Below are positions 1 to 39,112 of a DNA stretch of 39,112 nt, in pieces; position 1 is the first letter of the stretch; each line of letters begins with the position of its first letter. The notes under the pieces are model-generated. The model was not told where the DNA came from. It saw only the letters and a list, made by a program, of their open reading frames with translations, and ran no database searches. Made by a program: the position numbers and the translations under genes. Source of the DNA: a virus. The DNA is taken from IMG/VR virus record IMGVR_UViG_3300040808_002028, positions 1-39,112 of that record; one strand, given 5' to 3'.

Positions 1-147
1 ACAGCCTCTCAGGCACAACAGGCACAGGATTTAGTTGACGTATATAAAGAGAACCCTGACACTAATGGTATTATTTGCGATGGTAAAGCTGAGCACACCG
101 TCTGCGTTAGCTTGGATGGCATGGATATTAAGGTTCGTACTGATTAT
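1..147. repeat. Terminal overlap, left copy
   Basis: These 147 bases match 38966-39112 except at position 21 (G here, A at 38986). The match lies inside the exonuclease gene and the change is synonymous (CAG/CAA, Gln). This is what a circular or circularly permuted genome gives when assembled as a linear contig. It is too short and too plainly coding to be read as a T7-type terminal repeat without end mapping. Confidence 0.9.
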
Positions 148-501
148 ATAAAAGACGGACAAATAATTGATGTTAAAACTACAGCGGACCCAGTAGATAA
201 ATTTAGTGCTGCTAAAACAATTATAAGATTTGATTACGATTTATCAGCAGCTTTATATGTAGATGCAATGAAAGCTTACACTGGTAAAGATCATGACTTT
301 ATTTTTATTTTTCTTAACAAATCTCAAAATGATGTTTCGGTACTTAAGGCATCGGAAGAGTTAATAGAGAATGGTAGAAGAAAATATAAAGCAGCTATTA
401 AAGGTTTATTAGAAGCAGAAAAAACAGGAGTATATTTTAAAGAAGGTATACAAGAAGTTGATTTACCAAGCTGGGCGGTATTTGATGCAGGAGATAATTG
501 A
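1..501 (+). CDS. PD-(D/E)XK exonuclease (exoVIII/RecE-like), C-terminal part of a gene split by the window ends
   Basis: This is the 3' part of a 266-residue protein whose first 100 codons lie at 38666-38965; the frame is continuous across the duplicated ends. The family (PDDEXK-like exodeoxyribonuclease 8) degrades one strand of duplex DNA 5'-3' to make 3' tails for recombination or genome maturation. In full-protein numbering the nuclease core is visible as E131, D148 (in RTDYI) and D157-V-K159 (in IIDVKT), followed by a helix around YDLSAALY. It lies directly downstream of the PrimPol-helicase and upstream of DUF669 and PolA genes, so it belongs to the replication/recombination module. The first in-frame ATG of this piece (112) is internal, not the true start. 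Family assignment is good; polarity and substrate are inferred. Confidence 0.85.
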   Translation, partial: TASQAQQAQDLVDVYKENPDTNGIICDGKAEHTVCVSLDGMDIKVRTDYIKDGQIIDVKTTADPVDKFSAAKTIIRFDYDLSAALYVDAMKAYTGKDHDFIFIFLNKSQNDVSVLKASEELIENGRRKYKAAIKGLLEAEKTGVYFKEGIQEVDLPSWAVFDAGDN

Positions 502-502
502 T

Positions 503-664
503 ATGATCAAAGAATGTAGACAAGCTTTAGTATATGTAAAAGGACATATAAAAGCTAATCCTACCAGTACAGACGCATCACATTGGGTAGGAGTTAAGAA
601 ACGATTAGAAGAAAAAATAGAACGTCTGGAGGAGTGTTTACACAATGGCGAATACAATGGGTGA
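503..664 (+). CDS. Small phage protein, 53 aa, unknown function
   Basis: Start at 503 follows an AGGAG site at 489-493 and the exonuclease stop (499-501); the upstream in-frame ATGs at 458 and 482 lie inside the exonuclease gene and are less likely. The product is mostly helical and charged, with a run KKRLEEKIERLEE that looks like a short coiled coil. No family recognised. It is the first of five tiny genes that overlap or nearly touch between the exonuclease and DUF669 genes, which suggests translational coupling. Confidence 0.7.
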   Translation: MIKECRQALVYVKGHIKANPTSTDASHWVGVKKRLEEKIERLEECLHNGEYNG

Positions 665-767
665 TGTAGTAAATATAATAAAAGCCTTAGCAATTTATGA
701 CTTGATAAAACTATTTATAAGTCTTACAATTATATTAATACGAGGAGTACCAAATGGCGACAAGTAG
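645..767 (+). CDS. Small hydrophobic peptide, 40 aa
   Basis: ATG at 645 is preceded by a strong GGAGGAG site (628-634). The peptide has a hydrophobic stretch from about residue 15 to 35 (ALAIYDLIKLFISLTIILI) that could span a membrane. It overlaps the preceding gene by 20 nt and the next by 14 nt, typical of coupled phage mini-genes. No family recognised. Confidence rests on the ribosome site and packing rather than on homology. Confidence 0.5.
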   Translation: MANTMGDVVNIIKALAIYDLIKLFISLTIILIRGVPNGDK

Positions 768-891
768 AGAATTAGAATTACAAAGATTAAAAGAATTATC
801 TGAAATGAATAAAAAAATAAATAAAATATTATCTATATTGGAGGGACAATTTGAGAGGAAAACTAGCAAGAGTACTAAGAAGACTAAATGA
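754..891 (+). CDS. Small charged helical protein, 45 aa
   Basis: ATG at 754 lies 8 nt after CGAGGAG (741-747). The product is a Leu/Lys/Glu-rich helix (residues 5-30, heptad-like) ending in a Lys/Thr/Ser tail, so a small coiled-coil or nucleic-acid-binding peptide is possible. It overlaps the genes on both sides out of frame. No family recognised. Confidence 0.5.
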   Translation: MATSRELELQRLKELSEMNKKINKILSILEGQFERKTSKSTKKTK

Positions 892-1087
892 TTTTAAAGT
901 CCATGATAAAAGGGAATATTTAAGAGTTAAAAACTCTAGTAATTATGAAGTAGTTGAAGGAGAATTAGTCAAGATGGATGGGACCATGTTTGAAGTAACT
1001 AAAGATGAAAATGATAAATTTACTCCAATAACTAAAAGATATTTATATAGAAAAACTAAGCAAGAACTAACGAGAGAAAAATTATGA
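851..1087 (+). CDS. Small phage protein with TTG start, 78 aa
   Basis: The frame opens with TTG at 851, placed 5 nt after a GGAGGG site (840-845), so a non-ATG start is well supported; the next in-frame ATG (973) would lose half the protein. Highly basic N-terminus (RGKLARVLRRLNDFKVHDKR), then a beta-rich section containing VEGELVKMDGTMFEVT. The first 41 nt overlap the end of the preceding mini-gene in another frame. Function unknown; a small nucleic-acid-binding role is possible from charge alone. Confidence 0.65.
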   Translation: MRGKLARVLRRLNDFKVHDKREYLRVKNSSNYEVVEGELVKMDGTMFEVTKDENDKFTPITKRYLYRKTKQELTREKL

Positions 1088-1296
1088 TACAAACAATAAA
1101 CGAAGAAATATTAATGGAAATTGCAAAAGATATCTTAGATAGTAGTCAATTAGATACTTTTACAGATGAAGAAAAGATTCATATACTAACATTAGTAGAT
1201 GGAGCTATAAGAAAATATATTGCCAAAGATAATAATGTAACTCTAAAAGAGATGGATTATTATTGGGCTGACAAAAAAAAGTTATCCGACCTTTAA
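1084..1296 (+). CDS. Small acidic helical protein, 70 aa
   Basis: ATGA overlap with the preceding gene (1084-1087) indicates translational coupling. The product is acidic and helical throughout, with no Cys and no membrane segment. No family recognised. It ends 24 nt before the DUF669 gene. Confidence 0.65.
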   Translation: MIQTINEEILMEIAKDILDSSQLDTFTDEEKIHILTLVDGAIRKYIAKDNNVTLKEMDYYWADKKKLSDL

Positions 1297-1320
1297 CCCT
1301 GCCACATACAAGGAGATTAC

Positions 1321-1728
1321 ATGATTAGTAATGTAGCGCAAAACACACAAGAAAAGAAAAGTTATGACCCAATTCCAAACTCTGATTACTCAGTATCATT
1401 TGATAGGGTATCAGAAAAATCAACTAAAGCAGGAAATGGGACTCTCATTGACGTTTCTTTTAAAGTAACTGATGGAGATTACAAAGGAAGATTACTTTTC
1501 CACAGTTTTCTAATTAGCCATCCTAACCCTAAAGCTGCTGGTATTGGTTTACAGAACCTTGATAGGTTTCTTAAGTCAATTGGCATTGCCGGAGGTTTCG
1601 GTGCGCTTGGTAACGATTCTAGTCAATTAGGAGATTTGGTTGGACGTGAGTTAGTTGTTTCTACTGCGATTGAATCTAATCCAGGTTATAAAGATAGAAA
1701 TGTAATTAAGCGTTTTAATAGGAAGTAA
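1321..1728 (+). CDS. DUF669-like protein, probable phage single-strand DNA-binding or annealing accessory
   Basis: 135 residues with the layout of phage DUF669 proteins: disordered N-terminus, then beta-rich sections such as LIDVSFKVTDGDYKGR and LLFHSFLISHPNPKAAGIG, a helix (LQNLDRFLKSIGI) and a closing strand pair with LVGRELVVSTAI. These proteins lie in replication/recombination operons and are usually thought to act as OB-fold ssDNA-binding proteins. The gene sits between the exonuclease group and DNA polymerase, which fits. The start follows an AAGGAG site. Family call moderately sure; the biochemical role is inferred. Confidence 0.65.
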   Translation: MISNVAQNTQEKKSYDPIPNSDYSVSFDRVSEKSTKAGNGTLIDVSFKVTDGDYKGRLLFHSFLISHPNPKAAGIGLQNLDRFLKSIGIAGGFGALGNDSSQLGDLVGRELVVSTAIESNPGYKDRNVIKRFNRK

Positions 1729-1731
1729 TTA

Positions 1732-3432
1732 ATGTTATTCGATGGTAAGACATACACAATTAAATTCTGGCAGGGTGAGAGCTTGGGTAATATTCTTGCC
1801 ATCGATACAGAAACTACTTTCACTGATTTCACAGAGACTCCTGAGTTAATTACTTTCCAAGTTTTTGATGGGGAGTCTCTCTTCTATGTCGATCGGAGTA
1901 AGGTACACGCCTTTTTAAACAAACATGTGACTCGAACACTCGTGTTTGCCAACGCTCCTTTCGATGTAGATGTTATCCATAAGCATGTGGGTAATAACAT
2001 TTTAAAAGATCAGATAGAACAAGGAAAGGTCTATGATATTCTTATTCTTTATCGTTTACTTTGTCTCGCGACTGTTGGTATGGTCCCTAACCGTTATAGT
2101 CTCGCACACATTACCAGCGAACTCTTACAGCTCAGACTGGAAAAAGAAAATGAAATTAGATGCAATTTTGAACAATATAAAGAAGCATCCTTATCAGAAA
2201 TCGACAAACAATTTCTCGAATATGGTGCAAAAGACGTACTTGCAACATTCTACTGTTTTATTAGACTGCGATCAGAGGTAGCTAAAACAGGTAGTTCCAC
2301 AATGTTATCTCATCATATCCAACTTTTGGGTGCGTTAGCACTAAACTTCACATATAAAAATGGTATAGGCTTTGACGAAGAACGTGCTAAAGTAGCCTTA
2401 CAAAAAATTGATGCTGATATGTCCTTTCACCATGATGCACTTTGTATGTATGGATGGGTAAAGGGCATTAAAGGTAATCAAACAGCATATAATTATGTAA
2501 TAGAATATTTAGGATTACCCCTGGACAAAACAGCTAAGGGTGATTTTACAATGAAAGAAAGTGATTTACAACCATATAAGAACGAGCCTTTTATTTATCA
2601 CTATCTTGAATATAAAAAATTAGAAAAAACTAGTCAATTTATTAGAAAACTAAGGGGGAATCGTGTACATCCTCGTTATGATATCCTTAAAAATACTGGA
2701 AGGACTGGTTGTTCCAGCCCTAACATTCAACAGTTACCAAGAGATGGTGAAATCCGTTCTATGTTTGTCGCTAAGCCCGGTCATCAATTCGTTATTACTG
2801 ATTATAACGCTATTGAATTATCAACCCTAGCTCAACATGTATATACTAACTTTGGCTCCTCAGTAATGCGTGAGAAAATTAATGATGGAAAAGATCTACA
2901 TAAATACTATGCCTCAGTCCTATTTGATGTGCCTATTGACCAGGTAGAGAAGTGGCAGCGACAGGCTGCTAAGGCTGCAAACTTTGGTTTTCCAGGTGGT
3001 TTGGGTACTCAAACATTTATTGAGTTCGCTAAGGGATATGACCTGGACATCGATGAGGACCGAGCTCAACAAATGAAAGATACTTGGTTCAAAGCGTTTC
3101 CTGAGATGAATGAGTATATGAAGGGCGAGAATGGCTCAGTAGAGACTCTCACAGGACGTATAAGAGCCAACACAACCTATTGTGCAGAAAAGAATACACC
3201 TTTCCAAGGATTAGCTGCTGATGGGGCTAAAATAGCCTTATATAACCTCATGGACGCTGGGTTTACTATTGTGGGATTTGTGCATGATGAGATCATAACG
3301 GAAGTACCTGAAAATGTGTTAGAAGAAATGCGTATACTTCAGGAGCAAATTATGGTAGACTCTATGTCTATAGTGGTCCCTGATGTTAAAGTAGGTGTAG
3401 AATCAACTATTTCTAAAAGGTACTGCAAGTAA
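1732..3432 (+). CDS. polA: Family-A DNA polymerase with 3'-5' exonuclease
   Basis: 566 residues, the replicative polymerase. Exonuclease motifs: D25-T-E27 (Exo I), N74 to F77-D78 (Exo II), Y164 to D168 (Exo III). Polymerase motif A is D357-YNAI-E362, motif B R410 to K414 to F418-G419, motif C H518-D519-E520. There is no 5'-nuclease domain, as in T7-like and many phage PolA enzymes. The residue equivalent to E. coli Pol I Phe762 is F418; published surveys of viral PolA link Phe or Tyr here mainly to virulent phages and Leu to temperate ones. Motif A has Ser where Arg is usual (IELSTLA), and the O-helix continues as FPGGLG instead of xxYG. Start at 1732 uses an AGGAAG site inside the end of the DUF669 gene. 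Confidence 0.95.
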   Translation: MLFDGKTYTIKFWQGESLGNILAIDTETTFTDFTETPELITFQVFDGESLFYVDRSKVHAFLNKHVTRTLVFANAPFDVDVIHKHVGNNILKDQIEQGKVYDILILYRLLCLATVGMVPNRYSLAHITSELLQLRLEKENEIRCNFEQYKEASLSEIDKQFLEYGAKDVLATFYCFIRLRSEVAKTGSSTMLSHHIQLLGALALNFTYKNGIGFDEERAKVALQKIDADMSFHHDALCMYGWVKGIKGNQTAYNYVIEYLGLPLDKTAKGDFTMKESDLQPYKNEPFIYHYLEYKKLEKTSQFIRKLRGNRVHPRYDILKNTGRTGCSSPNIQQLPRDGEIRSMFVAKPGHQFVITDYNAIELSTLAQHVYTNFGSSVMREKINDGKDLHKYYASVLFDVPIDQVEKWQRQAAKAANFGFPGGLGTQTFIEFAKGYDLDIDEDRAQQMKDTWFKAFPEMNEYMKGENGSVETLTGRIRANTTYCAEKNTPFQGLAADGAKIALYNLMDAGFTIVGFVHDEIITEVPENVLEEMRILQEQIMVDSMSIVVPDVKVGVESTISKRYCK

Positions 3433-3722
3433 TGGATTTAGAACTATATTGTTACGACATAGGAGAATGGGTTAAGATTACTAGGGCAGGTATAAATTAC
3501 GACAGAACCGCTGTAGTAATAGAAAGAGAACATCTTAGCAATCCTATTCCAACAAATATGTATACAGTAGCTCTTATAGAAGATCCAGATGTAGAGATAA
3601 CTTTACCTGAATATTCATTACGTGCATGTGCTAATCAACCTCTTAAACAGACTTCTTGCGAATGTGGTGGGGATCATTTACAAGTACCTCATCACTATCC
3701 GTGGTGTCCAAAAGGAAGTTGA
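3432..3722 (+). CDS. Small protein with C-terminal Cys/His cluster, 96 aa
   Basis: Starts at the TAATG junction with the polymerase stop. Residues 1-65 look like a small beta domain; the tail carries C76-x-C78, H87-H88 and P90-W91-C92-P93, a plausible single zinc site. A similar HPWCP ending occurs in the small protein at 34794-34958. Function unknown; position after polA suggests a replication accessory, but this is inference. Confidence 0.75.
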   Translation: MDLELYCYDIGEWVKITRAGINYDRTAVVIEREHLSNPIPTNMYTVALIEDPDVEITLPEYSLRACANQPLKQTSCECGGDHLQVPHHYPWCPKGS

Positions 3723-3723
3723 T

Positions 3724-3939
3724 ATGAGCAGAACCTTAAAATTCCAAGACAATCGAGATAAAATTATTGATCAATTGATTGATGATAAAAATAGAATATA
3801 TACTAGATTAAAAAGAGAAGAGAAGGAGAACGCAGTTCTTAGATCTCAAATAGAATATTGGAAGCAACGTCATAAGACTGCTATGCAAAAGATAAAGGAA
3901 TTATCTAATGAAATCAATAACAATAGATCTCAAGACTAG
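3724..3939 (+). CDS. Coiled-coil protein, 71 aa
   Basis: Start at 3724 is chosen over the in-frame ATG at 3622 because AAGGAAG (3712-3718) sits just upstream and the earlier ATG is within the preceding gene. Residues 15-65 form a continuous charged helix with heptad character (NRIYTRLKREEKENAVLRSQ). The last 32 nt overlap the nuclease candidate gene out of frame. No family recognised. Confidence 0.65.
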   Translation: MSRTLKFQDNRDKIIDQLIDDKNRIYTRLKREEKENAVLRSQIEYWKQRHKTAMQKIKELSNEINNNRSQD

Positions 3940-4522
3940 TGATATAAAAAAAGCTCAAGAGTTTGCTGAGGCAAGAGCTGAGTTATCTTTAAATCATTAT
4001 AAAAGACGTGGACAAGGCTCTTTAGATAAAATAAAGTATGATATTACTATTGGAGCTTTAGGTGAAATAGCTGCTCATCGTTTATTAAAAGAGCTTGGAA
4101 TAAAAGCTGATAAACCAGACTTTAATGTGTATGACACAAGGAATAAAAGTTATGATGCCGATTTACAAGATAACAAAGGTAATAGATATCATTGCAAGTC
4201 ACAATCCCTCGAATCAAAAGAGCAGTACGGAGCGTCTTATATTCTCCAATATGGAGGGAATGGTACAGGACATACTGATAAACTTTTTAGGAGTCGTACT
4301 AATAGGGATTTTCTTATCCCTTGCCTTGTCGATATTGATGAAAAAGAAGTAACTATATATGGTGTTATTAAAATAGATACCATATTTAAAAAAGATTTAA
4401 TTAAGATGCCCAGGGTTAAGTGGTTAGAATATAGTAAACGTGCTATATATTTAGAAGATCTATATACATTAACTTATTATGAAAGATGGGGTAGACTTAA
4501 AAAGTGTTTAGTGGTAGAATAA
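3908..4522 (+). CDS. Putative PD-(D/E)XK-type endonuclease, 204 aa
   Basis: Residues about 48-100 resemble a restriction-like nuclease core: a helix with conserved Glu (GALGEIAAHRLLKELGI), a strand with YDADL, then YHCKSQS where the Lys would be catalytic. The order Glu, Asp, x-x-Lys fits the fold, although His-Cys replaces the usual E/Q before Lys. If correct, it would cut DNA during replication or host-DNA breakdown, a role that T7 fills with endonuclease I and exonuclease. It overlaps the previous gene by 32 nt and lies in the replication operon. A different function is possible; the nuclease call rests on motif reading only. Confidence 0.45.
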   Translation: MKSITIDLKTSDIKKAQEFAEARAELSLNHYKRRGQGSLDKIKYDITIGALGEIAAHRLLKELGIKADKPDFNVYDTRNKSYDADLQDNKGNRYHCKSQSLESKEQYGASYILQYGGNGTGHTDKLFRSRTNRDFLIPCLVDIDEKEVTIYGVIKIDTIFKKDLIKMPRVKWLEYSKRAIYLEDLYTLTYYERWGRLKKCLVVE

Positions 4523-4551
4523 TTACATGGGTCGTAGATAATTTATCACAC

Positions 4552-4581
4552 GGACGGTTCTTAGGATTAAATTCGCCGTCC
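4552..4581 (+). other. Hairpin-forming inverted repeat between genes
   Basis: GGACGG (4552-4557) and CCGTCC (4576-4581) form a perfect 6-bp GC stem with an 18-nt loop, in the 80-bp gap before the dNTP diphosphohydrolase gene. There is no U-run after it, so it is not a classic terminator; it may be an RNA-processing or stability element. Confidence 0.45.
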
Positions 4582-4602
4582 AGATCCATTTCAGGGAGTC
4601 AC

Positions 4603-4902
4603 ATGTCAGAAGGTAAAAAGTTCGATACAGGTAAACCACAATATGATTTAATCGATCCTGAGGCGTTAGAAGACCTAGCTAAGGTTTTAACCATTGGTGC
4701 TCAAAAATATGATAGATATAATTGGAAGAATGTAGAAAAACATAGGTATGAAGCTGCATTATTTCGTCACTTTCAAGCCTGGAGAATGGGAGAATATAGA
4801 GATCCTGAATCAGGTTTACATCACATGGCTCATGTTTTAGCTAACGCAATGTTTCTTTATTGTCATGATAAATTAGAAGATGAATTAACAGATCTAGAAT
4901 GA
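4603..4902 (+). CDS. DUF5664-type dATP/dGTP diphosphohydrolase-like protein
   Basis: 99 residues matching the phage family with the pattern KFDTGKPQYDLIDPEAL (residues 6-22), VLTIGAQKYDRYNW (28-41), the helix RYEAALFRHFQAWRMGE and the closing motif DPESGLHHMAHVLANAMFL. MazG-like members of this group remove pyrophosphate from dATP/dGTP, including the MazZ enzymes of 2-aminoadenine phages. No PurZ-like gene is present here, so general nucleotide-pool control is more likely. Start at 4603 follows CAGGGAG; the longer in-frame ATG at 4504 lacks a ribosome site. Last gene of the rightward block; it ends 6 nt from the convergent holin gene. Confidence 0.75.
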   Translation: MSEGKKFDTGKPQYDLIDPEALEDLAKVLTIGAQKYDRYNWKNVEKHRYEAALFRHFQAWRMGEYRDPESGLHHMAHVLANAMFLYCHDKLEDELTDLE

Positions 4903-4908
4903 TCTTTA

Positions 4909-5298
4909 TTACTTTCCTAGCTTACTTGAACTTACAATCTTTTCTATGGTACGTCCTCCAACATAGGCACCTAAGAATATCTCAGCAAGATTGTAAAGCT
5001 CAGGACCTGGATTCCCTATTCCGAAAGAAGCAAGAATAATAATTGTAACGATTGCTACAGAACATAAAGGACGCCACATGGCTACGAATTTGTGTTGGGA
5101 ATTGACTTCAGCCATCATTAACTTAGAACGATACTCAGCCAGTTTAGACTCGTAATCTAGAATCCGGTCTTGTGCCTTTGCTTGTATACCAGCCAATTCA
5201 TTTTTAAGCTTTAACTTTTCTTCATCAGAAGTATGAATCTCATCAATGATATCAGACGCTGGTTTAAATATATTGGTTATAAAATCAAAAAAGCCCAT
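4909..5298 (-). CDS. 3TM-type holin (GTA holin family)
   Basis: 129 residues. N-terminal amphipathic segment (MGFFDFITNIFKP), then a long charged coiled coil (about 20-65), the characteristic WRP motif (residues 75-77) at the start of a membrane segment, strong transmembrane helix VAIVTIIILASFGIG, a second hydrophobic stretch (LAEIFLGAYVGG) and a basic tail. This layout matches the 3TM holin family first described for gene-transfer-agent release. It would permeabilise the inner membrane and release or activate the endolysin encoded upstream. Last gene of the leftward block; its ATG overlaps the preceding stop by one base. Confidence 0.75.
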   Translation of the reverse strand: MGFFDFITNIFKPASDIIDEIHTSDEEKLKLKNELAGIQAKAQDRILDYESKLAEYRSKLMMAEVNSQHKFVAMWRPLCSVAIVTIIILASFGIGNPGPELYNLAEIFLGAYVGGRTIEKIVSSSKLGK

Positions 5299-5474
5299 TA
5301 TCTTTTTAGTTTAAGTCTTTTACCTAAACTTTTCCATCTGTCTTTTGCAGTTTCTTTCACATCTTTACTTTTAGGTTTTTTCTCAGAATCAGATGAAAAT
5401 ATTTTGTCCATAAATTTTCTAAATCTGTTACCAGGAACACCTTCTTTTCTTAATAACTTATCTTTTTTATTCAT
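5298..5474 (-). CDS. Small basic protein in lysis cassette, 58 aa
   Basis: A Lys/Arg-rich protein without membrane segments, located between the endolysin and holin genes. The start at 5474 has a GAGGAGAATTTAT ribosome site, lies 8 nt inside the endolysin 3' end, and the stop shares a base with the holin start. Two basic helices flank an acidic-serine linker (FSSDSEKK). No family recognised; a lysis-timing or DNA-binding role cannot be separated. Confidence 0.65.
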   Translation of the reverse strand: MNKKDKLLRKEGVPGNRFRKFMDKIFSSDSEKKPKSKDVKETAKDRWKSLGKRLKLKR

Positions 5475-6177
5475 ATAAATTCTCCTCTTTTAATTTACGT
5501 TCAAACTCAGCATAAGGTAATGCTTGTTTTCTTAATTCTTCTAATCTTTTTTTCTTTGCAGATTTATCAGATACTTCTTGTTTTAATTTTTTTATAATGA
5601 CTTGTTTATCAAATCTTTTTTGTTTGTCAGCTTTAGGTAGATTAGGATTAACTATATTAGTAACATCTTCTATAGACGATGCTTTAGGTAGTATCTCATT
5701 AACATAGTAATCTAAAGTTGTTTTAATATCATAATCTATATCTTTAAATTTAGAAGGATCATTGTATCCCTCCGGGGCATATTTTTTTTTAGTAGATCCT
5801 GTTAATTGAATTAATCCCATTCCTCTAGCTTTGTATCCTTCTTTATCTCCAGTTCCTATATCTTTTCTATTAGAATATACTTTGTTAAAAAATAAAACAG
5901 GGTCTTGTCTAAGTTTATTAAATTCTTCTTTAGATACATTTCTCATCTTAGAAAAAATTTTCTTAGCTCTATCATAACTGTACTTATGACTCTCTTCTCT
6001 AGCAGGTACAAATCCACTCTCGTGCTCAACAGTTTTTAAAAGAGATTGTAAAGACTCTCCTTTTATACCCCTTTTTTTAGCTGCTTCAATTAATTTAGAT
6101 TTTACTAAATTTTTGGACATACTATTTCCCCTTATACTTCCCATGAGCAGCAGAAGTACCATTACCAGTTTGAACAT
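5467..6177 (-). CDS. GH19-like (chitinase/lysozyme-type) endolysin with possible dual start
   Basis: Muralytic enzyme for lysis. Core motifs (long-form numbering): H52-E53-S54-G55, the first catalytic Glu region of GH19-type enzymes, and GYKARGMGLIQLTG (residues 114-127), the substrate-cleft signature. The C-terminal 60 residues are Lys-rich and helical. Two starts are credible. ATG 6120 (217 aa) follows AAGGGG and the preceding stop by 1 nt. ATG 6177 (236 aa) has AAAGGGGG five bases upstream and adds MFKLVMVLLLLMGSIRGNS, a signal-peptide or signal-anchor-like N-terminus encoded over the end of the preceding gene. I give the long form; both may be made. Enzyme class is secure, start choice is not. 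Confidence 0.8.
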   Translation of the reverse strand: MFKLVMVLLLLMGSIRGNSMSKNLVKSKLIEAAKKRGIKGESLQSLLKTVEHESGFVPAREESHKYSYDRAKKIFSKMRNVSKEEFNKLRQDPVLFFNKVYSNRKDIGTGDKEGYKARGMGLIQLTGSTKKKYAPEGYNDPSKFKDIDYDIKTTLDYYVNEILPKASSIEDVTNIVNPNLPKADKQKRFDKQVIIKKLKQEVSDKSAKKKRLEELRKQALPYAEFERKLKEENLYE

Positions 6178-6343
6178 AAGATCCCCCTTTCTTATCTTTA
6201 AACTTCTCTAATTTCTTCATAGCAATCTTTTTCTTCATTTCTTTTTCTTCTTTAGATATTGCTTTTTTCTTTTTCTTACCTTTAGAAGCAAAATGAGACA
6301 TTCCTGCCATCAAACCTGCTAAACCTGCAATTTTAGCCATCAT
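6122..6343 (-). CDS. Small basic protein, 73 aa
   Basis: An N-terminal hydrophobic/glycine segment (AKIAGLAGLMAGMSHFA) is followed by a very Lys-rich helix and a Gly/Ser/Tyr tail. The ATG at 6343 follows AAAGGAAA. This could be a small membrane-associated or DNA-condensing virion peptide; no family recognised. Its last 56 nt also encode, in another frame, the possible signal sequence of the endolysin. Confidence 0.65.
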   Translation of the reverse strand: MMAKIAGLAGLMAGMSHFASKGKKKKKAISKEEKEMKKKIAMKKLEKFKDKKGGSYVQTGNGTSAAHGKYKGK

Positions 6344-6355
6344 AATTATTTCCTT

Positions 6356-6853
6356 TTACACTATATCTATTTTAGTTATTCTAAGTCCTGCATGTACAAG
6401 AAGACTACTATCTTCATTAGAATAAGCTCTTAACCTAATTAAAGTCCCAGCATCAATTTGAAGTAACCTTTGTGAATTAACATAATTATAGTCACTCTGT
6501 ATAGAATATAACATATTTCCCCATGTTGCTCCATTATCTTCAGAATATTCTCCAAATATATTTAGATATGTATTGTTAGTTGTAATAGTACTACTATCGC
6601 TAACTTTTCCTTGAAAAATTATTTGATAAAGTCCATCTGATTGAATTTCATACGTATAATTATTACTATCCCATGCATTAAAGTCATCATCAAATACATC
6701 TGAAGCTGCAAAAGGGATAGGAGCACCTTGAGCAACAGCAAGGCTCGCTACATAAAAAATATTTGTCAGCTTTAAATTGCTTAATTTACTTTCCCCTGTA
6801 TTTACAGGCACTATACACGATGGATTATTTACATTACAGTCATATTTTGCCAT
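6356..6853 (-). CDS. C1q/TNF-like jelly-roll virion accessory protein
   Basis: 165 residues. The region 55-165 alternates short beta strands with the pattern of C1q/TNF-like domains: NYTYEIQSDGLYQIIFQGKV, then TYLNIFGEYSEDNGATWG, then RLLQIDAGTLIRLRAYS, ending LRITKIDIV. Phages use such domains as trimeric tips, decoration or host-binding heads. It lies between ejection-type and lysis genes, so a virion surface or tail appendage role is inferred. No signal peptide; Cys6 and Cys13 near the N-terminus. Confidence 0.55.
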   Translation of the reverse strand: MAKYDCNVNNPSCIVPVNTGESKLSNLKLTNIFYVASLAVAQGAPIPFAASDVFDDDFNAWDSNNYTYEIQSDGLYQIIFQGKVSDSSTITTNNTYLNIFGEYSEDNGATWGNMLYSIQSDYNYVNSQRLLQIDAGTLIRLRAYSNEDSSLLVHAGLRITKIDIV

Positions 6854-6854
6854 T

Positions 6855-7061
6855 TTATTTCCTTTCTATTAACTTAGTCATTTTGCTAGCTAAGGGGCGA
6901 ATCAACATTCCCACACCAAAAGCAAACATTTGTTGTAAATGAGGTTCAATTACAAAATTAGATATACCTATCACAACAGTTCCAATTACAAAAGCAGAGA
7001 AAAAGCCTAAATAAGCTTGCATCTGTTTCTTTTCTTTAGGTGTCAATTCATCAAAAATCAT
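6855..7061 (-). CDS. Small two-TM membrane protein, possible second holin
   Basis: 68 residues with a charged N-terminus (LTPKEKKQ), transmembrane helix about 18-39 (LGFFSAFVIGTVVIGISNFVI), a short loop and a second hydrophobic helix about 45-60 (FAFGVGMLIRPLA), then a basic tail. Small two-TM proteins next to an endolysin often act as holins or antiholins. Its ATGA start overlaps the coiled-coil membrane gene upstream, suggesting that the pair works together. Confidence 0.6.
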   Translation of the reverse strand: MIFDELTPKEKKQMQAYLGFFSAFVIGTVVIGISNFVIEPHLQQMFAFGVGMLIRPLASKMTKLIERK

Positions 7062-7300
7062 ATTAATCCCTTTAACTTTAATATACCAATTATAATACCT
7101 AAACTAAGCGATCCTAGTAACATTAAAGTTCTTATATTATTTGAAATCCAAGAAAAAACAACTAAAGGTTGTATAATCTCCTCATTCTTTTCTACTTTCT
7201 GCTCTAATAAATCAGTACGCTTTATATGGTACTTTAAATCAGCTTCCATCCGTATCTGAGATTCACGTATAGTTTGTATATCTTCTCGTATTTCTTTCAT
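7058..7300 (-). CDS. Tail-anchored coiled-coil membrane protein (XhlA-like layout)
   Basis: 80 residues: a coiled coil over about 1-45 (EIREDIQTIRESQIRMEADL onward) and one C-terminal transmembrane segment about 55-78 (TLMLLGSLSLGIIIGILKL). This order matches XhlA-type hemolysin/lysis proteins that partner with holins. It is coupled to the two-TM gene that follows. A spanin-like role is less likely because there is no lipobox and no outer-membrane partner. Confidence 0.6.
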   Translation of the reverse strand: MKEIREDIQTIRESQIRMEADLKYHIKRTDLLEQKVEKNEEIIQPLVVFSWISNNIRTLMLLGSLSLGIIIGILKLKGLI

Positions 7301-7301
7301 C

Positions 7302-7601
7302 TTAACAGTTCCACTTTCTTAAAGACTTATTAATTCTACTATTAGGATCGTTTGCAGTCTTTGCTGAGGTTAATTTACGTTTCATACCCATCATACGAGA
7401 ACAAAATGATTTACGTCTAGCAGCAGCTTTTCCACCTTTCTTTAACTTACTTGGCTTAGTAGTAACAGCCATCTTCAACTTACTACCTGGATTTTCTTTA
7501 CGGTAAGATTCCACCCCTTTACGATTTAGTCCGCCACTAGGGCTCTTACCTTCCTTTCTTTGCCATGCTGCACTTTTAGCTGCTTTACGTATATCACTCA
7601 T
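7302..7601 (-). CDS. Conserved basic phage protein (DUF6321-like)
   Basis: 99 residues, strongly basic. N-terminal AWQRKEGKSPSGGLNRKG and C-terminal ARRKSFCSRMMGMK plus NDPNSRINKSLRKWNC are blocks I recognise from a conserved family in marine-type podoviruses, usually encoded beside virion genes; the DUF number is from memory. Function unknown. Charge suggests DNA contact, perhaps inside the virion. The ATG shares a base with the stop of the large ejection-type protein. Confidence 0.65.
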   Translation of the reverse strand: MSDIRKAAKSAAWQRKEGKSPSGGLNRKGVESYRKENPGSKLKMAVTTKPSKLKKGGKAAARRKSFCSRMMGMKRKLTSAKTANDPNSRINKSLRKWNC

Positions 7602-9769
7602 TAGATCCTCGGTTTTTTAACTTTATCTTTTATTCTTTTATGTTTAAATACTTGTTCTATAGAAGGAGGTTCATTAGTCAACATACCTGTAGGTATTGTC
7701 ATATTTTGATTAAAATCTAGTGTAGCATCTCTTTTTGCTCTAGGTTTTAATTTACTAATATAAGATTGTACAGCAGCCTTATCTTGCTCTGTAACAGCCT
7801 TACCATTCCAGCCTAAACCAGGCATTAAGAATTTATTTAGTTCAGGAGTTTCTAAAATTAATTTAGCTACTACATCAGCATTTTCACTTCTAAAAGCTTC
7901 TTCTAAAGTATCTCTTAATTCAGGATTAATATCATTAGCTACAGTTAATAAAGAATCTTTTCTAGCTATTAAATCTCCATTAGTTCTATTTAATGGTTGT
8001 TCTCCTAAATCTACTTCAGCACCTAAAGTTAATACATTTTCATAAAATTCTTGACTAGATACATCCGAAGCTACTGCTATAGTTTCTAATCTTCTAGCAT
8101 ATTTACCAGGATTCTTTTTAGCCGCATCTACTATTCTATGTAAACCTAATGTAAAAGCTTTATTTACTCTAGGGTTAGATGCTAAGATAGCTAAGGCACC
8201 AATTGTAGTACCTGCTGTACTTGGCTCTACTCCAAAAGCATATCCAGCAGTAGCAGCACCGATTGTCATCTTACCCCAACTATCTCTAAATAACTTATTA
8301 AAAGTTTTTACCCCTGTAGAATTTTCTACTCTATCTAATAATAACTTATCTACATTTACTAAATCTCTATATTTTTGAGCAGAATTTCTATATAGATCAT
8401 ATAGCTCAGCATTTTCTCCACCTAATTTATGAGAAACTCTTTTTACTTGCTTATCTACAAAATGATGTACTTCATCTCTAATTCTTTTTAAATGATATGC
8501 TTCTTGAGATACTTTACCTTTTTCTACAATAATCTCTCCAATCTCATCACTTATTTGATTTTTATAACTAACTAAATCAGATAGACTCCAATCCTTTAAA
8601 ATTCTTTTAGGAACTTCTATAGGCTCTTGTCCAACATCTACTCCCATCGCTGGTTTAGACATTTTAATAGTTGCTCCAGATGGATCATCCATAAAAAATT
8701 CTTCATCCAATTTTTGTTTTAATTTATTCTTTAATTTTAATAATTTTTTAGAAGATATTTTAGCTTCATCTGCTGGAATCTCATCTATAACTCTTCTATT
8801 TAAAGTAGATATTAATCCATTTACATCTGATTTTTGTAATATACCTGTTTCCTCTATAGATGAAACTATTTTACCTAAATCTTCACCTGTATCTAATAAA
8901 GATTTGTGAACAGATTGTAAAGCGGTTTCTGTATTATCCCAGCTCTTTAAAACATACTCTCCATCTTTATCTACATAATCAGACATTCTTTCAAAGAATT
9001 TTGCATGATCTTCTTTTTTTCTAATATTAAACATTTTATTAAATGTTTTAGTTTCATCTGATAAAAATTCTATTAGAGCTGTAGGAGCTACTTTATCTTT
9101 AGCAAATCCTACAACAGCTCCTCCAGTTTTAGTAACTCCTTCTATTATCCCTGCTGCACTCGCCGTAGATTCAGCACCTTCTAAACCTGCTTGAAATCTT
9201 CCACCAATGGTTTCCGCATTACTTATTCCAGAACCATGTATAAAACCTTCAGCCCCTGCTAAAGATAATCTTCCTACTAAAGATTTTGTTACCTGAGGAG
9301 CAATACCTCCTACCAAAGATCCTGAACCAAGTGTACCTAAAACTTGACCTGCTGCAAAAGCATTAGGATTTTTTTCTTTTAATTCTTTAATACCTCTGTC
9401 AAAAGCAGAATGTACTTTATTATAGTTTTCTTTCCAAGTTGGTAGGAAATTATCAAATCCTGCCATACCTTGCTCAGCTAATTGTTTCTTTGTATTTTCT
9501 ATAGTTTGTGCTGTAGCAATGGCTGCTGAAGTAATCTCATCTCCATAGCCTAGGCTAAGACCCTCTCCAAGACCTAGCATCGCAGCTCTATTATCATCAT
9601 GGATATTTTTAATTTGTTCAGATTGTAATTCTTCAGATGTAGCTTGATCATACATAGCTTGAGTATTTTTAACATTACCTTCAAGAGCTTGTATAACTAT
9701 TTGTTGCTCTTCTTTAGAAAGCTGGTCAAACTCTTCATCTGTCATTTGATTAATTTTTTCTAAATCCAT
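7601..9769 (-). CDS. Large internal/ejection virion protein
   Basis: 722 residues, last and largest of the run of ejection-type genes between nozzle and lysis cassette. Residues about 60-235 are Gly/Ala-rich with hydrophobic helices (LGLGEGLSLGYGDEITSAAI; AAGQVLGTLGSGSLVGGIAP; STASAAGIIEGV), then long charged helical regions, and another Ala/Gly-rich stretch near 500-540. Such amphipathic proteins are carried in the podovirus head and form a channel across the host envelope during DNA entry. No lytic transglycosylase motif seen. Assignment rests on position, size and composition. Confidence 0.6.
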   Translation of the reverse strand: MDLEKINQMTDEEFDQLSKEEQQIVIQALEGNVKNTQAMYDQATSEELQSEQIKNIHDDNRAAMLGLGEGLSLGYGDEITSAAIATAQTIENTKKQLAEQGMAGFDNFLPTWKENYNKVHSAFDRGIKELKEKNPNAFAAGQVLGTLGSGSLVGGIAPQVTKSLVGRLSLAGAEGFIHGSGISNAETIGGRFQAGLEGAESTASAAGIIEGVTKTGGAVVGFAKDKVAPTALIEFLSDETKTFNKMFNIRKKEDHAKFFERMSDYVDKDGEYVLKSWDNTETALQSVHKSLLDTGEDLGKIVSSIEETGILQKSDVNGLISTLNRRVIDEIPADEAKISSKKLLKLKNKLKQKLDEEFFMDDPSGATIKMSKPAMGVDVGQEPIEVPKRILKDWSLSDLVSYKNQISDEIGEIIVEKGKVSQEAYHLKRIRDEVHHFVDKQVKRVSHKLGGENAELYDLYRNSAQKYRDLVNVDKLLLDRVENSTGVKTFNKLFRDSWGKMTIGAATAGYAFGVEPSTAGTTIGALAILASNPRVNKAFTLGLHRIVDAAKKNPGKYARRLETIAVASDVSSQEFYENVLTLGAEVDLGEQPLNRTNGDLIARKDSLLTVANDINPELRDTLEEAFRSENADVVAKLILETPELNKFLMPGLGWNGKAVTEQDKAAVQSYISKLKPRAKRDATLDFNQNMTIPTGMLTNEPPSIEQVFKHKRIKDKVKKPRI

Positions 9770-9782
9770 GTTGGTTCCTTAC

Positions 9783-10598
9783 TTATTTTGCCCTGGCTTT
9801 AAATCTATCTAATTGACTCTTAGATGTTTCTAATTTATTTCCTATAATATTTGTTTTAGGTATTTCTTGAATAAGTTTTCTAGCTAAATCTGCTTTCAAA
9901 GGCTGTCCTTTAGCAATAGCATTTAAGAACTCTTGTCCACCTACAGCCATCAAATGTCTAAAAGCTTTTAACTTAGATTTAAATCTCTCATCATCATCCG
10001 TTACATTAGGAATAGCACTCATTAAATCTTTTCTTTCAGCATCACTAACAGCAGTACCAGACATTGCTTTTCTATAGTTAGCATTTACAATTGTAGAAGC
10101 TGATTTTAACTGATCAAAAGCCTGAGTATCACCAAGACCAGTATAAGATTGAATAGCTTGAAATCTAGATGCTAACGGTCCTGTATCTACCTCACTAGAT
10201 AATTTTTCCATAATATCTAAATTAGCTAAAACAGTATCTACTGATGCTAGTTTTTCAGTTTGTTTACCAGTTAAAGAAGCTGCTTCAGTTAATTTTGCTT
10301 CTTGTCCTTTTACTCTTCTTTGTTCAGCCTTTTCTTTTAGAGCTAATTCTTCTTCACGCATCTTTAACTTTTGTAACTGAAGATCTACAGTGTTAGAAAC
10401 TCTTTCTTGACGTTCTACCATAGCTTGTTTATTTAATTCTAATTGCTCATCAGCTCTTTTTTGATTTAAAGCAGTATTGTATGCTTTATATGCTTCCATA
10501 GGATCTTTAGAAGATAAAGACGCTACAAGAGCTGGTCCCATATATTGCAATGCTTCTTTCAATGATTCTTTAAATCCTGGTTTCTTATTATCTTCCAT
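9783..10598 (-). CDS. Ejection-type/internal virion protein, coiled coil
   Basis: 271 residues. Residues 40-115 form a Gln/Glu/Lys-rich coiled coil; 130-245 contain SRFQAIQSYTGLGDTQAFDQ and the block SGTAVSDAERKDLMSAIPN, a pattern I associate with DNA-injection/internal proteins of many phages. Neighbour of other internal proteins on the same strand. Specific role not determined. Confidence 0.55.
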   Translation of the reverse strand: MEDNKKPGFKESLKEALQYMGPALVASLSSKDPMEAYKAYNTALNQKRADEQLELNKQAMVERQERVSNTVDLQLQKLKMREEELALKEKAEQRRVKGQEAKLTEAASLTGKQTEKLASVDTVLANLDIMEKLSSEVDTGPLASRFQAIQSYTGLGDTQAFDQLKSASTIVNANYRKAMSGTAVSDAERKDLMSAIPNVTDDDERFKSKLKAFRHLMAVGGQEFLNAIAKGQPLKADLARKLIQEIPKTNIIGNKLETSKSQLDRFKARAK

Positions 10599-10607
10599 TT
10601 TATTCCT

Positions 10608-11378
10608 CTAAACTTTCTTTGCTAATTCTTCGCCTATTCTTCGTTGTTCAGCTAAATTAAACATTTGTAAAGCTATATTTGCTCTCTGAGTATCAAACTC
10701 CATTTGTCGTTGTCTATCTTGTGAAGCTATATCGATTTCTAATTGAGCTAATCCTGCTTTACCAGCTTCTGCTCTTCCTCTACTTGCTTCTTTACCTGCT
10801 TCAACTTGAGCAGCCTGTTGCATTAATGCTCCCATTTGAGCTTTTTTAGCAGCCTCTAACCTTTGACCACCTTTTAAAGCAGAGGTTCCTCCACCGGCTC
10901 TTCTAGCTTGTTCTGCTAATGCTTGTCTTTTAGTTCCTGTTATAGCTTCTAATTCAGAAGAAGTATATCCTTTAGATTGATCTTCATAAGATTGAAGTAT
11001 ATCTGAATAGTAATCTCTAACACTCCCAGGACGTTCTCCAGCTAATACATCTAATATATTTTGTCCAGACTCTAATCCTAAAGATTGTCCTAGTCCAGTC
11101 ATAAAAGCGTCTCCTTCTACATTAAATGTTCCAGAACCTACTTGAGGAGGTATTATACTCCCAGACGCTGCTCCAGCCTGTTGTTCAAATTCCTGCTTCT
11201 TTTTCTTTTTATCTGCCTCCATTTTAATAGCCTGGTCCTCAGCAAATGAAGATACGTTAGAGGACGCAGAAGAAGAATCAACAGGTAAAGGTGTGAGACT
11301 AGGTCTAGATGAAGAAGAAGTTGTTCCTTGTCCAAATAAATTATTCAAATATTCTGATGCTTTTTTAGGATCTAACAT
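10608..11378 (-). CDS. Ejection-type/internal virion protein, Ser- and Ala-rich
   Basis: 256 residues. N-terminal Ser-rich low-complexity segment (20-45), Lys cluster near 58, then Gln/Ala/Gly/Arg-rich helices (QALAEQARRAGGGTSALKGG) to the C-terminus. Composition and placement in the run of internal proteins support a head-internal or ejection role. No enzymatic motif. Confidence 0.5.
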   Translation of the reverse strand: MLDPKKASEYLNNLFGQGTTSSSSRPSLTPLPVDSSSASSNVSSFAEDQAIKMEADKKKKKQEFEQQAGAASGSIIPPQVGSGTFNVEGDAFMTGLGQSLGLESGQNILDVLAGERPGSVRDYYSDILQSYEDQSKGYTSSELEAITGTKRQALAEQARRAGGGTSALKGGQRLEAAKKAQMGALMQQAAQVEAGKEASRGRAEAGKAGLAQLEIDIASQDRQRQMEFDTQRANIALQMFNLAEQRRIGEELAKKV

Positions 11379-11393
11379 TATTTTTCCTTATAC

Positions 11394-12341
11394 TTATTTA
11401 TTTATTATTGCGCCTTTCATAGCCGCTTGTCTAGCAGTTTCCGTAATTCCTTCTAAGCCAATTGCAGTCCTAGCTTGACGTTTCTTATATTGTTCTTTAG
11501 CTTTTATATCACTATCTAATACTTCACTTTTCAAAGAGGCTAATGCAGATCTAGCTGCATCTCTTTCTTGAATAGCTGATTCTGTACCTGCTAAAGATTT
11601 CATTCCAATAGCTTTATTAGCTTCAGCTCTCATAGAACTTTGTTGTCCTACAGTAACTGAAGAATCGCCTCCTGCACTAGCTGCTCCTAAAATACCTTGT
11701 CTAGCTCTATTAGCTAACATGGATCTAGTAGCATCTGGACCTATTGGAGCATCATCTCCAGTCATTTTTAATGACAAATCAGCTACTCTTTGTTGAACAG
11801 CAGGATTTTTACTTAATTCTTCTGGAACTTCTCCCATTAAATTTTGAAGAACAACAGCTTTTCTTCTTCCTTCTATACCTTCAAAAGGACCTTTTTTAAT
11901 TTTGGCTTTTTCTGCTTCTGATAATCCTACAGTCTCTTGCAATCCTTTAGTTACCTCAGCACTTTTATTATTTAATACAGTAGTTTTTCCTTGTTCAGAA
12001 ATATTTACTAAATTATCAATTTGTCCCTTATCTAAAAGTTTTTTTGTAAAATCACTATTTTTAATCTCATTTTGAATTTTTTGGACTGCTGCCATATCGT
12101 TTGCTGCTATAGCTTTTTCTAAATCTTTATTATATTTATCTAGTAATCCTTTTCTAGCACTGTCAAGATTTTTATGCTTGACTCCATCAATCTCTATATA
12201 ATCTTTTCCGCCTAGTAGATCTTTTATGACAAAATCTTCTACTCCTCCTGCAAGATCTCCAATAAAACCTCCTACTACATCTACAGTTCCTCCAACCACA
12301 TCTCCGAAAAAATTGCCAATATCATCTAAACCCCAACCCAT
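11394..12341 (-). CDS. Ejection-type/internal virion protein with Gly-rich amphipathic N-terminus
   Basis: 315 residues. The first 40 residues repeat a Gly-Val-Asp-Phe pattern (GNFFGDVVGGTVDVVGGFIG), an amphipathic membrane-active-looking segment. The remainder is helical with Ala/Arg/Gly-rich sections (MLANRARQGILGAASAGGDS). Consistent with a channel-forming internal protein released at infection. Function inferred from context. Confidence 0.5.
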   Translation of the reverse strand: MGWGLDDIGNFFGDVVGGTVDVVGGFIGDLAGGVEDFVIKDLLGGKDYIEIDGVKHKNLDSARKGLLDKYNKDLEKAIAANDMAAVQKIQNEIKNSDFTKKLLDKGQIDNLVNISEQGKTTVLNNKSAEVTKGLQETVGLSEAEKAKIKKGPFEGIEGRRKAVVLQNLMGEVPEELSKNPAVQQRVADLSLKMTGDDAPIGPDATRSMLANRARQGILGAASAGGDSSVTVGQQSSMRAEANKAIGMKSLAGTESAIQERDAARSALASLKSEVLDSDIKAKEQYKKRQARTAIGLEGITETARQAAMKGAIINK

Positions 12342-12343
12342 AG

Positions 12344-12649
12344 TTACCTCATAAAAGTTACATTAACTGTAACAGTTTCATTTCCATTATTTTTAAAATA
12401 CAACGCAGATCTAGTCCACGGAGTATCTCCTTTAGTAATTAATCCATTTCCTGATTGTGAGGTAATTATATATTTAGTGGGAATATAAGTCAACTTATTT
12501 CGCACAGTTACCTCACTGTTGGACGGAATTTCAATACCTTCTATATCTATCGCTTCAAAGTTTTCTTGAAAGTTAAGCTTTTTCAAACCTACGTTAAGAC
12601 TCCTAACTAAGGCTATTAAATCTCTAGCTCCATCTAAGGCAAACTTCAT
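12344..12649 (-). CDS. Small conserved virion protein, 101 aa
   Basis: A compact beta-rich protein: IEIPSNSEVTVRNKLTYIPT, YIITSQSGNGLITKGDTPW, ALYFKNNGNETVTVNVTFMR. The pattern of a strand-loop-Trp-strand ending in VTFMR recurs in small proteins next to podovirus nozzle genes; the molecular role is unknown to me. Overlaps the nozzle gene by 4 nt (ATGA). Confidence 0.6.
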   Translation of the reverse strand: MKFALDGARDLIALVRSLNVGLKKLNFQENFEAIDIEGIEIPSNSEVTVRNKLTYIPTKYIITSQSGNGLITKGDTPWTRSALYFKNNGNETVTVNVTFMR

Positions 12650-15126
12650 TCTTTAATCTCCGGTTGATATGGAGAAGCAATTTCTATAGCCGTTCCAGAT
12701 ATTAATATATTTTCATTTATAGTGTTATTTTCAAAGTGAAGAGCTAATGATTTAGCTTTACCTAATAATTTAGTTACAATACCTTCTTGTCCTTGAGAAC
12801 CCCAGAAAAACTCTCCCCAAGAATTTTGTCCCCAGCCTCCAATAGAACCAGAATCTAATTCTATAGGACCGTATTCAAATCCAGTAAAGTTTTTTCTTAA
12901 ATATAATTGTAACTTAAAGGCATCTCCTTCAAACTCACTATTTGTATCTGTTATAAATACTTTTAATCTTAAATATTTTTTAAATAAACTAGCATTACCT
13001 AAAGAATCCCAGGCAGTTATAGCTACAAAATCAATAGCTTTGTTATGGTCTGAGTAATCAGATTTATCTCCTCTAGATTTAATTTTATGTAATCCTACAT
13101 TAGCACCTGATCTAGATATAAAGAATGTTTCTTTATCGTGTCTAACTACACCGCCTGACATATCTATATTATCCCATTCTATCCATGCATTAACATTTAT
13201 ATCCAATACATATATTACTGGATCTAGTCCTTCTACTGGAATACAAAATCCAATTATATCATCATCTGCTGAAAAAAATGAAACAGATTTACTTCTTTCT
13301 AATTGTTTATTATTTAATAATGGTTTTATTACTTGACTTAGTTCTTTAGGATATGCTAAGGATTTACTGATACTATGTATACCTTCATCAGCTATAAATA
13401 AAAGATTACCTTCTAATTCCTGTATTGAACTATTAGAAAAAGCCCCTATTTCACCTTGCTTAGAAACCACGTCCTTCCTTAGGGCTTGAACACCCGGAGT
13501 AGTTATATCTCCAGTTAAGTAAGAAATAGTGTTTTCATGGAATATGTATAGAGAATCTTGTAAAGATTTTACACCTGTAATAGGTCCACCTGCAACACCG
13601 TCTATAATAACATTGTTTGCTGGGGTAAAATATTCATTACCAATTTCACCTGTAACAGTGTTAAAATCAGGTAAGCTATAATTAACTTCTGTAGGATAAT
13701 TTATATTACCAGATATAACTAAGGATCCCTGATGGATTGTAACATAAGCTCCCTTAGGCGGAAGATCATGCCTACCTTCTGGGTAATCTCCTGGAACAAT
13801 AAAATCATTTAGAGTAATATCTTCTTCTCCAGCAGCTATAGTCAAATTATCATCATTACCTAAATAATCTACAAAGTAATCTCCTCCTGAAGAGTTATTA
13901 GAAATTGCATTAGCATTTAATATGTTTGTAGAAGTAAAATTAACAGCGCCTTGAACTATTGCTGCAAAATCAGTGTTTGACATACTAACCGTTTGAGTAG
14001 GTAGATTTGCATCAGTTAATTTATAATAATTATATGCATATTTATCAGAATCACTAATAGGCACTGAAGTTCTATATATTTCTATTTGTAAGTTTGAATT
14101 ATTTATGTCAAAGCCTGAGCCAGGTTGTAAGCTAGGTAAATTAACTTTTATAAAATGATGATCATGAGTATTATCATTACCTGGAGTAAATGGCTCTGAA
14201 GGATTAGATCTTATTGTATTTCCTTGCGCATCTGTATATTTATACACAACCATGTAATATACCGATGTATTATTATTAGGTCCTGTAAATACAGAAGAAT
14301 TTTGATTTACATTAAATTCTATTAACGAAGCAGAAGCTCCTGTAGGAGTAGGTAATCCAGCTCTATATATTTTAGAACCGTCATACTTCATTATCTCGTC
14401 GTAACCCGAACCAAAATATATTACATTATTTGCAATAGCTGTTGATATAGGGTTAATATATGTCCCACCTTGTTTTTGAGCCCAGGTTTGTGAAAAAGGA
14501 GCATAAGAGACATCTCCATTAGTAACTTGACTAGACTGGTAAAAATGAGAAGAAAAAGTATCTACAGTGTTAACTGAATCTCCTTTTATAAACTCCGTAT
14601 CAAAAGGTTCTATAAAAGCTGCTGGATGAGAACTAGTACTATTTATTGACATGGCTAAATCTGCTGGTAAGCTAGATAAAGCTACAGATAAATCATTTAT
14701 ACTTATATCAGTAACATTTGTAGTAGAAGCTAATCCATCTCCTAAATTTATTTCTTGAAAGTTTCCTGTAATAGCGTCTCTTACTGTAAAAATTAAATTA
14801 CCTTCTTCATTTGGTAATAAAGATATAACTAATGTTTTATCTAATATAGTTGAAAATATAATTTCTGTTTTATTAAATACAGATAAATTTTCATCTATAG
14901 CTAACAATTCATATTGAGATTTACCTCTATAAGAAGCAATTCCTAATGCACCTTTATCTTCGTGTAAAGTAGCAAATCCTCTTCGTTTAGACAATGCTCC
15001 TGAAGAACGTAACTTAGCATTTGTTAGAGTAGAAAAGAAACCTGGTTTATCAATTAAATCAGATTTTCTTTTTTCTAATCCTTTAAATTGCTCTATGAAT
15101 TGTCGTATTTGATGCATTGTAGCCAT
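12646..15126 (-). CDS. Tail nozzle/stabilisation protein (T7 gp12 / P22 gp10-like)
   Basis: 826 residues, close to the 794 of T7 gp12. The N-terminus contains KRKSDLIDKPGFFSTLTNAK and GALSKRRGFATL, typical of nozzle proteins that begin with a Gly/Arg-rich loop, followed by repeated beta-propeller-like segments (YELLAIDENLSVFNK; NVIYFGSGYDEIMKYDGSK; LYIFHENTISYLTG; GNLLFIADEGIHSI). It would form the distal hexameric end of the short tail and hold DNA in until adsorption. It directly follows the adaptor gene, the conserved podovirus order. Assignment by size, order and repeat pattern. Confidence 0.7.
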   Translation of the reverse strand: MATMHQIRQFIEQFKGLEKRKSDLIDKPGFFSTLTNAKLRSSGALSKRRGFATLHEDKGALGIASYRGKSQYELLAIDENLSVFNKTEIIFSTILDKTLVISLLPNEEGNLIFTVRDAITGNFQEINLGDGLASTTNVTDISINDLSVALSSLPADLAMSINSTSSHPAAFIEPFDTEFIKGDSVNTVDTFSSHFYQSSQVTNGDVSYAPFSQTWAQKQGGTYINPISTAIANNVIYFGSGYDEIMKYDGSKIYRAGLPTPTGASASLIEFNVNQNSSVFTGPNNNTSVYYMVVYKYTDAQGNTIRSNPSEPFTPGNDNTHDHHFIKVNLPSLQPGSGFDINNSNLQIEIYRTSVPISDSDKYAYNYYKLTDANLPTQTVSMSNTDFAAIVQGAVNFTSTNILNANAISNNSSGGDYFVDYLGNDDNLTIAAGEEDITLNDFIVPGDYPEGRHDLPPKGAYVTIHQGSLVISGNINYPTEVNYSLPDFNTVTGEIGNEYFTPANNVIIDGVAGGPITGVKSLQDSLYIFHENTISYLTGDITTPGVQALRKDVVSKQGEIGAFSNSSIQELEGNLLFIADEGIHSISKSLAYPKELSQVIKPLLNNKQLERSKSVSFFSADDDIIGFCIPVEGLDPVIYVLDINVNAWIEWDNIDMSGGVVRHDKETFFISRSGANVGLHKIKSRGDKSDYSDHNKAIDFVAITAWDSLGNASLFKKYLRLKVFITDTNSEFEGDAFKLQLYLRKNFTGFEYGPIELDSGSIGGWGQNSWGEFFWGSQGQEGIVTKLLGKAKSLALHFENNTINENILISGTAIEIASPYQPEIKE

Positions 15127-16044
15127 TTATATACTCCAGTCTTCCCAGCTATTTAGTTGTGGAATCATTTGTACATCGTCGCTAATCATCGCATACGATT
15201 TAATTATTTCAGCTTTCATTCGTTCTAGTTCAACTACGGCTTCTTGAGAGTCCATTGAACTATCTCTTTTTAATATTTTCCATGCGCAATAAGAGATTAT
15301 ATATCTTTCTACTGATCTATCAAAATCACCATGGGTAGAAGTATCTTTACCTCCAACTATGTAAGAACCGCTTGGAATCGTTACACTAGCTGAGGTTGCA
15401 CCTAGTTCTAAGGTTGTATTAGTAACCTGTACTAAAGGAATGTTAGCTAATATAGTAGTTCCTTCTTTATCTACAATACATACGTAATCATGTTCTTGTA
15501 AAGATTCTGTTTCTGTAGAAGTAGAAGCATTATTTAAAGATGCTGTAACAGATGCTGTAGTAGATGTAGTAAATTGAGTATCTATCTCAGCCATTCTCAA
15601 ATCTACTTGTCTAACTCTTTTTACATAATTTATACGTAAAATACCTGCTGTCTGAGGTTGTGGACTAAGTAAGATTTGACCTGCTAATCTAACATAAGTA
15701 GAAGGGGATCCAGTTATTCCTGAATCTCTTCTTTTTAAAGTATCTTCATCTAAAGTGTAAAAATCAGACTCTACTCCGGTAGCAGAATATTCTACGTTAT
15801 GTACTTTATTTCCTAAGTAACAGTCTGAAGGTAAGTCATATCTTTCTTGCCCAGGTGTTGTAGTTATAGTTGTTTCTTCCATAAATACACGAGGATGTTG
15901 GTGTACAATGGTTGCCTGTAACTCATGCTGAGCATCATTTATATATTGAATAAATTCAGAATCTTGAATACCAGTAAAGTCTGAGAAATCTTCATTCTCA
16001 GTTTGTTTTCTTACTTGGTCTATAAGGTATTTAATATATCTCAT
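15127..16044 (-). CDS. Head-tail adaptor protein (T7 gp11 / P22 gp4-like)
   Basis: 305 residues. N-terminal helices (IKYLIDQVRKQTEN; DSEFIQYINDAQHELQATI) are followed by TPGQERYDLPSDCYLGN and ILLSPQP, then a Thr/Ser-rich beta insertion (about 180-235) and C-terminal helices (ERYIISYCAWKILKRD). This matches adaptor proteins that sit under the portal. Placed immediately upstream of the nozzle gene. Confidence 0.7.
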   Translation of the reverse strand: MRYIKYLIDQVRKQTENEDFSDFTGIQDSEFIQYINDAQHELQATIVHQHPRVFMEETTITTTPGQERYDLPSDCYLGNKVHNVEYSATGVESDFYTLDEDTLKRRDSGITGSPSTYVRLAGQILLSPQPQTAGILRINYVKRVRQVDLRMAEIDTQFTTSTTASVTASLNNASTSTETESLQEHDYVCIVDKEGTTILANIPLVQVTNTTLELGATSASVTIPSGSYIVGGKDTSTHGDFDRSVERYIISYCAWKILKRDSSMDSQEAVVELERMKAEIIKSYAMISDDVQMIPQLNSWEDWSI

Positions 16045-16616
16045 TAGAAAGCTCCTGCAAGAGACTCTATAGCTCTTTGTCTAGCGGCTCCCTGAGATTC
16101 TAGTAAACTTAATTCTCTAGCTTTTCTTAATTCTTCTTTTCTCTTTCTTTCAGCTTCTCGCTGTGCTTTTTTAGCTTTTCTAGCATTAGCCATACCCATT
16201 AAAGCAGATCCTACCCCAACAGCTATACCTACTGGACCAGCCGCGGCTCCGCTTAACATTGTAGATGCAGATAGCCCGGTCATTGCTCCACCAATAATTG
16301 CTGATGAAGTGTCTTGGGCTTTTGACGTAGCTAAGGCTTGAAGACCTGTTGACATAAGTCCCTCAGAATCTCCAGTAAATTTAAGAGAACTATCAGAAGC
16401 AGGAGGTTTGATAGGTGCTGGTTTAGCTATATCTTCACTCTTCATTAATTCATGTTTAGCTACCTTATCTTTTTTATATGCTCCTAAAACTTTATCTGCT
16501 AAAGGAGTTTTAGATTTTTGTATTTTTTTCTTAGCTACTGCTTTAGCTAGGGCATTGGACGATTCTGATTGAACGCCTTCTGATCCTTTAGTCATTAAAT
16601 ATTCAGCATAGTTCAT
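16044..16616 (-). CDS. Internal/ejection-type virion protein with hydrophobic hairpin, 190 aa
   Basis: Basic N-terminal half with Lys-rich helices and a Pro linker, a Gly/Ala hydrophobic double segment at about 107-142 (SAIIGGAMTGLSASTMLSGA; AAGPVGIAVGVGSALMGMA) and a C-terminal Arg/Glu coiled coil. This head-internal, membrane-inserting layout resembles small podovirus ejection proteins. SD AAAGGA; the next gene starts at its stop. Confidence 0.55.
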   Translation of the reverse strand: MNYAEYLMTKGSEGVQSESSNALAKAVAKKKIQKSKTPLADKVLGAYKKDKVAKHELMKSEDIAKPAPIKPPASDSSLKFTGDSEGLMSTGLQALATSKAQDTSSAIIGGAMTGLSASTMLSGAAAGPVGIAVGVGSALMGMANARKAKKAQREAERKRKEELRKARELSLLESQGAARQRAIESLAGAF

Positions 16617-16617
16617 T

Positions 16618-16743
16618 TTAATATCCTTTCTTTTTTAACTTTTTTTTAGCTGCTGCTTTTTGCATGGATAAAGCAATAGCCACAGCCTGTTTTTGTGGTT
16701 TACCCTCTTTTTTTAATTTTTTTATCTTTTTACCTATATTCAT
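16618..16743 (-). CDS. Small basic peptide, 41 aa
   Basis: Lys-rich peptide with the core KEGKPQKQAVAIALSMQKAA, a pattern seen in a widespread family of tiny phage proteins (KxxKQAVAIALS), often near virion genes. It fills the gap between the tail fibre and ejection genes exactly (2 nt after the fibre stop, 1 nt before the next ATG). SD is weak, so translation probably depends on coupling. Possible virion DNA-binding peptide. Confidence 0.65.
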   Translation of the reverse strand: MNIGKKIKKLKKEGKPQKQAVAIALSMQKAAAKKKLKKKGY

Positions 16744-16745
16744 AA

Positions 16746-17855
16746 TTATGCATTTACTATTATATTTCCATTTAATAGAAACAAAGTAGTTCCTGATGTT
16801 TTAGTAAGAGTTCCGTTTGACCCATTAGTTAGTATTAGACCAGAGTTAGTAAAATCGTGATCGAATATTTTAAGTTCTCCATAATTTTGAAATGAGTAAG
16901 ATGCAGAATTCTGGATAAGTTGATGTATAGATATAGAAGAGGTATGTTGTACAGTAATCAACGCGTCTGTTCCCGTAGGTGTCCCTTGAGTAGTTACGTT
17001 TACTACACTTGCATTTGAATCGAGTAAATATATACCTTCATTAAAAACTACATTTTCTGCTTTAAATCTAGAGTTTCTTAAATCTAATTTATTATTTATA
17101 TAAAAGTCTCTGCATATAATATCATTAAAACTGTGGGCAACATTTGCCGTTTGCCATGTTAATCTAAGTTTATGTCCTCTTACAACACATGCATGCATCG
17201 TACCTTTAAATGTTATATACTGAGTACCAATGGCATCTCCAGCCCCAAGAAAAGTTACATTTTTATAACTACTATTAAATACATAGGAATCAGTTCCGCT
17301 AATAACGATGACATCACCTTCTTCAACTGAAGATTCAAATCCTACCGTTAGTTGACTAGAGGATGTAAGATAATGCACATTACTTGAGCCTGAGCCTCCA
17401 CTAATTGTAGTAGGTTCCCATTGACTTCCACTCCATGCTAAGGCTTGTCCTGAGGTAGGTGTTGTGGAAGACACATCATTTAAATCATCTAAATTCCAGC
17501 CTTCTACATTAGTAATTTGAGATTGTAAAATAGCATGTTGATCTGCTAAAGAAGAAATTTCAAAAGCATTAGTAGCTATGTCACTAGTATTAGTAGCTAT
17601 TTGTGCTAATTTAGTTTGAACAGCACTATCTAATTTAGCTTCAGTAACATTGGCATTAGCAATTTTAGCTGTAGTCACAGCTTCATCATTTAAAGCATCT
17701 GTATTTAGTTTATCACCTTTTCCTCCACCTTCGTGATTATGTGTACTAAGTGGTACAAAGCATGAGTTTTCAATTAACTCATCCCAATTTTTTTCACCTC
17801 GGCTAGGTATAGTTAATTTTATTCCTGAGGATATACTTCCTATTACCTTTGGCAT
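16746..17855 (-). CDS. Tail fibre protein, beta-helix type
   Basis: 369 residues. N-terminal part includes LSTHNHEGGGKGDKLNTDAL, a His/Gly loop common in phage fibres, then a heptad coil (about 60-115; IATNTSDIATNAFEISSLAD) and the linker SGQALAWSGSQWEPTT, widely seen in trimeric fibres. Residues 160-369 are repetitive short strands ending in N/V/F patterns, consistent with a right-handed beta helix. Probable trimeric appendage attached near the nozzle or adaptor. Receptor unknown. Confidence 0.7.
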   Translation of the reverse strand: MPKVIGSISSGIKLTIPSRGEKNWDELIENSCFVPLSTHNHEGGGKGDKLNTDALNDEAVTTAKIANANVTEAKLDSAVQTKLAQIATNTSDIATNAFEISSLADQHAILQSQITNVEGWNLDDLNDVSSTTPTSGQALAWSGSQWEPTTISGGSGSSNVHYLTSSSQLTVGFESSVEEGDVIVISGTDSYVFNSSYKNVTFLGAGDAIGTQYITFKGTMHACVVRGHKLRLTWQTANVAHSFNDIICRDFYINNKLDLRNSRFKAENVVFNEGIYLLDSNASVVNVTTQGTPTGTDALITVQHTSSISIHQLIQNSASYSFQNYGELKIFDHDFTNSGLILTNGSNGTLTKTSGTTLFLLNGNIIVNA

Positions 17856-17857
17856 AT

Positions 17858-18139
17858 TTACCTCTTATGTCTTCTAAAGTGGATTTTACATAATGTAACA
17901 TCGCCTGTAATAACGGCTTTAACATTTAAAAAAATGTGTTCTGAATCATTATCTAAAGCCATGATACTATTTGATGTTAATGCAGATCCAATTGGATACC
18001 AGTTAACGCCATCCGCGCTGTGCTGGAATTCTGCACTAAAAGTACCTGTTCCCTTAACTTCAAATACGATAGAATCCACATATTGTGGTAATTCTGTCAT
18101 AACTCCGTTTTCTAAATTTAAATGAGATGCTGCAATCAT
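17858..18139 (-). CDS. Small virion protein, S-x-DG-x-NW module, 93 aa
   Basis: Beta-rich single-domain protein: VDSIVFEVKGTGTFSAEFQ, then HSADGVNWYPIGSAL and a C-terminal strand group FLNVKAVITGDVTLCKIHF. The same order (Glu/Gln-x-S-A-D/N-G-x-x-W, then a V-K-V strand pair) occurs in the two genes upstream and at the N-terminus of the giant adhesin, so the four look paralogous. Probably a virion decoration or fibre-attachment piece; no enzymatic motif. Confidence 0.6.
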   Translation of the reverse strand: MIAASHLNLENGVMTELPQYVDSIVFEVKGTGTFSAEFQHSADGVNWYPIGSALTSNSIMALDNDSEHIFLNVKAVITGDVTLCKIHFRRHKR

Positions 18140-18147
18140 GTATGCTC

Positions 18148-18501
18148 CTATTTATCCAGTGTATGTTGTAATTTAACGTCACAAGTAGCAGACGTGGTTG
18201 CTTCACCTAACTGCACTCTAACATAATGTAGTAGAGGGACATCAACGTAAATAACGCCAACAGATCCATCAGTAACCGTTGCTTCTATATTTTCATCTTG
18301 AGCATCAACTACTTGAGCCCAGTCATTCCCATTAGCACTTTGCTCTAATTTTACCTTAACATCGCTTCCTGTCGGTTTGACAACCATTATAAACTCTTTT
18401 GCTTCAGGTGACAAGCCTTTTGTTTCTTGTGCAGTAAAATTTGATACGCCCTGTGCAGGGACCGCATCTTTAGCCAAATCTACATGATATGCTGATGACA
18501 T
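18148..18501 (-). CDS. Small virion protein, S-x-NG-x-DW module, 117 aa
   Basis: Same domain pattern as its neighbours: EFIMVVKPTGSDVKVKLEQS, then ANGNDWAQVVDAQDE, then VDVPLLHYVRVQLGEATTSA. The C-terminal part closely matches the 60-residue protein upstream (PLLQYVRIKVTGTGTA). Likely part of the adhesin-attached structure. Its ATG overlaps the upstream stop by one base. Confidence 0.6.
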   Translation of the reverse strand: MSSAYHVDLAKDAVPAQGVSNFTAQETKGLSPEAKEFIMVVKPTGSDVKVKLEQSANGNDWAQVVDAQDENIEATVTDGSVGVIYVDVPLLHYVRVQLGEATTSATCDVKLQHTLDK

Positions 18502-18683
18502 TATTTTTTCCTCTTTTTGTAATATAATTTAATTTTAGTACCGTTAGTACCTAAATTTGCTGTTCCGGTACCCGTTACCTTTATTCTAACATATTGCAAC
18601 AATGGAGACTTAACTACCTTAGTTTTTGTCTCATTTGCTGCTAATCCTTCTATTTTTATATCTGTATAATTACTATTTGCCAT
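18501..18683 (-). CDS. Small virion protein, half-module, 60 aa
   Basis: Corresponds only to the C-terminal half of the neighbouring module (SPLLQYVRIKVTGTGTANLG, then IKLYYKKRKK); the S-x-DG-x-W part is missing. It may be a trimmed duplicate or a separate strand-exchange partner of the following protein. Located between the adhesin and the other module genes. Confidence 0.55.
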   Translation of the reverse strand: MANSNYTDIKIEGLAANETKTKVVKSPLLQYVRIKVTGTGTANLGTNGTKIKLYYKKRKK

Positions 18684-18691
18684 GTATTATC

Positions 18692-21600
18692 CTAATGATC
18701 TTGTGTATTATCCTGACTGTCAAAGCTTACAAGCTCGACGCTAGTTTCCTGTGAATCTTTTATTGCTGTTCCATCACCTGTCGTATCACCAAATCTAAAC
18801 CAACGTTGTAGGTCTGTGGCTGCACTATGGTTAGTTAACTCAGTAGGCAACCCATTATTCCACAACTCACTTACTTCAGAGGCAGACAAGGTCTTTTTCC
18901 ATGTTGAAAATTCGTCCATGACAAAAGTTCCAGATGCAGAGTTACTGCCAGTAGAAGTTCCATTGGCAGCAAGTCTATTATATAAAGTTCCACCAAAGTT
19001 TAGTATGTCTACTGGTTTACTTCTAACAATTAAGTTTTGAGCATCTCCGGCAAGAGTAGAAGAAACAGCCGTGCCATCAATGTATATTGTAGCTCCACTA
19101 GAAATATCGGCTGTATTTGTAGTAATAACTACATGATGCCAATCATTATCACTTGGAATGGCACAATACCTATATCTACGATAAGTATCATGGGTAGAAT
19201 ATATATACATATAAGAACTACTCAGATAAAAGCTACAAAAATCTTGATAAGAGCCATTAATTTCATAATGTTCTTGATAAAGGGCAGCAAATCCGCTTGT
19301 ATTAGTAAATTTAGTCCAAAAACTATAAGATACATTGTTACTTGTTCTAAATCCTGTCGTTGAGTCTAGATCTGGGAACATGCCTTTATTATCTCCGGTG
19401 GAATTTCTGTGATAATTTCCAACTTGAATAAACCCAGTTAACGCAGCTCTCCATGTATCACTTACATACTTATAATTTCCACTTGCACTAACTAAAATAG
19501 GGTCATTTATTGTTAATTGCTCAATACCAAATGTACCCGTTCCTACTTTTTCAATATATCTAGTATTATCTTGAATGTCATAAGATTGATTTCCGGCTAC
19601 ATTATCATTAGATCCATCTCCACATAAGAACTCAGCATCTATATTAGAGGCAAAAGTAAGATCGGATGTAGCAATAGGTTTTCCTGAATTATACATTTCA
19701 GTAACTTGAGATTGAGACAGTTCAACATCCCAAGTTTTTATCTGGTCTAGATCTTGAATTGTAGCATTTCTACCAAGATAAGCTCCCGACGCAGCACTAA
19801 CTACAGCGCCTCCAAAAACAGTTTTAGTAATAGATTTATTTGTAAAATCAGACGCAATCAAGGTTGAAGATCCTGAAAATGCAGATTGCAAAGTTCCATT
19901 TATATATAACTTCAAGCTACTTGCACTTAAGGTTGCATTTGATTTAGTTATAACAAAATGTTTCCAAGTACTAATTTGAGAAATTGTTATAGAGCCCTGA
20001 AAATTTCTAGTGTTACCAGAATAGTTATAACTTATATTAAACTGTTTTGTGCCACTAGCACTGGTATATACCCAAACTTTAAATTGGTTATTAGTTCCAT
20101 TTAGCATCTGAACAATTGGACGATAGGTACCATCACTTAGAGTGGTTCCTTTAATCCAAAAAGACAAAGACCATTCATCTGTTAATGTTGGAAAATAATT
20201 TGATCCCCCACCCTTACTAGGAAACAAAGATTTTTCTGTTCCATTTATACTATAATCATCTTGCGAAGTTGATGTGGCAATTCCACCTAAATAATATTCA
20301 TTACTAAATGCAGCCGCAGGTGGAGCTACATAAGGATCATCAGTAACTAATAAAGTATCTATTTGCTGATTACCTACTGCATCTGGTTCAAAATATCTGG
20401 TAGTATCTACTTGACCGTAAGAGTAATGATTAACTAAATCATCATTAGCCCCGTCTCCAAATCTATAGTGAGAAGTCATATTAGCTGTAAAACTTAATGT
20501 AGAAGGATCAATTTGCGTTCCTAAGTTATACAATTCTGTTCTTTTAGCCGCATCTAAATCTGTATTAAAACAAATTAACTCATCCATTCTATATTCACGA
20601 TTTGCTCTTGCTATAGTGCTTCCTGAGGCTGGAGCATGAGCATACGTCATTAATTCTAATGCATTAATTGTTGCACCACTTGTTTGACTATTTATAGTTG
20701 ATAAAGATCCATTACTACCAGTACTTCCTCCAGCGTTAGCAGCACCGTCATTTATATGTATATCTAAACTACCATTACCAACGTGATTTATAATTACATG
20801 ATTCCACGCATCGTAAGTTAAATCATTAGAACCTGCATAAGCATAATGCTGGGTAGTTGTTCCTGCATAATAAATTTCTATTTCAGGAGCTCCTCTCATA
20901 AATACTTGTAAACCACCTTGAGCTGTACCTACTTGCTGCTTTATTAAACATTCTCTATTTGAATTACTTAAAGTAGTTCCTGTGCTAGGCATATATAGCC
21001 AAAAAGTTATCGACCATGCATCCGTTAAAGCTGGAAAAGTATTTACACTACCAAATAAAGATTTATTAGTCCCATTTAAGGTAAAGTCAGTTACAGAAGA
21101 TGTAGTTCCTTGAGAAAGTAAGGCGTATTGATTACTAAATGCAGCCGGTGATGCTGAAGTAGAAGTATCGTTGATTGTAACTGAAACAGAATCTTCACCA
21201 TTATCTAATGTTAAAGTAAAAGTTTCAGCTCCTTCAGTTGTAGCATCGGCTGTAACTGTAAATGCAATAGCATCATCTAAATTTCCACTTAAAGTAAAAT
21301 TTCCTGTTAAAGATGCTCCACCTATATCAGCACTATCTACCCCTGTAATTGTATATGCTACAGTATCTCCAGCCGTGGTTCCAGTTGTATTTAAATCTAC
21401 TGTAAATGTATTTCCTTCATCTATAGAAGATACACTTGAAGTTAATGTGTAACCAGCTTGAGAAATACTTATTCCAAAAATATCGTCGGTATATGTTCCA
21501 TAAGAATCTGTAAAAGATGCATTAATATCTACTGAATGAGAGTATCCTGAAAAAGAGAACGCTTGATTAGTTTCTAATACTACTGTATCTGTACTAGTAG

Positions 21601-23068
21601 CTGTTATTGTAGATCCTGTTGTCCCCGAAGTAACATTATTTAATCTATAATAAGATGCATCTACACCTGATAAGCTTAATGTAATACTCTCAGTACCTAA
21701 GCCTCCAGCAACGCTTACTGAGCATACATCCGTGCCTAACGCTGCTGTATTAGATGGACTAGTTATAGCTCCATTTGATACTACTAATGGGTTAGATTGT
21801 ATTGTAAATGTAGTATAAAAACCTGGAAACCCGTAATCACACAATCCTTTAATATTTTCTTTTGCTCCTATTGATATTAAACTACTATATCCTGAAAAAG
21901 GAGAAAAATTAGAAGTATTTAAAGTAATATCTACAGAATCTCCTGAAGATAAATTTGATGTAGCAGATAAACTTATATCAGTATTTTCTTTAACTAAATC
22001 ATACGTTACAGTAGGTAAGTTAGCCCCAAAACCAGAAAAACCTGCTACATTATTTAAAACAATATTTCCAAAAGAATCTCCTATTTGAGCTGTATGAGGT
22101 AACGATACTATATTTGATTTATCTAGGGTAGGGACGCCATATTGCACGTAGGGATTATTTATTGTAATAGGTTGAGGATTGGTTCCAAACTCAGGTGTTA
22201 TTATAAGTTGAATTTGTAAACCTCTATTATTTCCTCTATAGTTAGTATTATAGCCCATGGCTAAAGTACCATTTTTAATAAAATTATAAGAATCAGCATA
22301 GAATCCATCTATACGTCTTGTATGTAATTCAACTTTATTTTTAAAATTAATTCCTGTTATAACATGTCCTTGCTGCGTATGATGACTTGAATCTTTTAGC
22401 TTAAGGTTCATATTAAAAAAGTTTTCAGAACTAGAAGCAGAAGAGTAAAAAGAAGTAGATGCTAAATAAGTTTCAGGACCTGTTAAATCATTAACAGTAG
22501 GTGGTACGTCCATCTGGTCTACAAGAGGACGTGAAATACCTAAAGCATAATCATAAGTAGATGATACACCGGTATAATCATTGTAAAAATGATCATGAAA
22601 GGAAGCTCTACTATTTTCATTTGTTGCTCTAAACTCTACATATTGAGCATCGGGACCTACAATTTCTATTGTATATGTACCGTTAGGATTATTAGCGTCT
22701 ACTGCTTGTAAAGCAAGTTCTCCTAAATATACAGATACGTATGGATATAAATATTTATAACTCATTAAATTAAGCCTCTCTCTAGCTACATGAGGATTAA
22801 CTAAACGAGTAAAATATGCATCTATAGTGGTAGGAGCTTCTATAACTGCTCCCCCCGTAGTTAACGGCTTATTTTTTGCCGTAGTAAAATTTACGTTATC
22901 ATCTGAGTGTTCGAGTTCAACATTTACAGTTCCGGATATCGAACTGTCGCCCTCAACTACTAAAATTACGTCTTCAGCATCTGGAGGTAAAGCTATAGAA
23001 TCTCCAGTTAAGTCAACGCTAACATAGTTATCTTTAGGTGTTAAATCTTTTGAATTTCCTGAACTCAT
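18692..23068 (-). CDS. Giant multidomain adhesin/tail fibre with Calx-beta and three LamG-like domains
   Basis: 1,458 residues, the largest gene here. Order: residues 12-95 the S-x-D-N/G module shared with the small genes downstream (LEHSDDNVNFTT); 100-350 beta-rich, unrecognised; 350-535 two Ig-like beta sandwiches; 540-635 Calx-beta-like (SSIDEGNTFTVDLNTTG; TEGAETFTLTLDNGEDSVSV); 640-910, 915-1190 and 1200-1450 three LamG/concanavalin-type lectin domains, each with W-S-x-x-FW (SITFWLY, SLSFWIKG, SYSFWTKF), W-x-H-x-V-I (DAWNHVIINH, STWKHFVITK, DNDWHHVVIT) and a terminal FGDG/CGDGSND box. Probably binds surface polysaccharide. Domains 1 and 2 are nearly parallel over their first 50 residues, suggesting recent duplication. 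First gene after the capsid terminator. Confidence 0.75.
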   Translation of the reverse strand: MSSGNSKDLTPKDNYVSVDLTGDSIALPPDAEDVILVVEGDSSISGTVNVELEHSDDNVNFTTAKNKPLTTGGAVIEAPTTIDAYFTRLVNPHVARERLNLMSYKYLYPYVSVYLGELALQAVDANNPNGTYTIEIVGPDAQYVEFRATNENSRASFHDHFYNDYTGVSSTYDYALGISRPLVDQMDVPPTVNDLTGPETYLASTSFYSSASSSENFFNMNLKLKDSSHHTQQGHVITGINFKNKVELHTRRIDGFYADSYNFIKNGTLAMGYNTNYRGNNRGLQIQLIITPEFGTNPQPITINNPYVQYGVPTLDKSNIVSLPHTAQIGDSFGNIVLNNVAGFSGFGANLPTVTYDLVKENTDISLSATSNLSSGDSVDITLNTSNFSPFSGYSSLISIGAKENIKGLCDYGFPGFYTTFTIQSNPLVVSNGAITSPSNTAALGTDVCSVSVAGGLGTESITLSLSGVDASYYRLNNVTSGTTGSTITATSTDTVVLETNQAFSFSGYSHSVDINASFTDSYGTYTDDIFGISISQAGYTLTSSVSSIDEGNTFTVDLNTTGTTAGDTVAYTITGVDSADIGGASLTGNFTLSGNLDDAIAFTVTADATTEGAETFTLTLDNGEDSVSVTINDTSTSASPAAFSNQYALLSQGTTSSVTDFTLNGTNKSLFGSVNTFPALTDAWSITFWLYMPSTGTTLSNSNRECLIKQQVGTAQGGLQVFMRGAPEIEIYYAGTTTQHYAYAGSNDLTYDAWNHVIINHVGNGSLDIHINDGAANAGGSTGSNGSLSTINSQTSGATINALELMTYAHAPASGSTIARANREYRMDELICFNTDLDAAKRTELYNLGTQIDPSTLSFTANMTSHYRFGDGANDDLVNHYSYGQVDTTRYFEPDAVGNQQIDTLLVTDDPYVAPPAAAFSNEYYLGGIATSTSQDDYSINGTEKSLFPSKGGGSNYFPTLTDEWSLSFWIKGTTLSDGTYRPIVQMLNGTNNQFKVWVYTSASGTKQFNISYNYSGNTRNFQGSITISQISTWKHFVITKSNATLSASSLKLYINGTLQSAFSGSSTLIASDFTNKSITKTVFGGAVVSAASGAYLGRNATIQDLDQIKTWDVELSQSQVTEMYNSGKPIATSDLTFASNIDAEFLCGDGSNDNVAGNQSYDIQDNTRYIEKVGTGTFGIEQLTINDPILVSASGNYKYVSDTWRAALTGFIQVGNYHRNSTGDNKGMFPDLDSTTGFRTSNNVSYSFWTKFTNTSGFAALYQEHYEINGSYQDFCSFYLSSSYMYIYSTHDTYRRYRYCAIPSDNDWHHVVITTNTADISSGATIYIDGTAVSSTLAGDAQNLIVRSKPVDILNFGGTLYNRLAANGTSTGSNSASGTFVMDEFSTWKKTLSASEVSELWNNGLPTELTNHSAATDLQRWFRFGDTTGDGTAIKDSQETSVELVSFDSQDNTQDH

Positions 23069-23088
23069 TATATATCCTTAAACTCCCT

Positions 23089-23121
23089 AAAACCCCCAAC
23101 ACCACTCATGCATGCTGGGGG
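23089..23121 (-). terminator. Intrinsic-terminator-like hairpin after major capsid gene
   Basis: Read on the minus strand: CCCCCAGCA pairs with TGTTGGGGG (9 pairs including one G-U) around an 11-nt loop, followed by TTTT. It lies 39 nt after the capsid stop and just before the adhesin gene. The U-run is short, so it is probably a partial terminator that lowers tail-gene expression relative to capsid. Confidence 0.7.
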
Positions 23122-23148
23122 AGCCGGGCAGGGAGAAGAGACCCGGCT
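23122..23148 (-). other. Second GC hairpin in capsid-adhesin gap
   Basis: AGCCGGG (23122-23128) and CCCGGCT (23142-23148) form a perfect 7-bp stem with a 13-nt loop, directly abutting the terminator hairpin and lying first in transcription order. It may protect the 3' end of capsid mRNA or form a processing site; there is no U-run of its own. Confidence 0.6.
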
Positions 23149-23159
23149 AATTTAGTTAA

Positions 23160-24386
23160 TTAAAGAACAGAAAGTCCGCTAATTACACCATGAAAACAAG
23201 GGTTGATGTAAACCTGAAGGTATCCACCATATCTTGCTTCGTAACTGTCGCTATTAGCTTCTCTTAAGAAAACCGTTCCATCATCATCAAACCAACCAAA
23301 TCCTGGTCTGTGGTGAATGTGAATGTGGCTGTCATTAAGAAGATAAATTCTGTCATCTTCAACAAATCTTTCTGGGAAGATTCCAACAGGACCGTCAACA
23401 GACATGAACTCAACACCGCTAAAAGAGATATCAGCACCTGATTTAGACTTAAGTCCAGCTCTAGTATTAACAGTGTATTGTTTTTGATCTTCAAGAAGAT
23501 TTAAGATTTTTTCGTATTGCTTAAATGAACAAACGATTAAGTTAGGAGACTTACCAGAAGCTTTCTTAACTTTTAACATCATTTCATTTAACATATCAGT
23601 AGAAATTGGATCTCCACCTGCTGCTTTTTTCTGCGCACTCCATCTTCTTGCTACTGGAAGACCGTATGAAGGAGCATCTCCAATAGACTTATCTAAAATT
23701 TTAAGTCCTTCTGGATCATTGTTTTCAGAACCTTGCATAAAGATAGAAACATTAGTAGCAGTACCTGCTGTAAGTGTAGCAGAAGAACCTACTAGAGATA
23801 CTTCTCTTGTATCTGGATCTACAGCAGTAATTTCTAACAAATCAGATTCTTGATTAATGTTTACTAGATCTCTTTCTTCAAAGTTAGCTTCTTTAAATGA
23901 AGCAGCAGAAATTACAACTACAAATGGATCTACTGCTGTACCAGTTCCAGATTTATCAGTAGCTAGATCAGCTATTTTACCTAGTTCCCCAGAACCATCA
24001 CTAAAAAGAGCACGAGAAAGGTTTCTCATAAAAGATTCAACAGCTTTTTGAACAACTTCTTTTGTAGCTCTTACGAAAGCACCTTCATCAGAAAGAGCTG
24101 CTTTAATTGTTTCTCTATCAATTTGTACACGAGCGTACATTTTTTTAGATGAAATACGAGCATCTCCATAAGTAGCTTTGTTAGCTTGTGGCAAAGAACC
24201 AGAACCAACACCACCAGCAAAAGATTGTGGAATAGCGATAGCCATTTCTTTACCTGTAAAATTGTAAGATTTTTTTACTCTACCTAAAAGTACGTTAGCC
24301 GAGTTATATACGTTTTCAGAAAGCTTCTCGTACTTAATTTTAAATAGAGCAGATACGTCTTGTAAATTAAATTTAGCATTAGACAT
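23160..24386 (-). CDS. Major capsid protein (HK97 fold expected)
   Basis: 408 residues, located after portal and scaffold. N-terminal helix region (FNLQDVSALFKIKYEKLSEN), a loop with SFAGGVGSGSLPQAN, long helix AFVRATKEVVQKAVESFMRN, a beta-rich insertion (about 160-230), then LIVCSFKQYEKILNLLEDQK and C-terminal GYLQVYINPCFHGVISGLSV, a typical capsid ending. No prodomain is evident, in keeping with the separate scaffold. Followed by the strongest terminator-like structure of the block, as expected for the most abundant protein. Confidence 0.85.
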   Translation of the reverse strand: MSNAKFNLQDVSALFKIKYEKLSENVYNSANVLLGRVKKSYNFTGKEMAIAIPQSFAGGVGSGSLPQANKATYGDARISSKKMYARVQIDRETIKAALSDEGAFVRATKEVVQKAVESFMRNLSRALFSDGSGELGKIADLATDKSGTGTAVDPFVVVISAASFKEANFEERDLVNINQESDLLEITAVDPDTREVSLVGSSATLTAGTATNVSIFMQGSENNDPEGLKILDKSIGDAPSYGLPVARRWSAQKKAAGGDPISTDMLNEMMLKVKKASGKSPNLIVCSFKQYEKILNLLEDQKQYTVNTRAGLKSKSGADISFSGVEFMSVDGPVGIFPERFVEDDRIYLLNDSHIHIHHRPGFGWFDDDGTVFLREANSDSYEARYGGYLQVYINPCFHGVISGLSVL

Positions 24387-24411
24387 TTTTTAACTCCTTA
24401 GTTAATTAAGT

Positions 24412-25581
24412 TTATAAGTCATCCCAATCTAAGTAATTTTCACTAGATTGAGTGTTTACTTGTTTCTTTTGAGCAGGAGCTTTTCCTACTTTTTTAGAAA
24501 CTGATTTAGACGCTTCTTTTTTGAAGTTACCATAAACTTCTTGTACAATATCAATAAGGTCGTCGTTATCAAAAGAGGGATTCTCCACAATCACTTTTTG
24601 AAGGCTTTCAACTAACTCATCATTACTTACAAGATTAGAATCAACTATGTTGAGAACTTCTTCCGCTTTGGAGAAGGCAGACGCATGAGTATAATACTCA
24701 GCTACTGTCGTCGGATTAATTTCTCCGTCATACTCTGACTCTAAAAGTTCTTGGTACGCAGTCGCAAAATCTTCGTCTGAGATACCATGAGCTTCCTGAA
24801 TTTGTTTTATTTCTGTCTGGAGTTCCTTTATGGCTTGCTCCTCTTGAAATTTAACATTTTCAGACTCTCTTTGTTGAAGCAAATACTCGTTTTCAGCTTG
24901 AAGTCTTTCATTAGAAAGTTGCTCCGGTGTTAATTGAGATATTCGCATCATTTCAGGTGCCATGGCTTTTACTAAACTATCTTTAAACTCGTAAGGCTTC
25001 ATTCCAGCAAACGAGGCAAAATAATTTAATGCACCCATAGCATCATTGCTTTGCATTTTTTCTTTAAAACCGTTTAAAACGGAATAAATATCTTCTATAT
25101 CTTTATCGTATGTATTTCTAAATTGTTCAAATTCTTTTTTCTTTTCAGAAAATTCTTGAAACTTTTTATCATAAGATATCTTACCACTATAATTATTTAA
25201 AAGCTCTTGCAGTTCAACGTCTACTTCTTCTCCGTCGACTTTGTGTTTAAATATTGCATTAGCCGCGATTTCAAGTTCTTCGTCACCATATTTTGCGATA
25301 AGCTTTTTGATTTCTTCAATTTGTTCTTCAGACGCTTCGCTCTCTTCTTGCTTAGCTTCAACCTCTTCTCCGCTACCTTCATCTTTAGATTCTGATTTGT
25401 CTTCTTCTGTCTTTTCCTCACTTTCGGTCTTAGCTTCACTCATTATCTCCGATGCGGATCTTCCATCAGTTAAATTATCTAAATCATCAAAGGATAAAGC
25501 CTCTGCGTCATTAGCTGCTTCTGGAGCAGTATCTACTGATTCATTTACTACTTGTGTAGTTTCTACTAATTCTTCACTCAT
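24412..25581 (-). CDS. Capsid scaffolding protein
   Basis: 389 residues, very acidic. Residues 1-95 are disordered Glu/Ser/Asp-rich; a DEELEIAANAIFKHKVDGEE section follows; 140-265 form long coiled coils; the C-terminus is basic (KKEASKSVSKKVGKAPAQKK) and would contact the capsid shell. The portal-scaffold-capsid order matches T7 and P22. The start overlaps the portal stop by 8 nt. Confidence 0.85.
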   Translation of the reverse strand: MSEELVETTQVVNESVDTAPEAANDAEALSFDDLDNLTDGRSASEIMSEAKTESEEKTEEDKSESKDEGSGEEVEAKQEESEASEEQIEEIKKLIAKYGDEELEIAANAIFKHKVDGEEVDVELQELLNNYSGKISYDKKFQEFSEKKKEFEQFRNTYDKDIEDIYSVLNGFKEKMQSNDAMGALNYFASFAGMKPYEFKDSLVKAMAPEMMRISQLTPEQLSNERLQAENEYLLQQRESENVKFQEEQAIKELQTEIKQIQEAHGISDEDFATAYQELLESEYDGEINPTTVAEYYTHASAFSKAEEVLNIVDSNLVSNDELVESLQKVIVENPSFDNDDLIDIVQEVYGNFKKEASKSVSKKVGKAPAQKKQVNTQSSENYLDWDDL

Positions 25582-27682
25582 ATTTCTCCCCTTGTTCTTG
25601 TTCTATATCTGTTCCAGGTATATTGCCTGTTACTGGTTCTCCTCTATTTGCTTGTCCCTGTACCACAACTTCTTGCTGTTCTTTAGATAACGGAGTAAAT
25701 CCATTAGGAAAGATAGGGAATAATGGTAATTGAGCTAATTTAGCTTGAAATAATGGATTAGCTTTAGCTTTTTCTACCATTAAAAATTCATGTATAGCAA
25801 TATGATCTAATAGTTCTTGTCTATATTCAGGTGGACATTCTTCTTTAAATGTTCTATCCTGAATAGCTTTTGTATGTACTTGCCAATGAGCTATGTGATC
25901 TTCAAACTCTTCAGGATCTCCTACAGGTTTACCTGCCATAAGGTCTTCGTTTTCAGATTCTGCTGCTCTAATAGCTACTGTAATTAAACTATTCATTTTA
26001 TCTGTATTACCTAAATCTAAAAGATCAATCCATCTCTCATTAGATAATAGATCAGGTTTCATTTGCATAATTTCAACAATTCGTTGTATTCGTCCAGCTT
26101 TACTTTCTGGAAGAGCCGATCCTTGTGCTAATCTAATATCATAAGGCTTATGTAAAGTAGCTGCATCAAAGTGTTTAATAGCATACTTATTATTTTTACC
26201 TACTATACGTAACATACGTCCGTCATCAGGTTGATAATAATCCCCTGCTAATGACAATGTTTTTTGAGCTAATTCCATAACCATGCTACTATGCTTAATT
26301 ACCATAGTATGATTTCTTTCTTGCTCTTGTTCATTTAAAAATTGTAAAGCAACGGCTGCTGTAATACCGGAAGGCGGTTGTCCTCTAGAAACACCTTGAA
26401 TACCATATATTTGACCTAGCTCATCTCTTAATTGATTTCTGAAGGAGTACGCCTCAGGAGGATTAGGAGTGGTTTGCACCATTTGAGGAGCTACTGGTCC
26501 TTGATATTGAACAATTGTATTATCGTTGCCTAAGGCTTCAATCTTACAGGCACCTCTAGGCATTACCCATTTAGCATGTCCCATCATATAAATATTTTTG
26601 GCTAACAATGTAGATAGGTTATCATGCATATTTTGAATAGGAGCTACCATTTCATAGGTAGATACTCCATTTAACATTTCTGGAACATCTTGGTCTGTAA
26701 TTCTAACAAAAGGAAGACCTTCACCACTATAAGGTAATGTTTTATATTCTAAAAGAACATCTTTTGTAAATTTTACATAATATCCATCTGGACAATGCTT
26801 AGTTCTTTTATGCCAAAATTCATATACTACAGTTTCTTCTTCTAATAAATGATCAGTTAATGTAGCCGTATCAAAAGCTTTAACATTTGTAGATATTTTA
26901 ATTTTTTCAGCTTGTTTAGGATATTCTTTTTTTAATGTCTCAGTAGCTTCTACAGAAGTTCTAAAACAATATTCTACATCTTCAATCTTTTTTTGTCTTT
27001 GTAGATATACTCTCCAAGGAACTTCTATTTTATATTCAATATCGCCTGTTTTAACTGGACGCTTAGGATTTAGAATGATTGGCTTACCTTTTTCATCTAA
27101 AACTTCATTTCCTTCGTCGTCTAATAAAGGTAATTTAATACCCATGTCTCTTGCTTTTACCCAAGTAGGATGTAAATCGCCTTTATCTTTATTCCATTCT
27201 ACAAAACAATAAGATTCACCAAAAATAAATGCATTTCTTAACATTTTTTGACGAATGGAGTCTACATTGTTTACATACCATAAATGATCTATAAGATATT
27301 TTACTACTTTAGCAGCATTTCTATCTTCAAATTCATCATTTGTAGGTAATACATCAACAGAGGCTTTTAAACGAGTTAATTGGGATATACGTGTTTCGGT
27401 CATGTCGTGAAGGTGATTAACAATGAATTTATTAATCCTACCTAAGGTCTGTCGTTCTGATCTTCTAATATTTGTACGCTTTATATCAGAAGAAATGCCT
27501 CTATATGTCTCTAAATGCTTACGCATTAATGTATTTCTACTAACAGCTTGTTTTTCTAGGGTCTCTATGACTTTAGTACACCACTCATGTACTTCTTTTA
27601 CGCCTTTTTCCTTAACTACATGAAAAGGTTTTACATTAATTTTATCAGGGCTATCTTCCCCTAAATCATCAAAAAAGTTCAT
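25574..27682 (-). CDS. Portal protein (P22-like size)
   Basis: 702 residues, near the 725 of P22 gp1. Contains a helical N-terminus (HEWCTKVIETLEKQAVSRN), FIFGESYCFVEWNKDKGDLH with the typical portal core strand, an insertion with LLDDEGNEVLDEKGKPII, YEFWHKRTKHCPDGYYV, LPFVRITDQDVPEMLNGVST and GIQGVSRGQPPSGITAAVAL, a well-conserved portal block. The dodecameric ring serves as the packaging channel and docking site for terminase and adaptor. Its position between terminase and scaffold confirms the call. Confidence 0.85.
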   Translation of the reverse strand: MNFFDDLGEDSPDKINVKPFHVVKEKGVKEVHEWCTKVIETLEKQAVSRNTLMRKHLETYRGISSDIKRTNIRRSERQTLGRINKFIVNHLHDMTETRISQLTRLKASVDVLPTNDEFEDRNAAKVVKYLIDHLWYVNNVDSIRQKMLRNAFIFGESYCFVEWNKDKGDLHPTWVKARDMGIKLPLLDDEGNEVLDEKGKPIILNPKRPVKTGDIEYKIEVPWRVYLQRQKKIEDVEYCFRTSVEATETLKKEYPKQAEKIKISTNVKAFDTATLTDHLLEEETVVYEFWHKRTKHCPDGYYVKFTKDVLLEYKTLPYSGEGLPFVRITDQDVPEMLNGVSTYEMVAPIQNMHDNLSTLLAKNIYMMGHAKWVMPRGACKIEALGNDNTIVQYQGPVAPQMVQTTPNPPEAYSFRNQLRDELGQIYGIQGVSRGQPPSGITAAVALQFLNEQEQERNHTMVIKHSSMVMELAQKTLSLAGDYYQPDDGRMLRIVGKNNKYAIKHFDAATLHKPYDIRLAQGSALPESKAGRIQRIVEIMQMKPDLLSNERWIDLLDLGNTDKMNSLITVAIRAAESENEDLMAGKPVGDPEEFEDHIAHWQVHTKAIQDRTFKEECPPEYRQELLDHIAIHEFLMVEKAKANPLFQAKLAQLPLFPIFPNGFTPLSKEQQEVVVQGQANRGEPVTGNIPGTDIEQEQGEKYE

Positions 27683-27683
27683 A

Positions 27684-27920
27684 TTAGATTATCCCATATT
27701 CTTCGTTTTCTTCTTTTCGGTCTTCATTAATTTCGTCAAACACCTTAGGATCGCTAAAAGAAGAATCTAAAGCGTCTGTAGTAGGCATAAATTGCACCGT
27801 ATGCGTTTGTTTTTCTAATGACTTGACCAAAATCAAGGCGTACAGCGTCAATGGTAACAGAACCGCCGTCAAAATGCAAGATACAATTGATAAAATTAGT
27901 GAAATTTCAACAAAATTCAT
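27684..27920 (-). CDS. Small N-terminal-TM protein, 78 aa
   Basis: One strong membrane segment about residues 5-33 (ISLILSIVSCILTAVLLPLT) then an acidic soluble tail (DEINEDRKEENEEYGII). It lies between terL and portal. It could be a membrane-tethered assembly or exclusion protein; no family recognised. Confidence 0.65.
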   Translation of the reverse strand: MNFVEISLILSIVSCILTAVLLPLTLYALILVKSLEKQTHTVQFMPTTDALDSSFSDPKVFDEINEDRKEENEEYGII

Positions 27921-27923
27921 TAC

Positions 27924-29405
27924 TTAGTCCTCCCAGGGTATAAGATTAGCAGTCCAATCTACCTCTCTTTCTAAAGAAGCTATATCGTCTTTTATGGTAT
28001 AACCTCTTCTATCGCTTTTATTTTTTAATTTTTCAAATATTTCATTCATATTATAGTTTGCTGTAGCATTTAAATAACGCCAAGCATCTATTAAGTGGTC
28101 ATTTTTTTTAGGAATATCTCCCTTATCTGTTCTTACATATTGTTGTATTTCCCACTTTAGTTTAACCAATCTATCTGAAATGTCAACTACTTCGTATATC
28201 ATTTGATCTTTGATTAGGGAAAGTCCATTCTCTTTTTTATGTAAAGACTTAGATGTAGGCATAAAATATGTACCAAATTGACCCATAATTTCATTAGCAA
28301 ACCAGGCAGCAGCTTCATCATATACTTTTATCCAATCATCGTCTATATCTCCATGAGGAAACAGCTCTTTCATTTTAGCTTCTATTCTTGGATATATCCT
28401 ACGGACTGTAGTATTTTCCTGATTGGTTTCATAAATTTCATCGAGCAAATAAAGACGCTTAGTGTATGGATTGATTGCAGCAAATAAAACTGCAAAGCAA
28501 GTAGTAGAACCTGGATCAGTGATGCAATACCAATCAAGCTTCTTAACATCGCGGCGAATATCATTTAGTATATCTCCGTGTCGTCTAATAAGTTTCCTAT
28601 CAAACATGGGAAAAATAGCGTTTCTTCCTCCGACAGCGATCTCTCCAAAATATTCTCGTTTGATGACATCATCTTCACCACGAGCCCGTAGTTTTTCGAT
28701 CTCACGGTCAATTTCGTCTTTTGGCGTGTGAGGGTTATCGTAAGATGAGGCGATAATGTGTGCGCAATCGGTTCTTTTAAGACATTCATCTGCAAACTCC
28801 ATGTATTGATCCGAATTTCGGTCGCCTGGCTTAGGCGGTGTACCAATTATAACAAGTGGTGCTTTTCGAACAATTCGGTTTGGGTTCATTTCCGTATGGA
28901 ATTGTGGGTGAAAAACCTTGAATTCGTCATAAACGACAAAATCCGGCGTTAAACCGTTAGCCGCCGCCCAGTTTTCCGACCCAACAATTTTTATTGTACT
29001 ATTATTTTTTAAGGTTACACGAGAATCTACGTTTGATACATGTTTAATGTACTTTTTCATAGGTTCTTTTCCACCTGGAACTATACGACCAGTCTCATCT
29101 CTTTGTCTACCAAATTGAGTAATACGACCGTTATGCCAGACAATTTCTCTACCGTGGGAAAGTTCCGGTGTAATATAGTAGCATGTAGAACCAGGGTTTA
29201 GTAAAGCGTGGCGCCATAACATATATACAGCAAAATCCGTTTTACCCCATTTACGTCCACATTGAATAAAAACAGTAGAGACATCTCCTTTAACTAGAGG
29301 CATCCCTACTTTTACTTGTCCTTCATGTGGCTGCCAATGAGAATGTAAATCCTCCATAATCTGAAGGTATAGAGCATCTCCTGGTTTTAGATCTACTAAA
29401 CTCAC
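27924..29405 (-). CDS. terL: Terminase large subunit
   Basis: 493 residues; ATPase plus nuclease that pumps DNA into the procapsid and cuts it. Walker A G50-RKWGKT56, Walker B VVYD160-E161, coupling motif IIGTP (186-190). RNase-H-type nuclease acidic residues D297 (ITDPGS), D363 (KVYDEAA) and D440 (HLIDAWRY). The start overlaps the stop of the ClpP-like gene by 4 nt. Base composition is uneven inside the gene: positions 28681-28740 are 50% GC by direct count, 28021-28080 only 20%. Confidence 0.92.
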   Translation of the reverse strand: MSLVDLKPGDALYLQIMEDLHSHWQPHEGQVKVGMPLVKGDVSTVFIQCGRKWGKTDFAVYMLWRHALLNPGSTCYYITPELSHGREIVWHNGRITQFGRQRDETGRIVPGGKEPMKKYIKHVSNVDSRVTLKNNSTIKIVGSENWAAANGLTPDFVVYDEFKVFHPQFHTEMNPNRIVRKAPLVIIGTPPKPGDRNSDQYMEFADECLKRTDCAHIIASSYDNPHTPKDEIDREIEKLRARGEDDVIKREYFGEIAVGGRNAIFPMFDRKLIRRHGDILNDIRRDVKKLDWYCITDPGSTTCFAVLFAAINPYTKRLYLLDEIYETNQENTTVRRIYPRIEAKMKELFPHGDIDDDWIKVYDEAAAWFANEIMGQFGTYFMPTSKSLHKKENGLSLIKDQMIYEVVDISDRLVKLKWEIQQYVRTDKGDIPKKNDHLIDAWRYLNATANYNMNEIFEKLKNKSDRRGYTIKDDIASLEREVDWTANLIPWED

Positions 29406-30100
29406 TTTACTTTACTTACTTTACCAGATTTAATTAATGGACATGCTGATTTTTCAATTTTATATGTACCAAAAAAGAATCGTTTTTGTTTAGTTACTGT
29501 AGTTTCTACCATTTTTTTAGAACACTTAATATTAGTCTCTATATCAGCAACATTATCATGAACACATTGAGCACCATAACACCAATATTCATCCTTAGCT
29601 AATTTCTTGTATTCTTCTAATGAGATATCTTGTCTAGCCGCATTTTTAGCTTCCATGTTGGTAACTACTTGTTTCCAAAATGCTATTCTACTCTCCATCT
29701 CTCCATCATTAAATTGACCAGATACAGAGCCTCTAGCTCTATGAATCATAATAACACCATTTTCTGTTACATATCTATCACCTGTACATTGTTGCAGAAT
29801 GCCATGCGCCATCGATGCAGCATACATGGCAATACAGCTCACTCTCTGGGGGATAGACTTAATTAATTGAATAAAATTGAGACCTGCCATAACAGAGCCT
29901 CCAGGCGAGTCCAGAACCAAAAATAGTTCTTCGGACAAAGGTGCTTGATTAGATAGTTTTAGAAGAGCCTGAGCAGCCGTATCAACGCTTTTTTGTGTTA
30001 CTTGCGAATCTAGCACTACACTATTTTTTAGAGTCAGCAGAATCGGTTTGCTGAAGGCTAGCATCGGTGTCAGTAGAATCAGTATCAGTAGTTTTTTCAT
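29402..30100 (-). CDS. Exported ClpP/SppA-fold serine protease
   Basis: 232 residues. The N-terminus MKKLLILILLTPMLAFSKP is a classic Sec signal (cleavage probably after A15-F-S17). The ClpP-type core follows: LDSPGGSVMAG (64-73, oxyanion region), AAS96 MAHG (nucleophile), MIH120 and D170 in AKDEYW; triad spacing 96/120/170 closely matches E. coli ClpP 97/122/171. The mature part has six Cys (89, 105, 174, 179, 193, 220), consistent with disulfides in the periplasm, and a 45-residue extension beyond ClpP. Head-maturation proteases of this fold are cytoplasmic and sit by the portal; this one is between terS and terL and appears exported. Start 30100 has GGGAG upstream and overlaps terS by 80 nt. 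Target unknown. Confidence 0.75.
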   Translation of the reverse strand: MKKLLILILLTPMLAFSKPILLTLKNSVVLDSQVTQKSVDTAAQALLKLSNQAPLSEELFLVLDSPGGSVMAGLNFIQLIKSIPQRVSCIAMYAASMAHGILQQCTGDRYVTENGVIMIHRARGSVSGQFNDGEMESRIAFWKQVVTNMEAKNAARQDISLEEYKKLAKDEYWCYGAQCVHDNVADIETNIKCSKKMVETTVTKQKRFFFGTYKIEKSACPLIKSGKVSKVK

Positions 30101-30563
30101 CGTCTATCTCCCTAAACGACGCGTCCTCGATGAAGAACGGGTCCTTTTTTAGTTTTTCCCGTAGCTCTATTACCGTAACGGGTTTATGTTCACTAATTAT
30201 ATCGGTTGGTTCTCCATCATCTAAACGAATAATTCTATCTATCTCCGTTATGATGTTGGTTAACATTCGAGCCTCTTGAATGGAAGGCGGCTTAGGTCTA
30301 TTTTTAAGATCTTTGACCGCCCGATCTACACAATCCAGGGAATTTGATGTTAGAGAAACGAGTACGGCTTTCTTATTGTCAGCTAGATCGCGCAATATAT
30401 CTTTCCGTATTAAATTACGTTCCTCTTCCCACTTGTGTTCCTGCTTATGGTATTTTAGGGTAGAATAGTTAATGCCTAGCTTATCAGCAATTTGACGTAG
30501 GGACTTAAATTCCATATACATGGATTTCGCCGCTTCTATGTCGTATTTGCTTTTATCGCTCAC
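30021..30563 (-). CDS. terS: Terminase small subunit
   Basis: 180 residues. N-terminal helix-turn-helix (YMEFKSLRQIADKLGINYST), a helical middle suitable for oligomerisation (ARMLTNIITEIDRIIRLDD) and a low-complexity Asp/Thr/Ser tail (about 152-180). It recognises packaging DNA and loads TerL. The last 80 nt, coding for the disordered tail, also encode the signal peptide of the ClpP-like protein in another frame. Confidence 0.8.
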   Translation of the reverse strand: MSDKSKYDIEAAKSMYMEFKSLRQIADKLGINYSTLKYHKQEHKWEEERNLIRKDILRDLADNKKAVLVSLTSNSLDCVDRAVKDLKNRPKPPSIQEARMLTNIITEIDRIIRLDDGEPTDIISEHKPVTVIELREKLKKDPFFIEDASFREIDDEKTTDTDSTDTDASLQQTDSADSKK

Positions 30564-30893
30564 TTAGGCTCCAAATAGGTATTTAGCTAGATCCTTATTA
30601 TCTGCTAATATGTTCATAAGTACTGGTGAGAGTAATCTTATAAGGTTCTCCTCTTTATCATGCGATTTGGATTCTGGCTCATAATTAAATATGGCATCAG
30701 ATTTGTCCTCTAGCGCAACATGAAGAATTTCGTGTAATAAAGTCTCTTTTTCTATTTGCTTAGAATCACACTGGTATATTGTTATGGTTTTAGTAGACGA
30801 GTCTGTTTTACCATATACTTCCTCAGCTCTTTCTTTCGACCAGTAGATAGTCCACTCATAATAGCCGGATAAAAAAGATGTAGGTTTCTTCAT
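30564..30893 (-). CDS. HExxH-type metallopeptidase-like protein, first gene of leftward block
   Basis: 109 residues. TLLH54-E55-IL-H58 VALE is a zinc-peptidase motif, and a downstream Glu pair (E81/E82 in the helix DKEENLIRLLSP) could give the third ligand, as in ImmA/IrrE or SprT-like phage proteins. Length and the upstream YGKTDSSTKTITIYQC strand match small phage members often found beside terS. Substrate unknown. No ribosome site precedes the ATG; a consensus promoter puts the transcript start at or next to the ATG, so the mRNA is predicted leaderless. Confidence 0.7.
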   Translation of the reverse strand: MKKPTSFLSGYYEWTIYWSKERAEEVYGKTDSSTKTITIYQCDSKQIEKETLLHEILHVALEDKSDAIFNYEPESKSHDKEENLIRLLSPVLMNILADNKDLAKYLFGA

Positions 30894-30899
30894 TTTAAC

Positions 30900-30928
30900 A
30901 TAATACCTTAGGTACCTGACTTTGTCAA
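30900..30928 (-). promoter_or_regulatory. Consensus sigma70 promoter, leftward block
   Basis: On the minus strand: TTGACA (30923-30928), a 17-bp spacer, TATTAT (30900-30905). The -10 ends 6 nt before the ATG at 30893, so +1 is predicted at the A of ATG. The spacer contains AGGTACCT, a perfect 8-bp palindrome positioned to act as an operator. Confidence 0.85.
30909..30919. promoter_or_regulatory. Candidate operator, site 1 (TAGGTACCTGA)
   Basis: The 11-mer lies inside the spacer of the leftward promoter and recurs at 31058-31068 as TAGGTGCCTGA (10 of 11 identical, same strand). A protein bound here would block the promoter. No repressor gene recognised. Confidence 0.45.
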
Positions 30929-30935
30929 TAACTAG

Positions 30936-31024
30936 ACGGGGGGACTTTTTAGTAAGTTCGCTTCGCTCCTCACTAAAAAAATCTACGTTTTTGGCTTTGT
31001 GGGAGAAACACGTTTACCCCCCGT
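30936..31024. repeat. Long-range G6/C6 inverted repeat enclosing a hairpin
   Basis: ACGGGGGG (30936-30943) and CCCCCCGT (31017-31024) are perfect complements 73 bp apart. Between them TTTTTAGT (30946-30953) and ACTAAAAA (30972-30979) form a second, nested stem flanked by T and A runs, which could act as a bidirectional terminator. The whole could fold as a two-tier cruciform or RNA stem. Confidence 0.55.
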
Positions 31025-31057
31025 ATGCATATTACCAGGTAAAAATGGTCCCTAAGC

Positions 31058-31068
31058 TAGGTGCCTGA
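31058..31068. promoter_or_regulatory. Candidate operator, site 2 (TAGGTGCCTGA)
   Basis: Near-copy of site 1, 149 bp away on the same strand. The spacing would allow looping between two bound proteins; purely a sequence observation. Confidence 0.4.
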
Positions 31069-31173
31069 AATCACTAAATATGCGTAATTATTGGGAAAAA
31101 TAGGAGTGAGGGTATATGTTTTACTTCTTATTTATAATATTTTTCCTACCCCCGGCTTTTTTAAGGGGGCTGT

Positions 31174-31226
31174 TGCAAGAACGATGCCAACCTAGCTGAG
31201 GCAGAAGACCTGGCATGAAACTTGCA
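31174..31226. promoter_or_regulatory. Dyad with sigma54-like -24/-12 arms, or structured RNA
   Basis: TGCAAG-AACG-ATGCCA (31174-31189) faces TGGCAT-GAAA-CTTGCA (31211-31226): two perfect 6-bp stems separated by a 4x4 mismatch, loop 21 nt. The right arm preceded by C31210 reads CTGGCATGAAACTTGCA, agreeing with the sigma54 consensus YTGGCACGRNNNTTGCW at all but one defined position; the complement of the left arm reads TTGGCATCGTTCTTGCA. It may be a divergent promoter pair, a protein-binding dyad or an RNA fold. Confidence 0.45.
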
Positions 31227-31232
31227 GTGACT

Positions 31233-31299
31233 TTATTCCCCCGAGAGACAAGTTGTGTGGGAGAGTGGTACACCTCAATAAAACTTATTTACCCCCGAG
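31233..31299 (+). repeat. Two TTATT-N-CCCCCGAG direct repeats
   Basis: TTATTCCCCCGAG (31233-31245) and TTATTTACCCCCGAG (31285-31299) are about 54 bp apart; both are followed by similar GAC/AAC-A-CTT or GTT bases. Related C-runs after T/A occur at 31017 and 31149. They may be binding sites of one protein near an origin or promoter. Confidence 0.45.
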
Positions 31300-31392
31300 G
31301 ACTAACTTAAAAAAAAAAAATTAAAAATTCATGTAAAGGGTGATATAACCCCTAACTCAGTGTAATTATTTGTTATTCACATTTTTATTTTT

Positions 31393-31409
31393 TGGCATGA
31401 AATTAGCGT
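31393..31409 (+). promoter_or_regulatory. Second TGGCATGAAA element
   Basis: TGGCATGAAATTAGCG repeats the first ten bases of the dyad right arm (31211-31220) exactly, 182 bp downstream in the same direction. The -12-like part is degraded (TTAGCG for TTGCA). Its position 55-70 bp before the first rightward gene suggests a regulatory site. Confidence 0.4.
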
Positions 31410-31431
31410 TGTATTTTTTTGTTGACGATTA

Positions 31432-31440
31432 TGCAATAAT
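31432..31440 (+). promoter_or_regulatory. Extended -10 promoter candidate, rightward block
   Basis: TGCAATAAT (TG-N plus AATAAT) lies 24 nt before the ATG at 31464, with the ribosome site AGGAG between them. The -35 at normal spacing is only T-rich. Plausible early promoter, but weaker than the leftward one. Confidence 0.4.
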
Positions 31441-31463
31441 TTTTAAAACAACTAGGAGACACT

Positions 31464-31859
31464 ATGAAATTTAGTACAGAAATAGCGATTATATCCGCAG
31501 AGCTTGACTCACAACCTAAGGCACGAAATAAACAACGTACAGAAGCTCTGTTTGCCCATTTAAATGAGCGTGGTTTTAATCCAGTGCCTGTCAATGGTGT
31601 TTATAAAGGTTCTGTTGAGCAATCATTTTTAGTTCGTTTACGTGATGAATCAGATTTACTTTATTTAGAGGACCTTGCTTTTACCATTTTTAAGCAAGAG
31701 TCCATTTTGGTCCAATATAGTGATGGTCATTCACGTTTACATTATAATGATGCTATAGAATACCTTGGCAGACTCACAGAATTGCCTGTAACAGACGCTA
31801 TAAAACTAGACTCCTATAGTTATGTACCTTCAATCAACAAGTATTACGGGATAAGATAA
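31464..31859 (+). CDS. First early gene, conserved phage protein (DUF3293-like pattern), 131 aa
   Basis: Opens the rightward block behind an AGGAG site. Features: STEIAIISAELDSQPKARNK with conserved charged residues, a helix, GVYKGSVEQSFLVRL, then FTIFKQESILVQYSDGHSRL, where KQESIL followed by a short strand pair recalls DUF3293-type proteins found early in many podoviruses. Function unknown; early position suggests host takeover or regulation. The next gene starts at its stop (TAATG). Confidence 0.6.
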   Translation: MKFSTEIAIISAELDSQPKARNKQRTEALFAHLNERGFNPVPVNGVYKGSVEQSFLVRLRDESDLLYLEDLAFTIFKQESILVQYSDGHSRLHYNDAIEYLGRLTELPVTDAIKLDSYSYVPSINKYYGIR

Positions 31860-32035
31860 TGGACAAAATAATAGCTTTTTTAATTATTAAATCTATTAAA
31901 TATATAATTGTAAATTTCGTAGCATTTTTAATGTTACTGTTTATTGCATACGTATTTAAAAGTGAAATATTAAAGCTTGATTTAATTAAAGAATTTACCG
32001 TTAACCCATTAGAGATTGCAAGGGAGTTAAAATGA
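31859..32035 (+). CDS. Small membrane protein, 58 aa
   Basis: Starts within TAATG of the preceding stop. A hydrophobic region from about residue 4 to 33 (IIVNFVAFLMLLFIAYVF) forms one long or two short membrane segments; the soluble C-terminus is charged. Early membrane peptides in phages often serve exclusion or host modification; none specific is recognised. Confidence 0.6.
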   Translation: MDKIIAFLIIKSIKYIIVNFVAFLMLLFIAYVFKSEILKLDLIKEFTVNPLEIARELK

Positions 32036-32127
32036 ATAGATTGTTTTTATTTTTTGTTTCATTTTGGATAGGGATTATTATCAATGTACTAATTTACGTA
32101 TTTAGTAAACTACCAGGAGGTTACTAA
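32032..32127 (+). CDS. Single-TM micropeptide, 31 aa
   Basis: ATGA overlap with the preceding gene and AGGGAG (32021-32026) upstream support translation. Almost wholly hydrophobic (LFLFFVSFWIGIIINVLIYV) with a short KLPGGY tail, whose codons also provide the ribosome site (AGGAGG) of the next gene. May work with the membrane protein just upstream. Confidence 0.5.
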   Translation: MNRLFLFFVSFWIGIIINVLIYVFSKLPGGY

Positions 32128-32642
32128 TGAATATATTTTTCCTAGATAAAGACCCAAGTGTGTGTGCAGAGATGCATTGCGACAAACACGTGTCTAAAAT
32201 GATCATTGAATACGCCCAGATGTTGAGTACAGCTCATAGAGTTTTAGATCAAGATGTAAATGAGAAGGCAACTGTACCTTACATAGATAAACTCTATAAG
32301 AAGACGCATGTAAATCATCCATCAACTGTATGGGTGAGAAGTAATTGGAAAAATTATATATGGACCTATAGTTTATTTACTGCTTTATGTAACCAATACA
32401 CTATAAGATACGGTAAAAAGCATTTAACCGATGTAAAATTATCTTTTTTGTTAATCCCATCACCATATAATATATCAAAGGATGATGCAATGGGTGAAAT
32501 GACTCCGCCACCTTTATGCATGCCAGATAAATACAAATGTTATAACCATGTTGAGGCATATAGAAATTTTTACAATGGTGAGAAATCTCGGTTTGCAAAG
32601 TGGGATAAACTAGGTAAGGTACCATATTGGTTCGCTGCTTAA
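32127..32642 (+). CDS. Conserved phage protein of unknown function (NIFFLDKDP family), 171 aa
   Basis: Recognisable conserved blocks of a family common in marine and T4-like phages: NIFFLDKDPSVCAEMHCDKH at the N-terminus, EYAQMLSTAHRVLD, HPSTVWVRSNWKNYIW, MPDKYKCYNHVEAYRNFY and a C-terminal KWDKLGKVPYWF. Cys13, Cys18, His17 and His21 with other His could bind metal. The family has no function that I can name securely. Starts in TAATG with AGGAGG upstream. Confidence 0.7.
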   Translation: MNIFFLDKDPSVCAEMHCDKHVSKMIIEYAQMLSTAHRVLDQDVNEKATVPYIDKLYKKTHVNHPSTVWVRSNWKNYIWTYSLFTALCNQYTIRYGKKHLTDVKLSFLLIPSPYNISKDDAMGEMTPPPLCMPDKYKCYNHVEAYRNFYNGEKSRFAKWDKLGKVPYWFAA

Positions 32643-32667
32643 TTAAACACTGTCAAAGGGGGAGACA

Positions 32668-32847
32668 ATGGACGAAACAAAAACATTTATAACTAGGTTG
32701 GATGACATGGCAAAGGACTTGCAAAAGGTAGAGTTAACAGCTCGATTTAAGGAAGATATCGACTTTATAAGAATGGATACTGAATTTAAGGCAATGCGAG
32801 GATACGCTTTTTATAAAGAATGTTTAGAGAAGAATAAAGTGGCTTAA
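32668..32847 (+). CDS. Small helical protein, 59 aa
   Basis: ATG 32668 follows GGGGGAG. The product is charged and helical (FITRLDDMAKDLQKVE; ARFKEDIDFIRMD) with a coiled-coil tendency. No family recognised. Confidence 0.6.
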   Translation: MDETKTFITRLDDMAKDLQKVELTARFKEDIDFIRMDTEFKAMRGYAFYKECLEKNKVA

Positions 32848-32853
32848 TAACTA

Positions 32854-32902
32854 ATGTAACAAAATACGCCCAATAAAAATATGTGGGTTTGGATTGTTAC
32901 AT
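32854..32902 (+). other. Stem-loop with perfect 9-bp outer stem
   Basis: ATGTAACAA (32854-32862) pairs with TTGTTACAT (32894-32902). Inside, CCCA and TGGG form a second short stem around an A-rich loop, leaving 6-nt internal loops. It fills the 82-nt gap before the next small gene, 20 nt ahead of its ribosome site. Could be an RNA switch, a processing site or a protein-binding dyad. Confidence 0.5.
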
Positions 32903-32929
32903 AAACCAAACGGTAGCTTAGGAGGCAAC

Positions 32930-33094
32930 ATGACCGATGTGAGAAAATATACTAATTTTTTATGGGATAGAATGGATGAAGAAGTATTATCAGCAACATT
33001 TATAGCCCACATGTGTTTAAAGTACATGTCAGAGGATGAAGTAAAAGATATGATGCGTGTAAATGATTTATTAGACTTAGTAGGAGAGTATTAA
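32930..33094 (+). CDS. Small acidic helical protein, 54 aa
   Basis: Start 32930 follows TAGGAGGCAAC; the in-frame ATG at 32894 lies within the stem-loop and has no ribosome site. Contains NFLWDRMDEEVLSATFIAH and MSEDEVKDMMRVNDLLDLV. Acidic, Met-rich helices; no family recognised. Confidence 0.6.
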   Translation: MTDVRKYTNFLWDRMDEEVLSATFIAHMCLKYMSEDEVKDMMRVNDLLDLVGEY

Positions 33095-33095
33095 A

Positions 33096-33278
33096 ATGAG
33101 TAAAAAAGGACAACTAATATTAGATTTTATTAGTGATAGAGCAGATCAATTAAATGACTTTGATGCGGAGTACATGCTTGATATTCTATATGATAATAAT
33201 TTAAGGGCGTTTAATAAATTGAATAGTTATAATAGAGATGTTGATTGGGAAATAGCTGAGTATAGGACTAGATTATGA
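33096..33278 (+). CDS. Small acidic helical protein, 60 aa
   Basis: Ribosome site AGGAGAG is provided by the end of the preceding gene. FISDRADQLNDFDAEYMLDI and DVDWEIAEYRTRL suggest a helical acidic protein. Next gene overlaps by 4 nt (ATGA). Unknown function. Confidence 0.6.
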   Translation: MSKKGQLILDFISDRADQLNDFDAEYMLDILYDNNLRAFNKLNSYNRDVDWEIAEYRTRL

Positions 33279-33520
33279 GTATAGCATATTGTACATGTTC
33301 TAGTAATAGAGATTTAGTTTTTAAACCAACTACTGTTACGAATGACTTATGTGATAAATGCGGACATTATGCTGTATTTACTTCACAATATGAAAGGTTT
33401 CCACGTAATAAGATAAATCATAGAGGAGGGATTCACGGATATAGACCTCTCCTAAGCAAGCCTGATTACTGGTTTAAACTCGGTAAAAAGGTAAAGGATT
33501 TAGCAAGAAATGAGACGTAA
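33275..33520 (+). CDS. Zinc-ribbon protein, paralog 1, 81 aa
   Basis: C6-x-C8 and C26-x2-C29 form a likely zinc ribbon. After it comes the block HYAVFTSQYERFPRN and GYRPLLSKPDYWFK, shared with the protein at 33956-34294 (HAVVYTSSYDRFPRS; GYRPISHTPGVWIK), showing a gene duplication within this early cluster. Possible nucleic-acid or protein adaptor; target unknown. Confidence 0.65.
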   Translation: MSIAYCTCSSNRDLVFKPTTVTNDLCDKCGHYAVFTSQYERFPRNKINHRGGIHGYRPLLSKPDYWFKLGKKVKDLARNET

Positions 33521-33767
33521 TACACTAATATTAATTTTTTTATGGGCTCTTTTTGTAGTCCTAAACGAGCAAAAACCGGACGGAATATGTCCACCACAAA
33601 TAGGAGATTATTATGAAACACCTGAGATTTATAGAAGCGTTAAACGATACTGCGCTCATTACTCAAGCCCAGAGGATTGGTATAAACGAGTATCAAATAA
33701 CGAGGTTAATGGAGTGCGACAACGAATTACAACACTTGAAAGATTTAATCGTGGAAGAGCTCGATAA
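33510..33767 (+). CDS. Possible exported small protein, 85 aa, out-of-frame overlap
   Basis: N-terminus MRRNTLILIFLWALFVVLNEQ resembles a signal peptide or anchor, then CPPQIGDYYETPEIYRSVKR. It fills the otherwise empty 33521-33612 gap, but its last 155 nt are covered in another frame by the 66-aa gene, which has a much better ribosome site. No SD is obvious here (AGCAAGAA). Either dual coding or only the N-terminal part is relevant. Confidence 0.4.
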   Translation: MRRNTLILIFLWALFVVLNEQKPDGICPPQIGDYYETPEIYRSVKRYCAHYSSPEDWYKRVSNNEVNGVRQRITTLERFNRGRAR

Positions 33768-33813
33768 GGAAGTAGGATATTTGGTAGAATTGTTTTTAAC
33801 GGAGGAATTATAA
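33613..33813 (+). CDS. Small helical protein, 66 aa
   Basis: ATG 33613 lies behind AGGAGATTATT, a good ribosome site. Leucine- and Glu-rich helices (KHLRFIEALNDTALITQAQR; LQHLKDLIVEELDKEVGYLV). The stop forms TAATG with the next gene. Unknown function. Confidence 0.6.
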   Translation: MKHLRFIEALNDTALITQAQRIGINEYQITRLMECDNELQHLKDLIVEELDKEVGYLVELFLTEEL

Positions 33814-33959
33814 TGAAAATAGAAATAGAGTTAGATTATGATCAAGTAAATAAAGTAATTATTCAGGATTTGAGATGGCATTATAAAAATGTTGATGATA
33901 TGGAAACTAAAAGAGCTTTGAAAGAAGTATTAGCTTACTACGGGGTAAAGAGACCATGA
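33813..33959 (+). CDS. Conserved small phage protein, 48 aa
   Basis: KIEIELDYDQVNKVIIQDLR and WHYKN, followed by a helix with KRALKEVLAYY, match a widespread tiny phage family in which a beta strand precedes a helix containing W-H-Y. Function unknown. Coupled at both ends (TAATG and ATGA) and preceded by GGAGGA. Confidence 0.7.
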   Translation: MKIEIELDYDQVNKVIIQDLRWHYKNVDDMETKRALKEVLAYYGVKRP

Positions 33960-34294
33960 AAATAGCAAGATGTAATTGTCAAACAAGTAATGAATCAAGA
34001 GGTATTTATGGACCTCTAGTACCCGTGGAGGAAAAAGATGGATTCTGTGTTCACTGTAACCATGCTGTTGTATATACTTCTAGTTATGATAGATTTCCTA
34101 GATCATCAAAGCAATCTATAAGATCAGGATATCGACCAATATCTCATACACCAGGAGTTTGGATTAAGAATAAAATGGATATGGAATTGTTTCATACTCT
34201 AATGAATGACCCGTATCCTGAGCAACGGGTGCAAATAACCGAGTTAGCTGAGGACTTAGATGCCCCGGCATTAGATGGATTTAGGAGTAGATAA
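33956..34294 (+). CDS. Zinc-ribbon protein, paralog 2, 112 aa
   Basis: C6-x-C8 and C31-x2-C34 ribbon followed by HAVVYTSSYDRFPRS and GYRPISHTPGVWIK, as in the 81-aa paralog at 33275. It has an extra C-terminal helical section (PEQRVQITELAEDLDAPALD). Early-gene zinc ribbons in phages may bind host polymerase or DNA, which is inference here. Confidence 0.65.
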   Translation: MKIARCNCQTSNESRGIYGPLVPVEEKDGFCVHCNHAVVYTSSYDRFPRSSKQSIRSGYRPISHTPGVWIKNKMDMELFHTLMNDPYPEQRVQITELAEDLDAPALDGFRSR

Positions 34295-34443
34295 TGTACG
34301 AAAAATTAATGCATGAAAATTTTAGTTTATATCAATACTTTCTACGTTGTGAAGCACAGCGGAAGGAAGAAGCTCGACGGAAACGTGTAGAAGATGATGG
34401 TCCTTGTCATGAGGAAGCTTCCGAGACCGGAGATCAACGATGA
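34294..34443 (+). CDS. Possible small protein antisense to rusA, 49 aa
   Basis: ATG shares a base with the preceding stop and follows TAGGAG. The N-terminal 10 codons are free; the rest (34322-34443) lies antisense to the RusA 3' end. Codons there use CGG/CGA/CGT for Arg, unlike the AGA-rich neighbours, which may simply reflect the RusA strand. Arg/Glu-rich helix (AQRKEEARRKRVEDD). Confidence 0.4.
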   Translation: MYEKLMHENFSLYQYFLRCEAQRKEEARRKRVEDDGPCHEEASETGDQR

Positions 34444-34813
34444 ACTTGTCGTCTATATCAAAGTTTTGTATGACAACGCCATCTATTTCTCTTCCATTGT
34501 ATCGGGATTCAAATAGGTTGTCCTGGACTAACTTCTCAATGTTTGTTAAGTCCATTGATCGGCGAGATATCTCACCTTTCTTGGTGAAAAGGAGTTCACG
34601 TGGATAAAGAAAGTCGTAGGTCACTCGCACTGCGTTTTTTGACGGTTGGAATAATTTTCGGACTTGTTGGATCTTTGCTTGGACCTCATCTTGCATCAGT
34701 TGAACCAGAAAATTTGAACGCCATTTACGTGCTTCTTTTGTCAACTGCCGGTTTCTGTAGTATGCGGAGTTAAGGCTAAAGGGAGGTGATTTAATGGTAA
34801 AAGAGACTAACAT
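34322..34813 (-). CDS. rusA: RusA-like Holliday junction resolvase
   Basis: 163 residues from ATG 34813 (an in-frame ATG at 34831 is upstream of the promoter -10 box and so unlikely). RusA features: N-terminal LVSFTIKSPPFSLNSAYYRN strand-loop, the motif D88-LTN-IEK-LVQ-D98 and FDIDDKF with acidic D119-x-D121-D122, corresponding to the metal-binding aspartates. The enzyme would resolve recombination or packaging branches. It is the only minus-strand gene in the rightward block, appears GC-richer than its neighbours and has its own extended -10 promoter with no ribosome site: an inserted, independently expressed unit. Confidence 0.8.
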   Translation of the reverse strand: MLVSFTIKSPPFSLNSAYYRNRQLTKEARKWRSNFLVQLMQDEVQAKIQQVRKLFQPSKNAVRVTYDFLYPRELLFTKKGEISRRSMDLTNIEKLVQDNLFESRYNGREIDGVVIQNFDIDDKFIVDLRSRKLPHDKDHHLLHVSVELLPSAVLHNVESIDIN

Positions 34814-34958
34814 GCAAGAATTATACCACACTTTTAGAGAATCCGGTATCGTTAAGTTTACTGAATTCCTAGATAAACGTGAGAAGTGTAAGTTTTGTAA
34901 GGAAAATTGTGGGCATCCTTGGTGTCCCGTTAATCAGGAGAAGAAAGATGACAAATAA
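34794..34958 (+). CDS. Small Cys-cluster protein, 54 aa
   Basis: ATG follows GGGAGGTGAT. C32-x2-C35-x3-C39 then CGHPWC44P provide four Cys and a His for one zinc. The HPWCP ending matches the protein at 3432-3722. The first 20 nt overlap the RusA start on the other strand, so the two transcripts are divergent and overlapping. Function unknown. Confidence 0.65.
   Translation: MVKETNMQELYHTFRESGIVKFTEFLDKREKCKFCKENCGHPWCPVNQEKKDDK
34820..34828 (-). promoter_or_regulatory. Extended -10 promoter for rusA
   Basis: On the minus strand TGG-TATAAT (TG-N-TATAAT, perfect), with the hexamer at 34820-34825 ending 6 nt before ATG 34813. The predicted +1 is the A of the start codon; no SD is present, so the mRNA should be leaderless. 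No convincing -35. Confidence 0.65.
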
Positions 34959-35250
34959 ACAGTATGCAAAGTTTGTAAAAGAGTATTTTTTTGGAGATGC
35001 TAAGCATAATATCCCTGAGGAAGACATAACTCATGCGGTCCTTGGTTTGGTAGGTGAAGCAGGCGAGGTAGTTGAGGTCTATAAGAAGGGTAGATATTAT
35101 AAGGATAAAAGCTTAGATGAACTGTCATTAGCAACGGAGCTGGGTGATGTACTATTTTATGTGACAGCAATAGCAAATGAAACAGGTTATAGTTTAGAAG
35201 ATTTAATGACAATAAATACTAATAAGTTGAGGAAGAGATATGGAAAGTAG
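34948..35250 (+). CDS. MazG-like nucleoside triphosphate pyrophosphohydrolase
   Basis: 100 residues. GLVGEAGEVVEVYKK (residues 33-47) supplies the E-x2-E metal site and ELGDVLFYVTAIANE (64-78) the E-x2-D site; YSLEDLMTINTNKLRKRYG is the usual MazG tail. It would hydrolyse (d)NTPs, affecting alarmone or dNTP pools. Start 34948 (AGGAG upstream) rather than 34879, which lies in the preceding gene. Confidence 0.85.
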   Translation: MTNKQYAKFVKEYFFGDAKHNIPEEDITHAVLGLVGEAGEVVEVYKKGRYYKDKSLDELSLATELGDVLFYVTAIANETGYSLEDLMTINTNKLRKRYGK

Positions 35251-35470
35251 AATGAGATTTGAGGATGTTTTAACTAAATGCAAAGCAGCTATAGAAATGG
35301 TTGAAGCAGGGATTCCTGTTATAGATGCTGAAAATAACTTAGATCATAAGGAAAGGTTATATGAAATAGCGACAAATACGCTTCATTATTTATTGGAATG
35401 CTCATTTGGGACTGAGGATGAGATGAAATATGCAATGGAGTTAGCTAATTTGGAGAGATTATTTATGTGA
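35240..35470 (+). CDS. Small helical protein, 76 aa
   Basis: Start overlaps the MazG gene by 11 nt with GAGGAAGAG just upstream; MRFED at 35252 is an alternative. Helical and acidic (DVLTKCKAAIEMVEAGIPVI; LHYLLECSFGTEDEMKYAME). No family recognised. Confidence 0.6.
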   Translation: MESRMRFEDVLTKCKAAIEMVEAGIPVIDAENNLDHKERLYEIATNTLHYLLECSFGTEDEMKYAMELANLERLFM

Positions 35471-35477
35471 TATAAAC

Positions 35478-35570
35478 ATGTCTAATAAACATTCTATGTT
35501 TAGTAATGTCTTAAGACTAGTTTATATATTAATTATAGGAATTGTCAAGAAAAAAATTAAAATAAAGTAA
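35478..35570 (+). CDS. Possible TM micropeptide, 30 aa
   Basis: A short frame with a hydrophobic core (NVLRLVYILIIGIV) and Lys-rich tail, in an otherwise empty 115-bp stretch. No ribosome site is evident near the ATG, so support is weak; its character fits the membrane peptides nearby. Confidence 0.25.
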   Translation: MSNKHSMFSNVLRLVYILIIGIVKKKIKIK

Positions 35571-35585
35571 AAAAAGAGGTAACTT

Positions 35586-35774
35586 ATGAATATTATGTTT
35601 CTTTTACTGGTAATAGTTTTGTCTGGGAGACATGGATATGAGGCAGGGCGAGCGTCGATTACCCAAAAAGGTGCAAAAAAGGTGCAAAAGGGTGCAAAAA
35701 GGTGCAATTTTAACAAAAAAGGTGCAGAAAGGTGCATTTTGATAGAAAGAATACACGACGGGAATCGTAAATGA
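35586..35774 (+). CDS. Possible small protein with N-terminal hydrophobic segment, over repeat array, 62 aa
   Basis: ATG behind AAGAGGT; NIMFLLLVIVLSGRHG looks like a short signal or anchor. The rest is translated repeat DNA (QKGAKKVQKGAKRCNFNKKG). Because the repeat unit is 10-11 bp, the reading frame shifts from unit to unit, so the array was not built for the protein. ATGA overlap with the next gene argues that the frame is translated. Confidence 0.4.
   Translation: MNIMFLLLVIVLSGRHGYEAGRASITQKGAKKVQKGAKRCNFNKKGAERCILIERIHDGNRK
35665..35736. repeat. Phased A-tract/GGTGCA iteron array
   Basis: Six GGTGCA cores begin at 35670, 35681, 35691, 35701, 35721 and 35731, each preceded by an A-tract of three to six bases; one position (35711) is replaced by AT-rich sequence. 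The 10-11 bp step equals one helical turn, so the A-tracts should add up to strong curvature, and the cores face one side of the helix. Candidate origin, partition-like or regulatory binding array. Confidence 0.8.
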
Positions 35775-36028
35775 TTGGTTGGATAGGCGGCATATGTCTT
35801 GCAATATGTGCGTTACCAGAAGTAATACAGTGCCTTAGGAAGGGAAACACGGGCTGCTCATGGGGTTTATTAACCTTATGGACTATAGGCGAAATATGCC
35901 TACTGATCGTTGAGTTAGACTCACCTTACCTACCTAGAGTATTTAATTATATTTTTAATATTATTTGTCTATCAATATTACTTTTTTATAAGTATAATAA
36001 TTATAGGAGCAAAAACAATGATAAATGA
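35771..36028 (+). CDS. Three-TM PQ-loop/SemiSWEET-like membrane protein
   Basis: 85 residues with three hydrophobic helices (about 2-20, 30-48, 56-74). GWIGGICLAICALPEVIQCL followed by RKGNTGCSWGLL resembles the PQ-loop signature (P-Q then basic residue and a G/S turn), with Pro16-Glu17 in place of Pro-Gln. SemiSWEETs of this size dimerise to transport sugars; PQ-loop proteins also carry other solutes. Phage function unknown; transport is inferred from the fold only. Confidence 0.5.
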   Translation: MIGWIGGICLAICALPEVIQCLRKGNTGCSWGLLTLWTIGEICLLIVELDSPYLPRVFNYIFNIICLSILLFYKYNNYRSKNNDK

Positions 36029-36389
36029 ATTAATTATAGGAGGGTTGGTACACCACTTTACCGACGTTACTCCAATTGAAAACACGTCGCTTAGGCTTAA
36101 TGCTATAGCAAAAGTCAATGAGTTCAATATCTTAGTAGGACAAAATTCTATTAAAGAACCTATTTATGGGTTTGGTTATGACATACCAATAAATAGATTT
36201 ATGGATTTTAAATTTGGTGCTTATTTTCAAGACAGTAGTAAATTTCTTGACTACGGATATGTTATACCTACTGGAAATGTTATGCCTATAGTTGGTATGG
36301 AATTTGATATACCAATAACACAAAACATTGGAATAACAACAACTGTTACACCATTAATGAGTTTTACAGGATTAAGTTTTAGGTTTTAA
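36018..36389 (+). CDS. Small outer-membrane-like beta-barrel protein, 123 aa
   Basis: Amphipathic strands throughout (INAFNILVG-type alternation; FKFGAYFQDSSKFLDYGYVI; MPIVGMEFDIPITQNIGITT) and a C-terminal LSFRF with terminal Phe, the usual barrel-ending signature. GQNSIKEPIYGFGYDI resembles small phage barrels of PagP-like appearance. There is no clear signal peptide at this start, which is odd for an outer-membrane protein. Ribosome site AGGAGC. Confidence 0.5.
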   Translation: MINELIIGGLVHHFTDVTPIENTSLRLNAIAKVNEFNILVGQNSIKEPIYGFGYDIPINRFMDFKFGAYFQDSSKFLDYGYVIPTGNVMPIVGMEFDIPITQNIGITTTVTPLMSFTGLSFRF

Positions 36390-36391
36390 AT

Positions 36392-36553
36392 ATGATTAAG
36401 TTTATAAAAACAGCACATCACTTTGATAACTTAGATGAAACCGATGGAATGGTTATTGAAATCAATACGGATGGACAAACATTAGGTGAGATTGCTGAGG
36501 CTTTTAATAAATTCCTACACTCATGTGGGTTTGATGTTGCGGATGAGGAATAA
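36392..36553 (+). CDS. Small phage protein, 53 aa
   Basis: Acidic alpha/beta peptide: IKFIKTAHHFDNLDETDGM, VIEINTDGQTLGEIAEAFNK, FLHSCGFDV. It ends 2 nt before the PrimPol-helicase start, whose ribosome site (GAGGAA) lies in its final codons. No convincing SD of its own. Function unknown. Confidence 0.6.
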   Translation: MIKFIKTAHHFDNLDETDGMVIEINTDGQTLGEIAEAFNKFLHSCGFDVADEE

Positions 36554-36555
36554 GA

Positions 36556-38673
36556 ATGAATAAAATGAACTTATATAAAGAATACGTTGATGAGTTTACT
36601 AAGGCAGGACTATCAGTTATACCTGATAAGTTTATGATGAAAACTCCAGCTATTAAAGCATGGAGTGATTATTGTACACGCAAGCCAACTCAGGAAGAGA
36701 TTGATTCATGGAAAGAATCGTTTGACTCATCTAATATATCGGTATGTTTAGGAGAGGCATCTGGTATCGTAGCTTTAGATATGGACGCCATGGATCCTGA
36801 GATTGCGGAGTTAATCACGAAGTTTGCTCCAACTTCTCCGGTTGAAAAAGTAGGTTCTAAGGGGTGGACTAGATTTTTCAGATGGCATCCAACATTGAAT
36901 ACGGATATTCTTAAGTACAATGGTGAGGTTATGGTCGAGCTCTTATCGAATGGTAAGAAAACAACTATCCCTCCGTCTGTACATCCTAATGGGGAAACGT
37001 ATAAGTGGACGGGTAAAAGCCTCACCGAGGTAGCAATCCAAGATTTACCAGCACTTCCACCAAGCGTTCTCCCTTTTTTAGGTCAAAAGATCAGAGAACT
37101 CAAAGGAGGAGAAGCACCTAGTTATAATAAAATCATTAATGGACGTAATGATGCATTAACTAAGTTTACTTCTGAATTAATTAATGACAAAGTTCCTCTA
37201 GGGGAAGCAATTAAAAAACTAATTAAGTTTGATGAGGAGAATCATGAAACTCCACTATTTACCGATACGACTGAGTTTCGGCATACTGAGGCTTTTACTA
37301 ACGCTCTTACTCTTTATACCAACTGCCTTAATTCTTTTAATGGTAAGCGTTTTCAAACCAATAAAGAGTACGAGACTCCCATAATTCCAGACGTTGTGGA
37401 GGTTGAGCCGGGAAAGCAAAGAAGCGAGCACCAAAAAAGTTACGACAACCCCGAGTTACCGAAGCCGGAAGGTGTCCTCGCTGTAATCATGAACTACATT
37501 CTAGCGAATAGTTATATTGAACAACCAGCATTCGCCTTTTCAGCAGCATTATCTATCATGGCTACATTAGCAGGTAGAAAGTTTGAGTTTGAAGGTGTTG
37601 CTCCTAACTTGTACATATTGAACGTAGCTCCATCAGGTTCGGGTAAAAATGCTCCACAAGAAAAACTAAAAGATATTTTAATTGATATAAAATGTGAACA
37701 TTTACTTGGTGCCGGTGATTACGTTTCCGATGCATCATTAATGGACTCTCTGCCAGAATCTCCAGTAAGACTCGATATAATTGATGAAGCTGGAGGAATG
37801 TTAAAAAGTGTTAATCGAGGAGGTGCAACATATAACGGTAAAATGGCAGACATACTAGCAGAACTATATACTTCATCAACGTCTATATTCTTAGGAAGGC
37901 AGACTGCGATGGGTCACAAAGGACGATCTATTAGACCAAACGTAAATCTTTTATGCTCCACAACTCCAACAGGCTTAGCAGAGGGTGTCTCTGTAACAGC
38001 AATTGAAAAAGGTTTAATGGGTCGTTTTCTTGTGTTTCAAGGATTCTATAATAAAAAAGCAAGACGAGTAGAAAATGTAACCAGGCTACCTAAGGACGCA
38101 GTGAATAGCTTAATTACATTAGCTGGTTATCAACCTAAGAAAGGTACTGTAGAAATTGCAGGGATTTCTCAGGACATAACTGTTTTAGAAAAAACAGAAG
38201 CAGCTAATCAAATGCTACAACATGTATTTGAAGAGTTTGATACTTTAAGAGTAGAGAGTGAACATGATGATAAACTATTACCAATTATCTCACGTTTATA
38301 TCAACAAACATTAAAGATAACTATGTTACATGCAATCTCTAGAAACATTTATAAAGAACCAATAGTAGATGTAAAAGATGTAGAGTTTGGTTATTTAACA
38401 ATTAAAAATTATTTTGCTACGATTAAACAAGTAATTAAAGAATCTATTTTCTCTTCACAAAATGAAGAACATACTCAAAAGATTTTAAATATAATTAATA
38501 AAGCAGAGGATGAGGGAATTACTAAAAAACAATTGTCTCAAAAAACAAGATTCTTAAATAAAAAACAAAGGGATTCAGTAATGGAAGAGTTAATTGAAAG
38601 CGGTGAAGTAGAGTTAGTAAGTGTAAACATTGATGGAAGAATCTCTTATAGATATAGGGGGAAAAATGCTTAA
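36556..38673 (+). CDS. PrimPol-DUF3987 helicase fusion (replicative primase-helicase)
   Basis: 705 residues. Residues 1-175 are a bifunctional primase-polymerase domain: catalytic D75-M-D77, conserved VELLSNG and H143 in PPSVHPNGETYKW. A linker (190-295) leads to a DUF3987-type ATPase: FAFSAALSIMATLAG, Walker A A358-PSGSGKN365, Walker B D407-II-D410-E411, sensor-like NLLCSTTP (464-471) and arginine region EKGLMGRFLVF. A winged-helix-like C-terminus follows (EGITKKQLSQKTRFLNK). It would prime and unwind at the fork for PolA. The exonuclease gene starts 8 nt before its stop. Confidence 0.85.
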   Translation: MNKMNLYKEYVDEFTKAGLSVIPDKFMMKTPAIKAWSDYCTRKPTQEEIDSWKESFDSSNISVCLGEASGIVALDMDAMDPEIAELITKFAPTSPVEKVGSKGWTRFFRWHPTLNTDILKYNGEVMVELLSNGKKTTIPPSVHPNGETYKWTGKSLTEVAIQDLPALPPSVLPFLGQKIRELKGGEAPSYNKIINGRNDALTKFTSELINDKVPLGEAIKKLIKFDEENHETPLFTDTTEFRHTEAFTNALTLYTNCLNSFNGKRFQTNKEYETPIIPDVVEVEPGKQRSEHQKSYDNPELPKPEGVLAVIMNYILANSYIEQPAFAFSAALSIMATLAGRKFEFEGVAPNLYILNVAPSGSGKNAPQEKLKDILIDIKCEHLLGAGDYVSDASLMDSLPESPVRLDIIDEAGGMLKSVNRGGATYNGKMADILAELYTSSTSIFLGRQTAMGHKGRSIRPNVNLLCSTTPTGLAEGVSVTAIEKGLMGRFLVFQGFYNKKARRVENVTRLPKDAVNSLITLAGYQPKKGTVEIAGISQDITVLEKTEAANQMLQHVFEEFDTLRVESEHDDKLLPIISRLYQQTLKITMLHAISRNIYKEPIVDVKDVEFGYLTIKNYFATIKQVIKESIFSSQNEEHTQKILNIINKAEDEGITKKQLSQKTRFLNKKQRDSVMEELIESGEVELVSVNIDGRISYRYRGKNA

Positions 38674-39112
38674 GTATGGAATTAATGATGTTGATAATGA
38701 AACATATCATTCTGATAGAAAATTTAAATCTAGTTCTACATTAAAATTATTTTTAAAAGATCCTAGAGAATTTTATAAAAGATATGTTTTAAATGAAACT
38801 AAGGAAGAGATGTATAAAAGTGCGTATGACTTTGGTTCTTATGTACACTCCCTAATATTAGAACCTCATTTAACAGATAGTGAGTTTGCAGTATTTGAAG
38901 GAGTTACTAGAAGAGGTAAAGCATACGACGAATTTAAAGCATTACATGAAGGTAAAACCATATTAACAGCCTCTCAGGCACAACAAGCACAGGATTTAGT
39001 TGACGTATATAAAGAGAACCCTGACACTAATGGTATTATTTGCGATGGTAAAGCTGAGCACACCGTCTGCGTTAGCTTGGATGGCATGGATATTAAGGTT
39101 CGTACTGATTAT
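38666..39112 (+). CDS. PD-(D/E)XK exonuclease (exoVIII/RecE-like), N-terminal part, continues at base 1
   Basis: First 149 codons of the 266-residue exonuclease; codon 101 is at 38966 and repeats the frame at base 1. The N-terminus has YGINDVDNETYHSD, KSSSTLKLFLKDPREFY and FGSYVHSLILEP (G57, H61), the usual opening helices and Ser/His motif of the family, before catalytic E131 and D148. ATG 38666 has AGGGGGA upstream and lies inside the 3' end of the helicase gene. Truncation at 39112 is only the window edge. Confidence 0.85.
   Translation, partial: MLKYGINDVDNETYHSDRKFKSSSTLKLFLKDPREFYKRYVLNETKEEMYKSAYDFGSYVHSLILEPHLTDSEFAVFEGVTRRGKAYDEFKALHEGKTILTASQAQQAQDLVDVYKENPDTNGIICDGKAEHTVCVSLDGMDIKVRTDY
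38966..39112. repeat. Terminal overlap, right copy
   Basis: Second copy of bases 1-147, differing only at 38986 (A, against G at 21). Marks the point where the genome closes on itself. Confidence 0.9.

Follow-up and report, generated by a model that had tools for sequence, protein, structure and literature searches.

At the head of the replication operon of the virus studied here we found an array of six short direct repeats, each made up of an A-rich run and a GGTGCA core, which is a genuine DNA-level element with conserved helical phase. The stretch analysed, hereafter the window, is one whole IMG/VR virus record of 39,112 nucleotides. On balance we lean towards the interpretation that the repeats are initiator-binding iterons and that, together with the AT-rich block upstream, they form the replication origin of the phage, or one of its origins. 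By analogy with the type I iterons of P4 they are best read as binding sites for the C-terminal domain of the primase. Array binding, melting, origin activity and autoregulation we infer as candidate functions. If the interpretation is true, an origin and its reader would be assigned for a group of Prim-Pol/DUF3987 phages.

Layout of the array and its surroundings

The exact GGTGCA cores start at positions 35670, 35681, 35691, 35701, 35721 and 35731 and are thus spaced 11, 10, 10, 20 and 10 bp apart, precisely as the original prediction had given them; the A-rich run which it had placed before each core was found in all six cases, the final run being GAAA. Four units read AAAAGGTGCA, and one each AAAGGGTGCA and GAAAGGTGCA. 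Searching the 39-kb record for phased chains of at least five units returned this array alone, and no such chain occurred in 12 dinucleotide-preserving shuffles of the record. With at most one mismatch allowed, AAAAGGTGCA gave ten matches against 3.6 ± 1.9 expected, six of the ten lying within the array. The coordinates of the array and of the surrounding features are collected in Table 1.

Table 1. Features of the window around the phased array and the primase-helicase gene
Feature	Positions	Strand	Basis or remark
Conserved RusA-like resolvase gene, opposite side of the array region	34322–34831	-	
AT-rich block, 81% AT, candidate unwinding element	35471–35585		99.5th percentile of 115-bp stretches
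ORF enclosing the array, protein not conserved	35586–35774	+	
Conserved element of the relatives, TACTGGATTAATATATRAGGGGGCGCG, in diverged form, GC-rich 3' end near the array	35604–35654	+	
Predicted curvature maximum of the entire record	35649–35724		Dinucleotide-wedge model
Phased array, six A-run + GGTGCA units, candidate iterons	35665–35736	+	Eight relatives with matching format and place
Degenerate or skipped turn of the array, ATTTTAACAA	35707–35716	+	
First conserved gene past the array, 85 aa, resembles a small membrane protein	35771–36028	+	
Conserved 123-aa gene	36018–36389	+	
Conserved 53-aa gene	36392–36553	+	
Prim-Pol + DUF3987 primase-helicase, 705 aa, proposed initiator	36556–38673	+	
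Primase C-terminal winged-helix domain, residues 639–705, proposed array reader	38470–38670	+	Predicted fold; covariation

The first and last 147 bp of the record (1–147 and 38966–39112), which lie in the DUF3799 nuclease gene, repeat each other in direct orientation with a single mismatch, and therefore the record is probably complete, its map being circularly closed or nearly so. Structural genes are directed leftward, early and replication genes rightward. To the left of the array lies the leftward RusA-like gene and to its right a rightward operon whose last gene encodes the Prim-Pol/DUF3987 primase-helicase. This gene begins about 0.8 kb downstream of the array and is followed by genes for the DUF3799 nuclease, a DUF669 protein and a family-A polymerase. 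The 85-aa protein encoded just past the array had no match in PHROG and Pfam. The early rightward module also contains a gene of the S-adenosylmethionine lyase family (31464–31859, Pfam PF23780), which is likely to serve anti-restriction. A scan of bacterial genomes for relatives and a host yielded no genome encoding a relative.

In the window the AT-rich block is followed by a GC-rich stretch (35640–35664, 68% GC) shortly before the array. Iteron-type origins of the P4/SaPI style are built from tandem short direct repeats in helical register, an AT-rich neighbour and a nearby initiator gene with a DNA-binding domain; here the array supplies the repeats and the register, positions 35471–35585 the AT-rich neighbour, and the primase-helicase with its predicted winged helix the initiator. 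Read in this way, the head of the operon, with its AT-rich block, its GC-rich stretch and its curved phased array, is organised like an iteron origin. A GTCAAG tract inside the AT-rich block is conserved among relatives. On the minus strand the same block carries a promoter-like TTGACA/TAAACT pair (35548–35519) directed leftward.

Intrinsic curvature had been predicted for the array. In a dinucleotide-wedge model the array is predicted to bend by about 141 degrees over 75 bp, and the highest value of the record, 145 degrees, begins at 35649, which agrees with the prediction. A-tract phasing at a 10.5-bp period also peaks at the array, and in the seven relatives tested the predicted curvature at the array reached at least the 99.5th percentile. 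Cumulative GC skew had been suggested as a further guide to an origin; it mirrors the divergent transcription and gives no origin position, and an origin call by skew was dropped.

The open reading frame around the array, described in the original prediction as an early-region frame, does not correspond to a conserved gene; in the relatives the homologous frames end after 17–47 codons. As had been noted, the length of the repeat unit is not divisible by three; together with the early stops of the homologous frames, this rules out a coding repeat. Because the surrounding small ORF is not conserved, the array is a DNA rather than a peptide feature. Selection had been predicted to act on DNA or RNA and not on the peptide, and selection on DNA is supported. 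Transcription of the array, as an RNA-level element such as a protein-bound leader RNA would need, is to be expected if the upstream element acts as a promoter; RNA folding, however, showed no gain in stability over shuffles (z = -1.2), the spacings of 10, 11 and 20–22 bp and the conserved curvature indicate duplex DNA rather than RNA, and an Rfam search gave no match. A packaging signal had also been listed among the candidates, but the terminase genes are about 5 kb away and on the opposite strand. We consider an RNA element or packaging signal very improbable.

Kept phase and changing cores in the relatives

Relatives were found by primase scans, the close ones having primases about 60–65% identical to that of the window. 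In eight stretches the upstream region was covered, and all eight contain decamer-like units in the same gap. Clear chains of 5–8 units spaced by 10/11 bp are present in L124, L129, L133, L136, L138, L146 and L148, one turn being skipped within the array of L129 and the second turn in L146; the eighth array, in L132, is degenerate and scores as no chain. In the larger stretches of the relatives the only chains of at least five units were the arrays, apart from one weak chain in G003, and an off-phase spacing control gave three weak five-unit chains in total. The chain in G003 consists of five TCTCTA units with 10/11-bp spacing and lies away from the array (L160:3576–3620).

The cores themselves vary, and GGTGTA, CCTGTA, CTTGCA, ACYGTA and CGGACA were found in the relatives. 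L136 and L148 are 96% identical upstream and 84% identical downstream of the array but only 35% identical within it, and despite this both place and phase of the array are retained. Likewise, L132 and L133 share 96% identity on either side and 61% in the array. What is conserved is the format, that is an A-run, a 6-bp core and a 10/11-bp phase, and not the core sequence. The comparison thus came out in favour of the original expectation that units would vary in relatives while the 10-bp phase holds. The unusual feature is the quick switching of cores at fixed phase between near-identical flanks.

Among distant relatives, with primases 47–55% identical, no comparable array was seen upstream of the primase, and six stretches from six named phages with related primases contained no array of at least five units. 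One genome with a 47% identical primase (G014) carries a different 10-bp phased array of five TTTTGGAGAG-like units (L214:3028–3075), which is intergenic between leftward genes and rightward ClpP/terminase genes. Two further candidates were rejected: the GGACC repeats upstream in L150 look array-like by eye yet are unphased, and L183 is a chance match within a repetitive gene.

In most relatives the conserved promoter-like element TACTGGATTAATATATRAGGGGGCGCG lies about 20 bp ahead of the array; in the window it is diverged. A degenerate scan for this element gave two more matches, both without an array, and later scans for further array-bearing phages brought none that were new. The array could be mainly an operator with no origin role, to which a phage or host regulator binds and so represses or activates the replication-operon promoter in this upstream element. 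Phased A-tracts are also able to contribute to the architecture of promoters. The arrays do sit after the promoter-like element and before the first operon gene, and six relatives (G003, at 9485–9766 in L159, G004, G005, G009, G010 and G011) encode a PHB_acc_N (PhaR-type) DNA-binding protein 1–2 kb upstream. For a PhaR-type operator this gene would be expected wherever the array occurs, but the window and the near-identical contig G001 keep the array without it, which eliminates the protein as a general array reader. In addition, among the early proteins scanned no further regulator could be recognised by a DNA-binding domain, and the element of the window did not score as a sigma-70 promoter. 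We regard a purely regulatory operator as rather unlikely.

The primase C-terminal domain as candidate reader

In the favoured reading as an iteron origin, several copies of the primase-helicase would use their C-terminal winged helices to dock on the A-run + GGTGCA units, aligned on one face of the intrinsically curved segment. The complex would then melt the adjacent AT-rich block, and the bound protein would load its own helicase ring and prime, so that the phage family-A polymerase could extend. The same binding of the primase to the array would probably also repress the operon promoter, a candidate autoregulation. In plasmid Rep proteins, cooperative binding is reportedly lost when iterons are shifted by half a helical turn (PMC4980987).

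The Prim-Pol part of the window primase matches ORF904 of pRN1. Since the model of the full-length protein was of low confidence (pLDDT 56), only the C-terminal domain was interpreted; a winged-helix fold was predicted for it (pLDDT 88), and Foldseek with this domain model returned mostly winged helices, none below an E value of 1e-3.

A C-terminal domain that reads the array would be expected to change where the array does, and pairs of related primases were therefore compared for the position of their changes. L132 and L133, whose arrays differ, have six of 11 primase changes in the winged helix (p = 2e-4). An excess of changes in this domain was also seen in other pairs with differing arrays, for L136/L143 (p = 8e-7) and L133/L135 (p = 6e-8), as well as in the C-terminal domain for L136/L144, and none of the 26 changes between L134 and L135, which have identical arrays, falls in the winged helix. 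For the CTTGCA core, L143 here stands in for L148; the two contigs come from a single metagenome and were linked through 127 bp over which they overlap exactly. Over nine proteins, with shared ancestry controlled only roughly, the partial correlation between winged-helix divergence and core distance was 0.47 (permutation p = 0.024). L133 and L138 have an equal core and their last 67 aa still diverge somewhat (p = 0.056), so that ordinary fast evolution may account for some of the excess. From this small sample, the data suggest a modest covariation of the C-terminal domain with the array.

The putative recognition helix KKKERN[ED]IL is constant over GGTGTA, CCTGTA, ACYGTA and CTTGCA cores; any change of specificity would therefore have to reside in helix 2 or in the wing. 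N, S, Q and K at window residue 662 pair with GTA, GCA, GCA and ACA cores, respectively, a post hoc pattern that serves as a lead only.

As a tentative extension, which we hold less probable than not, the array may be a fast-switching identity code of the origin, in which all units of an array change together, place and phase stay fixed and the winged helix of the primase follows. Equally tentatively, such a code could render near-identical phages mutually unreadable, for instance as an escape from satellites, origin-directed nucleases or competing relatives. If the iteron reading is true, the relatives would also provide a natural series with constant spacing, curvature and flanks but swapped read sequence, which would make it possible to test directly by what code a self-loading primase-helicase recognises its sites and how quickly origin specificity changes.

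Comparison with known systems

Initiator and origin are known to covary in the Vibrio cholerae element PLE, where the DNA-binding domain of RepA and the origin repeats change together between near-identical elements and the origin is the arms-race target of the phage nuclease Odn (PMC8263062). The fast core switching among the relatives of the window resembles this, whereas the iterons of PLE are semi-palindromic, about 30 bp long and bound by a RepA_N protein, and, unlike in PLE, no antagonist is known for the phage studied here.

The P4 ori has six type I iterons, which like the units of the window contain GGTG and are 10/11 bp apart; the deposited P4 annotation gives type 1 repeats with this spacing at the ori, reading GGTGAACAG on the read strand. 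P4 alpha, a primase-helicase, is reported to bind its origin repeats by a winged helix (PMC4234260). P4 differs in its unit, in that one of the six is inverted, and in having two clusters, while additional copies are found in crr, next to the gene for alpha. The array of the window is not composed of GGTGAACAG units, its unit being A-run + GGTGCA, and GGTG alone is common to both. Moreover, the P4 primase is of the Toprim type, whereas that of the window is a Prim-Pol (AEP) with DUF3987. The likeness that we draw between the arrays is one of format.

SaPI Rep and SCCmec Cch2 recognise short repeats by their C-terminal domains, and these systems (AAGTG iterons) share with the window a self-loading helicase and repeats adjoining its own gene (PMC7581432). 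Their sites, however, lie downstream of the helicase gene, whereas the array of the window lies 0.8 kb upstream and is in strict helical phase. With pRN1 ORF904 the window primase shares, besides the Prim-Pol match, a C-terminal winged helix (PMC4234260). The pRN1 origin is different: it is reported to contain a large stem–loop and to lack iterons, and the pRN1 study found no iteron origin for the Prim-Pol replication protein (PMC4234260).

Two other kinds of repeat-bearing site were considered. Centromeres of the ParR/parC type consist of short direct repeats in helical phase, and the array could be such a partition site, to which, as in plasmids, a small DNA-binding adaptor attaches; among the proteins scanned there is, however, no ParM, ParA or TubZ motor and no ParR-like adaptor, nor an integrase or repressor suggesting a plasmid-like prophage, and we think a partition role very unlikely. 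The other kind, arm-type sites of a tyrosine integrase, is brought to mind by two unrelated contigs (L084 and L099), in which 11-bp-spaced GGTGCA arrays lie beside such integrases. An integrase gene with an attP core would belong to these sites, but no integrase was found among the window proteins scanned, and replication genes adjoin the array in every relative, which makes integrase arms the least credible alternative, with hardly any probability. Altogether, the packaging, integrase-arm, RNA and centromere readings find little support; the original interpretation as a whole is partly supported, origin iterons being the best of the readings it had listed.

In other unrelated contigs, 10/11-bp GGTGCA chains are found by replication genes, namely a Toprim primase (L058), a primase with a D5_N helicase (L090) and DnaB (L013). 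As such chains occur near both replication and integrase genes, the format is common to several kinds of site, and it is the context that decides.
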